From NCBI GenBank assembly GCA_903945495.1, contig CAJAVU010000107.1, positions 1 through 64,000 of the forward strand: a stretch of DNA of 64,000 nucleotides, given 5' to 3'. A program made the position numbers and the translations under genes. The notes beneath the pieces were generated by a model, which searched no databases, was not told the DNA's origin, and worked only from the letters and a program-made list of their open reading frames with translations. Shown piece after piece: positions 1-64,000 of this stretch (within the stretch, counting starts at the first letter, position 1; each line of letters begins with the position of its first letter). Source of the stretch: an uncultured Flavobacteriales bacterium (GTDB lineage Bacteria > Bacteroidota > Bacteroidia > Flavobacteriales_D > Crocinitomicaceae).

Positions 1-2020
1 TACTATTCACATTTGCACTTAACAAAATTGATGCACCTTCACAGATGATAGTATCGAAGGTTTCTGTCCAAGCATACGGTGGATAATAAATTTCCGCAGT
101 CAAGACATTGTTACAGGCGTTGTCAGTGTACGTGACGGTATACGTTCCAGGGGTTGAAGTTGCAATATTTGGATTCTCCATTGTCGGTGTATTAATTACA
201 ATCGCCGTATCAGCGCAAGTCCAAACACCTCCAGCATATGAAGTTGTTCCTGAAACTTGGTAATTCATATAACACCCTAAACCTGAATCAAAGATGACTG
301 GTAAGGGTTGAACAAACAATGTAACGGTTGTATCATATTCACAACCAAAATCATCCACCACATTGTATTGGTAAGAATAATTTCCAGGTGAATTTGGTTG
401 AACCACAATCAATGTATCATTTTGACCAGAAACGATTGTCGGATCATCCGTCCAAAAATCACTCATGACAATATTTTGATATCCTTGCATTCCAGGGAAG
501 AATGATGGATCAAAAAACAATCCCCATTCAAAAATATAACCATCATCAATTCCCAAATTATCTTGAACAAAAATAGTCCAGTTACCATTCACAGGACAAC
601 CTGCTAAACTAGCAAAAGTTGTTTCTGGTGCGTATGTATTTGATGGATCAATTGACGTACCTGCAGACAAAGGTGGCTGACTTGCCACTGTAACTGTATT
701 ACCAAGATTTTGAGTCATTGGTCCAATGTCATTGAAAACAGAGCTAAAACAATACTCCCATCCCTCACCAGCGCCACCGCCACCACTATCATCAATAGGA
801 TGACCTAAAAATGTTCCTCCGCCGCTATTCCCCCCAGGGATATTACCAGGACTATAAGAATTCACTAAAGGTACAGTTGTTCCATTCGGACATTGCAACC
901 AAATTTCCAAATCTCCCAAATAAGAGTGCTCCATTGTAATACATACTTGATTCAAATCTTGAGCATTTGTAATTGTTGCTCCTGCTGGAAAACCGCCAAT
1001 TGAAATTGGTGCTTGGTACTGTTGACCAGATCCATCAGGCAAATAAGTTAAACCAGCAAAGTTTCCTCCTAAATTAAATGTTCCTTCAGGAATCGATACA
1101 CCTACTGTATCTGTTGGCGTTACACCACCAAGCAAATTCGTGTTTTGACCTAAACAAACAGTATCTTCTAATGGGCCTGTACCTGCAAAACTTGGTAATT
1201 GAGAAACCCTTACTTTACACATGATGTGAGAAATCTGAGGGAAATCATCTGTTAATTTTAAATCAATTAAGTAACCGGCTCTTGCTGGTGGAGTAAACCA
1301 GATTGAATCATTATTTGGATACACATTACCATCAGTAACATACCAATCAAAATCAATCGTTGAATTGACATTCTGAGAATAGCCATATCCAGTTGCTTCC
1401 AAGGAGTAAGGGAAAACTGGCGTTGCAATCAACAAAATACTATCCCCAAAACAAATATCGATGTACCCTGTATCAATTGGATCAATTGCATTTGGACCAG
1501 TACCGTTCACATATGCTTGTAAATGAGGCGTAAATGGTTGATTTTGATTTCCACATTGAACATTAGCATCCCATCCTGTACCTTCAGCTGAGCCATTTGA
1601 AATAAAAACAATCGTTAAACATCCGCTAGGGTTGTTCCATGACGCTTGATGTGTAAATCCAGTTGGATCTGTTACTGAATTGTGAACTCCCAGAAGTGGC
1701 GCTGAAGCAGTTGGTCCATCATAAACATAAATAAAATCAGAACCGTCTACATCAAATGTAAATCCGGCGTTGATTGCCATGGTAATCGACATTTTTGTAC
1801 CCAATGTCAAATCCGGACAAAATGTAATTGTGTCATTATAATTACCAGGATAATTTGCGCCACCACCTGGATCTTGAAAATTTGTACCACTGACACCAAA
1901 CGTATTACAGTTGGCAGGATTACTTTGTGGATAACCAGGATCTCCCATAATCACGGTTTGTCCATAAGAATAAACCAATGAGAACACACTTAAAAGAGTT
2001 AAAAAGAATATTTTTTTCAT
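1..2020 (-). CDS. Large secreted CUB/P-domain protein, C-terminus outside the window
   Basis: The frame is open from the ATG at 2020 to the window edge (673 residues seen), so the C-terminus is missing. It begins with a signal peptide (MKKIFFLTLLSVFSLVYSYGQ). Next comes a CUB-like domain at roughly residues 30-150, with motifs FIYVYDGP and CLTIVFISNGS. A proprotein-convertase P-like domain follows at about 310-470, with HSYLGDLEIWLQCPNG. Then come Ig/PKD-like segments (YQYNVVDDFGCEYD, GTYTVTYTDNAC). This layout is typical of surface adhesins or enzymes exported by the type IX secretion system, whose sorting domain would lie beyond the edge. It starts 4 bases after the stop of the small upstream gene, so the two are probably co-transcribed. 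The substrate or ligand is unknown. Confidence 0.85.
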   Translation of the reverse strand, partial: MKKIFFLTLLSVFSLVYSYGQTVIMGDPGYPQSNPANCNTFGVSGTNFQDPGGGANYPGNYNDTITFCPDLTLGTKMSITMAINAGFTFDVDGSDFIYVYDGPTASAPLLGVHNSVTDPTGFTHQASWNNPSGCLTIVFISNGSAEGTGWDANVQCGNQNQPFTPHLQAYVNGTGPNAIDPIDTGYIDICFGDSILLIATPVFPYSLEATGYGYSQNVNSTIDFDWYVTDGNVYPNNDSIWFTPPARAGYLIDLKLTDDFPQISHIMCKVRVSQLPSFAGTGPLEDTVCLGQNTNLLGGVTPTDTVGVSIPEGTFNLGGNFAGLTYLPDGSGQQYQAPISIGGFPAGATITNAQDLNQVCITMEHSYLGDLEIWLQCPNGTTVPLVNSYSPGNIPGGNSGGGTFLGHPIDDSGGGGAGEGWEYCFSSVFNDIGPMTQNLGNTVTVASQPPLSAGTSIDPSNTYAPETTFASLAGCPVNGNWTIFVQDNLGIDDGYIFEWGLFFDPSFFPGMQGYQNIVMSDFWTDDPTIVSGQNDTLIVVQPNSPGNYSYQYNVVDDFGCEYDTTVTLFVQPLPVIFDSGLGCYMNYQVSGTTSYAGGVWTCADTAIVINTPTMENPNIATSTPGTYTVTYTDNACNNVLTAEIYYPPYAWTETFDTIICEGASILLSANVNS

Positions 2021-2024
2021 AGTG

Positions 2025-2399
2025 TTACTTTTTGCTTGATAATTCCTGATTTAAAACAATAGCAGACTTAACTACTAACATTTTATTCGTCCCTTGAATT
2101 AAAAAATATTGATTTTGATTTTCAATAATTGACAAACCTAATTCTTGATAATTCAATTTAGTCAAATCAGGTACAGAAATCGCTTTGTAATCTGAAGTGT
2201 TTTTACCTGCTGGTGTATCAATGATATAACAAGCGTTTTGGAGAGAGAAATTGATCAATTCATATTTTTTTGAATCAACTTTTTTTAATGTTTTCAATTC
2301 TTCAGAAGAATACTTTTTACTCAAGGTTTCATCAACTTTTTGAGAAAAAGAATAAGAACTTATGAAAAGCGAAACAGCTAGAAATAAGAAATGTTTCAT
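2025..2399 (-). CDS. Small exported protein of unknown function
   Basis: This 124-residue protein has a clear signal peptide (MKHFLFLAVSLFISSYSFSQ). The mature part is about 104 residues, Lys- and Ser-rich, with no cysteine-based lipobox and no domain I recognise. It lies directly upstream of the large secreted CUB/P-domain gene, 4 bases apart on the same strand. A shared transcript and a role linked to that protein are plausible but not shown. A secreted or periplasmic location is inferred from the signal peptide. Confidence 0.75.
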   Translation of the reverse strand: MKHFLFLAVSLFISSYSFSQKVDETLSKKYSSEELKTLKKVDSKKYELINFSLQNACYIIDTPAGKNTSDYKAISVPDLTKLNYQELGLSIIENQNQYFLIQGTNKMLVVKSAIVLNQELSSKK

Positions 2400-2500
2400 A
2401 AACTTTTATTTTGTTTAAGCATAGACCCAAATTGTTTAAAAAAAGTTGCATTTGGGGATAAAAGTTAATTTTTATCAAGGCTAAAATTAATAATTAAAGT

Positions 2501-2508
2501 TAGTTTTG
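2501..2508 (+). promoter_or_regulatory. -7 promoter box of the transketolase operon
   Basis: TAGTTTTG fits the Bacteroidota -7 consensus TAnnTTTG and lies 28 bases before the ATG at 2537. I see no good TTG-type -33 element upstream. Confidence 0.5.
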
Positions 2509-2536
2509 CAATAACAAACAGCGACATTTAAAAAGA

Positions 2537-3379
2537 ATGGAAAATTTAGAATTAGAGAAAATTGCTTCACAAGTAAGACGAGATATTTTAAGAATGGTTT
2601 CAGAAGTAAATTCTGGTCACCCAGGTGGATCTTTAGGTTGTGCCGATTTTTTAACTTTATTGTATTTTGAGGTTATGAACCATAATCCAAAAGCATTTAC
2701 AATGGACGGTAAGAATGAAGATCTATTTTTCTTGTCAAACGGACATATTTCTCCAGTGTGGTATAGTGTTTTAGCTCGTGCTGGTTATTTCCCTGTTGCT
2801 GATTTAGGAACATTCAGAAAATTATCATCAAAACTACAAGGACATCCTTCAACAGATAAAAAATTATCTGGAATTCGCATGGCATCAGGTTCATTAGGAC
2901 AAGGGTTATCTGTTGCGATTGGTGCTGCTTTGACTAAAAAATTAAATGGTGACAAATCGCTTGTGTATTGTTTACATGGAGACGGCGAATTACAAGAAGG
3001 TCAAATCTGGGAAGCGGCAATGTACGCTGCAGCAAATAAGGTTGACAATGTGATTGCAACAATTGATTACAACGGTCGTCAAATTGATGGTGATGTTGAA
3101 ACAGTTTTGTCATTAGGTAACTTAGGACAAAAATGGCAAGCTTTTGGTTGGGAGGTTCTTGAAATGAACGGTCACGATATGCAAGACATGAAAAATACTA
3201 TTTCCAAAGCACAATCACTTTGTGGTCACGGAAAGCCAGTTGTTATCATTATGAAAACAGAAATGGGTCAAGGAGTTGACTTCATGATGGGCTCTCATAA
3301 ATGGCACGGTGTTGCACCAAATCCAGAACAGTTAGCGAACGCATTGGGTCAGTTAGAAGAAACATTGGGAGATTATTAA
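2537..3379 (+). CDS. Transketolase, N-terminal (ThDP-binding) subunit
   Basis: This 280-residue protein matches the first half of transketolase (EC 2.2.1.1), which moves two-carbon ketol units in the non-oxidative pentose phosphate pathway. It has the substrate-loop motif GHPGG at residues 27-31. The thiamine-diphosphate/metal motif starts with GDG at 148-150 (HGDGELQEGQIWEA) and ends at the DYNG asparagine near 179. The pyrimidine-binding half is a separate gene at 4738, so the active enzyme should be a two-polypeptide complex, as known for split transketolases. Unusually, a von Willebrand A gene lies between the halves and begins on the base after this stop codon. Confidence 0.93.
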   Translation: MENLELEKIASQVRRDILRMVSEVNSGHPGGSLGCADFLTLLYFEVMNHNPKAFTMDGKNEDLFFLSNGHISPVWYSVLARAGYFPVADLGTFRKLSSKLQGHPSTDKKLSGIRMASGSLGQGLSVAIGAALTKKLNGDKSLVYCLHGDGELQEGQIWEAAMYAAANKVDNVIATIDYNGRQIDGDVETVLSLGNLGQKWQAFGWEVLEMNGHDMQDMKNTISKAQSLCGHGKPVVIIMKTEMGQGVDFMMGSHKWHGVAPNPEQLANALGQLEETLGDY

Positions 3380-4735
3380 TTGAAAAAGCTCCTACTCATA
3401 GCGTTATTATTCAGTTCACCACTTGTTTTTGGACAAGAAAAATTGACGCGCATACTTTTTATCCTCGATGCATCAAATAGTATGAATGCAAACTGGGAAG
3501 GAGCACAAACGCGTATCGAAGCGGCTAAAGAACTATTGGCTCAAAGTGTTGATAGTTTGAAAGGAACTCCGAATTTGGAAATAGCGTTGCGCGTGTACGG
3601 TCATCAATCTCCAATTACAGCAACCTACCAAGATTGTAATGATACAAAATTGGAAATTCCATTTGGTGCAGATAATTATGACAAGGTAAAATACCGCATA
3701 AAATCGATTGTTGCAAAAGGAACAACCCCGATTGCTCGTTCATTGGAGGCTGCGGCAGAAGATTTCCCTGATCAAAATTCGCGAAACATCATCATTCTAA
3801 TTACCGATGGTTTAGAAGCATGTGATAACGATCCATGTGTGATTGCAAAAAAACTCAAAGACAAAGGTGTTAAAGTAACTCCGTTTGTAATTGGACTTGG
3901 AATGGATTTATCGTATTTGGATAAATTCAACTGTATTGGTGAATATGCCGATGCAGAAACAAAGGATGCATTTCGTAATGTATTGAAAAATGTCGTAAAC
4001 AAGGCCTTGGTGAACACTACTGTTCAAATTAACTTGAACGATATTTACAAAAATCCAAAGGAAACTGACGTAACAATGTTCCTGTATGAAGCTGGTACAA
4101 AAAACTTAAAATACACTTTCGTACATACGTTAAACCGTTACGGAAATCCAGATACTTTAATTATTGATCCAGCAATGAAGTACGACTTAGTCGTAAATAC
4201 GCTTCCAATGATTGAAAAAAAGAACATTATCCTTAAAAAGAATGTTCACAATACCATCATCGTTGATGCACCTCAAGGCTATATTAAACCGCGATTTGTC
4301 AATGCAACAAAACAATATCCATTGGAAATTCGTGTAATGCAAAGTACGAATCCAGCAACGATTAATGTGCAAAAAGTGAATACTACAGGAAAATACATTG
4401 TTGGAAAATACGACTTGGAAATACTAACATTGCCAAGAACTTATACAACTGTTGACGTTACGCAAAGTAGCACTATCAATATTGACATCCAAGCTCCAGG
4501 TTCTTTTACATACAAAACATCTACAGCAGTTATTGCGCAGGTTTTTGTGATTCGTGAAAGTGGGAACATGGAATGGGTTTGTAATTTAGATGATACGCTA
4601 TTGAATGGCGGATTCCAATTGCAACCAGGTAATTATCGATTGGTTTATCGACAAAAAAGTCTCAAATCTTCTTCTTATACAATCGAGAAGAACTTTAGAA
4701 TATATTCAAATAAAACAACAACATTAACATTTTAA
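3380..4735 (+). CDS. Exported von Willebrand factor A domain protein
   Basis: This 451-residue protein starts with TTG right after the upstream stop codon. The start is supported by the signal peptide that follows ([18 protein letters not shown]) and by a GGGAG stretch just upstream. The vWA domain spans about residues 23-210 and has an intact MIDAS metal site: DASNS at 30-34, a Thr in GTTPIARS, and ITDG. The C-terminal 230 residues look like beta-sandwich repeats of unknown family. An extracytoplasmic metal-dependent adhesion or scaffold role is inferred. There is zero spacing to the transketolase N gene and 2 bases to the C gene, so all three are translated from one mRNA, but no functional link to transketolase is known to me. 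Confidence 0.85.
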
Positions 4736-4737
4736 AC

Positions 4738-5697
4738 ATGAAGGAATTCGAAATTCTTGGAAATAAAGACACACGCTCAGGTTTTGGAGAAGGATTAGCT
4801 GAACTAGGAAGAACAAACGAAAACGTTGTCGCTCTTTGCGCAGATTTAACTGGTTCTTTGAAAATGGATGCATTCTTAAAAGAAAACCCTGAACGTTTTT
4901 TTCAAGTTGGAATTGCTGAGGCAAACATGATGAGTGTTGCTGCGGGTATGACAATTGGTGGTAAAATTCCGTTTACTGGAACGTTTGCTAACTTCTCTAC
5001 TGGTCGCGTTTATGATCAGATTCGTCAGTCGATTGCTTACTCTCAAAAAAATGTAAAAATCTGCGCTTCACATGCTGGATTAACTTTAGGTGAAGACGGT
5101 GCCACACATCAAATTCTTGAAGACATTGGAATGATGAAAATGTTACCAAACATGACGGTTATTGTTCCTGCTGACTTCAATCAAACGAAACAGGCAACAA
5201 TTGCGATTGCTGAACACAATGGCCCAGTTTATTTGCGTTTTGGTCGCCCAGTAATGCCAATTTTCGTAAAGCCAGATGCGAAATTTGAAATTGGAAAAGC
5301 TGATGTATTAACAGAAGGAACTGATGTAACAATCATTGCTTGTGGTCACTTGGTTTGGAAATCAATTGAAGCAGCGAAAGAATTGGAAGCAGCAGGAATT
5401 TCTGTTGAATTAATCAATATGCACACGATTAAACCCTTGGACGTTCAAGCAATTTTGAAATCAGTTCAAAAAACAAAATGTGTTGTTACAGCTGAAGAGC
5501 ACATGATGAACGGTGGTTTGGGTGATTCTGTTGCTCAAGTATTGGCTCAAAACTTCTTAGCTCCTCAAGAATATGTTGCTGTAAACGATTCATTTGGAGA
5601 AAGTGGAACACCAATGGAATTGATGACGAAATACGGAATTGACACTGCTGATGTTGTGAAAGCTGCTAAAAAAGTTATCGCTCGTAAAAACGCATAA
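4738..5697 (+). CDS. Transketolase, C-terminal subunit
   Basis: This 319-residue protein supplies the pyrimidine-binding and C-terminal domains of transketolase. The catalytic Glu that activates thiamine diphosphate sits in GIAEANMM (about residue 61). Further transketolase-like blocks are GEDGATHQ and YLRFGRP, and the last third, after VTIIACG, is the C-terminal domain. It pairs with the N-terminal subunit at 2537-3379. The gene follows the vWA gene by 2 bases and the operon ends at a strong hairpin terminator. 1-deoxyxylulose-5-phosphate synthase is related, but the separate N half with GHPGG fits transketolase better. Confidence 0.93.
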
Positions 5698-5735
5698 ATC
5701 CAGTGACTTTCATAAGTCCTGAGAAAATAAATACG

Positions 5736-5743
5736 TAATTTTG
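5736..5743 (+). promoter_or_regulatory. Possible -7 box of the aminotransferase gene
   Basis: TAATTTTG matches TAnnTTTG and abuts the start of the transketolase terminator stem at 5744. Transcription would begin inside the terminator sequence, about 30 bases before the ATG at 5781. No convincing -33 element was found. Confidence 0.35.
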
Positions 5744-5774
5744 AACCGTCCCGCATGTGTAGGACGGTTTTTTT
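5744..5774 (+). terminator. Rho-independent terminator of the transketolase operon
   Basis: An 8-bp perfect stem, AACCGTCC (5744-5751) with GGACGGTT (5762-5769), has a 10-base loop and leads into a run of seven T (5768-5774). It follows the transketolase C stop by 46 bases and ends where the next gene's leader begins. Confidence 0.85.
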
Positions 5775-5780
5775 GTGAAC

Positions 5781-6971
5781 ATGATGTCTAGAAATTCAGA
5801 ATTTATCCAAAAACTTGGGCAGACCAATCAAAGCCCATATTTAATCGATGTTGATCGTGCTGAAGGAATCTACATTTACGACAAAGAAAACAAGGCGTAT
5901 ATGGACATGATTGCAGGTGTTGCGGTAAGTAACGTTGGTCACAACCATCCTAAAATTACGCAGGCTTTAAAATCCCAAATTGACAAACATTTACATGTGA
6001 TGGTGTATGGTGAATTCATTCAGGATTCCCAATTAGCCTTTGCTCAACGTTTGGTTCGATTACTTCCTGCAACTTTAAACACAGTTTACACGGTAAACTC
6101 TGGAACTGAAGCAAATGAAGCAGCTTTAAAACTAGCCAAACGCGTAACCGGAAGAACAGAACTTGTTTCTTTTCGCGGATCGTATCACGGTTCTACGCAT
6201 GGATCGATGAGTGTTTCTGGAAATGAAGTTAAAAAACAAGCGTTTCGTCCCTTATTACCCGACGTTCGTTTTTTACAACATAATTCAATACCAGATTTAG
6301 AATATATCACTACTAAAACAGCTGGTGTTATTATCGAAACAATTCAAGGGGATGCAGGCGTTCGTGTTCCGAATCCTGAATTTTTGCAGGTATTGAGAAA
6401 GCGTTGTACAGAAGTTGGTGCTTTGCTGATTTTCGATGAAATTCAATGTGGAATGGGACGTGCGGGTAAACTATTTGCTTTTGAACATTTCAATGTAATT
6501 CCGGATGTATTGACCTTGGGAAAAGCACTTGGCGGCGGAATGCCAATTGGCGCAGTTGTTTCTTCGCATGAAAACTTGTGGGAATTCACATACAACCCAA
6601 TGCTGGGACATATCACAACATTTGGTGGACATCCAGTAGTGTGTGCTTCAGCAAATGCCTTTCTTGAAATAATGGAAACGGAAATTGATTTTGAAGAAGT
6701 AGAACGTTTAGGCGCTTTATTAGAATCAATCGTAGGACTAAGTCCTGAAATCAAAGAAATTCGCCGTATTGGAATGATGTTCGCCTTCGATATGGAATCG
6801 TTTGAACGCGTTGAAAAAGTCGTAAAACGTTGCTTGGAAAAAGGATTGATTAGCTTCTGGTTTTTATCACATCCTTATAGCTTTAGACTTTCTCCACCTT
6901 TAACCATCACAGAAGATGAAATTCGAAAAGCTGGAGACATTATTCTTTCTTCGATTTTAGAAACGTCTTAA
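5781..6971 (+). CDS. Class III PLP-dependent aminotransferase
   Basis: This aminotransferase of about 396 residues belongs to the ornithine/acetylornithine family. The PLP-binding lysine lies in LTLGKALGGGMPIGAVV, the cofactor-contacting Asp in LIFDEIQCGMGR, and the substrate/PLP region in TVNSGTEANEAALKLAKR. I chose ATG 5781 (5784 is equally possible). The longer GTG start at 5775 begins on the base after the upstream terminator T-run. The true amino-group donor cannot be told from sequence; argD-like, rocD-like or another omega-aminotransferase are all open. Neighbours give no pathway clue. Confidence 0.85.
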   Translation: MMSRNSEFIQKLGQTNQSPYLIDVDRAEGIYIYDKENKAYMDMIAGVAVSNVGHNHPKITQALKSQIDKHLHVMVYGEFIQDSQLAFAQRLVRLLPATLNTVYTVNSGTEANEAALKLAKRVTGRTELVSFRGSYHGSTHGSMSVSGNEVKKQAFRPLLPDVRFLQHNSIPDLEYITTKTAGVIIETIQGDAGVRVPNPEFLQVLRKRCTEVGALLIFDEIQCGMGRAGKLFAFEHFNVIPDVLTLGKALGGGMPIGAVVSSHENLWEFTYNPMLGHITTFGGHPVVCASANAFLEIMETEIDFEEVERLGALLESIVGLSPEIKEIRRIGMMFAFDMESFERVEKVVKRCLEKGLISFWFLSHPYSFRLSPPLTITEDEIRKAGDIILSSILETS

Positions 6972-6981
6972 TTTAATCTAC

Positions 6982-7347
6982 TTAGATTTCCTTCAATAAA
7001 AAATCGATGTGAGCGAATTGTTCCTTCGTGTTTTTCACTTTCGAACGAAAATACGACTCACGTTTTTTTGCACGGTATTTCTTTGTTGCAACACCAAAAC
7101 TTAGCGCACCAAAAATTGTCGTAAGAACAGGAGGTTTTGGTCCAAATTGAGGGTCAATTGGCTCAATATCTTCCACATGAATTGCCAATTCTTCATTCAA
7201 TTGCAAATCAATCAAATTTGATTTCAAGGAATTTGAATAGTTTGCAAATCGTTCGATTGCCTCCTCCTCTATTTTCTTCGATTTTAAAATTTTATCCGCT
7301 TGGAATTGAATATCCTTTAGCTGACGAAATAAATTGTCAATGCTCAT
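6982..7347 (-). CDS. Conserved-looking hypothetical protein
   Basis: This 121-residue soluble protein has no signal peptide. The N-terminal 50 residues are predicted helical and charge-rich (LKDIQFQADKILKSKKIEEE), probably a coiled coil. A Pro-rich link (DPQFGPKPPV) leads to a short hydrophobic stretch (TTIFGALSFGVATKKY) and a basic tail. I recognise no family. It converges on the aminotransferase with a 10-base gap and lies downstream of the msrB gene on the same strand. Confidence 0.6.
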   Translation of the reverse strand: MSIDNLFRQLKDIQFQADKILKSKKIEEEAIERFANYSNSLKSNLIDLQLNEELAIHVEDIEPIDPQFGPKPPVLTTIFGALSFGVATKKYRAKKRESYFRSKVKNTKEQFAHIDFLLKEI

Positions 7348-7385
7348 TTTTCGTGATCGATGGTTACATCAAAATTACGAAATCT

Positions 7386-7868
7386 TTACTTGATTGTAGC
7401 CGGAATTTTATCAACATCTGCTGAAGGAATGAACTTAATCGAACTGGTATTTACGCAATGACGTGTGTCTTTATCCGTAAATCCTTCACCAAGAAAAACA
7501 TGTCCTAAATGCCCCTGACAATTGTTGCAAATTATTTCAACACGCATACCGTCAGCATCAGGAACGCGTTTCACTGAACCTTCAATTTCATCATCAAAAC
7601 TTGGCCAACCGCAATGCGAATCAAACTTATCTTCTGATGTATAAAGCGGATTATTACACTGACGACAAATGTACAATCCTTCGTCTTTTTTCAAATAATA
7701 ATCCCCACTATATGGTCGATCCGTAGCTTTTTCCAGAATAACACGTTGTTCTTGTGCTGTTAATTGATTGTAATTCTTTGTTGAATCCATTGGTGTTTGA
7801 TTTGATGTTGGTTGAGCTTGACATCCAGTCAGAAGCCCAAAAAATAAGCCTAAAAAAAGAAATTTCAT
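7386..7868 (-). CDS. msrB: Lipoprotein peptide-methionine (R)-S-oxide reductase
   Basis: This 160-residue MsrB reduces the R-epimer of methionine sulfoxide in oxidised proteins (EC 1.8.4.12). Two zinc-binding CxxC pairs (CRQC, CNNC), the HCGWPSF block and the catalytic cysteine in RHCVNTSS are all present. The N-terminus is a lipoprotein signal with lipobox LLTGC (Cys16), so the enzyme should be tethered in the periplasm. There it would repair envelope proteins. No msrA is fused or adjacent. It lies between a hypothetical gene and bioA on the same strand, 57 bases after bioA. Confidence 0.92.
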   Translation of the reverse strand: MKFLFLGLFFGLLTGCQAQPTSNQTPMDSTKNYNQLTAQEQRVILEKATDRPYSGDYYLKKDEGLYICRQCNNPLYTSEDKFDSHCGWPSFDDEIEGSVKRVPDADGMRVEIICNNCQGHLGHVFLGEGFTDKDTRHCVNTSSIKFIPSADVDKIPATIK

Positions 7869-7925
7869 ATTACGTTTTTCTTTCTAAACGTTTCAATTGC
7901 GCAGAAAGTTCATTGTTAACAAATT

Positions 7926-9209
7926 TTAAGCTTTTGCTTCTTGCAACGAAATGAACGTTTGAAGCTTTTCATATATTTTGTTCAACTCAAGCTCTGTTAT
8001 GCAATAGGGCGGATTGATAAAAATAATATTCCCCAATGGTCGCAACAATATTCCATTTTCCAAAAAATACGTGTAGGCTTGATCTCGAATATCCGAAAAA
8101 TAGGATGATTCACCTGATGTTTTCAATTCAATCGCCAAAATTGTTCCCAAAAAGCGTACATTTTCCACAGAAGTTGAATCAATCGTAAGCGCAAACGCTT
8201 CGTTTGCATCTGCAATGCGTTTTACATTCTCCCAAGTAGATTGCTGTTCAAACAGGTCTAAACTCGCACATGCAGCAGCACACGACAAGGGATTTCCTGT
8301 GAAGGAATGTCCGTGTAACAACGCTTTGGATTTTTCCTCTGACAAAAATGCTGCATAAATTTCATTCGTTGCAACAGTCAACCCCAACGGTAAAACGCCT
8401 CCAGTTAATCCTTTCGATAAACAAACAATATCGGGAACAATTTCTGTGTGTTGAAAGGCAAAATAAGTTCCCGTTCTTCCCCAAGCAGTCATTACTTCGT
8501 CTAAAATCACTTTGACCTCGTACTGCTTAGCCATGTTCACCAATCGTGTTAAAAAACCGGTTGAATACATGCGCATTCCAGCTGAACCTTGAACCAATGG
8601 TTCTAAAATTACTGCTGCAAATTCAGTTGATTTAAATAAGTTTTCTGCTTGAAGGATCAACTCTTCTTCGTTGTCTTTTGTTGGAAAATCAATAAAATCT
8701 ACATCAAAGAAGAAATGTTCAAAAGGTTGATTGAAATAGCCACGTTGTCCAACCGCCATGGCACCAAATGTATCACCGTGATAAGCGCCATCCAAGGCAA
8801 GAATTCGTTTTTTCGGTTGGTTTTTGTTGTGCCAATATTGAAATACCATTTTCAACGCTACTTCAATTGCCGTGGAGCCATTGTCCGAGAAAAATACTTT
8901 CGCCAAGGGATTTGGTAACAATTGAACAATGCGTTCCGCTAATTCAACCGCTTTTGGATGCGTTGCACCAGCGAAAATGGCATGATCTATTTGCTTGAAT
9001 TGTTCATTGATTGCATTTCCAATGTGTTCATTTCCGTGTCCATGCACATTTACCCACCAAGAAGAATTACAATCAATGTATTCTTTTCCATCAGCAGTGA
9101 ACAAGCTTGTGTTTTTCGCTCTCACCAATTCTAATGGTTCTGGTGCTGTTTGCATTTGCGTAAATGGATGCCAAACGTATGCTTTGTCTTTTTTCAATAA
9201 ATCCGACAT
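7926..9209 (-). CDS. bioA: Adenosylmethionine-8-amino-7-oxononanoate aminotransferase
   Basis: This 427-residue BioA converts 7-keto-8-aminopelargonic acid to 7,8-diaminopelargonic acid, using S-adenosylmethionine as amino donor, in biotin synthesis. Family signatures include WHPFTQMQ near the N-terminus, the substrate motif SSWWVNVHGHGN, the Asp in VILDEVMTAWGRTG and the PLP lysine in CLSKGLTGG. It starts one base after the bioD stop, so the pair is translationally coupled and acts in consecutive steps. No bioF, bioC, bioH or bioB is visible in the window. Confidence 0.95.
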   Translation of the reverse strand: MSDLLKKDKAYVWHPFTQMQTAPEPLELVRAKNTSLFTADGKEYIDCNSSWWVNVHGHGNEHIGNAINEQFKQIDHAIFAGATHPKAVELAERIVQLLPNPLAKVFFSDNGSTAIEVALKMVFQYWHNKNQPKKRILALDGAYHGDTFGAMAVGQRGYFNQPFEHFFFDVDFIDFPTKDNEEELILQAENLFKSTEFAAVILEPLVQGSAGMRMYSTGFLTRLVNMAKQYEVKVILDEVMTAWGRTGTYFAFQHTEIVPDIVCLSKGLTGGVLPLGLTVATNEIYAAFLSEEKSKALLHGHSFTGNPLSCAAACASLDLFEQQSTWENVKRIADANEAFALTIDSTSVENVRFLGTILAIELKTSGESSYFSDIRDQAYTYFLENGILLRPLGNIIFINPPYCITELELNKIYEKLQTFISLQEAKA

Positions 9210-9210
9210 C

Positions 9211-9837
9211 TTACAAACAATTTAGTTCTTTTAATATACTGGCTTGTTGTTGCACAAAACCAATTGTTACTTCAGCTGCTAGCGGAATACGCATCAAAAA
9301 AGGCACATTCGAATGATGCAAAATAAACGATTCTGTCGCTTTATTTTTATCGCCAACAAACACAAGTCCTTTAATCGCTATTCCACGATTCTGAAGAGCT
9401 TCAATAGTCAATATCGTGTGATTAATACTTCCAACGTAATGACGTGAAACGATAATTACTGGTAAGTCCCACTGTTTGAATGCGTCAATCAGTAAATCCG
9501 TGTCATTGATTGGAACCATCAAACCACCAGCGCCTTCTACCAACAAATTTCGATTGGTATCTGGAAGTGTTAATTCAGAAAGTTGAAGGTGAACACCGTC
9601 AATTGCCGCTGAAGCATGTGGAGACAAGGGTTCTGTGAGTCGATAACGTTCCGATAAAATGTGAACATTGTCATTGGTCAAACGGTCAATTTTGTGACTA
9701 TCCGAATTTTCTAATTCACCTGACTGAATTGGTTTCCAATAATCCGCTTCCAAGGCTTGCGCAATAATTGCACTGACCACTGTTTTGCCGACGTCCGTCC
9801 CAATTCCTGTTACAACATATCGCTTCTGTTCTCCCAT
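9211..9837 (-). CDS. bioD: Dethiobiotin synthetase
   Basis: This 208-residue BioD closes the ureido ring of dethiobiotin from diaminopelargonate, CO2 and ATP. The P-loop is GIGTDVGKTVVSA at the N-terminus. The substrate region has KPIQSG, and VEGAGGLMVPI is the typical Mg/ATP-site block. It is the first gene of the bioD-bioA operon, with a TATCTTTG promoter box 19 bases upstream of the ATG. Its length is normal for the family. Confidence 0.94.
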   Translation of the reverse strand: MGEQKRYVVTGIGTDVGKTVVSAIIAQALEADYWKPIQSGELENSDSHKIDRLTNDNVHILSERYRLTEPLSPHASAAIDGVHLQLSELTLPDTNRNLLVEGAGGLMVPINDTDLLIDAFKQWDLPVIIVSRHYVGSINHTILTIEALQNRGIAIKGLVFVGDKNKATESFILHHSNVPFLMRIPLAAEVTIGFVQQQASILKELNCL

Positions 9838-9856
9838 CGTCGCTTCTTTTGAGCCT

Positions 9857-9864
9857 CAAAGATA
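9857..9864 (-). promoter_or_regulatory. -7 promoter box of bioD-bioA
   Basis: TATCTTTG on the minus strand is an exact TAnnTTTG match, with 19 bases between it and the bioD ATG at 9837. No BirA-type operator is recognisable. Confidence 0.55.
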
Positions 9865-9912
9865 TTTCAAACGCAGTGAAATCTGCGCTTCATTGGCGAT
9901 TATGTGAAGATT

Positions 9913-10446
9913 TTATTTTTCAAAAAACGTTTTCAGCGGTTTATCCTTTACATAAACTTCTTCTAGACGACATTCCCCATCCAACACACGAATCGTTGCA
10001 TAGGTTTTATCGACATCATTTTCAGCGATATTCGTCAATAACTTTTCAGCATCCACGGCCTTGTTTTCATTGATGAAATACTTCCCTATGTTTTCAATAG
10101 CGATTACACATTTATCGTCGAAGACATAATTCACCTTACACTTGATATAATCACTGTGTTTTGGCTGTTGCTTCGTCACCATTGAGAAATGCGAAAATCC
10201 TGTTGCGTCTTTTTCAAGCACCACAAAACCTTCGTCACCATCTTTAAATCCTTTTTCACACGGTGAATCGAAATCATAATTCAAGCGAATGTATTTTCCG
10301 CGGAAAGGATCAAATGGATCGTAGCCTTCGAGTCGCAATTTGTGTTGGTGACCATTTTCTAGAATAGATTCTGAATTGAAAATGATATAAAATGGCACTA
10401 AAACAAGTAAAAGTGCAAAAGAAATGAAGATCAGTTTTTTATTCAT
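9913..10446 (-). CDS. GDYXXLXY-family membrane-anchored protein
   Basis: This 177-residue protein has one N-terminal membrane segment (about residues 4-24). The following region (LEGYDPFDPFRGKYIRLNYDF) resembles the GDYXXLXY domain, named for a motif that here reads RGKYIRLNY. Proteins of this family commonly sit beside DUF2157/DUF4401 membrane proteins, as here, with the DUF2157 gene 50 bases upstream on the same strand. The function is unknown, and the domain is presumably outside the cytoplasmic membrane. The family assignment rests on motif recall and neighbourhood. Confidence 0.78.
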   Translation of the reverse strand: MNKKLIFISFALLLVLVPFYIIFNSESILENGHQHKLRLEGYDPFDPFRGKYIRLNYDFDSPCEKGFKDGDEGFVVLEKDATGFSHFSMVTKQQPKHSDYIKCKVNYVFDDKCVIAIENIGKYFINENKAVDAEKLLTNIAENDVDKTYATIRVLDGECRLEEVYVKDKPLKTFFEK

Positions 10447-10496
10447 ACTGCGCTAATTTGTTGTTTGTAATCGTTAGAATTGAAGTCCAATTAAAC

Positions 10497-11837
10497 TTAT
10501 TTTTCAAATGAATCCTGCGACGATTTGTGAATCAATAAAAAGATGAATCCAACTCCAATAAAGAATAAACCTTTCAACCAAAAGGCAATATCCATGTCAA
10601 AATAGCGGACCCACATTAGATTCGAAAGGATGAACAAACCGTAAAACATGTACAATACATTTTTGTAACGATTTCCTTTTATCAATCCATTGATTCCAAA
10701 ACCTAGAACATAGAAATTCGTTAACAAGAACCCCAACCACATCAAATCGACATAGTCAAGAATGTTTAAGTAATGAATACCGAATAAAAGAACAATTAAA
10801 AACGGCATCACGACAATGTAACGATTTAATTCTTTTCCTTTTAGACGTTGTCTTACGGCCAAAATAGTTAGTCCCACCATTAACAAAAAGCCAGAGAAAT
10901 AGAAAAAGAGTTGTTCATTTGTCCACGTTCCCATTTCACGAATATCATTTGATCCAAATACTAAAGGATAAATTTCATCGAGCGTTAAATAGGTCAATGT
11001 ATAAAACAACACAAATAAGGAAATCGTTTGAAACGGGCGACCTAAACTACTAATGTTTCCATTGTAATATTTCTTTCCGAGCAAATAATAGCCAACAACA
11101 ATCGCCGTTGTCCACCACAAATAACCTGATTTCACGGCAAACGGCATTCCGATTAAGAAAACCACACCTATTAGCCAACCTAAGAAAATAGAACGAAAAC
11201 CTTGTCTATCGGCGCTTTTATTCAACGTGATATAAAAATGTGGCAAAACAGCCAACAAGAAGAACCAGAAATACAGGTATTTATCGTTTAACGAAAAATC
11301 GGATGGTCCAAAGAGGCTAAATCCAAAATGAGGAATCAAAAATTTGGCTGCTAAGAGCAAATAAAAGAAGGCAATACCAGAAGCTCGTGCGATGTAAAAC
11401 AATGGAATTGTTAAACTCAACCAAACGATGATAAAACGATCAAAATCGCCATCCATTTGATAGGTTTGACTTACTAAGGCAATAGAAGCACCAACCATTA
11501 ACATCAAAAACAAGGAAGAAGCTTCTACCCAAGATGTGGAATGACGGTGTTTAAATAGCGCCAAATAGTAAACGAATATTCCAGCAATAACTGGGATAAA
11601 GCTCAAGGCTCCGCGTACATGTTTGGGAAAATCGTCCCAATTGTGAGAGATGATGGAAAAAACACCTGCAGAAATAAAAGTTGCACCAATTAATGCCGTG
11701 ATCACCAAGAATAATTTCCCGATTGCATTTGTTGACGTGTCTAGAAATTTCTGAATTTCTTTGTTTGCAACATTCGGTAAAACACCTTTTTTCTCTAAAG
11801 AATTTAACAAATTGGTTAAGGAAACATTATTCATCAT
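10497..11837 (-). CDS. DUF2157 polytopic membrane protein
   Basis: This 446-residue protein has a cytoplasmic-looking N-terminal 40 residues with helical repeats (LLNSLEKKGVL). About 12-14 hydrophobic membrane segments follow. The block ISHNWDDFPKHVRGALSF next to the first membrane helix is characteristic of DUF2157. It is probably co-transcribed with the downstream GDYXXLXY gene, a pairing seen in many bacteria. No catalytic motif is visible and the function is unknown. Confidence 0.8.
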   Translation of the reverse strand: MMNNVSLTNLLNSLEKKGVLPNVANKEIQKFLDTSTNAIGKLFLVITALIGATFISAGVFSIISHNWDDFPKHVRGALSFIPVIAGIFVYYLALFKHRHSTSWVEASSLFLMLMVGASIALVSQTYQMDGDFDRFIIVWLSLTIPLFYIARASGIAFFYLLLAAKFLIPHFGFSLFGPSDFSLNDKYLYFWFFLLAVLPHFYITLNKSADRQGFRSIFLGWLIGVVFLIGMPFAVKSGYLWWTTAIVVGYYLLGKKYYNGNISSLGRPFQTISLFVLFYTLTYLTLDEIYPLVFGSNDIREMGTWTNEQLFFYFSGFLLMVGLTILAVRQRLKGKELNRYIVVMPFLIVLLFGIHYLNILDYVDLMWLGFLLTNFYVLGFGINGLIKGNRYKNVLYMFYGLFILSNLMWVRYFDMDIAFWLKGLFFIGVGFIFLLIHKSSQDSFEK

Positions 11838-11918
11838 AGACCGTTTTTTTACATCAAATTAAACAATATGACGGAAAAGATAATCAGAATAATTTACCCA
11901 ACTAAGCTTGACTGAAAT

Positions 11919-14354
11919 TTAACTTCTCAATTGAGCTTGAAGTTTTCCTTCTAACTCAACACGAATTTTATCCATTACCGCATCAATTTGTTGATCTTTC
12001 AATGTTTGTTCGGCATCTTGGAAAATGAACGAAACCGCATACGATTTTTTGCCTTCTTCCAGATTTTTACCTTCGTAAACATCAAATAAACCAACTTCTT
12101 TCAACAGTTTTTTATCACATGCTTTCGCAATTACTTCAATTTCAGCGAATGTTGTTGAACTATTAAGCATCAAAGAGAAATCGCGACGAACAGCAAACGT
12201 TTTCGGTAATTCAGTGTATTTCACTTTCACGTATTGCAAGCACTCTAAAATCGCATCCCAATCTAAATCAGCGACGAATACATCTGATTTAATTCCGAAT
12301 TGTTTCTTCGCTGCATTGGTAATCCAACCGATTTCACCTACTTTTTTCTTCAAGACAGAAAGTTGCACTCCTTCTTGCAAAAGTGATGTTTTTAATGCCG
12401 ATTCAGAAAGCATACTTCCCAATCCTAAACGATTGAAAACTGCATTTACCAAGCCTTTGATTGTATAATAACTAACCGCTTCTTTACTTGAATTCCACGA
12501 TTCACGTTCTTTCTTACCCGAAACAGCAATCATCAATCGTTTGTTTTCAGCATAACCACTTTCATATTTGTGGTAAGTTTTACCAAATTCAAAGATTTTC
12601 AAATCTGCATTCTGACGGTTTTGATTGTGCTCAATAACTTCCAACGCATTGAACAACAAACTTTGACGCATCACATCCAACTCTTGACTCAAAGGATTCA
12701 ACATTGGAACATTGCGCTCAGATTTCAAGGTTTCCCCACCCAATTTCTCAACGTACGCTGATGAAGTCAAGGAGTTATTTAATGTTTCAATGTAGCCTTT
12801 TCCAACTAACATTTCAGAAATTACCGTTTGAACTTTTTCAATATTTGGTTTAGGGAAAACACCAATCGATGTGTTCAATTTCTCTGGCAACGGAACATTG
12901 TTGAAGCCGTAAATACGCAACACTTCTTCTACAACATCTGCTTCACGCGTAACATCAACACGATAAGCTGGAATTTCCAATTGTGCAATTCCATTTTCTT
13001 CCGAACGAACGTGAATATCCAAGCTGTTCAAAATGGATTTAATATCATTTTCACTAATTGTTGAACCAATCAAACGGTTACAACGCTCGTAGCTAAATTC
13101 AACTAGTTTGTTTTCAATTTTTGATGGATAGGTTTCCGAAATTTCCATTGCGACTTCACCTCCAGCAACTTCTTGAATCAACAAAGCAGCGCGTTTCAAA
13201 GCATATTCTGTTAGATTTGGATCTACTCCACGTTCAAAACGGAAACTTGCATCCGTATTCAATCCATGGAATTTTGCTGTTTTACGCACAGAAACAGGAT
13301 TGAAATAAGCCGATTCCAAGAAAACTTCTGTTGTATCGTCTTTGATGCCTGATTGTGAACCTCCGAAAACACCGGCAATACACAAATTCTCCGCACCATT
13401 TGTAATCATTAAATTTTCACTAGAAAGTTCACGTGTTACATTGTCTAAGGTTTCAAATTTCGCCCCTTGATCTGCGGTTTTCACAACGATTGAACCTTTC
13501 ACTGCACGTGTATCAAACGCATGCAATGGCGTTCCCAATTCGCGCATCACAAAATTAGTCACATCCACTACATTGTTAATTGGTGATAATCCAACTGCGC
13601 GCAAACTATTTTGCAACCATGCTGGTGACGGTTTGATAGAAACACCTTTGAACGAAAGTCCTAAATAACGTGGACACAACTCTGTATTTTCAACTGAAAC
13701 GGAAATTTTCAAATCCGTTGAGTTCACTTTAAACGCTTCAACTGAAGGTAAATTCAATTGTAAATTTGCGTTATTATGGTAATTCAAATAGGCAATTAAA
13801 TCACGCGCAACACCAATGTGTCCCATTGCATCTGCGCGATTTGGTGTCAAACCGATTTCTATTTGGTAATCATCTTCTAATTCAAACAACTTTGCAGCTG
13901 GTGTTCCAACAGGCGTTGCTGGGTCCAATACCAAAATTCCTGCGTGCGATTCGCCTAAACCAAGTTCATCTTCAGCGCACAACATTCCACATGATTCTAC
14001 TCCACGAATTTTTGAAACTTTGATTTTAAGTGGTTCTTCAGGACTAGGGTACAAGGTACATCCAACAGTTGCCAAAATCACTTTTTGTCCTGCTGCCACA
14101 TTTGGTGCACCACAAACAACCTGAATTGGTTCAGCTCCAATTGTTACTGTCGTAACTTTCAATTTATCAGCATCAGGATGTTTTTCACATGTCAACACTT
14201 CCGCAACAACAACGCCTTCCAATCCACCTTTCACCGCTTCAATCTTTTCCACACTTTCCACTTCCAACCCTGTTTCGGTTAGAATTTTCCCCATTTCTTC
14301 AGCGGTAAGATCTGTATTCACATACTTTTTCAACCAATTGTAAGATACTTTCAT
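11919..14354 (-). CDS. pheT: Phenylalanine--tRNA ligase beta subunit
   Basis: This 811-residue PheT is full length. Domains in order are an EMAP-like tRNA-binding fold (about 40-155, with KHPDADKLKV), the B3/B4 editing domain (about 215-390), B5 (about 410-480, with TREADVVEEVLRIYGF), a class II synthetase-like core, and the C-terminal FDX-ACB anticodon-binding domain (about 715-808, starting TELPKTFAVRRDFSL). It forms the alpha2-beta2 enzyme with PheS, whose gene is not in this window. The gene stands alone here. Confidence 0.97.
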   Translation of the reverse strand: MKVSYNWLKKYVNTDLTAEEMGKILTETGLEVESVEKIEAVKGGLEGVVVAEVLTCEKHPDADKLKVTTVTIGAEPIQVVCGAPNVAAGQKVILATVGCTLYPSPEEPLKIKVSKIRGVESCGMLCAEDELGLGESHAGILVLDPATPVGTPAAKLFELEDDYQIEIGLTPNRADAMGHIGVARDLIAYLNYHNNANLQLNLPSVEAFKVNSTDLKISVSVENTELCPRYLGLSFKGVSIKPSPAWLQNSLRAVGLSPINNVVDVTNFVMRELGTPLHAFDTRAVKGSIVVKTADQGAKFETLDNVTRELSSENLMITNGAENLCIAGVFGGSQSGIKDDTTEVFLESAYFNPVSVRKTAKFHGLNTDASFRFERGVDPNLTEYALKRAALLIQEVAGGEVAMEISETYPSKIENKLVEFSYERCNRLIGSTISENDIKSILNSLDIHVRSEENGIAQLEIPAYRVDVTREADVVEEVLRIYGFNNVPLPEKLNTSIGVFPKPNIEKVQTVISEMLVGKGYIETLNNSLTSSAYVEKLGGETLKSERNVPMLNPLSQELDVMRQSLLFNALEVIEHNQNRQNADLKIFEFGKTYHKYESGYAENKRLMIAVSGKKERESWNSSKEAVSYYTIKGLVNAVFNRLGLGSMLSESALKTSLLQEGVQLSVLKKKVGEIGWITNAAKKQFGIKSDVFVADLDWDAILECLQYVKVKYTELPKTFAVRRDFSLMLNSSTTFAEIEVIAKACDKKLLKEVGLFDVYEGKNLEEGKKSYAVSFIFQDAEQTLKDQQIDAVMDKIRVELEGKLQAQLRS

Positions 14355-14376
14355 TGTTTGCTTTTAAATTGAACTG

Positions 14377-14384
14377 CGAATTTA
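14377..14384 (-). promoter_or_regulatory. Possible variant -7 box of pheT
   Basis: TAAATTCG on the minus strand, 22 bases upstream of the pheT ATG, differs from TAnnTTTG at one position (TTCG). The same variant precedes several other genes in this window. Confidence 0.3.
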
Positions 14385-14560
14385 ATGATTCTCTAGCAGA
14401 AGTAAAAGTTCCAACTCAGAAGAAAGTGTTTAGAATTTGTTTTAAGAAATTTGAACGTCCAAAAAATACAAGTTTAGCAGTTCTGTGGAGTTTCGTTCTT
14501 TTTAGCACTAAGGAAGAAGACTCAAACAAAGAAACATGATAATTCTCATAAGACACTAAT

Positions 14561-14620
14561 TTTAATCTCGCGGTGTTTGGTGCAGGCGAAAAACTTATTA
14601 GAAGGGAAAGGGGTATTTCC
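14561..14620 (-). pseudogene. Decayed copy of the 5' end of the adjacent lipoprotein gene
   Basis: This stretch repeats, on the same strand, the first about 68 bases of the lipoprotein gene (15173-15241): the segments around CTTCTAATAAG, TTCGCCTG and CCAAACACCGCGAGAT are shared. It begins right after that gene's stop codon. The start codon is lost, and 7 bases are missing between the CTTCTAATAAG and TTCGCCTG blocks, which shifts the frame. No longer reading frame follows. It looks like the leftover signal-peptide end of a tandem duplicate. Confidence 0.7.
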
Positions 14621-15241
14621 TTAATAGTTCATATTAAAAATTCCGTAACCTCCTGGTGATAGAAAAATGCTGTCCTTAAAATTTGTAATAATTCCATTTC
14701 TATTTACTTTCCATTCATAAAAAGTCCAACCCTCAGGTACTTCAAAATAATCTGAAGAATTCGATGATATACAACCCATATACTCATTTGACCAAATGTG
14801 CCATTCGGTGTATGATTGCTTGGCCCTAAGATTCATAATATCACCAGGGCCTTCACAATTAATATTATTAATATTAAGATTCAAATACGCACACCCAGCA
14901 AATTCGAAGGTGAACGTTCCGTTAACATCATCAGGACTATCAAGGAATTGCAAAACTTTATTGGAGTAACACGAATGGGAAGGTCCAAAAAGCCGAATAC
15001 TATAGGTTCTAGAATTTTTCTGTTTTAAGGAAACAAATGCCTCTCCGTTGGCATCCAAGTTACCTGTTGCTTCAGTTTTATACAGTTTACCGACTTTGCC
15101 TGTTCGTCTAGAAAGAACCTCGTATTGCAAACCTTCATAGCCTTCACCGGTTACAGCATTGCGTCCTATGATTTTTATCTCGCGGTGTTTGGTACAGGCG
15201 AAAAGCGAAAGACTTATTAGAAGGAAAAAGAGGTGTTTCAT
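14621..15241 (-). CDS. Predicted lipoprotein of unknown function
   Basis: This 206-residue protein has a lipoprotein signal with lipobox LFAC (MKHLFFLLISLSLFACTKH), so it should be membrane-anchored. The next 70 residues (IKIIGRNAVTGEGYEGLQYEV... LDANGEAFVSLKQ) resemble a beta-sandwich of the carboxypeptidase-regulatory or SusF-like kind. The rest has several Trp and Tyr residues (WHIWSNEYMGC, GWTFYEWKV). I recognise no specific family. A decayed copy of its first about 20 codons lies directly downstream, and a TATATTTG box lies 26 bases upstream of the ATG. Confidence 0.7.
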   Translation of the reverse strand: MKHLFFLLISLSLFACTKHREIKIIGRNAVTGEGYEGLQYEVLSRRTGKVGKLYKTEATGNLDANGEAFVSLKQKNSRTYSIRLFGPSHSCYSNKVLQFLDSPDDVNGTFTFEFAGCAYLNLNINNINCEGPGDIMNLRAKQSYTEWHIWSNEYMGCISSNSSDYFEVPEGWTFYEWKVNRNGIITNFKDSIFLSPGGYGIFNMNY

Positions 15242-15267
15242 TGCAGGTTGTAATTAAAGGAACTAAT

Positions 15268-15275
15268 CAAATATA
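15268..15275 (-). promoter_or_regulatory. -7 promoter box of the lipoprotein gene
   Basis: TATATTTG on the minus strand is an exact TAnnTTTG match, 26 bases upstream of the ATG at 15241. The rest of the 288-base gap to 15530 should also hold the TonB-receptor promoter; a near match, TATATTTA, lies at 15466-15473. Nothing else was recognised there. Confidence 0.5.
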
Positions 15276-15529
15276 CACCTTTTCAATTATAGTTCATTCT
15301 TTTGAGAATTCGAACATTTTAAAAATTAATTCCATGGAATGATTGAATGGTCAAATCGACAAATCATCATTTTCGAAGGTAAGCGTAAAGCTAAAACTTT
15401 AAAACACCTACTATTAAAGAAATAATAATTTTTGGCAATGAACTAAAATCAACTTATGATGTTTGTATATTTACGTGTTCTTTTTAGAAACTATTTTTTT
15501 GCACACATCTTCTTGATCTATTATACGTT

Positions 15530-17926
15530 ATGCGCTTATTACTATTGTTTTTTATCTTCTTTACAAGTTTCGCATCGCTTGCTCAACAAAAAAGCACGAT
15601 TAGTGGTTATCTCACGGATGCGAAAAGCGGCGAGGCACTAATTGGAGCAAAGGTATATATTCCTTCTTTAAAAGTGGGAGCAGAAACGAATACGTATGGG
15701 TTTTACTCATTAACAGTCGAAAAAGGCATTTACACCATCGAATTTCGATTTAGCGGAATGTCAAACTATTCGAAAGAGTTTGATTTAAGTCAAGATGTGA
15801 GTTTCAATTATGAAATGGGTTCAACCGAAAAACAATTGCAAGAGGTAGTTATAAGCGCAAAAAAAGGCGAGAATATTAATTCAACCAAAATTGGACAGAT
15901 AGAATTGGATGTTGAAAAAATCAAAACACTTCCAGCATTTATGGGAGAAGTTGATATCATCAAAACGATTCAATTGTTACCTGGTGTTTCTTCTGTTTCG
16001 GAAGGTGGACAAGGATTTTATGTTCGAGGTGGTGGACCCGATCAAAATTTGGTTTTGTTGGATGAAGGAGTTGTTTACAATGCCGCTCATTTGTTTGGTT
16101 TCTTTTCTGTTTTCAATGCGGATGCCGTTAAAAGTGTTAATCTAATCAAAGGCGGAATGCCGGCCAATTACGGTGGTCGCATGGCTTCTGTTTTGGAGGT
16201 AAACATGAATGAAGGAAACAACAAGAAATTCAAAGTCAAAGGTGGATTGGGCGTAATTTCTTCCCGTATCACAGTTGAAGGTCCGCTCAAAAAAGACAAA
16301 GGTTCGTTTATTGTTTCGGGTAGAAGAACGTATATTGATTTAATCATGAAAGCAGCTATTCCGGACTCATCACCTTTTGCTGGTTCGGGTTATTATTTCT
16401 ACGATTTGAACCTGAAATTAAATTATCGTCTTGGACCAAAAGACCGCATTTTCTTGAGTGGATATTACGGAAAAGATCAATTTACCTTTGGTAGTAAAGA
16501 AGATGATTTTAAGGTTGAAATGCCGTGGGGAAATGGAATTGCAGCATTTCGTTGGAATCACCAATTTTCGAACAAGTTGTTTATGAATGTGATTACAACC
16601 TTTTCGGATTATCAATTTAGTTTTGGTTCGGCTCAGGATGAATTTCAAATAAAATTAAAATCGGGCGTGCGTGATTTAACTGGTAAAGTTGATTTTTCCT
16701 ATTATCCATCTACACGCCACAAAGTGAAATTTGGAGTTGAGACGGTTTACCATACGTTTAATCCTTCGAGTGTTTCTGCTCAATCGCAAGATGTTGTTTT
16801 TGATACTGGCACGCCTGAAATGCTCTATTCATTCGAAAGTGCCATCTATGCCATGGACGAATTTGATGTGACTGAAAAACTTAAAATCAATGCTGGGTTG
16901 CGCTATAGTATGTTTCAACATGTTGGTCCATTTACGCGTTACGTAAATGGCGATATTAGTACGCCAGACACTTCATTTACGTATTCTAATGGAGATATCG
17001 TAAAATTTTATGATGGTTTAGAACCGCGTTTTTCGGGTCGTTGGTTGTTAAATGATAATAATTCTATCAAATTCGGTTACTCATACAATTATCAATATGT
17101 TCACTTAACTTCATTGAGTGCGGTTTCGTTACCAACAGACATTTGGTATCCTTCAACGGACAAAGCGAAGCCACAAAAAGGTTGGCAAGGAACGGTGGGT
17201 TATTTCCGAAATTTCTTCAAGAACCAATATGAAGGTTCAGTTGAAGTGTATTACAAAGGAATGAAAAACCTCATCGAATTCAAGGAAGGTGCTTTACCTG
17301 GTGATAATTTGAATGACAACACAGATAACTTATTGGTTTTTGGAGAAGGCTGGGCGTATGGAATCGAGTTTTTCTTTAAGAAATCAGTTGGGAAACTAAC
17401 GGGTTGGATTGGTTACACGTGGGCAAAAACTGAACGCAAATTTCCAGACTTGAATAACGGAAATGTATTTCCAGCAAAGTATGATCGTCGCCATGATTTA
17501 ACAGTTGTCGCTGGTTATAAATTGAATGATCGATTAACTTTTGGCGCATCATTTATCTATGCAACGGGAAATACCTTAACGCTTCCATCGTCATGGTATG
17601 TGCAAGAACAAAATTTGTTGTTCAACTATGGAGCTCGCAACTCAACGCGTATGGCACCTTATCATCGTTTAGATTTATCTGTGACACTTTATGACAAAGC
17701 ATTTAAGAAAAAATATGACGAAGTAACTGGAGAAACCATTCAGGTAAAGAAAAACTTTAGAAGCAATTGGTCACTTTCATGTTACAACGTTTACAACAGA
17801 GCAAATCCATTCTTCTTGTATGTTGATAATGATGGAGATTTCTTAAAAGGTGATTTTAAAATTACGGTTAAACAAGTTACATTATTCCCGATTATCCCGA
17901 GTTTGACGTGGAACTTTGAGTTTTGA
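15530..17926 (+). CDS. TonB-dependent outer-membrane receptor
   Basis: This 798-residue receptor has a signal peptide (RLLLLFFIFFTSFASLAQQ). A carboxypeptidase-regulatory-like beta-sandwich follows (about 22-100, ISGYLTDAKSGEALIGAKV), then the plug (about 110-230, with GVSSVSEGGQGFYVRGGGPDQNLVLLDE). The remainder is a beta-barrel ending in the aromatic residue expected for outer-membrane insertion (TWNFEF). It imports a substrate by TonB energy; the substrate is unknown. The next gene encodes a DUF4249 lipoprotein, a pairing widespread in Bacteroidota. The protein is shorter than SusC types and lacks a SusD partner, so polysaccharide uptake is not indicated. Confidence 0.93.
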   Translation: MRLLLLFFIFFTSFASLAQQKSTISGYLTDAKSGEALIGAKVYIPSLKVGAETNTYGFYSLTVEKGIYTIEFRFSGMSNYSKEFDLSQDVSFNYEMGSTEKQLQEVVISAKKGENINSTKIGQIELDVEKIKTLPAFMGEVDIIKTIQLLPGVSSVSEGGQGFYVRGGGPDQNLVLLDEGVVYNAAHLFGFFSVFNADAVKSVNLIKGGMPANYGGRMASVLEVNMNEGNNKKFKVKGGLGVISSRITVEGPLKKDKGSFIVSGRRTYIDLIMKAAIPDSSPFAGSGYYFYDLNLKLNYRLGPKDRIFLSGYYGKDQFTFGSKEDDFKVEMPWGNGIAAFRWNHQFSNKLFMNVITTFSDYQFSFGSAQDEFQIKLKSGVRDLTGKVDFSYYPSTRHKVKFGVETVYHTFNPSSVSAQSQDVVFDTGTPEMLYSFESAIYAMDEFDVTEKLKINAGLRYSMFQHVGPFTRYVNGDISTPDTSFTYSNGDIVKFYDGLEPRFSGRWLLNDNNSIKFGYSYNYQYVHLTSLSAVSLPTDIWYPSTDKAKPQKGWQGTVGYFRNFFKNQYEGSVEVYYKGMKNLIEFKEGALPGDNLNDNTDNLLVFGEGWAYGIEFFFKKSVGKLTGWIGYTWAKTERKFPDLNNGNVFPAKYDRRHDLTVVAGYKLNDRLTFGASFIYATGNTLTLPSSWYVQEQNLLFNYGARNSTRMAPYHRLDLSVTLYDKAFKKKYDEVTGETIQVKKNFRSNWSLSCYNVYNRANPFFLYVDNDGDFLKGDFKITVKQVTLFPIIPSLTWNFEF

Positions 17927-17970
17927 TGTATTATTAAACCACATAGACACATAGAAAATACTAAATAACA

Positions 17971-18924
17971 ATGAAAAAGTTACTTCCACTCTTAATCCTA
18001 ATATTTCCATTTCTTTTTTCCTGTTCGAAGGAAGTAAAAATTGACATTCCTGGTTATGAGGAACAATTATGCATCGATGGTTCCATTGAAACCGGAATGC
18101 CACCAATTGTGCTACTTTCAAAATCGCAGGACATTTATGCCCCTACCAATTTAGATGCATTTTTAAACAGTTTCATTTCAGGTGCCACAGTTACAGTTAG
18201 CAATGGAAGTAGTACAGTTGTGCTTGATGAAATTTGCACCGATAATTTACCTGCTGGGTCAGAGGAATTAGCTGCTCAACTTTTTGGAATTCCTGCTACA
18301 GAATTGGCAAACTACCATTTATGTGCCTATACTACTTTGAATACAAGTGTTTGGGGAGAAGTTGGGAAAACGTACTATTTAACTGTGAATTTTGAAGGTA
18401 AAACATATACTTCATCTACTCAAATTGTAACACCTACCAATTTAACGAGCTCCTTTTGGAAACCAGACGGTAATTCAACTGAATGGGGATATTCTTGGGC
18501 AAGCATTGCTGATCAAGCGAATCAATATGATGGCTACAAATGGGAAGTGAAACGTATTAACATCGGTATTGATGGTCAACCTAGAGATGCCTTTTTCACC
18601 AAAACGTACAACCCGTTTTTTGATGACGCGTTTTTTGATGGCTTAACGTTTGATTTCTTTTATGAAAACCCTATGAGTTGGGATGATCCTGCTATTCCTT
18701 CAGAAGGAAAAGGATTTTATCATTTAGGTGATTCTGTCGTGATTAAATTATCAAAAGTGGATGAAAAGTTGTTTAATTACTACGAAAAGAAATTTGCACA
18801 AATACAAACAGCTGGCAATCCTTTCGCGACCCCAACTAACATTCCTACTAACATAACCGGAGGAGCGCTAGGCGTTTGGGCAGGATTCTCTCCAACGTAC
18901 GATACACTATATTGTGTACAATAG
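17971..18924 (+). CDS. DUF4249 lipoprotein, partner of the TonB receptor
   Basis: This 317-residue protein has a lipoprotein signal with lipobox LFSC (FPFLFSCSKE). The sequence EVKIDIPGYEEQLCIDGSIETGMPPIVLLS is the typical opening of DUF4249 proteins. It is followed by beta-rich segments such as GKTYYLTVNFEGKTY. DUF4249 proteins are found beside TonB receptors in Bacteroidota and probably sit on the outer membrane as accessory binding proteins; this role is inference. The gene follows the receptor by 44 bases. Its stop lies one base from the stop of the convergent beta-barrel gene. Confidence 0.85.
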   Translation: MKKLLPLLILIFPFLFSCSKEVKIDIPGYEEQLCIDGSIETGMPPIVLLSKSQDIYAPTNLDAFLNSFISGATVTVSNGSSTVVLDEICTDNLPAGSEELAAQLFGIPATELANYHLCAYTTLNTSVWGEVGKTYYLTVNFEGKTYTSSTQIVTPTNLTSSFWKPDGNSTEWGYSWASIADQANQYDGYKWEVKRINIGIDGQPRDAFFTKTYNPFFDDAFFDGLTFDFFYENPMSWDDPAIPSEGKGFYHLGDSVVIKLSKVDEKLFNYYEKKFAQIQTAGNPFATPTNIPTNITGGALGVWAGFSPTYDTLYCVQ

Positions 18925-18925
18925 T

Positions 18926-19591
18926 TTACTTTAACTTACGTGAAATACCAACATTAAAGGATTGACGGAAAGAATGCACCTTTACTTCATTTGATAATTT
19001 GAACGGTGGAGAATCTAAATAAAAATTGACTTGCGGAATAATCATCCAGTTATCATTGAGTTGGAATTCGTAAGCAGTTCGGTTCGTGATACCAAACGAT
19101 TTATTCGCCAAAGAAGCAAGTCTTTTCTCATCAAAATCAATATGTGTGCTTGGTTGTCCCATTTGCCAAGAGGAAGTATAACCTTGTTGCTTCAAGCTCA
19201 ACAACATTGACACTTGTAATCCAAAATCGATGCGTAAGTGCTTGACAATTCTAAAATTCAAAGGGTAAAATACAAGACTCAAGGTATTTAACGTTACTGT
19301 TTTGCTTGTTGTATTTGAACCTCCCATTCCACCTTCTCTTGTCAATAAATAACCAGAATAATTCGAATAAGTTAATCCAAACTTGAACTTAAGCTTCAAT
19401 GAATCGATTTTCACATCATCATAAAAAAAGGAGAAACAATAATTTCCACCGGGCTTGTATTCTTGAAAAGCATGACCTTCGGTTCTTCCGCCATAGAAAT
19501 TATTATGCTGCACTCCACCATTGAATTCTAGCTTTTGCGAAAAAACAGAATTGAAAGAAAGTAATAAAAGGCAAAAAGATAATGGTTTCAT
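18926..19591 (-). CDS. Predicted outer-membrane beta-barrel protein
   Basis: This 221-residue protein has a signal peptide (MKPLSFCLLLLSFNSVFSQ) and alternating polar/hydrophobic strands (YCFSFFYDDVKID, FKFGLTYSNYSGYLL, IDFGLQVSMLLSLK). The C-terminus is QSFNVGISRKLK. This resembles the small PorT-like or OmpW-like barrels common in Bacteroidota, but no specific family is certain. It lies 36 bases after hldD on the same strand, yet has its own variant promoter box at 19607-19614. Confidence 0.7.
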   Translation of the reverse strand: MKPLSFCLLLLSFNSVFSQKLEFNGGVQHNNFYGGRTEGHAFQEYKPGGNYCFSFFYDDVKIDSLKLKFKFGLTYSNYSGYLLTREGGMGGSNTTSKTVTLNTLSLVFYPLNFRIVKHLRIDFGLQVSMLLSLKQQGYTSSWQMGQPSTHIDFDEKRLASLANKSFGITNRTAYEFQLNDNWMIIPQVNFYLDSPPFKLSNEVKVHSFRQSFNVGISRKLK

Positions 19592-19606
19592 GTCGGTATA
19601 ACGAAG

Positions 19607-19614
19607 CGAAAGTA
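19607..19614 (-). promoter_or_regulatory. Possible variant -7 box
   Basis: TACTTTCG on the minus strand lies 15 bases upstream of the ATG at 19591. The same octamer precedes the lytic transglycosylase and ddl genes at similar distances. Confidence 0.35.
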
Positions 19615-19627
19615 GCTTACGTTGGAA

Positions 19628-20593
19628 TCAATAATACTTTTCTCCGATTAGATAATTTTGAACATAATCTTGAACACCTTCTTCCAAGGTATGGAATCCA
19701 CCGTCATAACCTGCTTCAAGCATTTTTGACATGTCTGCCTCCGTGAAATATTGGTATTTATCGCGAATATCAATTGGTGTATCGATAAAAGAAATGTCTT
19801 CTTCCTTGTTCATTCCTTTGAACGTGTTTTTCGCTAAATCAAGGAAGGTACGTGCTTTACCAGAACCTAAATTGTAAATTCCAGACGTTGGTTTTTTTTC
19901 TTTTAAGAACAAACATACTTCAACAACATCCTTTACATAAACGAAATCACGTAATTGTCCACCATCCGTATAATCTGGATTGTGTGAACGGAACAGTTTC
20001 ATTCCACCATTTTCATTGATTTGACGAAACGCATGAAAAATCACACTTGCCATTCGTCCTTTATGATATTCATTTGGTCCATACACATTGAAAAACTTCA
20101 AACCTGCCCAAAAAGGAGGAAATTCAGTTTGTGTCAAAACCCATTTGTCAAAGTCGTTTTTAGAATCACCGTAAGGATTCAAAGGTTTTAAACTTGGAAT
20201 CACAGAATGATCATCTTGGTACCCAAATTCACCTAAACCGTAGGTTGCAGCGGAACTAGCGTAAACCAACGGAATGTTAAAATGAACACATGCCTTCCAA
20301 ACGGCAATTGAATAATCAACATTCAATTCGTCAAAGATTGCTTTGTTAAATTCTGTAGTATCTGTGCGTGCGCCAATGTGATAAATGAACTCTACTTCAT
20401 GGCCAAAATCTGCCAACCATTTGATAAAATCTTTACGGCCAACTTTCGCAGTAATGATTTTTCCTTCAAGGTTTTTTGCTTTTTCCGTTTTTGAAAAGTC
20501 ATCAACGACAACGATATCTTCGTATCCCGCTTTGTTCAAACGACTTACCAAACAACTTCCGATAAATCCTGCCGCACCAGTAACTACAATCAT
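19628..20593 (-). CDS. hldD: ADP-L-glycero-D-manno-heptose 6-epimerase
   Basis: This 321-residue short-chain dehydrogenase-type epimerase makes the ADP-L-glycero-D-manno-heptose used for the lipopolysaccharide inner core. The NAD(P)-binding motif TGAAGFIGSCL lies at the N-terminus and the YxxxK catalytic pair in NPYGDSKNDFD. The RGRDF-type substrate region appears as QLRDFVYVKDVV. Length and order fit HldD rather than GalE. It follows the deoxynucleoside kinase gene after a 54-base gap made of a degenerate 7-base repeat array. A shared transcript is likely because I see no promoter in the gap. Confidence 0.9.
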   Translation of the reverse strand: MIVVTGAAGFIGSCLVSRLNKAGYEDIVVVDDFSKTEKAKNLEGKIITAKVGRKDFIKWLADFGHEVEFIYHIGARTDTTEFNKAIFDELNVDYSIAVWKACVHFNIPLVYASSAATYGLGEFGYQDDHSVIPSLKPLNPYGDSKNDFDKWVLTQTEFPPFWAGLKFFNVYGPNEYHKGRMASVIFHAFRQINENGGMKLFRSHNPDYTDGGQLRDFVYVKDVVEVCLFLKEKKPTSGIYNLGSGKARTFLDLAKNTFKGMNKEEDISFIDTPIDIRDKYQYFTEADMSKMLEAGYDGGFHTLEEGVQDYVQNYLIGEKYY

Positions 20594-20647
20594 TTGAATT
20601 TAGAATATTGAATTAGAAATTAGAATATAGAGTTAGAAGCTAGACGA
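20594..20647. repeat. Degenerate 7-base tandem repeat array
   Basis: The gap between hldD and the kinase gene carries TAGAA-like units (TAGAA, TTGAA, TAGAA, TAGAA, TAGAG, TAGAA, TAGAC) starting at 20601, 20608, 20614, 20621, 20628, 20634 and 20641, that is every 6-7 bases. Similar period-7 arrays with other unit sequences occur at 28105 and 33981. Confidence 0.6.
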
Positions 20648-21262
20648 TTAAAATAAACCGTTGATTTCACCATCAATCGCATTGATGATTTTACCTAAAT
20701 CTTCTTGACTTTCAGGGAAACGATTATTGTCAACATCGATGATCAACAATTTACCTTTGTCGTACGTTGAAATCCATGCTTCATAACGTTCGTTCAAACG
20801 TTTCAAGTAATCTAAACGAATACTTTCTTCATAATCACGACCACGTTGCTGAATTTGATTTACCAATGTTGGTACACTCGCTCGCAAGTAAATCAATAAA
20901 TCTGGTGAAGAAACGAATGAATCCATCAAATTGAACAATGAAAAATAGTTTTCAAAGTCACGTGTTGTCATCAATCCCATCGAATGTAAATTCGGTGCAA
21001 AGATGAATGCATCTTCATAAATCGTACGATCTTGAATCACATTTTTCTCCGTTTCTTGGATTTCTTGAATTTGCGTAAATCGACTGTTGAGATAATAAAT
21101 CTGAAGGTTGAACGACCAGCGTTGCATATCTTCATAAAAATCATTCAAATATGGATTTTGTTCCACATCTTCAAAATGCGTTTCCCATCCGTAATGCTTT
21201 GCTAACAACTTAGTTAACGTAGTTTTTCCTGATCCGATATTTCCAGCAACAGCGATATGCAT
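20648..21262 (-). CDS. Deoxynucleoside kinase
   Basis: This kinase of about 204 residues belongs to the deoxyadenosine/deoxyguanosine/thymidine-kinase-2 family and phosphorylates deoxynucleosides in the salvage pathway. The P-loop is GNIGSGKTTL, the ERS-like base-recognition motif appears as IQDRTIYED, and the LID arginines lie in QQRGRDYEESI. An upstream ATG at 21268 is in frame, but a TAAATTTG promoter box ends 1 base before it, so transcription would start inside those codons. I therefore choose the ATG at 21262. Substrate preference cannot be read from sequence. Confidence 0.9.
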   Translation of the reverse strand: MHIAVAGNIGSGKTTLTKLLAKHYGWETHFEDVEQNPYLNDFYEDMQRWSFNLQIYYLNSRFTQIQEIQETEKNVIQDRTIYEDAFIFAPNLHSMGLMTTRDFENYFSLFNLMDSFVSSPDLLIYLRASVPTLVNQIQQRGRDYEESIRLDYLKRLNERYEAWISTYDKGKLLIIDVDNNRFPESQEDLGKIINAIDGEINGLF

Positions 21263-21269
21263 ATTCATT

Positions 21270-21277
21270 CAAATTTA
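21270..21277 (-). promoter_or_regulatory. -7 promoter box of the deoxynucleoside kinase gene
   Basis: TAAATTTG on the minus strand matches TAnnTTTG. Seven bases separate it from the ATG at 21262, giving a very short leader. Confidence 0.45.
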
Positions 21278-21316
21278 GACTGCCTAAATTACAACATTTG
21301 ATTGAACTGACAAGGT

Positions 21317-22135
21317 TTAATCTTGCAAACTAAGCACGAATTTTAAAATTTTATTGTCTGTTCGAAAATAGAAAAAATTACCCGATAGCGCTATATCTTT
21401 TACGCCTTTTATTGGTAAATCAACATCAAACTGGTTCGCATCTTCAGAATTGTGTAAAATCAAGTGGTCTTCATTCAAAGCTACCAATGATGTTCCTTCG
21501 ATGATAAAACTTGTAAACACGCCCATTTCATGGACATTGATCAAGGATCCGTACAAATCAAAACGGTAAATTTTTCCTTCCGAACTCGCTAAGAATAACT
21601 CATTGTTCACCTCTTGAATGGCAACAATTCCAGAAATATTTAAAATCCCTTGTAGGTTTTTGATTTCTTGAAATTGATCGGTTCCGCCTAGACTCAACAG
21701 AATTAGTTTCGAATTGAGTTGATCGACTACCCATACTTTATCAGGTTGTCCAGAAACCGCCACCATTGTTGCGTTTCCGATATCAAAACTACTTAAATCA
21801 ATGCATTCTTCAGAAAGTGTTAAGGTATTGTCCAACACACAAATCAATTGTTGTTCCTCCGAAAACGTCAATAATTTCATTGTATTGATGGGTTTCAAGG
21901 ATTTCAGATTCCCAAGTGATTTTATACTTTGCGAAAACTTCTTCGTTCCCAATGAATCGAATTTCTGAATGGTGCGATTAGCAGTAATGTAAATATTTCC
22001 CAAAACATCCACCGACCAACTATCGTTTTCACCAATGGAAATTTCCAATTGTTTCGTCCACGTGTAACTTGTTGAATCTTGTGCGCGACAAAATCCAGTT
22101 AACAGCACTAACATTACAAGTAAACTATTTTTCAC
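21317..22135 (-). CDS. Exported beta-propeller-like protein
   Basis: This 272-residue protein has a signal peptide (KNSLLVMLVLLTGFCRAQ). Repeated blade-like segments follow, such as GNIYITANRTIQKFDSLG, VWVVDQLNSKLILLSLGG, LFLASSEGKIYRFDLYG and YFRTDNKILKFVLS. These resemble an NHL/WD-type propeller with about six blades. It starts with GTG inside the end of the GH3 gene (4-base GTGA overlap), so its translation is coupled to that gene. The function is unknown; binding is more likely than catalysis because no catalytic motif is seen. Confidence 0.75.
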   Translation of the reverse strand: MKNSLLVMLVLLTGFCRAQDSTSYTWTKQLEISIGENDSWSVDVLGNIYITANRTIQKFDSLGTKKFSQSIKSLGNLKSLKPINTMKLLTFSEEQQLICVLDNTLTLSEECIDLSSFDIGNATMVAVSGQPDKVWVVDQLNSKLILLSLGGTDQFQEIKNLQGILNISGIVAIQEVNNELFLASSEGKIYRFDLYGSLINVHEMGVFTSFIIEGTSLVALNEDHLILHNSEDANQFDVDLPIKGVKDIALSGNFFYFRTDNKILKFVLSLQD

Positions 22136-23661
22136 TTTTGTATTTTTTGAGATTCAACGATTTGCAAGAGTTGTTCCAAAATTGTTCGATTGTTCACCAA
22201 ACGCGGAACTTTGTTTTGTCCACCTAACTTTCCAATCGATTTCAACCAGTTTTCAAATGTTCCTTCCGGAACTACTTTAACCAATGGAAAATCCATCACC
22301 ATATTTTGATAGCGTTTAGCGTCATAATCTGAATTAATTTCCCGTAAATGTTCATCCAACAACACCATAAAACGATTTAAATCATCCGGTTGATTCACAA
22401 ATTCGATGATCCATTCGTGCGCTCCGCGATCAATTCCATCCATATAAACTGGACAAGTTGTGAACTCGCGTATTTGCGCATTTGTTTTTAAACTTGCATA
22501 AGCAATCGCCTTTTCCGCATTGTCAACAATCACTTCTTCTCCAAACGTATTTAAATAGCTTTTCGTGCGTCCTGTGATTTTAAATCGAAACGGCAAAAGC
22601 GATGTAAACTTAACTGTATCTCCAATTATGTAACGCCACAATCCACCATTTGTAGAAATTACCAGCGCATAATTTACACCGAGCTCAACTTCGGCAAGAT
22701 TCACAACATCGGTTGAATTTACGCCATCAAAGGATTCCATCGGAATAAACTCATAGTAAATACCATAATCCAACATCAGCAACAATTCATTCGAGTTCAC
22801 TTGGTCTTGAATTCCAAAAAATCCTTCGGAAGCATTATAGGTTTCCACATAATTCATCTTGTCGTCGGGAATCAATTTCTTGAATTGCTCACGATACGGA
22901 TCAAACGAAACGCCACCGTGCATGAATAACTCCAAATTCGGCCAAACTTCTTTTAGGTTGTTTTTACCTGTAATTTCAAGAATCTTATTCGCTAAAACCA
23001 TTGTCCAACTTGGAACACCAGCCAAAATCAATACGTCTTCGTGAATCGTGCTTTCGGCCATACGTTCAATTTTCGATTCCCACTCACTCATTAAAGCGAT
23101 TTCTTTTGCAGGAGTGCGACGCAATTCCGCCCACCAAGGTAAATTCTTCACAATGATTGCAGACAAATCACCGAAATAAGAATCTGTGCTCAAGTGATTG
23201 ATTTGTGCGCTTCCTCCGACAATCAAATGCTTTCCATTGTATAATTTTCGGTTCGGATGATTGTTGTAATAAATCGCCAACAAGTCCTTTCCTCCTTTAT
23301 AATGACAATCTTCTAAGGATTCTTTTGTCACTGGGATAAATTTACTCCGAGCAGCTGTTGTTCCAGAAGATTTTGCAAACCATTTGGTATCCGAAGGCCA
23401 CAAGAGATTTTGTTCCCCTTCCATCAATCGATCTACGAAAGGTTGAACATCGTTGTATTCTTGCAGCGGAACATTTTGGCGAAAGTCGTTGTAATTGCGA
23501 ATCGAAGTGAATTGAAAGTTCTTTCCCCATTCCGTGTTTTGTGCAGAAAAAATCATCTTTTCGAACAATTCTTGTTGTACTTCCAATGGATATTTCTTGA
23601 ATAAATCGATTTGATGTATTCGTTTTTTGATGATCCAAGCAAATATCGAATTGAACGGCAT
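22132..23661 (-). CDS. GH3-family acyl-adenylating enzyme
   Basis: This 509-residue protein matches the GH3 family. In plants these enzymes adenylate acids such as auxin or jasmonate and join them to amino acids. Adenylation motifs are visible: KSSGTTAARSKFIPVT (P-loop-like), VETYNASEGFFGIQD (acid-substrate and ATP site), and GDTVKFTSLLPFRFKITGRTKSYLNTFGEE (the hinge region). There is no signal peptide, so it should be cytoplasmic. GH3 homologues are frequent in Bacteroidota, but their substrates are not established to my knowledge. It is co-translated with an exported propeller-like protein. Confidence 0.9.
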   Translation of the reverse strand: MPFNSIFAWIIKKRIHQIDLFKKYPLEVQQELFEKMIFSAQNTEWGKNFQFTSIRNYNDFRQNVPLQEYNDVQPFVDRLMEGEQNLLWPSDTKWFAKSSGTTAARSKFIPVTKESLEDCHYKGGKDLLAIYYNNHPNRKLYNGKHLIVGGSAQINHLSTDSYFGDLSAIIVKNLPWWAELRRTPAKEIALMSEWESKIERMAESTIHEDVLILAGVPSWTMVLANKILEITGKNNLKEVWPNLELFMHGGVSFDPYREQFKKLIPDDKMNYVETYNASEGFFGIQDQVNSNELLLMLDYGIYYEFIPMESFDGVNSTDVVNLAEVELGVNYALVISTNGGLWRYIIGDTVKFTSLLPFRFKITGRTKSYLNTFGEEVIVDNAEKAIAYASLKTNAQIREFTTCPVYMDGIDRGAHEWIIEFVNQPDDLNRFMVLLDEHLREINSDYDAKRYQNMVMDFPLVKVVPEGTFENWLKSIGKLGGQNKVPRLVNNRTILEQLLQIVESQKIQK

Positions 23662-23708
23662 TTTCCTATTGGGGGATTTTTAACTAAAGTATGAAAAACA
23701 AAGGACAT

Positions 23709-23739
23709 AAAAAAAGCCATTCATTTTCTGAATAGCTTT
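23709..23739 (-). terminator. Rho-independent terminator of the 32-residue membrane peptide gene
   Basis: An 11-bp stem (23713-23723 with 23729-23739) has a 5-base loop and one G-U pair when read on the minus strand. It is followed by seven U (23709-23715, partly inside the stem). It lies 39 bases after the small gene's stop. Confidence 0.8.
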
Positions 23740-23778
23740 GAAAAGAATACTCTTTTAAATATTGTTTTGATGAAGAGA

Positions 23779-23877
23779 TTAACCCCAAATCAAAATCGTA
23801 GCCAAAATAGCAAGAGCGATAATTGTGTAAATCGTACCTACTGCAGCTGTCGAACTTTCGAAGAAATTATCTGACAT
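23779..23877 (-). CDS. 32-residue single-span membrane peptide
   Basis: The ATG at 23877 opens a 32-codon frame ending in TAA at 23779. The peptide begins MSDNFFESSTAAVGT and ends in a hydrophobic helix, IYTIIALAILATILIWG, long enough for one membrane span. A TACTTTTG promoter box lies 17 bases upstream, and a strong U-tailed terminator 39 bases downstream frames it as its own transcription unit. It is far shorter than usual gene-calling cutoffs. I know no function; short hydrophobic peptides often bind membrane complexes or act as toxins, and either would be inference. Confidence 0.75.
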   Translation of the reverse strand: MSDNFFESSTAAVGTIYTIIALAILATILIWG

Positions 23878-23894
23878 AATGTTTTGTTTTTTTT

Positions 23895-23902
23895 CAAAAG
23901 TA
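23895..23902 (-). promoter_or_regulatory. -7 promoter box of the membrane peptide gene
   Basis: TACTTTTG on the minus strand matches TAnnTTTG exactly, 17 bases upstream of the ATG at 23877. Confidence 0.55.
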
Positions 23903-23997
23903 TAAAATATTTTGAAGTGCACCTTCACTTTTGAAAACTTTCACAAAAGATTTATATAGTTTAAAAATGAGGTGTTACTTGAATGTCCCAAAAAAGA

Positions 23998-24027
23998 AAA
24001 AAGCCACTCGAATCCGAATGGCTTTTT
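23998..24027 (-). terminator. Terminator after the Bax-inhibitor-1 gene
   Basis: A stem of AAAAAGCCA with TGGCTTTTT, one mismatch, then TCG/CGA and a 4-base loop, lies 20 bases after the stop at 24048. A-rich sequence on one side and T-rich on the other could make it work in both directions; only the minus direction has a gene ending here. Confidence 0.8.
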
Positions 24028-24047
24028 ATGAATGTTTTATGCTTGAA

Positions 24048-24794
24048 TTAGTCTCTTGATCCGAATAAACGAAGCAACGACAAGAATAAGTTTACAAACA
24101 AAATATACAATTGTAATCCTCCAATTAAAGACAATTTATTGCGATCTAAACCTGATAACGTCTCATCTTGAGAGATACCTTTTAATTGTTGCATGTAATA
24201 AGCAGTTAAACCAGTAAAGACAAACACTCCAACTGCCGAAATAACATAACTCATTGTTTCACTGTGCATGAAGAAGTTGACGATTCCAGCAATGAAAATC
24301 CCAATGAAGGCCATGTACAATAAACTTCCGAATTTGGTTAAGTCTGTACTTGTAGTATAACCTAGAATGGCCATAGCAGCGAATGCTCCTGCAGCTACAA
24401 AGAATGTTGATGCAATAGAAGCCTCAGTATATACAATGAAAATTGTGCTCAAACTTAAACCCATCAAAACCGAATAAAGGATGAACAAGCCCATCAATAA
24501 ACCTAGAGACAAGCGTCTGTATGCCATTTGAATTAACAACCCTAAACCAACTGGTGCAAATGCTACAACATAAAACAAAGGTGAAATTGCACCTTCAGCC
24601 GTTAAAAAATACTTAACAAAAAACACAGGCAATTGCTTACCATTTTCAAATGTAATTTGTTCACCAGCACCAGTTAAATATGCAATAACTCCAGAAATTG
24701 CTAAGGCAGCAAACATGTAACTATAAACACTTCTAAAAAATTCGCGAGAAATCTCTTTCGAATAAGCCGTGTTGTTATCTAAAATTGAATTCAT
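24048..24794 (-). CDS. Bax inhibitor-1/YccA family membrane protein
   Basis: This 248-residue protein has seven predicted membrane helices and belongs to the BI-1/TMBIM family. Recognisable blocks are FFRSVYSYMFAALAISGVIAYL at the first helix, the mid-protein LGLLMGLFILYSVLMGLSLSTIF, and the C-terminal GGLQLYILFVNLFLSLLRLFG. Bacterial members have been linked to calcium leak (BsYetJ) and to FtsH-mediated proteolysis (YccA); neither is proved here. It lies 23 bases after folE on the same strand and is followed by a strong terminator. Confidence 0.92.
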   Translation of the reverse strand: MNSILDNNTAYSKEISREFFRSVYSYMFAALAISGVIAYLTGAGEQITFENGKQLPVFFVKYFLTAEGAISPLFYVVAFAPVGLGLLIQMAYRRLSLGLLMGLFILYSVLMGLSLSTIFIVYTEASIASTFFVAAGAFAAMAILGYTTSTDLTKFGSLLYMAFIGIFIAGIVNFFMHSETMSYVISAVGVFVFTGLTAYYMQQLKGISQDETLSGLDRNKLSLIGGLQLYILFVNLFLSLLRLFGSRD

Positions 24795-24817
24795 AGGTTT
24801 AAAATTTGTAATTCTAC

Positions 24818-25396
24818 TTAATGTAATTTTGCTTGAACTAAATTAATAAATTCTTTTCTCGTTGCATCATTTTTCATAAATAATCCTGTAAATGCACTTG
24901 AAGTCGTTACTGAATTTTGTTTTTGAACACCGCGCATTTGCATACACATGTGCGAACATTCAATCACCACAGCAACACCTTTCGGGTTCAAGGTGCGTTG
25001 AATACAATCACGAATTTCAATTGTCAAACGTTCTTGTACTTGCAAACGACGAGAATACGCATCCACAACACGTGGAATTTTGCTCAAACCAACAATTTTT
25101 CCATCAGGAATGTAGGCAACATGTGCTTTTCCGAAGAATGGCAACATGTGGTGCTCACACAATGAATACACTTCAATATCTTTTACAATTACCATTTCAG
25201 AATATTCTTCATGGAAAATTGCTTGTTTCACTAAATCATCAGGATTGATATCATAACCATGTGTCAAAAACTGCATTGCTTTTGCAACACGCTCTGGTGT
25301 TTTCAATAAACCTTCACGGTTTGGATCTTCACCAATTTGTTTTAATACCTCTTCGTAGTGGTTTGCTAAATCCGATGTTATTTTGTCGTCGTACAT
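24818..25396 (-). CDS. folE: GTP cyclohydrolase I
   Basis: This 192-residue FolE converts GTP to 7,8-dihydroneopterin triphosphate, the entry point to folate and other pterins. The zinc ligands are in CEHHMLPF and [10 protein letters not shown], and the motif [23 protein letters not shown] is intact. It probably shares a transcript with the Bax-inhibitor-1 gene downstream. A queD-type gene, which can use FolE's product, lies 143 bases upstream on the same strand, so the two may form one pterin unit. Confidence 0.96.
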
Positions 25397-25539
25397 TTCG
25401 TTCTTGTTAAAGTTGAATATTCTTTGAGAAACACTTTCGATGCTGATTTGTTCAAGAAACCCCTCTATTCTAAATCAATGAGGGACACAGAGGTGATACA
25501 TTGAGTATATCGAAATGCTCCCGAAGTGCACATCATTTC
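25397..25539. repeat. Possible extragenic repeat between folE and queD
   Basis: The gap holds a partly palindromic stretch, TATATCGAAATGCTCCCGAAG (25506-25526), and an imperfectly related TTTCGATGCT at 25436. It resembles the short repeated elements often seen between Bacteroidota genes. No second copy is in the window, so this is weak. Confidence 0.25.
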
Positions 25540-25971
25540 TCAATAAGGTTCGTCGCCTCCGTAATATTCAACGAAATTATTTTCAGTTTCCACCAATTTG
25601 ATTTTCACCAATTCTCCTCCTGCTTTTGCAATTGGTTCTTTGATAATATCCCAAATTTGGATCACCATATTTTCTGTTGAAGCCAACATTCCTTTTAAAA
25701 ACGGAACATCTAAATTCAAGTTTTTATGATCCAATGGTTCAACTACTAATTCTTTCAATAATGCACTCAACTCCTTCAAATTGATCACAAATCCAGTGTC
25801 TTCATGCGGCTTACCTTTAACCGTAACATAAATTGAAAAGTTGTGTCCATGCCAATTCTTATTGGAACATTTCCCAAATACTTCCCAGTTCTTTTCCTCT
25901 GACCAATCCTCTCTCCACAATTTGTGCGCAGCATTGAAAGTCTCTCGACGTGTGATATAAACAGTTTTCAC
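25540..25971 (-). CDS. queD: 6-carboxytetrahydropterin synthase / 6-pyruvoyltetrahydropterin synthase homologue
   Basis: This 143-residue protein of the QueD/PTPS fold acts on dihydroneopterin triphosphate, in queuosine or tetrahydropterin synthesis. Zinc-binding histidines lie in FNAAHKLW and NWHGHNFS, the catalytic Cys in GKCSNKNWHGH, and the DHKNLNLD and ETENNFVEYY motifs are present. I start it at GTG 25971. The apparent longer frame begins with a TTG that lies inside the promoter box. It is upstream of folE on the same strand. A paralogue lies in the carotenoid operon at 61616. Confidence 0.9.
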   Translation of the reverse strand: MKTVYITRRETFNAAHKLWREDWSEEKNWEVFGKCSNKNWHGHNFSIYVTVKGKPHEDTGFVINLKELSALLKELVVEPLDHKNLNLDVPFLKGMLASTENMVIQIWDIIKEPIAKAGGELVKIKLVETENNFVEYYGGDEPY

Positions 25972-25989
25972 GATGCAAATTTTAAAGTA

Positions 25990-25997
25990 CAAAGATA
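25990..25997 (-). promoter_or_regulatory. -7 promoter box of queD (folE region)
   Basis: TATCTTTG on the minus strand lies 18 bases upstream of the GTG start. It is divergent from the tlyA promoter, whose box starts 32 bases away. Confidence 0.55.
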
Positions 25998-26028
25998 GTC
26001 AGAATTCGGAATTCACAATCGCAAATCA

Positions 26029-26036
26029 TACCTTTG
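26029..26036 (+). promoter_or_regulatory. -7 promoter box of the TlyA-family gene, next to the ATG
   Basis: TACCTTTG matches TAnnTTTG, and only 4 bases (TAGC) separate it from the ATG at 26041. If used, the mRNA would begin at or next to the start codon. Confidence 0.5.
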
Positions 26037-26040
26037 TAGC

Positions 26041-26775
26041 ATGGAAGAACGCTTAGATAAGATATTGTTGCAACGAAATTTGGTAAGTTCACGTGTTCGC
26101 GCAGAACAAATGATCCGTGAAGTTGGTGTACGAGTGGATGGAAAACTGATCAATAAAACAGGGAAAAAGTTCCCAATCGATTGCAAAATTGAAATCATTC
26201 AAGAGGAAATTCCTTGGGTTTCTAGAGGTGCTTTAAAAATCCTTGAAGCGATTGAACTTTGGAAACCAGCAATTAATGGAGGAACAATGATGGACATTGG
26301 TGCTTCAACCGGTGGATTCACAGAAGTCTTGTTACACAATGGAGCTTCAAAAGTGTTTTGTGTAGATGTCGGTAAAGATCAATTACACGAAAAAATCAAA
26401 TCAGACGAACGCATTGTCAACTTGGAAAAAACCCATGTGCGAGAATTAACATCTAACTTAATTAAAGATGAAATTGATGGCTGTGTAATTGATGTATCGT
26501 TTATTTCCTTGGAAAAAATCTTCCCTTTCATCCACACATTCTTAAAACCTGGCGCTTTTGTTATTGCTTTAGTGAAACCACAATTTGAAGTTGGAAAAGA
26601 AAACATCGCCAAAGGTGGAATCGTTAAAAACAAAAGTTTATATCCAGAAGTCATTGAAAAAATCAAAGCTTCGGCAAAATTGAACAACTTGAATTATCAG
26701 GACCATTGTGTTTCTCCAATATTGGGTGGAGATGGAAATCAAGAGTTTTTAATGCTTCTTCAGAAGGATTCGTAA
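26041..26775 (+). CDS. TlyA-family rRNA 2'-O-methyltransferase
   Basis: This 244-residue protein has an N-terminal S4 RNA-binding domain (about 1-60, MEERLDKILLQRNLVSSRVRAE). A Rossmann FtsJ/RrmJ-type methyltransferase domain follows, with the SAM motif MMDIGASTGGFTEVLL. The later blocks CVIDVSFISLEKI and ALVKPQFEVG are typical of TlyA. Known TlyA proteins methylate cytidine 2'-OH in 16S and 23S rRNA and affect capreomycin sensitivity; some homologues are haemolysin-annotated, which is likely a misnomer. The promoter box ends 4 bases before the ATG. Confidence 0.92.
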   Translation: MEERLDKILLQRNLVSSRVRAEQMIREVGVRVDGKLINKTGKKFPIDCKIEIIQEEIPWVSRGALKILEAIELWKPAINGGTMMDIGASTGGFTEVLLHNGASKVFCVDVGKDQLHEKIKSDERIVNLEKTHVRELTSNLIKDEIDGCVIDVSFISLEKIFPFIHTFLKPGAFVIALVKPQFEVGKENIAKGGIVKNKSLYPEVIEKIKASAKLNNLNYQDHCVSPILGGDGNQEFLMLLQKDS

Positions 26776-26801
26776 TTTATCATTCTTAATTCGTGATTAG
26801 C

Positions 26802-26828
26802 GTTCGTAAAAAAAAGCTTTTTTAGAAC
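26802..26828. other. AT-rich inverted repeat between tlyA and sufS
   Basis: GTTC (26802-26805) and GAAC (26825-26828) flank runs of A and T that can pair (AAAAAA with TTTTTT). It could be a weak terminator of the tlyA gene, or simple AT-rich sequence. It ends 20 bases before the sufS promoter box. Confidence 0.25.
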
Positions 26829-26848
26829 CATTCAAAATAACCGTTTTG

Positions 26849-26856
26849 TATCTTTG
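26849..26856 (+). promoter_or_regulatory. -7 promoter box of sufS
   Basis: TATCTTTG matches TAnnTTTG. Nine bases separate it from the ATG at 26866, so the leader would be only a few bases long. Confidence 0.5.
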
Positions 26857-26865
26857 TACTCAGTT

Positions 26866-28101
26866 ATGAGTGAAGGAACAAAAAGACCATTCAGTGTGCG
26901 CGAAATTCGAGAAGAATTTCCTGCATTGCGCCAGTTGATTTACAACAAAAATTTGATTTATTTCGACAACGGAGCAACCTCGCAAAAGCCTAAAATTGTG
27001 CTTGATGCGATCAATATGTATTATTCGAAAGACAATGCAAATATTCACCGTGGAGTTCACTTCATGAGCCAAAAAGCGACAACTGAATATGAAGCATCTC
27101 GAATTACGATTCAGAAGTACATCAACGCTAAAAAATCAGAAGAAATTATTTTCACGAAAGGGACAACAGATGGAATCAACCTAGTTGCTTATTCATTTGG
27201 AGAATTACTTTCTGCTGGAGATGAAATCATCATCACAGCGATGGAACATCACTCAAACATCGTTCCGTGGCAAATGTTATGTCAACGAAAAGGCTTGACA
27301 TTGCGCGTAGTTCCTATCAACAAGAAAGGCGAGCTAATCATGGATGAATACGACAAATTGTTGAATTCAAAAACCAAATTAGTAGCTGTAACACATATTT
27401 CGAATACACTTGGCACAATCAACCCAGTGAAAGAAATGGGAGCAAAAGCACATGCTGTTGGCGCGAAAATATTGGTAGATGGAGCACAAAGCATTCAACA
27501 CATGTCAATCGATGTGAAAGACATGGATTGTGATTTCTTTGTTTTTTCAGGTCACAAAGTTTTTGGTCCGACTGGAATTGGTGTTTTGTATGGTAAAGAA
27601 GCGATTTTAGACAGCATGCCTCCTTATCAAGGTGGTGGCGATATGATTTCGAAAGTGACATTTGAGCGCACAACTTATAATGAGTTACCTTTTAAATTTG
27701 AAGCAGGAACGCCGCACATTGCCGGCGGAATTTGTTTAGGGAAAGCATTTGAATTCCTTTCAAGTCTTGACATGGTTGCGATTCAGAAATACGAAAAAGA
27801 ATTGGCAGAATACGCTCAAGACATGCTTGATACCTTTGAAGGTTGTCGCATAATCGGTGAAGCAAAGAACAAAACTTCAGTTGTTTCGTTTGTTATGGAA
27901 GGAATACATCCGTTTGATATCGGAACATTATTAGACAAACAAGGAATTGCGGTAAGAACAGGACATCACTGTACACAACCTTTGATGGATTTCTTTGGAG
28001 TTCCAGGTACGGTGCGCGCTTCATTTGCGTTTTATAACACACGTGAAGAAGTCGATACGTTTATTGCGGCGGTTGAGAAGAGTATTAATATGTTGAAGTG
28101 A
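26866..28101 (+). CDS. sufS: Cysteine desulfurase, SufS type
   Basis: This 411-residue PLP enzyme takes sulfur from cysteine for iron-sulfur cluster assembly. The PLP lysine is in FSGHKVFGPTGIGVLYG (near residue 228), and the persulfide cysteine is in RTGHHCTQPLMDFFG (near 368), the short active-site loop typical of group II (SufS) enzymes. I use the ATG at 26866, because an earlier in-frame TTG at 26854 overlaps the promoter box. The partner sufE follows, then a DUF59 gene, but sufBCD are not in the window. The 151-base gap to sufE holds a 7-base repeat array and a palindrome. Confidence 0.94.
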   Translation: MSEGTKRPFSVREIREEFPALRQLIYNKNLIYFDNGATSQKPKIVLDAINMYYSKDNANIHRGVHFMSQKATTEYEASRITIQKYINAKKSEEIIFTKGTTDGINLVAYSFGELLSAGDEIIITAMEHHSNIVPWQMLCQRKGLTLRVVPINKKGELIMDEYDKLLNSKTKLVAVTHISNTLGTINPVKEMGAKAHAVGAKILVDGAQSIQHMSIDVKDMDCDFFVFSGHKVFGPTGIGVLYGKEAILDSMPPYQGGGDMISKVTFERTTYNELPFKFEAGTPHIAGGICLGKAFEFLSSLDMVAIQKYEKELAEYAQDMLDTFEGCRIIGEAKNKTSVVSFVMEGIHPFDIGTLLDKQGIAVRTGHHCTQPLMDFFGVPGTVRASFAFYNTREEVDTFIAAVEKSINMLK

Positions 28102-28104
28102 TTG

Positions 28105-28139
28105 GAGAACCGAGAACCGAGAATTGAGAATTGAGAACA
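28105..28139. repeat. 7-base tandem repeat array, five units
   Basis: Perfectly spaced units are GAGAACC, GAGAACC, GAGAATT, GAGAATT and GAGAACA. The array begins 3 bases after the sufS stop. Similar period-7 arrays lie at 20594 and 33981. Confidence 0.8.
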
Positions 28140-28164
28140 CAGACGGCAAAGAAAACAATTTGTA

Positions 28165-28187
28165 GGGACATCGATTTATCGCGTCCC
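28165..28187. repeat. Palindromic extragenic element
   Basis: GGGAC (28165-28169) pairs with GTCCC (28183-28187) around the inner palindrome CGATTTATCG (28172-28181). The arms look like those of short palindromic repeats between Bacteroidota genes, of the kind GGGACGCGATAAATCGCGTCCC. No second copy lies in the window. There is no U-tail, so it is not a typical terminator. Confidence 0.45.
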
Positions 28188-28252
28188 AATAGAGAACAAC
28201 ATATAGAAAAAACCAAACTAGTTCCTTTTGCCTAAATATAAAAACTAGAACA

Positions 28253-28672
28253 ATGACTATCGAAGAAAAACAACAAGAAATAATTGACGAGTTCAACATC
28301 TATGATGACTGGATGGAAAAATATGAGTACATCATTGAACTCGGAAAAGACCTTCCAATAATTGACCCTGATAAATTAACGAACGATCGTTTAATTGAAG
28401 GTTGCCAGTCACGTGTTTGGTTGGACGCCGAAGTAAAAGATGGTAAAATGCAGTTTTCTGCAGATTCTGATGCAATTATTACAAAAGGAATTATTGGTTT
28501 GTTGATACGTGTAATGAACGATGAAACCCCTGAGACAATTGCAAAAGCAGATTTACATTCCATCGGTGATATTGGTTTACAAGAACACCTTTCACCAACG
28601 CGTGCAAATGGTTTAGCAAGCATGGTGAAGAAAATGAAAATGGCCGCAATAAAAGCTACAATAAACAATTAA
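28253..28672 (+). CDS. sufE: SufE-family sulfur acceptor
   Basis: This 139-residue SufE takes the persulfide from SufS and passes it to the cluster scaffold. The acceptor cysteine is in LIEGCQSRVWL (about residue 52), and the surrounding motif and the C-terminal helix (HLSPTRANGLASMVKKM) match the family. It has the usual length. It lies downstream of sufS on the same strand, followed after 18-57 bases by the DUF59 gene. Confidence 0.95.
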   Translation: MTIEEKQQEIIDEFNIYDDWMEKYEYIIELGKDLPIIDPDKLTNDRLIEGCQSRVWLDAEVKDGKMQFSADSDAIITKGIIGLLIRVMNDETPETIAKADLHSIGDIGLQEHLSPTRANGLASMVKKMKMAAIKATINN

Positions 28673-28729
28673 TGTTACAATAAACGCAAGATGATTAAGT
28701 CATTTAAATCGTGGCGCAACACTAAAAAA

Positions 28730-29047
28730 ATGGAACAAGACATTATCAAATTAGAAAATACAGTTGTTGAGGTACTAAAAACAATTTACGACCCTGAAAT
28801 TCCAGTCGATATTTTCGAATTAGGTTTAATCTACGAAGTGCGTATTGACGAAGATAAATTTGTTGAAATCGACATGACTTTAACTTCACCAAACTGTCCG
28901 GTGGCTGAAACAATGCCGAAGGAAGTCGAAGACAAAGTTGGTGCAATTGAAGGAGTTTCCGGTTCGAAAGTAAACATTGTCTTCGATCCAGCTTGGGACA
29001 AAGACATGATGAGCGAAGAAGCAAAATTAGAATTGGGCTTTCTGTAA
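28730..29047 (+). CDS. DUF59/MIP18-family iron-sulfur assembly protein
   Basis: This protein of about 105 residues belongs to the DUF59 (MIP18/SufT-like) family. The core motif YDPEIPVDIFELGLIYEV and the block LTSPNCPVAETMP, with its conserved Cys, are present. Such proteins help deliver or mature iron-sulfur clusters. The ATG at 28730 puts the start where homologues usually begin; an in-frame ATG at 28691 would add 13 residues. Context after sufS and sufE fits a Suf role. sufBCD are not adjacent. Confidence 0.9.
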   Translation: MEQDIIKLENTVVEVLKTIYDPEIPVDIFELGLIYEVRIDEDKFVEIDMTLTSPNCPVAETMPKEVEDKVGAIEGVSGSKVNIVFDPAWDKDMMSEEAKLELGFL

Positions 29048-29105
29048 CTTATTGACATTTGGACTTTAGGACAAAAGACGGGATGTCATTAAAAAAATAA
29101 AAAGA

Positions 29106-30350
29106 ATGAGACGAGTAGTTATTACTGGAATTGGTGCATTGACGCCGATTGGAAATAATTTAAACGACTATTGGACGAATTTAAAAAACGGTGTAAGTGG
29201 AGCTGCAACTATCACCAAATTCGATACTTCAAAATTTAAATCGACTTTTGCTTGTGAGTTGAAAAACTTCGACCCAAAAGCCCATTTCGATGTGAAAGAA
29301 ATCCGTAAATACGATTCATTTTCACAATACGCTTTAGTAGCAGTTGACGAAGCTGTGAAACATGGAAACATTGATTTTGACACCTTAAACAAAGACCGTA
29401 TTGGAGTTATTTGGGGTTCAGGAAATGGAGGAATTCAAACCTTCCAAGATCAAATGATGGAATTTTGCGAAGGAGATGGAACGCCACGTTTCACACCTTT
29501 CTTTATTCCTCGTATTTTGGTTGATATTGCATCTGGAATTATTTCCATTAAATATGGCTTACGCGGTGTAAACTTCTGCCCTGTTTCTGCTTGTGCAACA
29601 TCGAATACAGCATTAATCGAAGCGTTCAACTATATCAAATGGGACAAAGCGGACATGATTATTTCTGGTGGATCAGAAGCAGCAATTAATCAAGCGGCAA
29701 TTGGAGGATTTTCATCTGCAAAAGCTTTATCACAGCGCAATGATTCTCCTGAAACTGCATCTCGCCCGTTTGATGTAACACGCGATGGTTTTGTCATGGG
29801 TGAAGGAGCTGGAGCAATGATTCTTGAAGAATATGAACATGCTAAAAAACGTGGAGCGACTATTTACGGTGAAGTTGTTGGTGGTGGAATGGCTGCTGAT
29901 GCTTACCATTTAACAGGAACACATCCAGAAGGAGATGGAGCCGTTTTAGGTATGAAAGAAGCAATGCGTGAAGCTGGAATTACAGCCGATCAAATTGATT
30001 ATATCAACATGCACGCAACTTCAACCGCACAAGGAGATAATTCCGAATTGATTGCTGCAAAACGTGTATTTGGAGAACGAAAATCTTTAGCGGTTTCAGC
30101 TACAAAATCAATGACCGGACATTTATTAGGAGCAGCTGGAGCAATTGAAGGGATTGCATGTGTAATGGCCTTGCAAGAAAATACGGTTCCTCCAACAATA
30201 AACACAACTGAAATTGAACCAGAATTCGTAGATTTATTCGATTTTCCACTAGGAAAGGCAAAAGATAAACAGTTAACGTATGCAATGAGTAACACGTTCG
30301 GTTTCGGAGGACACATTGCTAGCGTTATTTTTAAAAAATTTGAAGCATAA
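29106..30350 (+). CDS. fabF: Beta-ketoacyl-ACP synthase II
   Basis: This 414-residue condensing enzyme elongates fatty acids by joining malonyl-ACP to acyl-ACP. The catalytic triad is visible: Cys in PVSACATSN (near 163), His in NMHATSTAQGD (near 304), and His in TKSMTGHLLGAAGAIE with the conserved Lys. C-terminal NTFGFGGHIAS is typical. The usual partner acpP is not next to it. The following gene encodes an unrelated exported protein and starts 21 bases after its stop, so they may be co-transcribed. Its length and motifs fit FabF better than FabB. Confidence 0.95.
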   Translation: MRRVVITGIGALTPIGNNLNDYWTNLKNGVSGAATITKFDTSKFKSTFACELKNFDPKAHFDVKEIRKYDSFSQYALVAVDEAVKHGNIDFDTLNKDRIGVIWGSGNGGIQTFQDQMMEFCEGDGTPRFTPFFIPRILVDIASGIISIKYGLRGVNFCPVSACATSNTALIEAFNYIKWDKADMIISGGSEAAINQAAIGGFSSAKALSQRNDSPETASRPFDVTRDGFVMGEGAGAMILEEYEHAKKRGATIYGEVVGGGMAADAYHLTGTHPEGDGAVLGMKEAMREAGITADQIDYINMHATSTAQGDNSELIAAKRVFGERKSLAVSATKSMTGHLLGAAGAIEGIACVMALQENTVPPTINTTEIEPEFVDLFDFPLGKAKDKQLTYAMSNTFGFGGHIASVIFKKFEA

Positions 30351-30371
30351 TTCTTCACAAATAAATACACC

Positions 30372-31265
30372 ATGAAAAACACCTTATTAATTGCTGCTAT
30401 TATATGCGTTTATCAATCATTCGCGCAAACCACTCGATCGATAGAAGTTAAAGTGAAGGACACTGTTGAACTAAAAGTTATTTCAGTCGACGTTCAAATT
30501 TCCATTGCTCAAGATTACAGCGATTATTACGGTGAATCCTATGAAGACGAGTATGAAGGATATGACGAAGAGGACTACTACGACTACAATTACGAAGAGG
30601 ATTATTACAATCATATGACGCGTAAAGAAAAGCGTCAAGAGAAAAAAAACAATAAGAAGTTTGAAAAGGAAATGAAGAAATTGGAGGAAGAATTGGCTCG
30701 TTATGAAGAATCCATGCCTCCTATTGTTGAAGAAGTAACGTATGATTCAACAGAAATTGACTATCCAATCGAATCGTATGAAACTTATTATATGACTTTT
30801 GCTGAACGCAAAGCAAAATGGATTACGTATTTAACAGAAAACAATATTCCCTTTGACACATCAGCAGTTGGAACAAATGAATATTCAGATTATGGCTCAT
30901 TCAACATTCAATTGAATAATTTGTCTATGGCTAAAATGGATTTGATTTACCAGTATACAGATTCTGTTGACAACTCATATCCAAGTGTAACGAATACTCA
31001 TTTCGAATCTTTGGAGCCTAAAATGGCAGATGTTTATGCCGATTTATACAAAAAAGCGCAAACGGAAGCAACTTCTTTGGCGAAAGTGCTTGGAACAACA
31101 CCAATGAAAGTAATTCGGGTTTACGAACCCCTTATTGACATTACCAACTTTGGTGAATCATACATTGATATGGTAAATAATCTATTGAAAAAAGGTGATG
31201 ACAATCTGAAACCAGAGAGTAAGAAAACGTATGTGGAACGCATTTTCGTGTTTGAAATAAAATAA
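30372..31265 (+). CDS. Exported protein with an acidic Tyr-rich insert, SIMPL-like
   Basis: This 297-residue protein has a signal peptide (MKNTLLIAAIICVYQSFAQ). Residues about 22-47 and 215-297 (AQTEATSLAKVLGTTPMKVIRVYEPL) resemble the two ends of a SIMPL/DUF541 domain. Between them sits a stretch rich in Asp, Glu and Tyr at about 48-80, followed by a highly charged helix at 82-115 (Lys/Glu, probably coiled coil). The acidic segment could bind cations, but that is inference. The gene follows fabF by 21 bases. The SIMPL link is tentative. Confidence 0.6.
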   Translation: MKNTLLIAAIICVYQSFAQTTRSIEVKVKDTVELKVISVDVQISIAQDYSDYYGESYEDEYEGYDEEDYYDYNYEEDYYNHMTRKEKRQEKKNNKKFEKEMKKLEEELARYEESMPPIVEEVTYDSTEIDYPIESYETYYMTFAERKAKWITYLTENNIPFDTSAVGTNEYSDYGSFNIQLNNLSMAKMDLIYQYTDSVDNSYPSVTNTHFESLEPKMADVYADLYKKAQTEATSLAKVLGTTPMKVIRVYEPLIDITNFGESYIDMVNNLLKKGDDNLKPESKKTYVERIFVFEIK

Positions 31266-31391
31266 TTGGAGCTCCCAACCTTCAAGTTGAAAATTCCTAA
31301 TAAAGCACAAAGTGATTGCACTTTACTTTGAGTTCCAAATTGCTGATTGATTGCCCATTTATGCTTTTTTGAGCTAACCTTGGGAATCAAA

Positions 31392-31964
31392 ATGGAACAA
31401 CTATTACTATTTGTAATTTTTCTGGTGTGTTTTACCGGTTTTGGTCAACATGATTTGACGCAAACAGATCATCAGGCTATAAGGTCAAGGTATTGCCAGT
31501 ACCAGCATTTGGTTATTCTCCAGAAACGAAGAGTTACATTGGTGCAGTTTGTCTAATTAATTTAAATTTCTACCAAGATTGTTTTACGCGATCTTCCAAC
31601 GCCAAAATCGAATTTAACTACTCATGGTATAAGCAAGTGATTCTTGAAACTGACTGGAATTACTTTTACAAACATGAAAATTGGTTTACACAATGACTCG
31701 TAATTTTTTTGGAAATATCCTGATAGCTATTATTGCATCGATACAAAAACGCTCGATTCGTTAGAACCTCTATTTCAAAGCAATCGCATCAAATTACCAT
31801 TAAAACTTTTAAATCAAATCACTCCAAAATTGTTCATTGGTATTGGATTGAAATACTTCGATTACTCCAATCTTAGCTTTTTCAATGAAGTAAATACCTA
31901 TACGGAATTAAGCTCTCAATGCACAATTGGGTTTAAAGTTATGGTATTCGATTTCATAACCTAA
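31392..31964 (+). pseudogene. Decayed Omp85/BamA-like outer-membrane protein gene
   Basis: An exported frame starts at 31392 (MEQLLLFVIFLVCFTGFGQ) and then shifts. A second frame gives LPVPAFGYSPETKSYIGAV, the type of sequence at the start of BamA-like or surface-antigen barrels. After the stop at about 31694, a third frame continues the same protein (FWKYPDSYYCIDTKTLDSLEP ... LFIGIGLKYFDYS) to a stop at 31962-31964. At least two frameshifts break what looks like one gene, and the C-terminal barrel is missing. No working product is expected. Confidence 0.65.
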
Positions 31965-31991
31965 ATACGTATTGTTTAGGCCCCCGTATTT

Positions 31992-32195
31992 GATGGGACG
32001 ATATTTTCAACTACACCTTCACTTATCAACATTAATAACGATGGCGTTTTTGAATTTGTTTTTGCACATTCGAATTCGTTTATGAGTAACAATGTATTTT
32101 CAGAAGTGACATTGCTTGAATTGGAATGGAAGAATCTAAAACCAACATATCCGTGTTTTCTTAGGCCTGAAGGAAACGGGGTAATTCAAAAATAA
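31992..32195 (+). pseudogene. Gene fragment with an FG-GAP/VCBS-like motif
   Basis: An open frame without a usable start reads FSTTPSLININNDGVFEFVFAHSN, which looks like an FG-GAP/VCBS calcium-binding repeat. It ends at TAA 32193-32195. An in-frame stop lies just upstream of it. It is likely the leftover of a secreted surface-protein gene, different from the barrel remnant before it. A very short true gene is less likely. Confidence 0.45.
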
Positions 32196-32330
32196 AGCAA
32201 TTATAATAACTCTTCCATTTACATACTTTTTATCCCCAACTACTAGTCGGTATACTCTGCTTATTATTTGAACCTAATGAAGGAAGTTCCACTAGACACT
32301 TATGTTACATTCTACCTTAAATGCCAAATG

Positions 32331-32338
32331 TATATTTG
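32331..32338 (+). promoter_or_regulatory. -7 promoter box of the haem-motif lipoprotein gene
   Basis: TATATTTG matches TAnnTTTG exactly, 35 bases before the ATG at 32374. It shows that the earlier in-frame ATG at 32302 is not used. Confidence 0.5.
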
Positions 32339-32373
32339 TTTTCAATACTAAGAATCGATTTATAACGACATTC

Positions 32374-32961
32374 ATGAAAACAGCTTTTTTCGCCTTTGTT
32401 TTACTCCTTGTAGGAATTAGTTCTTCTTGCGGAAACAATGATGTACCAGCGGCTAACGACGTACAAAAAGACACGACCGATTACCAAGAAAAAGGACTTA
32501 AGTTGGCTACACAAGCAAAAAATACCTTAGGAAAAAATTTAGTGAATGCGATCAACACACTGAGTGCAGAAAATGCACTTAGTTTTTGTTCTACACGCGC
32601 AATTGCTTTAACGGATAGCGTTGCTGCATCGCTCGATGTAAAGATAAAACGTGTATCAGATAAAAATAGAAATCCTCAAAACGCAGCCAACAACGATGAA
32701 TTGAACTTCATTGAAAGCTTAAAAAAAGCATTGGTGAAAGGTGAAAAATTAAAACCCTTGGTAAAAGAAAATGGAAACACAGTAACAGCCTATTACCCCA
32801 TTTTAACCGATCAACTGTGCATGCAATGTCATGGAAAAATGATAACTGATATCTCACCAGCAACAATGACAAAACTAAAAACCATTTACCCAACTGATTT
32901 AGCAACGGGCTATTCCATCAATGAAGTACGCGGTATTTGGGTTGTTAAGATGAAAAAGTGA
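32374..32961 (+). CDS. DUF3365/Tll0287-like lipoprotein with a CxxCH haem motif
   Basis: This 195-residue protein has a lipoprotein signal with a Ser-Cys lipobox (VGISSSCGN). The mature part resembles the Tll0287-like (DUF3365) domain, with ALSFCSTRAIALTDS and VTAYYPILTDQLC. One c-type haem motif, CMQCH, sits at about residues 148-152. It may carry covalently bound haem in the periplasm and act as a redox sensor or electron carrier; the role is inference. I start it at ATG 32374, the signal peptide start. The neighbouring genes are unrelated. Confidence 0.85.
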   Translation: MKTAFFAFVLLLVGISSSCGNNDVPAANDVQKDTTDYQEKGLKLATQAKNTLGKNLVNAINTLSAENALSFCSTRAIALTDSVAASLDVKIKRVSDKNRNPQNAANNDELNFIESLKKALVKGEKLKPLVKENGNTVTAYYPILTDQLCMQCHGKMITDISPATMTKLKTIYPTDLATGYSINEVRGIWVVKMKK

Positions 32962-33071
32962 TAAAGGAATTATTCCTCTTATTATGGAGAAACTTCAAAT
33001 CAAAATTGAGGAACCTTAAATACAATGTGTGTTCATTTCACCAAGATTGAATCTATTCAACGACTTTTCAT

Positions 33072-33079
33072 TATTTTCG
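33072..33079 (+). promoter_or_regulatory. Possible variant -7 box
   Basis: TATTTTCG, 21 bases before the ATG at 33101, is a TTCG variant of TAnnTTTG. Confidence 0.3.
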
Positions 33080-33100
33080 CACTACAACATTTTCGAAACT

Positions 33101-33973
33101 ATGAAAACACATTCTTTCACCTCATTCAAACCACTCTTTTCTTTGTTCGCTTTCATGTGCTTGTTCACAACCGCTTTTGCGCAACCAACTACTGAACCCC
33201 AAACGGTAGACGTCATCTACATGAAAGATGGTCGTGTGCTACAAGGACAAATATTAATCTTTGAAGAAAAGGATGGCGATATTACTTTTCAAGATAATTA
33301 CGGAAGAAAATACTCGATTACACGTGAAGAATACAAATACTTCGAAGAAAATCAAATTGTAAAAGACCGCAAAAGCAAACGCGATACAGTTGTTTTGAAT
33401 CGCAAAGAAAATCAATTTGAATTTTCAGTAGGTTTAAGCTATGGCTGGTATAACCCAAATACGAGTTTTACTGAAGATGATTATTATTTAGCAAACTTTA
33501 ATAATAGTGTTTATCATCCTATTAATTTACATGTCGGTGTAGGAAAATATTTGAAGCGTAAACATTTTGTAGGTCTTAACGCAGAATACTCAATCATTTC
33601 TGGGATATCTCCAGTAATTAATATAAATGGTCGCTATTCTTTTCAATACGATGCTTACAAGAAAAATACTGCTTTATATATTCCAGTTGAAGTGGGTTAC
33701 ACTTCTCTAAACAATTTCACTAGTTTTTTTGTGCCCGACACAACTTTTTCAGGTGATAAGCAATTAAACTATGATATACGAACATCAGCTGTAAACATCG
33801 GTATTGGACACGGTTTCAATTTCATGATGAAAAACAAACATTCATTCGCATTGGAAGTATTGGTCTATAAGTACTTTATCATGAGCGAATCGTTTCAAGG
33901 TGAAATGCAAGGAGCTCCAACATTCAGTACAAGTCCGATTGGAGGGAAATTGGCGTTTTATGTAAACATCTAA
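33101..33973 (+). CDS. Predicted outer-membrane protein of unknown function
   Basis: This 290-residue protein starts at ATG 33101, the first codon of its signal peptide (MKTHSFTSFKPLFSLFAFMCLFTTAFAQ); an in-frame ATG 72 bases upstream would make an improbable leader. Residues about 35-85 form a small domain (VDVIYMKDGRVLQGQILIFEE) of a kind often found before barrels. After that come alternating strands (FSVGLSYGWYNP, LHVGVGKYLK) that suggest a beta-barrel, ending in LAFYVNI. No family is certain. Confidence 0.65.
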   Translation: MKTHSFTSFKPLFSLFAFMCLFTTAFAQPTTEPQTVDVIYMKDGRVLQGQILIFEEKDGDITFQDNYGRKYSITREEYKYFEENQIVKDRKSKRDTVVLNRKENQFEFSVGLSYGWYNPNTSFTEDDYYLANFNNSVYHPINLHVGVGKYLKRKHFVGLNAEYSIISGISPVININGRYSFQYDAYKKNTALYIPVEVGYTSLNNFTSFFVPDTTFSGDKQLNYDIRTSAVNIGIGHGFNFMMKNKHSFALEVLVYKYFIMSESFQGEMQGAPTFSTSPIGGKLAFYVNI

Positions 33974-33980
33974 AAAATTC

Positions 33981-34029
33981 GTGATTCATGATTTGTGATT
34001 CGTGATTCGTGATTCGTGATTTATGATTA
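33981..34029. repeat. 7-base tandem repeat array, seven units
   Basis: Seven perfectly spaced units: GTGATTC, ATGATTT, GTGATTC, GTGATTC, GTGATTC, GTGATTT, ATGATTA. It lies between the barrel gene and trmL. A single related unit (TTCGTGATTA) occurs at 26790-26799. No spacer-repeat pattern is seen, so it is not CRISPR. Confidence 0.85.
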
Positions 34030-34078
34030 TTAATCAATTTCTACATTAATTCATTCGCACATTGCTACATTAAAATAA

Positions 34079-34543
34079 ATGGGATTCAACATTGTACTTA
34101 TCGAACCAGAAATACCGAACAATACGGGAAATATTGGACGCTTGACATTGGCGTCCGGTTCGACCTTGCATTTGGTGAAGCCTTTTGGTTTTGAGATTAC
34201 AGATGCGCGATTAAAACGTGCTGGATTGGACTATTGGCAACACATCAACATCGTTGAATACGAAAACGTTGACGCTTTCTTCGCGCAGCATGCCGATAAA
34301 CAGTTTGCTTTTTTCTCAAGTCACGGCACGAAAAATCTGTGGGATATTCCGTTTGAACAAAACATGTTTCTTGTCTTTGGGAAAGAGTCAGTTGGGTTAT
34401 CAAAAGAAATCACTGATGCGCATCCAAATGATCAATACAAGATTCCATTATACAGTGATAAAATCAGAAGTTTAAATCTTGGAAATGCTGTAGGAATTGT
34501 AACGTATGAAGGATTGAGACAATTGAATTCAAAAGATCGGTAA
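34079..34543 (+). CDS. trmL: tRNA (cytidine(34)-2'-O)-methyltransferase
   Basis: This 154-residue SPOUT-class enzyme methylates the 2'-OH of the wobble base of tRNA-Leu. TrmL signatures are the opening FNIVLIEPEIPNNTGNIGRLTL, LVKPFGFEITDARLKRAGLDYW, LVFGKESVGLS and the C-terminal knot SLNLGNAVGIVTYEGLRQL. It has the minimal SPOUT length for the family. It stands alone and converges with uvrA, whose stop lies 4 bases away. Confidence 0.94.
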   Translation: MGFNIVLIEPEIPNNTGNIGRLTLASGSTLHLVKPFGFEITDARLKRAGLDYWQHINIVEYENVDAFFAQHADKQFAFFSSHGTKNLWDIPFEQNMFLVFGKESVGLSKEITDAHPNDQYKIPLYSDKIRSLNLGNAVGIVTYEGLRQLNSKDR

Positions 34544-34547
34544 ATCA

Positions 34548-37355
34548 CTATAATTCCAGTGCTAAATAACGTGCCGTGTGGGAAGTGTCTTTTGCTTTCT
34601 TCACCACTTGTTCTGGCGTTCCTTCGGCAATGATCATTCCTCCACCCTTTCCGCCTTCAGGACCAACATCAATCAAGTGATCGGCCACTTTTACAATGTC
34701 CAAATTGTGCTCAATCACCAACACTGTGTTTCCTTCATCTGCCAATCGTTGCAATACTTCCAACAACATACGAATGTCTTCAAAGTGCAAACCTGTTGAA
34801 GGCTCATCCAAAATATAGAATGTATTTCCCGTGCTTTTCTTCGCTAATTCCGATGATAACTTAATGCGTTGCGCTTCACCTCCTGATAAAGTAGTTGATG
34901 GCTGGCCCAATTTCACATACCCCAAACCAACACTTTTCAAGGTAGCCAAAGGTCGATAAATCTTTGGAATCGCTTCGAAGAACGGCGTTGCATCTTCAAT
35001 TGTCATGTCCAACACATCTGAAATGGATTTTCCTTTGTAACGCACTTCCAATGTCTCACGATTGTAGCGTTTTCCATTGCACGTTTCGCATTCCACATAT
35101 ACATCTGGAAGGAAATTCATTTCGATCATTTTCAATCCACCGCCACTGCATGTTTCACAGCGTCCACCTGAGACATTGAAAGAAAAACGTCCAGCTTTGT
35201 AACCACGAATTTGGGCTTCAGGCAATCCTGCAAACAACGAACGGATTTCATCAAATACTTTTGTATATGTCGCAGGATTCGAACGCGGAGTTCGTCCAAT
35301 CGGACTTTGATCTATTTCAATTACTTTATCCAAATGCTCCAACCCTTCAATGCTTTTATACGGCAAAGGTTTACGAACTCCGTTGTAGATATGTGCTAAT
35401 AAAATTGGATACAAGGTTTGGTTCACTAAAGAAGATTTTCCACTTCCCGATACACCCGTAATACAGCTAAACGTCCCCAATGGAATTTTCAAATCCACAT
35501 TTTTCAAGTTATGTCCTGTTGCTCCTTTCAAGGTTAAGTACTTTCCATTTCCTTTACGGCGTTTAGCAGGTATATCAATCTTTAATTCTCCTGTTAAGTA
35601 TTTTGTTGTCAACGAATCAACAGTATTCAATTCAGAAATTGGAGCGGCATTGATAATTTGTCCACCGTGAATTCCAGCACCAGGACCAATATCCACAACA
35701 AAATCCGCTGCTTCAATCATTTCCTTATCGTGCTCAACAACGATTACAGAATTTCCAGTATCACGCAAACGTTTCAAAGAATTGATCAAGCGAGTATTAT
35801 CACGTTGATGCAAACCAATTGAAGGTTCATCCAATACGTACAAAACATTCATCAACTCAGAACCAATTTGTGTTGCCAAACGAATACGTTGTGCTTCACC
35901 ACCAGAAAGTGTTTTTGCTGAACGATGTAAAGTCAAATAATCCAAACCAACTTCTAAAATGAAGTTTAAGCGTGTATTGATTTCTTTTAATATCTCTGTT
36001 CCAATGATGCGTTGATCGTTTGTTAACTTCGGTTCCAATTGTTTGAACCAATTCGCTAACTCGATCAAATCCATTTGCGCTAAATCACCGATGTGTTTTC
36101 CATCCAATTTAAAGTAATGCGATTCTTTTTTCAAGCGCGTTCCTTCGCAGGTTGGACAAACTTTCTTGTTCATGAAGCTCATTGCCCAGCGTTGAATGGC
36201 TGCTGTACTTTCTTCCGAATGGCGCGAAACGAAATTGATGATTCCTTCGAAATAAACCATCGTGTTTTTCTTCGAACGTTCAATATCTTCATTCCCATAA
36301 AGCAATACGTTCATCACTTCAAGAGGAATTTCTTCCAAAGGTGTTGTAATCGAATAACCTTCTTGTGTTAAGTACGATTCTAACTTATCGAAAATCCATG
36401 TACGCTTGTATTCACCGATTGGAGCCAAACCACCTTTCTTAATCGATAATTTTGGATCTGGAATAATCTTCGTGATATCCGCTTCGGAAACTTCACCTAA
36501 TCCACTGCACGAAAGACAAGCTCCATAAGGCGAATTGAATGAAAACAAACTTGGTTCTGGTTCAGGATACGAAATCCCAGAAGTTGGACACATCAACGAA
36601 CGGCTGAAATGGCGCACTTGCTCAGTCTCAAAATCCATTACCATCATCGCTTTACTTCCATGCTTCATTGAAGTAATCACAGAATCGTAAATGCGCTTGC
36701 GATCATCACCTTTAATGGATAAACGATCGATTACAATATCAATATCGTGGATCTTGTAACGATCCAACTTCATTCCTTTTTCAATGTCTTTTATTTCTCC
36801 ATCAATGCGCACTTTCGTGAATCCCATTTTCTGGATTTGCTCAAACAATTCACGATAATGACCTTTACGCCCTTTGATTTTGGGAGCGAGGAAAATAACC
36901 TTTTTACCTTCGTATTGTTCGGTGATTAAGTCAACGATTTGGTCATCCGAATACTTCACCATCAATTCACCAGTTTCATACGAAACAGCAACACCTATTC
37001 GAGCATAAAGTAAACGTAAGAAATCGTATACTTCAGTAATGGTTCCAACTGTAGAACGTGGTGAGCGTGAAACGGTCTTTTGTTCAATCGAAATTACCGG
37101 ACTCAAACCGTCGATTTTATCGACATCTGGACGTTCCAATCCACCAAGAAACTGTCGTGCATACGCAGAAAACGTTTCAATGTAACGTCGTTGCCCCTCA
37201 GCAAAAATGGTGTCAAACGCCAGGGACGATTTTCCACTTCCACTCAAGCCAGTGAACACAACTAATTTGTTACGTGGAATGCGTAGATCAACATTTTTTA
37301 AATTGTGTTCGCGTGCACCAAATACTTCGATATATCCTTCTTCGTTTTCTTCCAC
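34548..37355 (-). CDS. uvrA: UvrABC excision repair subunit A
   Basis: This 935-residue UvrA finds bulky DNA damage and loads UvrB. It has two ABC ATPase halves: Walker A GLSGSGKSSLAFDT near residue 40 and GVSGSGKSSLVNQT near 635. Signature motifs are KTLSGGEAQRIRLATQ and TTLSGGEAQRIKLSS. Zinc-finger cysteines (CLSCSGLG, CPTCEGTR, CETCSGGG, CETCNGKR) are present. It starts with GTG one base after the stop of the lytic transglycosylase gene, so they are co-transcribed. Confidence 0.97.
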   Translation of the reverse strand: MEENEEGYIEVFGAREHNLKNVDLRIPRNKLVVFTGLSGSGKSSLAFDTIFAEGQRRYIETFSAYARQFLGGLERPDVDKIDGLSPVISIEQKTVSRSPRSTVGTITEVYDFLRLLYARIGVAVSYETGELMVKYSDDQIVDLITEQYEGKKVIFLAPKIKGRKGHYRELFEQIQKMGFTKVRIDGEIKDIEKGMKLDRYKIHDIDIVIDRLSIKGDDRKRIYDSVITSMKHGSKAMMVMDFETEQVRHFSRSLMCPTSGISYPEPEPSLFSFNSPYGACLSCSGLGEVSEADITKIIPDPKLSIKKGGLAPIGEYKRTWIFDKLESYLTQEGYSITTPLEEIPLEVMNVLLYGNEDIERSKKNTMVYFEGIINFVSRHSEESTAAIQRWAMSFMNKKVCPTCEGTRLKKESHYFKLDGKHIGDLAQMDLIELANWFKQLEPKLTNDQRIIGTEILKEINTRLNFILEVGLDYLTLHRSAKTLSGGEAQRIRLATQIGSELMNVLYVLDEPSIGLHQRDNTRLINSLKRLRDTGNSVIVVEHDKEMIEAADFVVDIGPGAGIHGGQIINAAPISELNTVDSLTTKYLTGELKIDIPAKRRKGNGKYLTLKGATGHNLKNVDLKIPLGTFSCITGVSGSGKSSLVNQTLYPILLAHIYNGVRKPLPYKSIEGLEHLDKVIEIDQSPIGRTPRSNPATYTKVFDEIRSLFAGLPEAQIRGYKAGRFSFNVSGGRCETCSGGGLKMIEMNFLPDVYVECETCNGKRYNRETLEVRYKGKSISDVLDMTIEDATPFFEAIPKIYRPLATLKSVGLGYVKLGQPSTTLSGGEAQRIKLSSELAKKSTGNTFYILDEPSTGLHFEDIRMLLEVLQRLADEGNTVLVIEHNLDIVKVADHLIDVGPEGGKGGGMIIAEGTPEQVVKKAKDTSHTARYLALEL

Positions 37356-37356
37356 T

Positions 37357-38274
37357 TTACTTGTACGATTCGTATGGTTTTAAATTCGTTCCCTTCGCTG
37401 GTATGAGAATGGCAAATGTCTTGTTGTTTTTAATTGTCAATTTGTTGGTCAGCAACCACGGATTTAATTTGATTAAAATCTTGTAGTTAAAACCTTGCTC
37501 GATTGCCCATTCAGCCAAATTCGGAATAGATTCTTTTACTACAACAGTTTTCGTCTTAAAAGGTTTATACAATTCGATGGCTTTCGTGTCGTAACCATAT
37601 GCCTCAGGATTCTCAAAAATCAATTTCATCGCTAAGATGCGGAAGACATAACGCCCAGTTTCCGAATTCATGTGGGTATCGAAGTAGTTGTTTGTTCCTT
37701 GCCAACGCATATCACTGCGAACACCGCCAATTCCACGATTGTATGAAGCAGCAGTTAACACCCAATCTTTCAAGGTATCGTGTGCAGTTTTCAAGTATTC
37801 ACATGCTGCGATTGTACTTTTCTTGATGTTCAAACGCTCATCTACTTCGTCGTTCATGATGATATCATGTTCTTTTGCTGTAAACGGCATGAATTGCCAG
37901 AAGCCTTGTGCTCCAACTGGACTCACAGCTTGAATCAAATTACTTTCGATTACCGCCAAATATTTAAAATCTTCAGGAATTCCATTTGCTTTTAGGGTGC
38001 GTTCCATTTCTGGAAAAAAACGATGTGCGCGTTTCATTGCTTGGAAAGTCGAACTTTGAAAATAGGCATTCACCAAAATCTCTTTGTCTAAGCGCTCGCG
38101 AATATCTTCATCTTCCAGATTAATTGTTTCGCCACAAAAAGTCATTTCTTTAGGAAGATCTGGAACAGTGTGCAACTTTACTTCTTGAATTTCTTTGGCT
38201 AACTCTTCGTGCTTTTTCTTAGCTTGACAGCCCAACAATCCAATAATTGGCAATAAAATAAGGAATACTTTCAT
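37357..38274 (-). CDS. Lipoprotein lytic transglycosylase
   Basis: This 305-residue protein has a lipobox (LLGC, Cys16). A soluble lytic transglycosylase (SLT) domain lies at about 95-225, with the catalytic Glu in YLAVIESNLIQAVSPVGAQG (residue 110) and the later GFWQFMP and ASYNRGIGG motifs. It cleaves peptidoglycan glycan strands to form 1,6-anhydro-muropeptides. It resembles MltD, but no C-terminal LysM repeats are seen. It is followed by uvrA after one base. Confidence 0.9.
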   Translation of the reverse strand: MKVFLILLPIIGLLGCQAKKKHEELAKEIQEVKLHTVPDLPKEMTFCGETINLEDEDIRERLDKEILVNAYFQSSTFQAMKRAHRFFPEMERTLKANGIPEDFKYLAVIESNLIQAVSPVGAQGFWQFMPFTAKEHDIIMNDEVDERLNIKKSTIAACEYLKTAHDTLKDWVLTAASYNRGIGGVRSDMRWQGTNNYFDTHMNSETGRYVFRILAMKLIFENPEAYGYDTKAIELYKPFKTKTVVVKESIPNLAEWAIEQGFNYKILIKLNPWLLTNKLTIKNNKTFAILIPAKGTNLKPYESYK

Positions 38275-38292
38275 TTGGAATTTAATAGCTAA

Positions 38293-38300
38293 CGAAAGTA
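38293..38300 (-). promoter_or_regulatory. Possible variant -7 box of the lytic transglycosylase-uvrA unit
   Basis: TACTTTCG on the minus strand lies 18 bases upstream of the ATG at 38274. The same octamer precedes ddl and the barrel gene at 18926. Confidence 0.35.
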
Positions 38301-38317
38301 ATGAAAATGAAAGAGAA

Positions 38318-39388
38318 TTATTTATTCTTCTGGGGAAATTTGATGGTGTTTCTATACAAATAAACGAAAATCAAAATGAAATAAAGAAGAAAGAAGATAA
38401 TTGGTAGAATGATATTCAACTGAATCATATAAATCATCAACAAAGACAATAAAAACGACACCAAACCAATCACTAAAAAGACATACCAAACTTGAATATC
38501 TTTAAAACCGGCATATACCAAATGATGTGTTGTATGATCTTTCCCTCCAACCATAGGAGATTGTCCTCGTTTCAACCGATTGATGACTACCGTCAATGTA
38601 TCTGCTGCTGCTGGAGTGAATGCTACTAAAGTCACGATGACACTCGCCCAAGCATTTGTTTCAGTAGAAGAACTTACATTCCATAAATATTTGACACCAA
38701 AGAACGCCACGAACAAACCAATAAATTGACTTCCCGCATCTCCCATGAACAATTTCGATGGGTGAATATTGTAGCGTAAAAAACCTAACACCGCTCCAAT
38801 AACTGCTACAAGTGTCAAAGTCCAAATGTTCGCATTAAAATCAAACACAAACCAACCACCGAAAAGACAAGCCAACAATATGAAAAGAACCGTTGTGCCT
38901 GTAATTCCATCCATATTATCGAGCATATTAAGGGAATTCATAATGATGATTACCCATAAAACGGTCAATGCCGCGTCGATATAAAAAACATGGAATATAT
39001 CGATGAAAGTACCTGTCCAAACAAAGATAAGTCCACACAGAATTTGAATAGCCAATTTCATTAAAGGCTTGGTGTTATATGCGTCATCTGCAAGCCCCAT
39101 TAAAAACGCCAGGGCTCCTGAAATAAACAGTCCAACATATTGCTTGTTGTGAAATATCACTTCATCATAAAAAATGATTGAATACGCGATAGCTGAAAAG
39201 ACAAAAACAACATAAAAGCTTACACCTCCAAGTGAAGGTTTTGATTCATTGCTCCAACGAACAACAACGTCGTTTTTGTTACGAATACCGAGCGATTTAG
39301 AGAAATTCAACAATAACACATTACTAACCATTGAAAGTATTATACCGCCAAAACCAAAACCTATAATTTGTAATAATTTATCGATCAC
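38318..39388 (-). CDS. MraY/WecA-family polyprenyl-phosphate sugar transferase
   Basis: This 356-residue membrane protein has about 10-11 helices. The family motifs are NSLNMLDNMDGITGTT (Mg/nucleotide site), FLMGLADDAY and FMGDAGSQFIGLF, followed by the basic GGKDHTTHHLVYAG loop. Such enzymes put a sugar-1-phosphate, commonly GlcNAc-1-P, onto undecaprenyl phosphate to start glycan assembly. It is downstream of rfbC and the kinase-exporter genes on one strand, so an exopolysaccharide or O-antigen-initiating role is likelier than peptidoglycan. Confidence 0.92.
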   Translation of the reverse strand: MIDKLLQIIGFGFGGIILSMVSNVLLLNFSKSLGIRNKNDVVVRWSNESKPSLGGVSFYVVFVFSAIAYSIIFYDEVIFHNKQYVGLFISGALAFLMGLADDAYNTKPLMKLAIQILCGLIFVWTGTFIDIFHVFYIDAALTVLWVIIIMNSLNMLDNMDGITGTTVLFILLACLFGGWFVFDFNANIWTLTLVAVIGAVLGFLRYNIHPSKLFMGDAGSQFIGLFVAFFGVKYLWNVSSSTETNAWASVIVTLVAFTPAAADTLTVVINRLKRGQSPMVGGKDHTTHHLVYAGFKDIQVWYVFLVIGLVSFLLSLLMIYMIQLNIILPIIFFLLYFILIFVYLYRNTIKFPQKNK

Positions 39389-39401
39389 TCGTTAATATCT
39401 T

Positions 39402-39947
39402 TTAAAATGGAGAGACAAAAGTATCAATTTTTTTACCAATCTTATCTTTCTCAGAAACCAAAGGTGCAGAACATTTCCAATCGATGCCTAATTTGGGGTC
39501 ATTCCACAAGAGTGTGTCTTCGTGAGAAGGAGAATAGTAATTCGTGCATTTATACGAAAACAAAGTGTCTTCTTCTAAAGCAACAAAGCCATGTGCGAAA
39601 CCTGGTGGAATGTAAAACTGTAAACCATTTTCAGCAGAAAGCTCAATAATCTCGTGTTGCCCATAAGTTGGCGAATCCTTGCGCAAATCTACAGCAACAT
39701 CCAATACTTTTCCTTTAACAACAGAAACCAATTTTCCTTGAGCAAAAGGTGGATTTTGAAAGTGCAAACCTCTCAAGACATTTTTTTTCGAGCAAGAAAC
39801 ATTGTCCTGAACAAACACAACTTCTTCACCTAATAATTCTGAATATTTCTGTTCATTGAACGATTCAAAAAAATAACCTCTATCATCGTGAAATTTTCGC
39901 GGCTCTATTACCACCAATCCTTCCATATCAAATTTCTTCTTAATCAT
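39402..39947 (-). CDS. rfbC: dTDP-4-dehydrorhamnose 3,5-epimerase
   Basis: This 181-residue cupin epimerase is a step in dTDP-L-rhamnose synthesis. RmlC motifs are DDRGYFFESFNEQKYSELLG, NVSCSKKNVLRGLHFQNPPFAQGKLV (catalytic His in LRGLHFQ), and IPPGFAHGFVAL. The other rml genes (rmlA, rmlB, rmlD) are not in the window. The start overlaps the end of the kinase gene by 4 bases (39944-39947), so the two are coupled. Confidence 0.95.
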   Translation of the reverse strand: MIKKKFDMEGLVVIEPRKFHDDRGYFFESFNEQKYSELLGEEVVFVQDNVSCSKKNVLRGLHFQNPPFAQGKLVSVVKGKVLDVAVDLRKDSPTYGQHEIIELSAENGLQFYIPPGFAHGFVALEEDTLFSYKCTNYYSPSHEDTLLWNDPKLGIDWKCSAPLVSEKDKIGKKIDTFVSPF

Positions 39948-42343
39948 CGTTTAAATTTTCTTCTTACAAAACTCCAAACTCTTTTCAACAAGTTGCCTTT
40001 TTCAATTTCACTATCCCCTTCGTAATATCCGTAACCATAATTATAGCCATAGCCGTAACCATAAGCAGAAGAACGTTTAGATGTTTGAACACCATTCAAA
40101 ATGACATTCAATTGATTCAACTGCTGCATTTCAAATAACTCTTTCACTCTATAAGCAAAATTACGTTTTGAATAATGCGATTTAAAGACATAAATAGGAA
40201 TATCAGCTTCTGTCAAGTTTTTAATACCATCTGAAACAAGACCAATTGGTGGATTATCGATAATAATCACATCGTACGTTTGTTTCAACTCTTCCACAAT
40301 TTCTTTGAATCGATCACTCAATAATAATTCAGAAGGATTCGGTGGAATTGGTCCTGCCGTAATAAAATCTAAATTTTCAATCGTTGAATGTTGGATACAT
40401 TGTTCAAGCGTGAACTTGTTAATGATCAACCCACTCATACCAAAGTTATTGTTGGTATTTAATCCTAAATGAACTTTCGGTTTGCGCAAATCCAAATCAA
40501 GCAAAATAGTTTTCTTGCCTGACATCGCAATAATTCCTGCAAGATTTAGTGCCACGAACGTTTTTCCTTCTCCAGAAATTGAGGAAGAAATAGCGATTGT
40601 TTTATAATCCGGATGGATATAACTTAGATTCGTTCTAATCTTACGCATTGATTCTGCGAGCATCGATTTAGGAGAATCATGAACTACCAATTGAGAGAAT
40701 TCCATTTCAGATTTAAACAATGGAACACCACCCAAAATTGAGGCACGAGAAGGTAAAAGTTTCTTCAAATCATCCAACATATTGATTTCGTTGAATGTCA
40801 AATATTTGAAGAACATAATACCCAAACCAATTACGATTCCGAAAAATACGAACGTAACATAAATCAATTTTCTGTTCGGAGAAACGGGCGTGTTATTTAC
40901 TGCTGGGCGAGAAAGAATTCGATTATTTGAAGCATACCCAGCATCAGAAATTGAATACAATACTTTTTTCTCTGTCAGCAATGTAAAGTACTTCTCATTC
41001 AAATCTTGAATATTTTTCAAACGGCTAAATTCCATTTTCTTTTCAGGCAATTCAAAGAACTCACCTTCAAATCCTTGGATCTTTCCTTGAATGGAGCGGC
41101 TATTCGCATACAATCGTTCAAGGATAGCAGCAACACTTTTACGAATTGAATTCAATTTTGTTTGAATCTTAGAATTTAAGGCTTTAACCTCGCTGTTTTC
41201 ATCCGTCACGCGATACAATAAATCTTCTTTTTTCTCTAACAACTCGTATAAACTAGTAATTTGACCCGTTAGCGATTGCTCATAACTTTTCCCCAGCATT
41301 TCTGGCAATAAACGATAAATCTCCAATCGATTAGGATCGGATTTCAGTTTACTACTCACCAAATTTAAAGAACGAATTTCCTCATCAATTTCAAATTGTT
41401 GATCTTGTAATTTTGAAATGTTTTCCGAAATGGATGTACCAACAGATTCAGGATCTGGTAAGTTCGATTTACGCTGATACAACATTAAACTATCCTTCGA
41501 ATTTTTTAATTCACCCGCCAAACTATCCAATTGTTGGTCAATGAACATCAAAACGTTTTCAGAACCTTTACGTTTAATTTCTTCATCGTATTCAATAAAT
41601 GCTTCTGCAACAGCCAAGCTGATATCATGACATAATTGAGGGTTATTTCCTTGAAACGTTATTTGAATTGTTTTGGCCTCCGGGTCAACGGGTACAATTT
41701 GTAAAGAAGGTAACAATCGCGCCGCATAGGATTCTACGCTATTGAACACAAAATACAATTCATTATCACTTGATTCATCCCTGAATTCTCCGGGGTTTGG
41801 AGAATCTATTGAGATTTCAAAATGTGTATTTGTAAGGCGTTCGTTCAGTTCACCTTTTAATGCATAATTTTTCCCTAAATGGGCATAATTCACGGAAATT
41901 GACTTGCCATCGAATGCCACGAAGATTGGAACATTGATAAGGGAAGAGTCTTTTAATTCGAAAGGCGTAACATAAAACGAACTTGATAAATATTTTTCTT
42001 CGGTTAATACTTGCCCTTTAGAAAACAAACTTACGTTATAACTGGTGCGTTTAATCGCTCTTTCAAACATAAATTGAGAGCGCATTAATTCAATTTCAGA
42101 AGAAATATCGTCTTGTTTCGAATTAATATTTTCCAATTCAATGATGTCCTTTGCATTGTCTTGATTGTCCAATTGTATAACCATTGAAGATTCATACGTT
42201 GGCTTTGTATAGCGTAAGAAAAAATAGGCAACCGTTGAAAACAAAACAACAAACAACACTGGCCACCACCAGTAACGTTTGAGAATCGTTTGGAGAATCG
42301 CTGGATCGTAATCCTTGTTGATGATAATGCTTTTGCTATTCAA
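39944..42343 (-). CDS. Exopolysaccharide chain-length regulator and BY-kinase (Wzc-like)
   Basis: This 799-residue protein has an N-terminal Wzz/GNVR chain-length domain with two membrane segments and a long coiled coil between them (about 250-440). The C-terminal bacterial tyrosine kinase (about 570-770) has Walker A SISGEGKTFVAL, Walker A' ILLDLDLRKPK and Walker B VIIIDNPP. The tail has eight tyrosines in an alternating Tyr-Gly run (SSAYGYGYGYNYGYGYYEG), the usual autophosphorylation cluster. It controls export and length of a surface polysaccharide with the Wza-type lipoprotein upstream. Confidence 0.93.
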   Translation of the reverse strand: MNSKSIIINKDYDPAILQTILKRYWWWPVLFVVLFSTVAYFFLRYTKPTYESSMVIQLDNQDNAKDIIELENINSKQDDISSEIELMRSQFMFERAIKRTSYNVSLFSKGQVLTEEKYLSSSFYVTPFELKDSSLINVPIFVAFDGKSISVNYAHLGKNYALKGELNERLTNTHFEISIDSPNPGEFRDESSDNELYFVFNSVESYAARLLPSLQIVPVDPEAKTIQITFQGNNPQLCHDISLAVAEAFIEYDEEIKRKGSENVLMFIDQQLDSLAGELKNSKDSLMLYQRKSNLPDPESVGTSISENISKLQDQQFEIDEEIRSLNLVSSKLKSDPNRLEIYRLLPEMLGKSYEQSLTGQITSLYELLEKKEDLLYRVTDENSEVKALNSKIQTKLNSIRKSVAAILERLYANSRSIQGKIQGFEGEFFELPEKKMEFSRLKNIQDLNEKYFTLLTEKKVLYSISDAGYASNNRILSRPAVNNTPVSPNRKLIYVTFVFFGIVIGLGIMFFKYLTFNEINMLDDLKKLLPSRASILGGVPLFKSEMEFSQLVVHDSPKSMLAESMRKIRTNLSYIHPDYKTIAISSSISGEGKTFVALNLAGIIAMSGKKTILLDLDLRKPKVHLGLNTNNNFGMSGLIINKFTLEQCIQHSTIENLDFITAGPIPPNPSELLLSDRFKEIVEELKQTYDVIIIDNPPIGLVSDGIKNLTEADIPIYVFKSHYSKRNFAYRVKELFEMQQLNQLNVILNGVQTSKRSSAYGYGYGYNYGYGYYEGDSEIEKGNLLKRVWSFVRRKFKR

Positions 42344-42350
42344 ACTGAAA

Positions 42351-43118
42351 TTATTTTGTAATTAACGTAAAAATAATTATTGCACTAGAGAATAATGAAA
42401 TTATAGGTGCAATCTCTTTAACTGTTTCTTTTGCCAATTCTCCTTTTGGTACAACGTAGATGTAATCGTTTGCTTGAACAACCATGTCTACATATTTCAA
42501 GCCTTCAACAGTCGACAAATCTATTTTATAAATCTTGCGTTCTCCATTTTCTCTACGAATAAGATTTACAGAATTAGCCTTCCCACGCTCTGTAATCCCA
42601 CCAGCCTGTGCAATTGCCTCCATCAATGTAGTGTTTGCGTTGACTAATGGAATAACTTTCGCATCCGCCCCATTTCCTGGGAATACAATTACACGTTGAT
42701 TGGTGATTTGAACTTGAACAAAAGGTTCTTGGTATTCCTTAGAAAATAATTTTTGAAGTGTATCCTCGCATTGTGCAACAGTTAAACCTTCGACTTTAAC
42801 AGTTCCAACAATTGGCAATTCAACATTTCCACCTCTTCTAACAATGTATTCAGACATACCATTTGACTCTGCGGCACCTTCACGAATACCACTCATCGAC
42901 TCGATAATTTTGGTTCCATTGTTCGTCGATAATGAAAACTTCAATTTATCGTCCATCGAGATTTTATAATCTTCGTTGGGTGTCATAGGAATTGAATCCG
43001 TTTTAGCTGTTTCTCCTTTTGGAGCCTTAAACATGATATTGCTATTGACACCACAGCTTTGAAACAGCCAAATTGTCAATAAAACTAAAAAATATTTATA
43101 CATTGAAGTCACGTTCAT
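42351..43118 (-). CDS. Outer-membrane polysaccharide export lipoprotein (Wza-like)
   Basis: This 255-residue lipoprotein has a lipobox (WLFQSC) after MYKYFLVLLTIW. It has a polysaccharide-biosynthesis/export domain (YKISMDDKLKFSL, VRRGGNVELPIVGTVKVEGLT) and a SLBB domain (NTTLMEAIAQAGGIT). It ends in a membrane helix (IISLFSSAIIIFTLITK), as Bacteroidota Wza-type exporters do. The start overlaps the glycosyltransferase gene's stop by 4 bases, although an ATG at 43103 would begin the signal peptide directly. It is shorter than E. coli Wza. Confidence 0.9.
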   Translation of the reverse strand: MNVTSMYKYFLVLLTIWLFQSCGVNSNIMFKAPKGETAKTDSIPMTPNEDYKISMDDKLKFSLSTNNGTKIIESMSGIREGAAESNGMSEYIVRRGGNVELPIVGTVKVEGLTVAQCEDTLQKLFSKEYQEPFVQVQITNQRVIVFPGNGADAKVIPLVNANTTLMEAIAQAGGITERGKANSVNLIRRENGERKIYKIDLSTVEGLKYVDMVVQANDYIYVVPKGELAKETVKEIAPIISLFSSAIIIFTLITK

Positions 43119-44302
43119 TTTTGCTTTGCATTTAACAACTCACGGTAATATGCTTCTACATTTTTCACCAAGGTTGTGTAATGGAATTTTTCTTCTACGA
43201 AAGTCCAACCATTTTGTGACATTTTTTTGCGTTTTTTTTCATCTTCAATTAATAGAAGCATTTTTTCTGCATAGATTTCTGGATTGTTCTTCGGAACAAC
43301 GAAGCCCGTTTCTCCTTCCAACAAAATATCTTTAACACCACCTACATCTGTTGTTACAACTGGAATATTTGCTGCTTGCGCTTCAATCAAACTTACCGGC
43401 GTTCCTTCATTATTGGAGGATAAACAAATGATATCCATTCCCGCATTGAAGGTTCCAATATCTTTGATCCAACTAGTCATTTCAACACGAAAATGTGATG
43501 GGAATCCCAAATCTTGAATTTTATCAGTTATCACATCACGTTCAGTTCCATCACCAACAATAAATGCGACACACCTCTTTTGCGTTTTTGAAGCAACAAT
43601 GCGCATAGCTTCTAAAAACAATGAATGATTTTTAATAGGCGCCAATCGTCCAACTATTGCAATGGCTACTTCATCCTCTTGAACATTGAACTCTTTGCGT
43701 GTTACCGCACGTTTTTCATCCAAGTTCTCATGGAATTTGTGCAAATCAAATCCAAGATTGATAACCCTAATTTTCTGTTCAGGACAAATATGATGCTCTT
43801 TTGACAGTTCAGTTTTCTGTAATTCTGAAATCGCAATAATTCCAGTTGATTTCTTTGCCAAATTTCGCTCAATCGCCTTGAATATGGCAGTTTTCACCTT
43901 GCCAAAATACGAATGGAAAACATGACCATGAAAGGTATGCACAATCACAGGAACCTTTAATGAATATGCTGCTTTTCTTCCCAAGGCACCAGCCTTCGAA
44001 GCATGTGTATGAACAATATCCGGCTGAAATTCCTCGATGATTTGTTTCAAACGCTTGTACGCTTTTCGGTCACTTGAAAAATTCGGCAAACGCTTCATTT
44101 CGTCAATCAGCAACGGTTGAACACCATATTCTTCTAAAACATGTAATGAATCTGATTCCCCTTCTTCTGGTAAGCCTCCGACCAACAAAGTTTCGAAATC
44201 GTCTGACATGTACCTTGTCAAAAACGTGGCATTATACGTTGGTCCACCGATATTAAATCGATTAATGATCCTCAATACTTTTATTTTTCTCACACTCTCC
44301 AT
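43115..44302 (-). CDS. Glycosyltransferase family 4 (GT-B)
   Basis: This 395-residue GT-B protein has an N-terminal Rossmann-like domain (RIINRFNIGGPTYNATFL, GALGRKAAYSLKVPVIVH). The C-terminal nucleotide-sugar domain has the motif VGRLAPIKNHSLFLEA and the GT4 EX7E motif in SSNNEGTPVSLIEAQAANIPVV. It probably adds a sugar to the exported polysaccharide; the sugar is unknown. It is the first gene of the exporter operon that runs to the WecA-like gene at 38318. Confidence 0.92.
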   Translation of the reverse strand: MESVRKIKVLRIINRFNIGGPTYNATFLTRYMSDDFETLLVGGLPEEGESDSLHVLEEYGVQPLLIDEMKRLPNFSSDRKAYKRLKQIIEEFQPDIVHTHASKAGALGRKAAYSLKVPVIVHTFHGHVFHSYFGKVKTAIFKAIERNLAKKSTGIIAISELQKTELSKEHHICPEQKIRVINLGFDLHKFHENLDEKRAVTRKEFNVQEDEVAIAIVGRLAPIKNHSLFLEAMRIVASKTQKRCVAFIVGDGTERDVITDKIQDLGFPSHFRVEMTSWIKDIGTFNAGMDIICLSSNNEGTPVSLIEAQAANIPVVTTDVGGVKDILLEGETGFVVPKNNPEIYAEKMLLLIEDEKKRKKMSQNGWTFVEEKFHYTTLVKNVEAYYRELLNAKQK

Positions 44303-44446
44303 CTACTAACTAAGAAATGGTCTCACAATTGTCAAGTTACGGATCTGAGTTAAAAACGAGTTTCCTTAAATTGGTTGTTGAAAATTATTTTCAGCGCAGT
44401 TCAAAGTAATCCGATGTTTACTCAATTTTACATAAATTTCGGCGCG

Positions 44447-45910
44447 ATGAAGATACAAAGAATTCTTACAATACTATTCATACTTTTGGCTCAATTTGAA
44501 TTTGCGCAAAATTCAGTTCAAAAAGCGTTGAATACGTTCACGGCAGCATCCGAATTTGCAAATGCTGGAATTTCATTTTACGCGATTGACCTGACTTCAG
44601 GAGAGAAAATAGCTGAATACAATTCAAAATTAGCCTTACCAACAGCATCAACTGCTAAACTTTTTTCTACCGCTTCTGCGATTGAACTGTTGGGACCAAA
44701 TTACCGGCCAGAAACGCGGATTTATATTGATGGAAAAATTGACACTGAAGGCACTTTAATCGGAAATATTTGGATTCGTGGTGGTGGTGATGTCTCTTTA
44801 GGAAGTGATTATTTCACAGAAGATGGACATGAAAAAGATTTCCTCGTTACGTGGTGTGACACGCTTCAAAAATTAGGTATCAAAGCTATTTCAGGGGCAA
44901 TTATTGCTGATGGTTCTGAGTTTGGCTATTCTGGAATTCCAAAAGGTTGGAGTTGGAATGATATGGGGAATTATTACGGAGCTGGGGCTTCAGGAATTTG
45001 CCTATTTGACAACATGATTAAATACACTTTTAAAACAGGGGCAACGGCAGGAAGCAAAACTGAAATCACCTCAATGTGGCCAACTGTTCCTGGACTTGTG
45101 TTTCACAATTATGCAACATCACAAAACGTTACTGGCGACCATTGTTTTATTTTCGGCGGCCCCTACTCTTTGGATCGTTTTGCAGAAGGTTCACTTCCTT
45201 TAAACCGTCCAAAATTTGTTGTAAAAGGAAGTTTACCTGATCCAGAATATCAATTGGCTTATGAATTTTACGATCAACTATTAGCAAAAGGAGTTACAGC
45301 CAAAGAAGGTGCGAAATCTGCACGCCAATTGGATTTGATTCAGAAAAATCGCTACACTTCCAGTTATACTTTACTCTATACTCACAAAGGAAAAACAATT
45401 CAAGAGATTGCCAATTTGACGAATTTAAAAAGCATCAACCTATTTGCTGAAGGACTCTTGTGCTTGGTTGGTTACAAAATGGCTGGCAATGGATCTACTG
45501 AAGAAGGACTAAAACAAGTTGAGAAATATTGGGCGACAAAATTCAGTTTTGGTGGTATTTTCTTGAACGATGGAAGTGGGCTATCTCGCAGCAATGGTAT
45601 TTCAGCAGCAAGCTTTGTTGATTTATTAAAAGCAATGTCACTCTCTAAAAACTACGATGCCTATTTAAAAACACTACCAATTGCAGGGAAATCAGGAACT
45701 CTGGCTGGCTTATGTCGAGATCAACCAGGACAAGGAAGAATTGTTGCAAAAAGCGGAACGATGGATAAAATAAAGTCCTACGCTGGTTACGTCAATTCCA
45801 AGTCAGGCAAAAAAATTGCCTTTGCCATCGTCGTTACAAACTTCACTTCAAGCAGTAGCAACGTCGTTGGAAAAATGGAGAATGTCTTTAATGCTTTAGC
45901 CGTTTACTAA
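44447..45910 (+). CDS. dacB: D-alanyl-D-alanine carboxypeptidase/endopeptidase (PBP4 type)
   Basis: This 487-residue S13-family penicillin-binding protein trims peptidoglycan cross-links. I start it at ATG 44447, where the signal peptide begins (MKIQRILTILFILLAQFEFAQ); an in-frame ATG 72 bases upstream is less likely. The active-site SxxK is S68-T-A-K71 in LPTASTAKLFS. The SxN block is DGSGLSRSNGIS and the KTG block is AKSGTM. Its last 15 coding bases overlap the end of ddl on the other strand. Confidence 0.93.
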   Translation: MKIQRILTILFILLAQFEFAQNSVQKALNTFTAASEFANAGISFYAIDLTSGEKIAEYNSKLALPTASTAKLFSTASAIELLGPNYRPETRIYIDGKIDTEGTLIGNIWIRGGGDVSLGSDYFTEDGHEKDFLVTWCDTLQKLGIKAISGAIIADGSEFGYSGIPKGWSWNDMGNYYGAGASGICLFDNMIKYTFKTGATAGSKTEITSMWPTVPGLVFHNYATSQNVTGDHCFIFGGPYSLDRFAEGSLPLNRPKFVVKGSLPDPEYQLAYEFYDQLLAKGVTAKEGAKSARQLDLIQKNRYTSSYTLLYTHKGKTIQEIANLTNLKSINLFAEGLLCLVGYKMAGNGSTEEGLKQVEKYWATKFSFGGIFLNDGSGLSRSNGISAASFVDLLKAMSLSKNYDAYLKTLPIAGKSGTLAGLCRDQPGQGRIVAKSGTMDKIKSYAGYVNSKSGKKIAFAIVVTNFTSSSSNVVGKMENVFNALAVY

Positions 45911-46873
45911 TTCGACTTCTAGAATTTCTTTCCAAAAATCATGAATTGTTCCTCCCTCGCACTTAATCATTTGCGGAACAATACTCGCTGGTGAAAAACC
46001 AGGAGTTGTGTTCACTTCGATTACATGAGGTACGCCATTTACGACCATAAAGTCAATGCGTGAAATTGAACGCAACTGCATCAATTGATAAATGTATTTC
46101 GCCTGTTTTTGGACTTCATCGCGCACCTCATCACTAACACGAGCTGGAGTAATTTCTTTTGATTCTCCTAAGTATTTTGCAGCATAATCAAAGAATTCAT
46201 TTTCAGAAGCGATTTCCGTTAAAGGCAATGCATGAACACCGCTTTTCTTACGGTAAACGCCACACGTAACCTCTGTCCCATCTAAAAAAGACTCAATTAC
46301 GACAGTTCTTCCTTCTTTGAACGCATTTTCCAACGCTTCTGAAATTCCATCTTCAGTTTTCACTTTTGAAATCCCATAACTTGATCCGCTATCTGAAGGT
46401 TTTACGAAGATTGGAAGACCTAATTCTGCAACAATTTGTGCAGGTGTAAACTCATCTTTACGTATTAAGAAAAGTGATTTAGCCACTTTGATTCCAAAGT
46501 TTTTCAAAAATTGGTTGCAATACCATTTATCAAAAGACAGCGCCGATGCGAGCGGACTAGAATTCACATACGGAATCCCGTTCATCTCAAGCAAAGCTTG
46601 AATTTTTCCATTTTCTCCTGGATCACCATGAACATACACAAGTCCAGCATCCAATCGAACTTGCGAACCATTGTTGAATGTCATCGAATTCAAATCAAAT
46701 GGAAATTGCTTATCATCAATTTGCGCATACCATCCTTTGCGATCCACAACAATTTTGTAAACTGTAAAATCTTTCGGAAAGTTATCCTGAATAGTTTGCG
46801 CACTTTTTAACGAGATTTCCCATTCCGAAGAAAATCCACCGCAGAAGATTCCAATTATTTTCATTTGTGACAT
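45896..46873 (-). CDS. ddl: D-alanine--D-alanine ligase
   Basis: This 325-residue ATP-grasp ligase makes D-Ala-D-Ala for peptidoglycan. The N-terminus IGIFCGGFSSEWEISL, the ATP-grasp core VKPSDSGSSYGISKV, and the metal/substrate loop VIEVNTTPGFSPASIVPQM are intact. The start may be ATG 46873 or 46864 (MKIIGIF). It is convergent with dacB, whose product degrades the same dipeptide bond, and their coding ends overlap by 15 bases (45896-45910). A TACTTTCG box lies 5 bases upstream of the longer start and 14 upstream of the shorter. Confidence 0.95.
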   Translation of the reverse strand: MSQMKIIGIFCGGFSSEWEISLKSAQTIQDNFPKDFTVYKIVVDRKGWYAQIDDKQFPFDLNSMTFNNGSQVRLDAGLVYVHGDPGENGKIQALLEMNGIPYVNSSPLASALSFDKWYCNQFLKNFGIKVAKSLFLIRKDEFTPAQIVAELGLPIFVKPSDSGSSYGISKVKTEDGISEALENAFKEGRTVVIESFLDGTEVTCGVYRKKSGVHALPLTEIASENEFFDYAAKYLGESKEITPARVSDEVRDEVQKQAKYIYQLMQLRSISRIDFMVVNGVPHVIEVNTTPGFSPASIVPQMIKCEGGTIHDFWKEILEVELVNG

Positions 46874-46878
46874 TTTGA

Positions 46879-46886
46879 CGAAAGTA
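46879..46886 (-). promoter_or_regulatory. Possible variant -7 box of ddl
   Basis: TACTTTCG on the minus strand lies 14 bases from the ATG at 46864. If used, it favours the shorter ddl start over 46873, which is only 5 bases away. Confidence 0.3.
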
Positions 46887-47116
46887 TAATGAATCGAGCA
46901 ATCTGCTTTTAACTGTTCAAAAAGTTATTAGCAAATCACGTGTTGATTACTCTGATTAAACAACGAAAAAACATCATTTTATTCCCTTTTACGCATATAC
47001 TTGTTAACAAAACATACTTATCCATCTAAAAATCTAGCAAATACGGCACTTAACCAATGACGTTCATTTGTTGAAAAGGTTCAATTGCATCACTTTTTTA
47101 AAAAGTCCATTTACCT

Positions 47117-47124
47117 TATATTTG
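47117..47124 (+). promoter_or_regulatory. -7 promoter box of the HYR/CHU_C operon
   Basis: TATATTTG matches TAnnTTTG, 36 bases before the ATG at 47161. It rules out the in-frame ATG at 47085. Nothing else was seen in the 287-base gap from ddl (46874-47160) besides the ddl box. Confidence 0.55.
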
Positions 47125-47160
47125 CACCTAAAATTGGGAGACCACATATTCAAATTTCTA

Positions 47161-50100
47161 TGTTTCGATATTTACTACTATACGCTTTAACTTTAATGTC
47201 GTCCAACTTACTTGGACAGGCAACAATGTATGAAGCCAATTTTGAGCCACCATTCTTGGATTGGTCGGTTACAGGTGACGTTTCAAGTAACTCATGGATC
47301 AAAAACACATGTGCAGGAAATGGATCAAGCGCTGCAGGAACCTATGCCATGTATATCACAAAAGGAGGAGCGGTACCGGGCTGTGGAGCAACGGGTCAAG
47401 AGCAATTTGCTTATGACAATTCACCTTCTGGTATTAAGCAAACAATTGCATACACAACAATTGATGGAACGTGTGCTCAAAATCTACAAGCACATTTCGA
47501 TTATCGTATTCAAGGAGTTGTAAGTGAGGACATTGCAGAATTAGTGTACAGTACAAACGGCGGAGCAAGTTGGACTGTTGTTGGAAGTTCTTTTGCTTCA
47601 TCGGCAATTTGGTCAACTTCTACAGTTTCATTGCCACTTTCATTAAACTATTCAACCTTTCTTTTAGGTGTTCGATTTACATACAATGACGCGACAATCA
47701 ATGGAACACCAATTGCAATTGACAACTTTAGTGTAACAGGAACTGACAACATTAATCCTGCATTAACGTGTCCTCCAACGCAAACATTACCAGTTTCTGC
47801 AGCGTGTTTAGCAATTGCAGATGATTACACAAAAAATCTTGTAGCTCTTTCAGATAACTGTACAGATTCAGTTGATATCAATGTAACACAAAACATTGCT
47901 GAAGGCGCAACAATTCCAATTGCTCCAGGTGGAAGTACAACAATTATTCTTACGGCATTTGACGAAGCAGGAAATTCAGCACAATGTTCATTTACATTGA
48001 ACATCATTGATGATATTGATCCAGCATTCACGACTTGCCCTGGTAACCAAACGGTTTATGTAAACAGTAGTTGTAATGCTGTTTTAGGAAATTATACTTC
48101 TCTAGCCGCAGCCACTGACAATTGTGCCGGTGCCGTTACAATTACGCAATCACCGGCAGCAGGAACAAGTGTTGGTGGGAATGGTACTATAACTCCAGTT
48201 ATTTTAACAGCAACCGATGTAGCTGGAAACACAGCAACATGTGCATTTAACGTAACTAATGCTGATACAATCTTACCAACAATTGTTTGTCCAAGCGCAC
48301 AAAACATTTTTGCAAATAGTGCTTGTCAAGCAGTATTACCGAATTACACTTCTCTTGCAGTTGTGAATGACAATTGCGTTCCAAGCTCAAGTTTACTTAT
48401 CAGTCAAACGCCAGCGCCGGGAACGTTGATTTCATCAGCACAACAAATCACACTTATAGTAAGCGGTGGTATCCCAAGTGGTTCTGTTTCTTGTCAATTC
48501 AACTTAGTACCAGTTGACACCATCAAACCGAATGTTATTTGTCCAACTGCACCAACATTATATGTCAATTCAAGCTGTCAACTTGCCTTACCCGATTACA
48601 CATCAGCAGTTGCGTGGACAGACAATTGTACTTCTTTGTTAGCTGACATGACATTTGTTCAAAATCCAGCAGGAGGAACATTGCTATCTGCAAATCAAAC
48701 AGTTTCAATAACAGCTTATGACGATCAAGGAAATAACGAAACATGTTTCTTTACACAAGTTGTTTTAGATACAATTTCACCTGTTTTAGTTTGTCCATCA
48801 AACCAAACATTGTATTCAAATGCAAGTTGTGTGGCTGCCTTACCGGATTATGTTCCATTGATCAGCTTAACAGAAAACTGTTTCTTTGCTTCAAATGTCA
48901 CGTATGTTCAATCGCCAGCTGCAGCTAGCAACATTAATGGTGTTACAACAATCACAATTACTGGAACAGATCAATCAGGCAACGATGGAACATGTTCATT
49001 CACTGTGACACCAATTGATACACTAGCACCAACTATTGTTTGCCCAAGCAACACAACGGTAAATACAAATGCTTCGTGTAACTACTCGTTGACATCTGTT
49101 ATTCCAAGTGCAACAATTTCAGATAACTGTACAACTTATGGTTCATTGATTCTAACACAATCTCCAGTCGCAGGAACTATACTAGCAATTGGTACACATA
49201 CAATCACATTAACTGCACAAGATCAAGCTGGAAATACATCAAGTTGTTCATATCAACTTACTGTTGCTGATCAAACAATTCCAACAATTTCTTGTCCTGG
49301 AACACAAAACATTCCAGTTACAGCAAGTTGTTCTGCAACTTTGTCTGACTATTTACCTTCAGTAACAGTATCAGATAACTGTACTTCGCTTGGGCAATTA
49401 GTCGTGACACAGTCTCCAGCGAGTGGAACTGTTATTTCTGCTAACACTTCGATTAATATTACCGTTCAAGATTTAGCTGGAAATACAAATACATGTTCAT
49501 TTACAGCTGTAATAATCGATGCAACTGATCCAGTTGTGAACTGTCCTACTACAGTAAACCTTGCAATTAATTCAAGTTGTCAATACTTGGTTCCAGATTT
49601 AAGTTCACAAGTAACAGGAACGGATAATTGTAGCTCATTCGCAAATATGACATTAACACAAAATCCACCAGCTGGAGCAACAGATGGTGGTTTAACAGCG
49701 GTTGTAATTACATTAACTGATCAACAAGGAAACAGTTCTACTTGTTTAACAATGTTAACACCAATTGATACTGATGCGCCAACTATTACATGTCCTTCAC
49801 CTGCACCAGTCAATAACGGTGCAAATTGCGATTTCGCATTAGGATATTATGGATCCACAGCATTAGTACTTGACAATTGTTCTGATTATTCAATAACACA
49901 ATCACCAGCATTTGGAACAATTGTTCAACCTGGCGATCACATCATCACTTTGAACGTTATTGATGCCGGAGGTAACACTGCTGAATGTTCATTTACATTA
50001 AGTGTTTTGGAAAATGTTTCTCCAACGATTACATGTCCGGCGAACATTTCAACGTGTGATCCGAATGTCACTTTCGCTGCTCCTTTATTTAATGACAATT

Positions 50101-51281
50101 GTTTAGTAGCATTGGTTCAAACAGATACGACAGGATTGGGTTCTGGTGATGTTTTCCCGGTTGGAACAACTACTTTGTCTTTCATGGCAATCGATTCATC
50201 AGCCAATTCTCAAACGTGTTCATTCCAAATTCAAGTATTAGACTTCCCTTCGCCGGCAGTAGCGTTGGAAGATACTATTTCACTTTGTCAAGTAACAAGT
50301 GCATTGGCTGAGGCGCAGGCTGCAACAAGTGGAACAGGTGAATGGACCTTGGTTTCGGGACAAGCGACGTTCAATAACCAATTTGCAAATGTGACTGGAG
50401 TGAATAACTTAGGTTTTGGAACAAACGTTCTTGCATGGACAATTACCTCAGCGCAATGTGGTGAAACTTCTGATACCCTAAGAATTATTGTTTCCCAACA
50501 ACCTTTACCTGCAAGTGCATTAGATACAATTATTGCATGTAATGATCTTAGCGTTCAATTATCTGCTACAAATCCTTTGTACGGAATTGGAACCTGGACA
50601 ACGACTCAAGGAGCAACGATTTCTGATATTCACGCAACAACCCCAGACGCGACTAATTTAGCGGCAGGTTGGAATAACTTTGTTTGGACAGTTACAAATG
50701 GTAGTTGCGCAGCAAGCTCGGACACTCTTCGCGTTTATAGTACGACGCAAGCAACAATTAATCAAGCTGACACTGCTCTTTGTTTAGAAAATGCATCCTT
50801 GAATTTAGTTGGATCTACTCCAGCAGCAGGTCAAGCAGGAACATGGAGTTTTCTATCTGGATCAGGTTCACTTTCATCAACAAATACGACATCAACAACA
50901 GTTAGTGGACTTGGCTTAGGGATTAACATTATCGTTTACAAAATGACAAATGAGGATTGTCCAAACACAACTGATTCTGTTGAAATCATTGTTTCGATGT
51001 GTGATGATTTTAATCCTGTTTTCCCAACTGTCATCACACCAAACTTTGATGGTAAAAATGATTTGTTTGAAATTGACTACTTAGAACTTGTTTATCCTGA
51101 ATGTAAAGTAACAATCTTCAATCGATGGGGATCTGTTGTTTATGAATCGGTCGGTTATAAAGACCCTTGGGATGGAACATTTAAAGGGGAAGATTTACCA
51201 ATGGGAGCTTACTTCTACAAAATTGAATTGAACGATGATAAATCGACAGTTTATAACGGTTCTATCAGTATCATTCATTAA
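47161..51281 (+). CDS. Secreted HYR-repeat protein with gliding-motility-type C-terminal domain
   Basis: This 1373-residue protein has a signal peptide (MFRYLLLYALTLMSSNLLGQ). An N-terminal MAM- or jelly-roll-like domain (about 20-200) is followed by ten HYR-type repeats of about 80-85 residues (about 200-1030). Each carries a CP near the start, a DNC (ENC once) in the middle and a C-F-type Cys at the end, for example DTIKPNVICP and TDNCTSL. Three PKD/Ig-like domains follow. The final about 90 residues (FPTVITPNFDGKNDLFEI... NRWGSVVYES) are the CHU_C/type B sorting domain of type IX secretion. A cell-surface adhesin is inferred. The PorP/SprF gene follows by 11 bases. Confidence 0.93.
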
Positions 51282-51292
51282 AAATTAGCCAT

Positions 51293-52324
51293 ATGAAAAG
51301 AATTAATTATACAATCGGATTAGTAGCGCTAAATTTTATGTTAAGTGCTGTAGCTTTTGGACAACAAGAATACCAATTTGCAAATACTGTCAACAATCCT
51401 TATTTATTGAATCCAGCAGCTGGTGGATTAACAAATGTAATGCAGATTGAAGCTTCAACGCGCATGCAGTGGTTAGGATATGATGGTGGACCAAAAACAA
51501 TTTTGCTTTCAGGTCACAGCCAAATTAAATTTGGTAAATCTGGCGGCAAAGTATTAGAAGAGTTTAATATTCGCGACGAAAAACTATTTGAAGGGCCTGC
51601 TGTTTCCACTTCTAAATCAAAGCATGTAATTGGTGGCAAAATTTGGAACGATGCGATTGGTCCATTTTCAAAAATGGCCATTCAAGCTAGCTATGCGTAT
51701 CATTTACCTTTGACAAAAAAGATAAATATTGGTGTTGGTTTAGGAATTGGATATAGTAATTTCCGTTTGAACGATTCAAAAGTAATTTTGCATCAAAATG
51801 ATGACAATGCTTATGCTCAATTCTTAGGGAACTCTTCACAACAAAGTTTTGCTGATGCTCAAGCTGGTCTTGTTCTATATGGCGAAAAGTTCTTCTTTGG
51901 TTTAAGCACGACTCAATTTTTAAAAAACAAAGTTGAATTGGATCAAATTTCTACTGCAAGCAACTTTAATCGACATTATTTCATGATTGCAAAGTATAAA
52001 ATTGAAGGAGAGGGTGATATTGCAATTGAACCGAATGTGGTTGTGAAAATGGTCCAAAACAGTCCAGTTTCCGTCGACTTTGGAGCACGTGCTTTATACA
52101 AAAACAGCAGTTGGTTCGGTGTCCAATTTAGAACTTCTAGTAGTTTGGTTTTTCAAATTGGTAGTAACTTAATCAAGAATCTATACATTAGCTACGCATA
52201 CGAAGCTTCAATGGGTAAACTGAGAACAGCAGGGAATTCTACTCATGAAATTCAACTGGGTTATTACTTGGGTAGAAATAGAAATATTGATAAGGAATTA
52301 AAAGAAAATTCAGAAAAACTATAA
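51293..52324 (+). CDS. PorP/SprF family type IX secretion membrane protein
   Basis: This 343-residue beta-barrel protein has a signal peptide (KRINYTIGLVALNFMLSAVAFGQ). The family opening QQEYQFANTVNNPYLLNPAAGGL, later KINIGVGLGIGYSN and the C-terminal HEIQLGYYLGRN are typical of PorP/SprF. These proteins partner with CHU_C-type secreted proteins at the type IX secretion machinery. It follows the HYR/CHU_C gene by 11 bases, so it likely serves that product. Confidence 0.92.
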   Translation: MKRINYTIGLVALNFMLSAVAFGQQEYQFANTVNNPYLLNPAAGGLTNVMQIEASTRMQWLGYDGGPKTILLSGHSQIKFGKSGGKVLEEFNIRDEKLFEGPAVSTSKSKHVIGGKIWNDAIGPFSKMAIQASYAYHLPLTKKINIGVGLGIGYSNFRLNDSKVILHQNDDNAYAQFLGNSSQQSFADAQAGLVLYGEKFFFGLSTTQFLKNKVELDQISTASNFNRHYFMIAKYKIEGEGDIAIEPNVVVKMVQNSPVSVDFGARALYKNSSWFGVQFRTSSSLVFQIGSNLIKNLYISYAYEASMGKLRTAGNSTHEIQLGYYLGRNRNIDKELKENSEKL

Positions 52325-52340
52325 TAATTGGTTAATTGAA

Positions 52341-53663
52341 ATGCGATTACTTTATTTCATTTTATACTTTACATTAAAATACACTTTGCGTGTCTTTTAC
52401 CCAAGAATTAAAACGGTAAATACACCAAAAATGTTTCTTGGTAGAACAATCTATGTGAGTAATCATGCGGCATCGTTCATGGATCCATTGGCAGTTGCAG
52501 CATTGCGACCACCAATCGTTTTCTTTATGACGCGCTCAGATATTTTCACGACGTTCATGAAACCAATTTTATGGGCATCGCACATGTTGCCTATTTATCG
52601 TCAACACGATGGCGTAAATACAAAAGATGAAAATGAAAAAGTATTTGAGAAATGTGCTCGTATCCTATCTTTTGGTAGAAATCTGTTAATCTTCGGAGAA
52701 GGCTTTACTGATGATACGTTTATTCGTCGTTTAAAACCTGTCAAAAAAGGAGCCGTTCGAATTGGCTTTTTCGCTTTGGAGAAAATCAACTGGAAAAAGA
52801 AAATCTACATTTCAGCAGTTGGATGCAATTATTCGGATCCGAATCAAATGCGAAGTGACTTATTGATTTCGACATCTGAACGCATTTGTTTAAATGATTA
52901 TCGCCAAGAATACGAGGAAAATCCAAACAAAACCATAACTGATTTAACGAAACGTATTGAGAAATTGATGCAAGAGCAAATCACGCATGTGGAAGAAAAA
53001 GATTGGGCTCCTTTCCATGAAAATGTGATGCGTTTGACACGCAAAGGAATGAACGCCTTAAATAGTAACACAGCAATACCTTTAGAAGAACGTTGGCATT
53101 ACTCACAAAATTTAGCACATTGGTTAAACGCCCGTAGTTCCGAAGATTTGACTCATCTTGAAGGACTAAAAACAGATATGGATCGTTATTTCTCACTCAT
53201 CAAGAAAATGAAAATTGAAGAGAATTACCTGTGTGAAAAATCAACGACAGGCGCGATTTCAAGAACTTCTGAACTGATGAAATTGATTTTCCTTTTCCCA
53301 TTTATGCTTTTAGGATTGATTCATTGTGCGCCAGTTTATTTGTTGGTAAAGAAATTCGTTGAGAAATCGTTCAAACGCAAAGTATTTTGGGGTTCCGTAA
53401 AATTGTTGCTAGGAATGATTGGTCTTGGACTTATTAATATTCCGGTGATTTTCTTATTTGAATCATTTGTTTACCCAAGTTATTGGCTTGGTTTTCTATA
53501 CTATACTTTCATCGGATTCTTTGGTTTAGCTGCCTATATGTGGTTCGTTAATTATAAACGTTTCAAAGAAAAAGGTCTTGTATCGAAAGCAGATTTATCG
53601 AAGTTCATCGCTAAGCGCAACGAATTATTAGAGAAAATTAAGGCTGAAATACCGGTAGCTTAA
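52341..53663 (+). CDS. PlsC-type glycerol-phosphate acyltransferase-like protein
   Basis: This 440-residue protein has an N-terminal acyltransferase domain (about 15-240) with SNHAASFMDP in place of the NHxxxxD motif (five residues lie between His and Asp, a spacing known in some Bacteroidota homologues). The second block is LIFGEGFTDD. Four hydrophobic segments in the C-terminal part (about 310-410) suggest membrane anchoring. It could acylate lysophosphatidate or another lipid; the substrate is unknown. It starts 16 bases after the PorP/SprF gene and ends 2 bases from the convergent crcB. Confidence 0.82.
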   Translation: MRLLYFILYFTLKYTLRVFYPRIKTVNTPKMFLGRTIYVSNHAASFMDPLAVAALRPPIVFFMTRSDIFTTFMKPILWASHMLPIYRQHDGVNTKDENEKVFEKCARILSFGRNLLIFGEGFTDDTFIRRLKPVKKGAVRIGFFALEKINWKKKIYISAVGCNYSDPNQMRSDLLISTSERICLNDYRQEYEENPNKTITDLTKRIEKLMQEQITHVEEKDWAPFHENVMRLTRKGMNALNSNTAIPLEERWHYSQNLAHWLNARSSEDLTHLEGLKTDMDRYFSLIKKMKIEENYLCEKSTTGAISRTSELMKLIFLFPFMLLGLIHCAPVYLLVKKFVEKSFKRKVFWGSVKLLLGMIGLGLINIPVIFLFESFVYPSYWLGFLYYTFIGFFGLAAYMWFVNYKRFKEKGLVSKADLSKFIAKRNELLEKIKAEIPVA

Positions 53664-53665
53664 AC

Positions 53666-54034
53666 TTATTTCGAAGCAGAAACACTCAAAAAGTAGATGA
53701 TTCCCAATCCTACGAATAGCGAAATCAAGATATTCACTAGTGCAATTGCATAATTTCCACTCTGAAATAATTGAATCGTTTCGTTACTAAATGAACTGAA
53801 CGTGCTGAAACCACCGCAAAAACCAATTACAATCAATGGCTGTATCCAAGCGTGTTCTTTCAATTGATTCGAAAAAGTGTATACAACCAAGCCTAAAATG
53901 ATGCAAGCCAATACATTCGATAAGAAAGTTCCCAACGGAAAATTTCCTACAAAAGCCTTCATTGCGCCTTTGCCAATTGCATAACGTGCAATGCTTCCTA
54001 ATCCTCCACCGATAAATATGTAAACAATGTTCAT
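53666..54034 (-). CDS. crcB: Fluoride ion channel/exporter
   Basis: This 122-residue CrcB/Fluc protein has four membrane helices and expels fluoride. Family motifs are GGGLGSIARYAIG at the N-terminus, NFPLGTFLSNVLACIILG and GFCGGFSTFSSFSNE. A single gene of this length should form a symmetric dimer. The start overlaps the PAP2 gene end by 4 bases. I see no fluoride riboswitch upstream, because the gene lies inside the obgE operon. Confidence 0.95.
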   Translation of the reverse strand: MNIVYIFIGGGLGSIARYAIGKGAMKAFVGNFPLGTFLSNVLACIILGLVVYTFSNQLKEHAWIQPLIVIGFCGGFSTFSSFSNETIQLFQSGNYAIALVNILISLFVGLGIIYFLSVSASK

Positions 54035-54618
54035 TTGACTTTTTCTGAAAAACGAAGATACAACAATCGATGAACTAGAAAAGCGATTAAACTGCCAACA
54101 AGCCCTCCAACGAACACATCTGACAAATAATGTACTCCAAGGTAAATGCGACTGTAGGCGATGATTATTCCGATGAATAGCAAAGGAAAAATCAATTTTG
54201 GGTACGCTTTCCGCAAAACCAAATAGACAAAAGTGATAATTGCAAAAAAGTTGGCAGCATGACTAGAAATAAAACCATATTCACCGCCTTTGTAATATTC
54301 ACCTGGTTTGATCAGATAATAATGTAGCTTTTCTGTTAAGAGTAAATTGTGAGATGGGCGATAACGCAAGAAAACGTTCTTAAACAAATGAACTGAAGTT
54401 AAATCTGTCAAAGCGATTGTTACACCAATCAATCCCAAAAACAAAAACAATTGATTGCGCGAAAGCGTTTTATATGCAAGATAAAGCAAGATTAAATAAA
54501 GCGGAATCCAAGTGATTCTAGCAGAAATCCACCACATCAATTCATCCATAAAAGGATTGTTCCAACCATTGATGGCCAAAACAATTGAGCGATCTATTTC
54601 CTCAAGAAATTCAATCAT
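54031..54618 (-). CDS. PAP2-family membrane phosphatase
   Basis: This 195-residue membrane protein has the three phosphatase motifs: [18 protein letters not shown] and [13 protein letters not shown], spread over about six helices. It dephosphorylates lipid phosphates such as undecaprenyl pyrophosphate or phosphatidic acid; the true substrate is unknown. The start overlaps the obgE end by 8 bases and its end overlaps crcB, so the three form one translationally coupled unit. Confidence 0.92.
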
Positions 54619-55603
54619 GATTTAAACGTTCCCAAATCAAATCTTTCAGTTCTGTTAAGCCTTTTTCAGCAACTGAGGAAATAAACAAATATGGAATCTT
54701 TGGCAAATCTTTTTTGATATCTGCAATTAATTCATCATCCAACATGTCTGATTTTGTAATTGCCAACAAACGTTCTTTGTGCAATAATTCTGGATTGTAT
54801 TGCTTTAATTCGTTCAACAAAACTTTGTATTCTGCATGAATATCATTGCTATCCGCTGGAATCATGAACAACAACAATGAATTTCGTTCAATGTGACGTA
54901 AGAAACGTAACCCAAGTCCTTTTCCTAAATGGGCACCTTCAATAATTCCCGGAATATCAGCCATAATAAACGAACGATAATCACGGTATTTTACGATTCC
55001 AAGGTTAGGTCGAACCGTGGTAAATGCATAATCACCAATTTCTGGTTTTGCAGAAGACAACACGGATAAAAGCGTACTTTTTCCAGCATTTGGGAAACCA
55101 ACTAAACCAACATCGGCTAATACTTTCAATTCTAAAATCTTCCATCCTTCTCTACCTTCTTCTCCCGGTTGAGCAAAACGAGGCGTTTGATTGGTTGGCG
55201 ATTTGAAATTGTTATTTCCTAATCCACCACGTCCACCTGGTTGAATGATTCTTTCTTCCCCTTCTTCTGTGATTTCAAACAAAATTTCTCCAGTTTCCAT
55301 GTCACGAGCAACGGTTCCTAATGGAACATCGATGTATTCATCTGCTCCTTGAGATCCTGTTTGAAGATTTGCAGAACCATGTCCACCGTGTTTCGCTTTG
55401 ATGTGCTTCTTGAATTTCAAGTGAAGCAATGTCCACAATTGAGCATTACCACGCACGATGATATGACCTCCACGTCCTCCATTTCCTCCATCAGGTCCAC
55501 CCAACGGAATGTACTTCTCTCTACGGAAGTGAGTTGATCCTCCTCCTCCATTTCCTGAAGTACAATGAATTTTTACGTAATCAACAAAATTATCAGAGGC
55601 CAT
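54611..55603 (-). CDS. obgE: Obg family GTPase
   Basis: This 330-residue GTPase takes part in ribosome assembly and stress control. The N-terminal Obg fold (about 1-158) is Gly-rich ([24 protein letters not shown]). The G domain has G1 [11 protein letters not shown]2/switch (DYAFTT), G3 DIPGIIEGA and G4 TKSD. The C-terminal domain found in E. coli is absent, as in many Bacteroidota. It starts the obgE-pap2-crcB unit. Confidence 0.96.
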
Positions 55604-55618
55604 ATTCGATTTTTTTTA

Positions 55619-55626
55619 CAAAGATA
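55619..55626 (-). promoter_or_regulatory. -7 promoter box of obgE-pap2-crcB
   Basis: TATCTTTG on the minus strand lies 15 bases upstream of the obgE ATG at 55603. It lies just downstream of the adk terminator. Confidence 0.55.
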
Positions 55627-55651
55627 GGACTTTACAGTCAATAAACTAAAA

Positions 55652-55677
55652 ATGCCAACTTCAATAGAAGCTGGCAT
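55652..55677 (-). terminator. Rho-independent terminator of hpt-adk
   Basis: An 11-bp stem (ATGCCAGCTTC with GAAGTTGGCAT on the minus strand, one G-U pair) with a 4-base loop is followed by five U (55648-55652). It lies 19 bases after the adk stop. Confidence 0.85.
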
Positions 55678-55696
55678 CATTACTATGTATTAATTA

Positions 55697-56269
55697 TTAG
55701 ATTGCGTCGATTGCACTAAACAAACGCGCAGTGATATCATCAATTGAACCAATTCCATCGATAGACACAAATTTATTTTGCGCTTGATAGAATGATTTTA
55801 CTGGGGCCGTTTCGTTATTGTAAACAGCAATTCGGTTTTTAATAATCTCAGGATTCGCATCATCTGCACGTCCACTTACTTCTGCACGTTTCAACAAACG
55901 TTGCATCAATTCGTTTTCTTCAACTTCCAAAGCCAACATCACACGAATTGTTGTGTTCAATTCACTTAAGAAATTATCCAAAGCAGTTGCTTGTGCATTT
56001 GTTCTTGGGAAACCATCAAAAATAAATCCTTTTGATTCTGGGTGCTTCAACACTTCTGAACGCAACATATTGATGGTAACCTCATCTGGTACCAACTGAC
56101 CTTTATCCATATAGCTCTTCGCCAATGTACCAAGTTCTGTTTCGCCTTTAATGTTCGCTCTAAAAACATCACCTGTTGATAAATGAACTAAACCATATTT
56201 TTCAATCAATCGTTCTGATTGTGTACCTTTCCCTGCTCCCGGAGGTCCGAATAAAACTACATTTAACAT
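55697..56269 (-). CDS. adk: Adenylate kinase
   Basis: This 190-residue kinase interconverts AMP, ADP and ATP. P-loop GPPGAGKGTQSERLIE, the AMP-site block STGDVFRANI, GFIFDGFPRT and the LID arginine region RAEVSGRADD are intact. The LID is the short form without zinc ligands, common in this phylum. It follows hpt after 14 bases in the same transcription unit and is closed by a strong terminator. Confidence 0.97.
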   Translation of the reverse strand: MLNVVLFGPPGAGKGTQSERLIEKYGLVHLSTGDVFRANIKGETELGTLAKSYMDKGQLVPDEVTINMLRSEVLKHPESKGFIFDGFPRTNAQATALDNFLSELNTTIRVMLALEVEENELMQRLLKRAEVSGRADDANPEIIKNRIAVYNNETAPVKSFYQAQNKFVSIDGIGSIDDITARLFSAIDAI

Positions 56270-56283
56270 ACTTCTGCGTGAGG

Positions 56284-56820
56284 TTAATCCTCTTTTAATT
56301 GATAAATTTCACGTAAATTTCTTCCCTTTTCATCGTAATCTAAACCATACCCAACAACAAACTTGTTTGGGATAGACATTCCTACCAATTCTGGGGCTTT
56401 TTTACCTTTAAAAGCATCCGGTTTGTACAACAATGTACATACTTTCACTGAAGCTGGGCTTTCTGCTTTTAAAAGAGTAATTATCTTATCGATCGTAATT
56501 CCTGTATCAACAATATCCTCAAGAATGATCACTTCTTTGTTTTCGATTGAAGCATTCAAACCAATTAATTCATCCACACGTCCTGTTGTTGACATACCAC
56601 CATGGTAGGAACTAACTTTCACAAAAGAAATTTCACACGGAAGTGTAATGGATTTTAAAAGGTCTGCGGCAAACATAAATGCACCATTTAAAATGGCGAT
56701 AAAAATGACTTCTTTGCCTTGGTATTCGTCGTTTATGCGCGCAGCCAACGTTTTGATCTTCTCTTGAAGTTCGTTTTCGCGGATAAACACCTCGAATGAT
56801 TTATCGTTTATTTGAATCAC
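56284..56820 (-). CDS. hpt: Hypoxanthine phosphoribosyltransferase
   Basis: This 178-residue PRTase salvages hypoxanthine (and perhaps guanine) to IMP. The PRPP-binding motif is VIILEDIVDTGITI. The family blocks AILNGAFMFAADLL, the flexible loop VKVSSYHGGMST and the base-recognition region PNKFVVGYGLDYDEKGRNL are present. It is followed by adk in the same unit. A TACCTTTG box lies 21 bases upstream. Confidence 0.95.
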   Translation of the reverse strand: MIQINDKSFEVFIRENELQEKIKTLAARINDEYQGKEVIFIAILNGAFMFAADLLKSITLPCEISFVKVSSYHGGMSTTGRVDELIGLNASIENKEVIILEDIVDTGITIDKIITLLKAESPASVKVCTLLYKPDAFKGKKAPELVGMSIPNKFVVGYGLDYDEKGRNLREIYQLKED

Positions 56821-56841
56821 CTATTCGCTGAATTTGAGATG

Positions 56842-56849
56842 CAAAGGTA
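56842..56849 (-). promoter_or_regulatory. -7 promoter box of hpt-adk
   Basis: TACCTTTG on the minus strand matches TAnnTTTG, 21 bases upstream of the hpt ATG. It is divergent from the purK promoter. Confidence 0.55.
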
Positions 56850-56915
56850 TGATTTTATTAAAAAATCGGTTAAATAATTGTTACTAAACTTATCAACCAC
56901 TCAAAAAAAGCCACT

Positions 56916-56923
56916 TATCTTTG
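56916..56923 (+). promoter_or_regulatory. -7 promoter box of purK, next to the ATG
   Basis: TATCTTTG matches TAnnTTTG and only 4 bases (TTGC) separate it from the ATG at 56928, the same geometry as the tlyA gene. The transcript would begin at or next to the start codon. Confidence 0.5.
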
Positions 56924-56927
56924 TTGC

Positions 56928-58076
56928 ATGCAAAAAATATGGTACGGACATTCATCTCGTCTTGGGATGGTAGGAGGCGGTCAACTTGGCCGAATGTTTA
57001 TTCAAGAAGCAATTAATTTCGATGTACATGTTCATGTGCTCGATCCAGATGCAAATGCGCCTTGTAAACATATTGCACACTCGTTTACTCAAGGTTCATT
57101 GAATGACTATGACACGTTGTACAATTTTGGTTTGGACAAAGATGTTTTAACTGTAGAAATTGAAAATGTCAATATTGAAGCACTTGAAGCGCTCGAAAAA
57201 TTAGGGAAGAGAGTCTTTCCACAACCAAGAGTTTTACGCATTATCAAAGACAAAGGAATTCAAAAAGAATTTTACAAAGACCATAACATACCAACGGCTC
57301 CGTTTCAATTGACTGAAAATTTGGAAGATGTAAAACAATTAGCGGATCAAATCCCCTTCGTTCAAAAAATGAGAACAGGTGGTTATGATGGAAAAGGTGT
57401 CCAAGTAATAAGAACTGTAAGTGATTTTGAAAATGCATTTGAAACGCCAAGTGTAATTGAAGAAATGATTCCATTTGAAAAAGAGATTTCGATTATCGTT
57501 GCACGCAATGAAAATGGAGAAATGGCAGTTTATCCAGCTGTAGAATGTGAATTTAGTGAAGAAGCGAATCTTGTAGAATTCTTATTTGCACCTGCCAACA
57601 TTTCTACGGAAATAGAAAACAAAGCAATTGAACTCGCAAAATCAGTTATTGAAAAATTAGAAATGGTCGGGATTTTGGCTGTTGAATTATTCTTAACGAA
57701 AGATGGTTCTTTATTGGTCAATGAAATCGCTCCACGTCCACACAACAGCGGACACCATACAATCGAATGCAATGTGACATCACAGTTCGAACAGCACATG
57801 CGCTCTGTATTGAATTTACCATTGGGATCAACTGAAATACTTCAAGCTGGAGCAATGATCAACCTATTGGGTGAAAAAGGCTATGAAGGCGATGTTTACT
57901 ATGAAGGTTTAGAGAAATTCATTGGAAAACCAGGTGTTCATCCGCATATTTACGGAAAAGCACAAACGAAATCATTCCGAAAAATGGGCCATGTTACGAT
58001 TGCAGGCAAAGACTTAGAGAAGGTAAAAACGCTTGCATTGGAGGTAAAAAATGGAATTCGCGTGCTCTCAAAGTAA
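56928..58076 (+). CDS. purK: N5-carboxyaminoimidazole ribonucleotide synthase
   Basis: This 382-residue ATP-grasp enzyme makes N5-CAIR from AIR, bicarbonate and ATP in purine synthesis. The N-terminus GMVGGGQLGRMFIQEA, ATP-grasp residues in VQKMRTGGYDGKGVQ, and the C-terminal NEIAPRPHNSGHHTIE block are characteristic. purE is not next to it. The purine salvage gene hpt is divergent from it across a 107-base gap holding both promoters. Confidence 0.95.
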   Translation: MQKIWYGHSSRLGMVGGGQLGRMFIQEAINFDVHVHVLDPDANAPCKHIAHSFTQGSLNDYDTLYNFGLDKDVLTVEIENVNIEALEALEKLGKRVFPQPRVLRIIKDKGIQKEFYKDHNIPTAPFQLTENLEDVKQLADQIPFVQKMRTGGYDGKGVQVIRTVSDFENAFETPSVIEEMIPFEKEISIIVARNENGEMAVYPAVECEFSEEANLVEFLFAPANISTEIENKAIELAKSVIEKLEMVGILAVELFLTKDGSLLVNEIAPRPHNSGHHTIECNVTSQFEQHMRSVLNLPLGSTEILQAGAMINLLGEKGYEGDVYYEGLEKFIGKPGVHPHIYGKAQTKSFRKMGHVTIAGKDLEKVKTLALEVKNGIRVLSK

Positions 58077-58175
58077 GTTTATTGACCTAATTATAGAAAA
58101 ATAACATACGAAAACCCCTTATTTTAAAAGGAAATTGAAAATATTAAGCATTTTGTTTAATCTTTTTCTTGTTTC

Positions 58176-58220
58176 GTTAAACAATTTTTGTTTAACTTTG
58201 GACTATTGATTGTTAAACAA
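58176..58220 (+). promoter_or_regulatory. Repeated GTTAAACAA operator-like sites
   Basis: GTTAAACAA (58176-58184) and its exact complement TTGTTTAAC (58188-58196) form an inverted repeat with a 3-base gap. GTTAAACAA recurs at 58212-58220, and a shorter TTGTTTAA lies at 58153-58160. They overlap the sigma-factor promoter's -7 box and likely start site, as a repressor or activator site would. The bound protein is unknown; a MerR-type light regulator is only a guess from carotenoid operons elsewhere. Confidence 0.5.
58193..58200 (+). promoter_or_regulatory. -7 promoter box of the carotenoid-photolyase operon
   Basis: TAACTTTG matches TAnnTTTG, with TTG at 58169-58171 as a -33 element and a 21-base spacer, the best-formed promoter seen in this window. 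It lies 32 bases before the ATG at 58233 and is overlapped by the GTTAAACAA sites. Confidence 0.6.
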
Positions 58221-58232
58221 AATATACTATTT

Positions 58233-58745
58233 ATGTCCACGATTGAATTTAATGAAGCGTTAATAGGGTTAGAGAATAACCTTCACGCTTTTGCTATGAG
58301 CTTTACTCGAAACAATGACGATGCGAAGGATTTAACACAAGAAACAATGCTAAAGGCAATCACTTATCGTAATTATTACACACCTCAAACGAATTTTAAG
58401 GCTTGGGTTTTTACGATTATGAGAAACATCTTCATCAATCAGTACCGAAGAAAAGTTAAAAGAGGAACTATCTTTGACAATTCGGAAGATTTAAAATTGC
58501 TTGTTAATACAAAAGACAATTCATTCTCTCCTATGAACATTATAATAGAAAAGGAAATTGACAAACAAATTAACAAACTTGAGAAGGATTATAAAGAACC
58601 CTTTGAGCTACATTTTCAAGGTTTTAAGTACAAAGAAATCGCTGATCAATTAGAAATCCCTATTGGCACAGTAAAAAGTCGTATCTTCATTGCGCGCAAG
58701 AAACTAATGAACTTCTTGCCGGATTACAATTATACAATGAACTAA
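58233..58745 (+). CDS. ECF-type RNA polymerase sigma factor
   Basis: This 170-residue sigma-70-family protein has region 2 (HAFAMSFTRNNDDAKDLTQETMLKA, then FKAWVFTIMRNIFINQYRR) and region 4 (DYKEPFELHFQGFKYKEIADQ, IGTVKSRIFIARKKL). I use the ATG at 58233, since an earlier in-frame ATG at 58188 lies inside the promoter. It is the first gene of the carotenoid operon, and its TAA shares one base with the next gene's ATG. No anti-sigma factor gene is near. It may drive this operon or other stress genes; that is inference. Confidence 0.92.
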   Translation: MSTIEFNEALIGLENNLHAFAMSFTRNNDDAKDLTQETMLKAITYRNYYTPQTNFKAWVFTIMRNIFINQYRRKVKRGTIFDNSEDLKLLVNTKDNSFSPMNIIIEKEIDKQINKLEKDYKEPFELHFQGFKYKEIADQLEIPIGTVKSRIFIARKKLMNFLPDYNYTMN

Positions 58746-60232
58746 TGTCAAAAAAAGTAACAATTATCGGTGCAGGAATATCTAGTTTATCGACTGCAGC
58801 CTTTCTTGGGAAAGCAGGATATGATGTAACAATACTAGAAAAAAATTCTAGTATTGGAGGAAGAGCACGCCAGTTTGAAGTAGATGGTTTTATATTTGAT
58901 ATGGGACCTAGCTGGTATTGGATGCCCGATGTTTTCGAAGCATTTTACAATAAATTCAACTATACGACATCCGATTTTTACGACCTAAAACGATTGGATC
59001 CATCATACGCCGTATTTTGGCAAGATGGAGACAAAACAAATATCCCAGCCGATGAGAAAAAACTCATTGCTTGGTTCGAAGAAATGGAGCCTGGGAGTGG
59101 TGAACATCTAAAAACATTCTTAAAAGAAGCGAAATATAAATACGAAGTTGGAATGAAGGATTTGGTGCATAAACCGAGTCTCAAACTAACTGAATTTGCA
59201 GATATGCGTATTTTAAAAGGATTAGTAAAATTAAATTTGCTTTCTTCTTTCTCAAAATACATTCGCAAGCATTTCAAAAATGAAAAAATTCTTTCTTTAT
59301 TAGAATTTCCAATACTTTTCCTTGGAGCCATGCCGAAGGACACACCTGCTTTGTATTCATTGATGAATTATGCAGACATTTCACTAGGTACGTGGTATCC
59401 AATGGGAGGAATGTTTAAGTTTATCGAAGCTTTTGAGCGCATTGCACTAGAAAACGGAGTTAAAATTCTCGTTAATCAAGAAGTTACTTCGATAAAATCT
59501 GAAAATGGAAAAGTGACACATGTTGTTACAAAAACGGATGAATTTGAAACAGATATATTAGTTTCTGGAGCAGATTATCAACATACAGACGATAAAATTC
59601 TTGCCGAAAAAGCAAATTACAATGAAAAATACTGGGATTCAAGAACGATGGCGCCATCTTGCTTGTTGTTCTATTTAGGAGTTGATAAAAAAATCGAAGG
59701 TTTAGAACATCACAACCTGTTTTTTGATGAGCCATTTGAGCAACATGCGAAAGAAATCTATAAAGATCCATCTTGGCCATCTGCTCCATTGTTTTATGCA
59801 AGTGCTCCGTCCAAAACAGATCCTAGCGTCGCACCAGAAGGAAAAGAAAACTTGTTTTTATTAATTCCGATTGCACCAAATTTGCAAGATGATGAAGAAA
59901 CAAGAGAGAAATACTTCGATATTTTAATGAATCGATTAGAAGCCCGCACTGGTCAATCGATTAAACAGCATGTGATTTATAAAAAAAGCTATTGTATTGC
60001 CGATTTTAAAAATGACTATCATGCCTTCAAGGGGAATGCTTATGGATTAGCAAATACACTGCGTCAAACAGCAATATTAAAACCTTCCCTAAAAAATAAA
60101 AAACTTCAGAATATGTATTATACCGGACAATTAACTGTTCCTGGTCCTGGAGTTCCACCAGCAATTATTTCTGGAGAAGTAGTTGCGAAAGAAATTATAA
60201 AAGATTTCAAATTAGAACTAGCGAATCATTAA
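58745..60232 (+). CDS. crtI: Phytoene desaturase
   Basis: This 495-residue FAD enzyme desaturates phytoene, usually to lycopene. The N-terminal dinucleotide-binding motif is VTIIGAGISSLSTAAFLGKAG and the substrate-side block is GPSWYWMPDVFEAF. The C-terminal CrtI signature is present as MYYTGQLTVPGPGVPPAIISGEVVA. Length and motifs fit CrtI; CrtN-type or other carotenoid oxidases are related. The ATG overlaps the sigma factor's stop. The next gene, crtB, supplies its substrate. Confidence 0.94.
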   Translation: MSKKVTIIGAGISSLSTAAFLGKAGYDVTILEKNSSIGGRARQFEVDGFIFDMGPSWYWMPDVFEAFYNKFNYTTSDFYDLKRLDPSYAVFWQDGDKTNIPADEKKLIAWFEEMEPGSGEHLKTFLKEAKYKYEVGMKDLVHKPSLKLTEFADMRILKGLVKLNLLSSFSKYIRKHFKNEKILSLLEFPILFLGAMPKDTPALYSLMNYADISLGTWYPMGGMFKFIEAFERIALENGVKILVNQEVTSIKSENGKVTHVVTKTDEFETDILVSGADYQHTDDKILAEKANYNEKYWDSRTMAPSCLLFYLGVDKKIEGLEHHNLFFDEPFEQHAKEIYKDPSWPSAPLFYASAPSKTDPSVAPEGKENLFLLIPIAPNLQDDEETREKYFDILMNRLEARTGQSIKQHVIYKKSYCIADFKNDYHAFKGNAYGLANTLRQTAILKPSLKNKKLQNMYYTGQLTVPGPGVPPAIISGEVVAKEIIKDFKLELANH

Positions 60233-60247
60233 CTCACTATTACACCA

Positions 60248-61084
60248 ATGAAAATATTATTTGATAACGTATCCCACGAAATGAGTGAGCTAACTACAAG
60301 AAGGTATAGCACATCATTTTCACTAGGTATATCTTTCCTTGATAAGGAGTTACACAAGCCAATCTACGCGATTTACGGTTTTGTCCGTTTTGCAGATGAA
60401 ATTGTGGATTCATTCCATGGTTTCGATAAAGAAGCTCTTTTATTAGACTTTAAGGAGCAAACATATCGCGCAATTGATCAAGGAATTTCGTTAAACCCAA
60501 TTCTTAACAGTTTTCAATGGGCTGTCAATAAATATAAAATTCCATCTGTTCTGATTGACACGTTCCTAAACAGTATGGAAATGGATTTAGAAAAGAATGC
60601 GTATGACAAAGCAAAATACGAACAATATATTCTTGGTTCAGCAGAAGTAGTTGGATTGATGTGCCTGAAAATTTTCGTTGAAGGTGACGAAACAGAATAC
60701 GAAAAATTGAAACCGTATGCCATGAAACTGGGTTCTGCTTTTCAAAAAATAAATTTCCTTCGCGACTTAAAGGCTGATTATCAAGAATTGGGAAGAACGT
60801 ATTTCCCGGGAATTGATTTGAATGAATTCAATGCTACTGTTAAAAAAGAAATTGAAGCAGATATCGAAATCGATTTCCAATTAGGTTTTGAAGGAATCAA
60901 ACAATTGCCAAAAAAAGCGCGATTCGGAGTATACATGGCATATATTTATTACTACAAATTATTCAAGAAAATCAAAACGGTACCTGCTCATACGATTTTG
61001 AATGAGCGCATTCGTATTCCAAATAATAAAAAATACCGCTTGTTTTTGACGTCCTATCTTAGACATAATTTAAACTTGATTTGA
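60248..61084 (+). CDS. crtB: Phytoene synthase
   Basis: This 278-residue trans-isoprenyl diphosphate synthase joins two geranylgeranyl diphosphates into phytoene. The first Asp-rich motif is FADEIVDSF (DEIVD) and the second is FLRDLKADYQELGRTYFPG (DLKAD). The N-terminal TTRRYSTSFSLGISFL is typical. Squalene synthase-like enzymes are related, but the pairing with crtI favours phytoene. The following idi gene supplies isoprenoid units. Confidence 0.93.
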   Translation: MKILFDNVSHEMSELTTRRYSTSFSLGISFLDKELHKPIYAIYGFVRFADEIVDSFHGFDKEALLLDFKEQTYRAIDQGISLNPILNSFQWAVNKYKIPSVLIDTFLNSMEMDLEKNAYDKAKYEQYILGSAEVVGLMCLKIFVEGDETEYEKLKPYAMKLGSAFQKINFLRDLKADYQELGRTYFPGIDLNEFNATVKKEIEADIEIDFQLGFEGIKQLPKKARFGVYMAYIYYYKLFKKIKTVPAHTILNERIRIPNNKKYRLFLTSYLRHNLNLI

Positions 61085-61098
61085 TAGAACAGAGCAGT

Positions 61099-61644
61099 AT
61101 GGAAGTAATTCTGGTGAATGTAAATGACGATGTCATTGGTACAATGGAGAAATTGGAAGCCCACGAAAAAGGACTTCTCCACCGTGCGTTCTCTATTTTT
61201 GTATTTAATTCAAACAATGAATTACTTATACACCAACGTGCTTTCGGAAAATATCATTCAGAAGGGTTATGGACCAACACGTGTTGTTCGCATCCATCTC
61301 CTGGAGAAACTGTAATTGAAGCAGCTCATCGTCGCATACAAGAAGAAATGGGTTTCGACTGTGAAATGCACAACGCCTTCCACTTTGTTTATCACGCAGA
61401 ACTTGATAACAATTTAATTGAATACGAATTGGATCATGTTGTTATTGGGCATAGCGAACAAAATCCCGAATTAAATCCAGATGAGGCGATTGATTTCAAA
61501 TGGGTTAATTTAACAGATTTACTCAAAGACATACAGACAAACCCAGAACAGTATACATTTTGGTTCAAAACTATCCTACAAAAACATTTTGACCAATTAA
61601 CAGAACACATGACATATGAAAGTTTGCAGAAGAACCACATTTAA
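61099..61644 (+). CDS. idi: Isopentenyl-diphosphate delta-isomerase, type I
   Basis: This 181-residue Nudix-fold isomerase interconverts IPP and DMAPP, priming isoprenoid synthesis. The catalytic Cys block is NTCCSHPSPGE and the Nudix-related RIQEEMGFDCEM carries the catalytic Glu. I take the ATG at 61099 (MEVILVNVNDD), where type I enzymes usually start; a TTG at 61081, overlapping the crtB stop, would add 6 residues. Its last 29 coding bases overlap the next gene in another frame. Confidence 0.95.
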   Translation: MEVILVNVNDDVIGTMEKLEAHEKGLLHRAFSIFVFNSNNELLIHQRAFGKYHSEGLWTNTCCSHPSPGETVIEAAHRRIQEEMGFDCEMHNAFHFVYHAELDNNLIEYELDHVVIGHSEQNPELNPDEAIDFKWVNLTDLLKDIQTNPEQYTFWFKTILQKHFDQLTEHMTYESLQKNHI

Positions 61645-62020
61645 TGCCGCCCACCGATTATTCAACCCTGAATGGTCAGACGAAAAAAACAGAGAAGTAT
61701 TTGGTAAATGTTCCAACCCAAATTATCATGGACACAATTATGTCTTAGAAACTTGGGTAGAAGGTGATGTTAATCCAGAAACAGGATATGTGGTTGATTT
61801 GAAAGTACTGAAAGAAATCATCAATAACGAAATTTCTGAGCGTTTTGATCACCGTAATTTGAATTTAGACTGCCCTGAATTTGCCAATTTAAAACCTTCA
61901 GCAGAAAATATTTCCATTGTTATTTATAACATTCTTCGACCATTCATTGACGAAAAATGTGGCTTAACCATTCGCTTGTGGGAAACCGAAAACAATGTAG
62001 TTGAATACAACGGTAAATGA
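61616..62020 (+). CDS. QueD/PTPS homologue in the carotenoid-photolyase operon
   Basis: This 134-residue pterin synthase is a paralogue of the queD at 25540. It keeps the zinc histidines (FNAAHRLF, YHGHNY), the catalytic Cys in GKCSNPNYHGH, the FDHRNLNLD motif and WETENNVVEY. It starts inside the end of idi (29-base overlap) and ends overlapping the photolyase start by 4 bases. It is thus coupled to photolyase translation. A role in making a pterin or related chromophore or cofactor for light use is possible; conversion in queuosine synthesis is the default family role. Confidence 0.9.
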   Translation: MKVCRRTTFNAAHRLFNPEWSDEKNREVFGKCSNPNYHGHNYVLETWVEGDVNPETGYVVDLKVLKEIINNEISERFDHRNLNLDCPEFANLKPSAENISIVIYNILRPFIDEKCGLTIRLWETENNVVEYNGK

Positions 62021-63309
62021 CAAGTATATTCTGGCATCGACGAGATTTACGCTTGCACGACAACGCGGGTTTATTCAAGGCTTTAAAATCAGGAGATAAA
62101 ATTCAACCAATCTTCATTTTTGACAGTACAATCCTTTCTCGCTTAAATGTTTCTGATCAACGTGTTTTATTCATCTATCAGGAAATAAAAAAACTGAAAG
62201 AAAAATATGCCGAATACGGAAGCGATTTAAAGGTATTTCATGGAAATCCTGTTGAACTAATACCGTTGATTGCCCATAATCTCAAGGCGAATGCAGTTTA
62301 CACAAATCGTGATTATGAGCCGTATGCACTAAAACGAGATAAAACCTTATTCGAACTACTTAAAACACAAAATTGCGAGTTAATCGGAGCAAAAGACCAC
62401 GTGATTTTTGAGAAAAATGAAGTTCTCAAAGCTGATGGACTTCCCTACACTATTTTCACACCTTATTCACGGAAATGGAAAGAACTTTTGAATTTTTTCT
62501 ACCTGAAAAGTTATCCAGTAGAAAAGCACTTTGGAAATTTAATACATTCTCCCTCAGAGCCACTGATGTCATTAGAAAACATAGGCTTCAACTCACGTCA
62601 ATTCGTGGAATTCCCAACAATTGAAATTCCACTGTCTAGAATAGAGATATACAATACAACGCGTGACATTCCTTCAATTTTAGGCACGAGTCGACTAAGT
62701 TTACATCTTCGTTTTGGAACGATTAGTATCCGAGAATTAGCTCGTGTCGCTCAAGCAAAAAATGAAACGTATTTAAACGAGCTCATTTGGCGTGATTTCT
62801 ATCAAATGATTATTTTTCATTTCCCGCATTCTGCAACTGATTCGTTCAAAAAGCAATACGATCGCATTCAATGGGAACGAAATGAAAACCATTTCATTGC
62901 TTGGTGTGAAGGTAAAACAGGTTATCCATTAGTTGATGCTGGTATGCGTGAATTAAACGCTACTGGATTTATGCACAACCGAGTTCGTATGGTTGTTGCA
63001 AGTTTTCTGACAAAGCACTTACTATTAGATTGGCGTTTAGGAGAAGCTTATTTCGCTGAAAAATTATTGGATTTCGAATTAGCGAGTAATACAGGAGGTT
63101 GGCAATGGGCTGCTGGTTGCGGATGTGATGCTGCACCTTATTTTAGAGTGTTTAATCCAACTAGTCAGCAAGAAAAATTCGACAAAGACTTCAAGTACAT
63201 AAAAAAATGGGTTCCAGAATACGGAACGTCTGAGTATCCAAATCCAATTATCGATCATAAATTTGCACGTGAACGTGTTTTAGCGCGTTACAAAGAAGCA
63301 TTAACTTAA
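62017..63309 (+). CDS. phrB: Deoxyribodipyrimidine photolyase/cryptochrome
   Basis: This 430-residue photolyase repairs cyclobutane pyrimidine dimers with light. The N-terminal antenna-binding Rossmann domain starts TSIFWHRRDLRLHDNAGLF. The C-terminal FAD domain has the signature NRVRMVVASFLTKHLLLDWR, WRDFYQMIIFHFP and NTGGWQWAAGCGCDAAPYFR with tryptophans of the electron-transfer chain. It resembles class I CPD photolyase more than cryptochrome, but the antenna chromophore cannot be read. It is the end of the sigma-crtI-crtB-idi-queD unit. Confidence 0.95.
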   Translation: MTSIFWHRRDLRLHDNAGLFKALKSGDKIQPIFIFDSTILSRLNVSDQRVLFIYQEIKKLKEKYAEYGSDLKVFHGNPVELIPLIAHNLKANAVYTNRDYEPYALKRDKTLFELLKTQNCELIGAKDHVIFEKNEVLKADGLPYTIFTPYSRKWKELLNFFYLKSYPVEKHFGNLIHSPSEPLMSLENIGFNSRQFVEFPTIEIPLSRIEIYNTTRDIPSILGTSRLSLHLRFGTISIRELARVAQAKNETYLNELIWRDFYQMIIFHFPHSATDSFKKQYDRIQWERNENHFIAWCEGKTGYPLVDAGMRELNATGFMHNRVRMVVASFLTKHLLLDWRLGEAYFAEKLLDFELASNTGGWQWAAGCGCDAAPYFRVFNPTSQQEKFDKDFKYIKKWVPEYGTSEYPNPIIDHKFARERVLARYKEALT

Positions 63310-63320
63310 ACAAAATTACC

Positions 63321-63776
63321 ATGGCTTTACAAATCGGCGACAACTGTCCATCATTCAAACTAGCAAATCAATTCGGTGAATTAATCGATAGCTCAAACTT
63401 AATCGGTACAAAAAACTTGGTCATCTATTTTTACCCGAAAGATGACACTCCTGGTTGCACAAAAGAAGCATGTTCTTTCAGAGATTCATATGAAGAGTTC
63501 AAAGATTTGGGTTGTGAAGTTTTGGGTATCTCTTCCGACTCTGTTGAAGACCACAAGAAGTTTGCAGAAAAATATAGATTAAGTTTCAACTTACTTGCCG
63601 ATACTTCAAAGGAATTACGCAAAGCATTTGGAGTTCCTGGAAATCTATTTGGATTAATTCCAGGACGAGTAACCTACATTATCGATTTAAAAGGAAAAAT
63701 TCGTGGTGTTTACAATTCACAAACGAACCCGCTTGGTCACATTGAACAAGCATTAGCGTTAGTGAAAAAGTTATAA
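63321..63776 (+). CDS. bcp: Thioredoxin-dependent thiol peroxidase, BCP type
   Basis: This 151-residue peroxiredoxin reduces hydroperoxides. The peroxidatic Cys and the likely resolving Cys five residues later are in PKDDTPGCTKEACSFRD, the pattern of BCP/PrxQ enzymes with an intramolecular disulfide. It starts 11 bases after the photolyase gene, so it may belong to the same light/oxidative-stress unit. It converges with the edge-cut SRPBCC gene, whose stop lies one base past its own. Confidence 0.95.
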   Translation: MALQIGDNCPSFKLANQFGELIDSSNLIGTKNLVIYFYPKDDTPGCTKEACSFRDSYEEFKDLGCEVLGISSDSVEDHKKFAEKYRLSFNLLADTSKELRKAFGVPGNLFGLIPGRVTYIIDLKGKIRGVYNSQTNPLGHIEQALALVKKL

Positions 63777-63777
63777 A

Positions 63778-64000
63778 TTACTTGAATCGTTCATCAACAA
63801 CTTTGAAACGATAAGCAAAAATCGCTTCCAATTTTGGACGGATTATGATTGGATGAACCAATCTACCTAGTAATCCAAACGGAACTTCGTACGAAACAAT
63901 GTCTGTCATTTCGACTCCACCTTCAACAGCTTTGAAATGGTGCTCGTGGTGCCAAATTTTGTAAGGCCCTTTGCGCTGTTCATCTACAAAATAATTACGG
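63778..64000 (-). CDS. SRPBCC-family protein, N-terminus outside the window
   Basis: Only the C-terminal 73 residues are inside the window. They read DEQRKGPYKIWHHEHHFKA, then EMTDIVSYEVPFGLLGRLVHP, ending in a run of PKLEAIFAYRFKV. This is typical of the SRPBCC (START/Bet v1-like) proteins seen near carotenoid genes in Bacteroidota. They are thought to bind hydrophobic ligands; a specific role is unknown. The stop is TAA at 63778-63780. Confidence 0.85.
   Translation of the reverse strand, partial: RNYFVDEQRKGPYKIWHHEHHFKAVEGGVEMTDIVSYEVPFGLLGRLVHPIIIRPKLEAIFAYRFKVVDERFK

Follow-up and report, generated by a model that had tools for sequence, protein, structure and literature searches.

The carotenoid and photolyase operon of an uncultured Crocinitomicaceae bacterium is preceded by short repeats that overlie its predicted promoter, which raises the question of what protein reads them and in response to what signal. 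The repeat array lies in a window of 64,000 nucleotides (the whole stretch of DNA that was analyzed), between purK (56928-58076) and the gene for an ECF sigma factor (58233-58745; Pfam Sigma70_r2 and Sigma70_r4_2), the first gene of the operon. This is followed by genes for a CrtI-type phytoene desaturase (58745-60232; NCBIfam CrtID, 747 bits with a cut-off of 640), the CrtB phytoene synthase (60248-61084; Pfam SQS_PSY), a NUDIX protein (61081-61644; Pfam NUDIX) that from its context is probably an isopentenyl diphosphate isomerase (IDI), a 6-pyruvoyltetrahydropterin synthase family protein (61616-62020; Pfam PTPS), and a DNA photolyase (62017-63309; Pfam DNA_photolyase and FAD_binding_7). The syntenic gene downstream, for a Bcp-type peroxiredoxin (63321-63776; Pfam AhpC-TSA), is retained after the photolyase gene in many relatives and is a presumed member of the operon. 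All of these genes are on the plus strand. The reading favored here, at a probability of about 0.8, is that the repeats are the operator of a CarH-like protein that would bind them with adenosylcobalamin and repress the operon in the dark, and would release it in the light.

The first-pass annotation had described three copies of GTTAAACAA and a shorter TTGTTTAA, two of the former making an inverted repeat with a 3-base gap, and all of these are present exactly. The three copies lie at 58176-58184 (plus), 58188-58196 (minus), and 58212-58220 (plus), the first two enclosing the gap at 58185-58187, and TTGTTTAA lies at 58153-58160. Within the window the 9-mer is mildly enriched (5 copies vs. 1.92 expected, a count reached by 3 of 100 shuffles) and TTGTTTAA is not (16 vs. 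11.94). The 30-bp dyad TGTTTAA-N16-TTAAACA occurs once in the window with 0.01 expected, and a looser pattern, with spacers of 1-30 and a free base per half-site, is found at four places compared with five for its control. On comparative grounds, the repeating unit is the dyad TGTTTAAC-N14-GTTAAACA, with half-site starts 22 bp apart, two of which make up the promoter array of the window, 35 bp from each other. The first (58154-58183) is TGTTTAAT (58154-58161)-N14-GTTAAACA (58176-58183), with starts 22 bp apart, and the second (58189-58219) is TGTTTAAC (58189-58196)-N15-GTTAAACA (58212-58219), with starts 23 bp apart. The Bacteroidota -7 consensus is TAnnTTTG, and under the promoter consensus that we take to apply here the putative -7 element TAACTTTG (58193-58200, plus strand) overlaps half-site 3, in keeping with the annotated overlap of the repeats with the -7 box, and a putative -33 element, TTG (58169-58171, plus strand), stands 21 nt before it, amid the half-sites of the first dyad.

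That the repeats are real follows from their conservation, which is the decisive evidence, and not from their copy number. A search with the ECF factor gave 80 named loci, all from metagenome-assembled genomes (MAGs) and mostly from Crocinitomicaceae or Flavobacteriales, the nearest being a Crocinitomicaceae MAG with an ECF factor 96% identical (L007). The window is accordingly placed in that family, whose class is Bacteroidia under GTDB and Flavobacteriia at NCBI. The crtI gene directly follows the ECF gene in 79 of the 80, the exception being L024, which is without crtI and crtB and has IDI next. Promoters were compared for the window and 77 of these loci, with L037, L045, and L075 left out because they have too little upstream sequence, by a four-half-site parse in which order and orientation were fixed and start distances of 19-26, 11-15, and 19-26 were allowed. 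The order TGTTTAAC, GTTAAACA, TGTTTAAC, GTTAAACA is found in 78/78 promoters, with scores of 28-32 out of 32. The first start distance, that of dyad 1, is 22 in all 78, the second is 13 (52 promoters) or 12 (26), and the third, that of dyad 2, is 22 (60) or 23 (18). Outside these promoters, the 80 loci (1.18 Mb) contain no array that scores at least 25/32 and a single one that scores 24. The site was to be sought at orthologous operons, with non-conservation named as its refutation, and it is conserved in every one of the 78 promoters examined.

The relation of the array to the predicted promoter is conserved as well. In 74/78 promoters half-site 3 reads TGTT followed by TAnnTTT(G/A), which fits the -7 consensus assumed here for a predicted promoter; the exceptions are L048, L049, L058, and L081, and three of these (L048, L058, and L081) are Fluviicola loci in which carH adjoins. 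A TTG stands 21 or 22 nt 5′ of the -7 box in 55 of the 74, and TTGs also occur at 15-16 nt (46 occurrences). These counts (half-site 3 over the putative -7 element in 74/78, the array in 78/78) support the annotated view of a regulator site that would block or remodel the promoter. The distance between the two dyads is 34-35 bp in the window, g6, and g11 and 63-65 bp in genera g5, g9, and g12 (L196-L201), about three extra helical turns. L024 (7003) and L136 keep the operator, ECF, IDI, and PTPS genes without crtI and crtB, and L024 keeps photolyase too, and control thus seems to outlast these carotenoid genes.

Beyond these promoters, the dyad recurs as a unit. A profile built from 50 of the 78 promoters (alignment A1) finds one strong operator in the source genome, with an E-value of 8e-16, compared with 2e-6 on the opposite strand and 0.004 for the next best match. 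Of the weaker matches, L119 and L120 fall within ORFs or at their 5′ ends and are attributed to chance; L121, at the junction of two minus-strand ORFs, is dismissed less firmly. Exact dyads number two in the source genome, one of them being that of the window. A profile match at 1e-4 or better is present in 72 of 150 family genomes, in which exact dyads total 288, compared with 17 for the reversed control. Several of the matches in genus g18 are single dyads, for example L165, L166, L174, and L178, where the first half is TAACTTTA. In eight g18 genomes, pairs of TGTTTAA and TTAAACA with spacers of 4-28 number 80, compared with 10 for the reversed control, and among the 75 of these pairs that are listed the spacer is 16 in 60 and 17 in 6, out of 25 lengths allowed; a spacer of 16 between the 7-mers equals N14 between 8-base half-sites. 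Because lone operators elsewhere consist of the N14 dyad, this is taken as the unit, and the 3-base-gap inverted repeat, exact as it is in the window, is rejected in that role.

A CarH-like protein accompanies this dyad across genomes. A search with PF13411 finds two MerR proteins in the source genome, the short L001 and the 302-residue CarH-like L002 (MerR_1 match, E 6.9e-15). There, carH (L002) is unlinked to the operon, and the sequence before it showed no operator, whereas in three Fluviicola loci a carH relative immediately precedes the ECF operon. Of 20 regions that were fetched because a profile match stood near carH, 14 have the dyad between carH and ECF or crtI. The order carH - dyad(s) - ECF - crtI is found in genera g5, g6, g9, g11, and g12, and the order carH - dyad - crtI without ECF in g18 and in G104 (g11); crtI stands behind the dyad without an adjoining ECF gene in L195, L202, L208, and L209. 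The arrangement differs in the other six regions (L203-L207 and L210), and in 6/20 an additional dyad immediately precedes carH. In g18, the carH-like genes of L203 and L205 have TspO, SOUL, or fasciclin genes as neighbors in place of crtI, and G083 has two carH-like genes.

Since these regions were selected near carH, the unbiased tests are the counts of co-occurrence. Exact dyads occur in 116 of the 127 family genomes with carH, a class that includes G085, whose match is weak and lies in a different protein, and G028, which has a fragment, and in 3 of the 23 without, a status assigned by elimination for G111, G129, and G135 (Fisher p 3e-14, in a test that counts related genomes as independent, so that relatedness inflates such p values). 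Moving G085 and G028 to the other class leaves the result unchanged, and the three dyad-bearing genomes without carH are 59, 80, and 83% complete. By the profile, an operator match is found in 71/127 genomes with carH and 1/23 without. In a sample of the phylum, the exact dyad is present in 60/84 genomes with carH vs. 7/311 without, although the reversed control is also commoner with carH (14/84 vs. 11/311). For the window's class within that sample the figures are 56/70 vs. 2/28, leaving 14 of 70 carH-bearing genomes without an exact dyad. Dyads are listed for 31 carH-bearing genomes of the phylum sample, and in 13 of these a dyad stands no more than 300 bp from carH. The pairing of dyad and carH thus rests on comparative evidence, namely adjacency and co-occurrence; the proposal of a MerR/CarH-like binder draws support from the several genera in which such a gene adjoins the site, and none from linkage in the source genome itself.

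The other genes found behind the dyad are informative about the signal. Three g18 genomes have 30 dyad loci, corresponding to 25 places, five of them counted on both strands. At one of these (L161), the dyad lies between a rhodopsin gene and a divergent beta-carotene dioxygenase gene (758-1492 and 1600-2472; Pfam). Others precede genes identified by Pfam as PTPS-FolE (L173), TetR (L166), SOUL (L182), and glutathione peroxidase (L181), a gene without a Pfam match that is followed by TspO (L165), and, about 400 bp downstream, CIA30 (L164; Pfam). The genes behind the dyad at other places, such as L162, L170, L176, L185, and L188, show no obvious connection with light. In the phylum sample, 30 dyad loci were taken, one per genome and all from the window's class, and genes were named by tblastn to window and g18 proteins, with identities of about 30-37% in the case of fasciclin and TetR. 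At 24 of these 30 loci, ECF, carH-crtI, rhodopsin, PTPS/FolE, fasciclin, or TetR genes stand beside the dyad, and at six (L212, L228, L232, L237, L239, and L240) none of them does. Conversely, 30 rhodopsin loci were checked from 84 rhodopsin genomes, with a neighboring ORF taken at L254 and L264: a dyad scoring at least 13/16 lies in the 300 bp that precede the first Met in 11/30 and none in 19/30, compared with 0/30 for the reversed sequence, and no dyad was found elsewhere in those 30 loci. Dyads also precede rhodopsin genes in L177, L218, L221, and L225. The light-response type of many of these genes supports the light control that had been suggested for the operon. Fasciclin-like secreted proteins also recur after the dyad in several families (L168, L175, L219, L223, L229, L231, and L241), and we know of no reason for their regulation by light. 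In L166, L174, L233, and L236 a dyad belongs to the gene of a TetR-type regulator, which suggests that control has a second tier; the TetR gene of L233 and L236 is divergent from a sugar epimerase-like gene.

The CarH-like protein itself was compared with its known relatives. A phmmer search with L002 gave E-values of 1.4e-21 to 3whp and 3.2e-21 to 5c8d, the solved CarH structures. The protein scores 106.5 bits (E 1.4e-30) against the NCBIfam CarH equivalog NF052513, below the cut-off of 400, and it is a relative of that equivalog, not a member. Conserved positions were scored in 49 proteins, namely the own protein and 48 others, drawn from 50 loci; of these, L210 has a fragment and was excluded, and L087 corresponds to the own protein. 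The motif Wx9EH contacts the adenosyl group. Its intact form serves to separate CarH from CarA (PMC9304148), and its W, E, and H and the axial His are kept in 49/49. The recognition motif of CarH/LitR proteins in the MerR DNA-binding domain is RxWERRY (PMC9304148), of which R, W, E, R, and Y are kept in 49/49, with the fifth position, where R is expected, being K (36), Q (12), or S (1). In the B12 motif, scored as D/ExHx2G/P-x41-SxT/V-x22-27-GG, the E/D and H are kept in all 49, the Ser of SxT/V in 43 (its T/V position being L in 33 or I in 13), and the first Gly of GG in 40, and the spacings of the own protein (x41 and x26) are canonical. A PduO-type adenosyltransferase (PF01923) is encoded in the source genome (E 5.5e-60). 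The most likely candidate for the binder is a MerR protein of the CarH/LitR type that retains both Wx9EH and the axial His.

Such a protein could bind the dyad without B12, as does the known relative CarA, which needs none (PMC9304148, PMC8156234), or could sense redox state or cobalamin supply, with no direct control by light. This possibility gains from two departures within the 49 proteins: Gly180 of the B12 motif is S in 34, G in 14, and P in 1, and position 132 (T. thermophilus CarH numbering) is L, Q, M, I, or T in 48, with His in a single one. In light-exposed T. thermophilus CarH, His132 is the upper cobalt ligand (PMC9304148), and its replacement may mean that the photoproduct here differs. 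The invariant Wx9EH and axial His, the canonical spacings of the own protein, and the many light-related genes behind the dyad argue the other way, and we consider this explanation unlikely while giving it real weight.

Reading of the repeats by the ECF sigma factor itself, as an autoregulatory promoter, is suggested by the position of its gene at the head of the operon. It is very improbable given that the dyad also precedes crtI without an ECF gene beside it (L195, L202, L208, and L209) and rhodopsin, SOUL, and TspO-cluster genes, and that inverted half-sites straddle TAnnTTT(G/A) in 74/78 promoters. We attach similarly slight probability to a true binder that is some other dimeric regulator co-occurring with carH, such as the TetR type whose gene has a dyad of its own in four loci, because it is carH and not tetR that adjoins the crt-locus dyad in 14/20 regions, which were selected for proximity to carH. 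Chance repeats in an A/T-rich window, where single 8-mer and 9-mer copies are indeed common, are rejected as a practically negligible possibility by the 78/78 conservation, the fixed spacing, and the reversed-pattern controls (288 vs. 17 in the 150 genomes).

The CarH-like operator would then work as follows. With the transcription start placed by prediction, the two dyads would cover about -50 to +14, from 5′ of the -33 element through the -7 element into the leader, and a protein bound there should exclude RNA polymerase. Two adjoining dyads suggest that a tetramer or a pair of dimers binds cooperatively. A MerR protein of the CarH/LitR type, loaded with adenosylcobalamin, would in the dark occupy both dyads in this way and shut out the polymerase; in the light, the Co-C bond would be cleaved, the oligomer would dissociate, and the ECF-sigma, carotenoid, and photolyase operon would be transcribed. 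Because the first gene of the operon encodes an ECF sigma factor, a sigma relay may form part of the switch, and this factor may pass the signal on to further promoters. Where an ECF gene stands behind the dyad at the carH locus inspected, genomes have one or two exact dyads (for example G118, G124, and G046 one each, G060 two; in the phylum sample G239 and G263 one, G259 and G397 two). With carH - dyad - crtI and no adjoining ECF gene there are often more (G052 ten, G083 nine, G038 seven; in the phylum sample G251 and G318 five, G464 four), but G104 and G472 have one each. A sigma relay in place of direct operators is a plausible hypothesis.

Several features are shared with known systems. 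CarH-type repressors act in the dark and are released when light cleaves adenosylcobalamin (PMC8156234). Like class I CarH/LitR proteins (Thermus thermophilus, Bacillus megaterium, and Myxococcus xanthus), those described here have the MerR domain, Wx9EH, and the axial His, with carotenoid genes as their proposed targets and a putative operator over the predicted promoter. They differ in having Ser for Gly180 in 34/49 and no His132 in 48/49, and in an operator that overlaps a -7 box of Bacteroidota type. T. thermophilus CarH binds direct repeats of 11 bp, and an operator of the CarH type has three or four of them in tandem, nAnnTnnACAn (PMC8156234), whereas here an inverted dyad has a 22-bp offset; the half-site TTAAACA fits the T..ACA core of that repeat (PMC8156234), the rest of which is not shared. 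Similarly, CarA occupies about 55 bp of the M. xanthus PB promoter as two cooperating dimers (PMC8156234), but that operator lies at -70 to -19, apparently with other half-sites and spacing, and CarA is without the Trp of Wx9EH (PMC9304148) that is kept here. The Pseudomonas class II LitR proteins PplR1 and PmlR2 have operators of the form TGTACA-N12-TGTACA (PMC9758184), with half-sites other than TGTTTAAC and a start offset of 18 instead of 22. They resemble the present case in having a site over the promoter and a second one between the start site and start codon, and the genes that are light-inducible there include photolyase, FolE, and a cryptochrome-like gene (PMC9758184).

Within the Bacteroidota, Chryseobacterium lacus is yellow in the light and white in the dark, with crt genes induced, and the authors of that study, who found neither a car nor a lit operon, proposed that a new regulator is at work (PMC7064467); neither operator nor regulator is identified in the available text of that paper. 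The literature searched, which did not extend to subscription journals and preprints and was available in part, yielded no description of the dyad operator in this phylum, and the motif in one paper that also concerns photolyase and carotenoids (PMC11217422) is, in its accessible text, a PCR primer. As far as seen, then, what is new is the operator code and the regulon, while the kind of regulator is already known.

The comparative evidence points to a shared CarH-type light switch in this bacterial group. That it is class-wide, with a CarH-type B12 photoreceptor, its own code TGTTTAAC-N14-GTTAAACA, and lineage-specific wiring, we hold to be slightly more probable than the contrary. Its targets would be carotenoids, photolyase, and pterin synthesis, joined in many lineages by proteorhodopsin and the synthesis of retinal, and the wiring would range from many direct operators to one operator before a relaying ECF sigma factor, as in the source genome. 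In the parts of the literature searched, light-dependent pigment expression in the Bacteroidota is reported with no switch described for it. A short, countable operator and an identifiable B12-photoreceptor-like protein make the question of the switch testable in culturable genera, where the prediction is that light and B12 supply would set the expression of carotenoids, photolyase, and, in part, rhodopsin in these bacteria.
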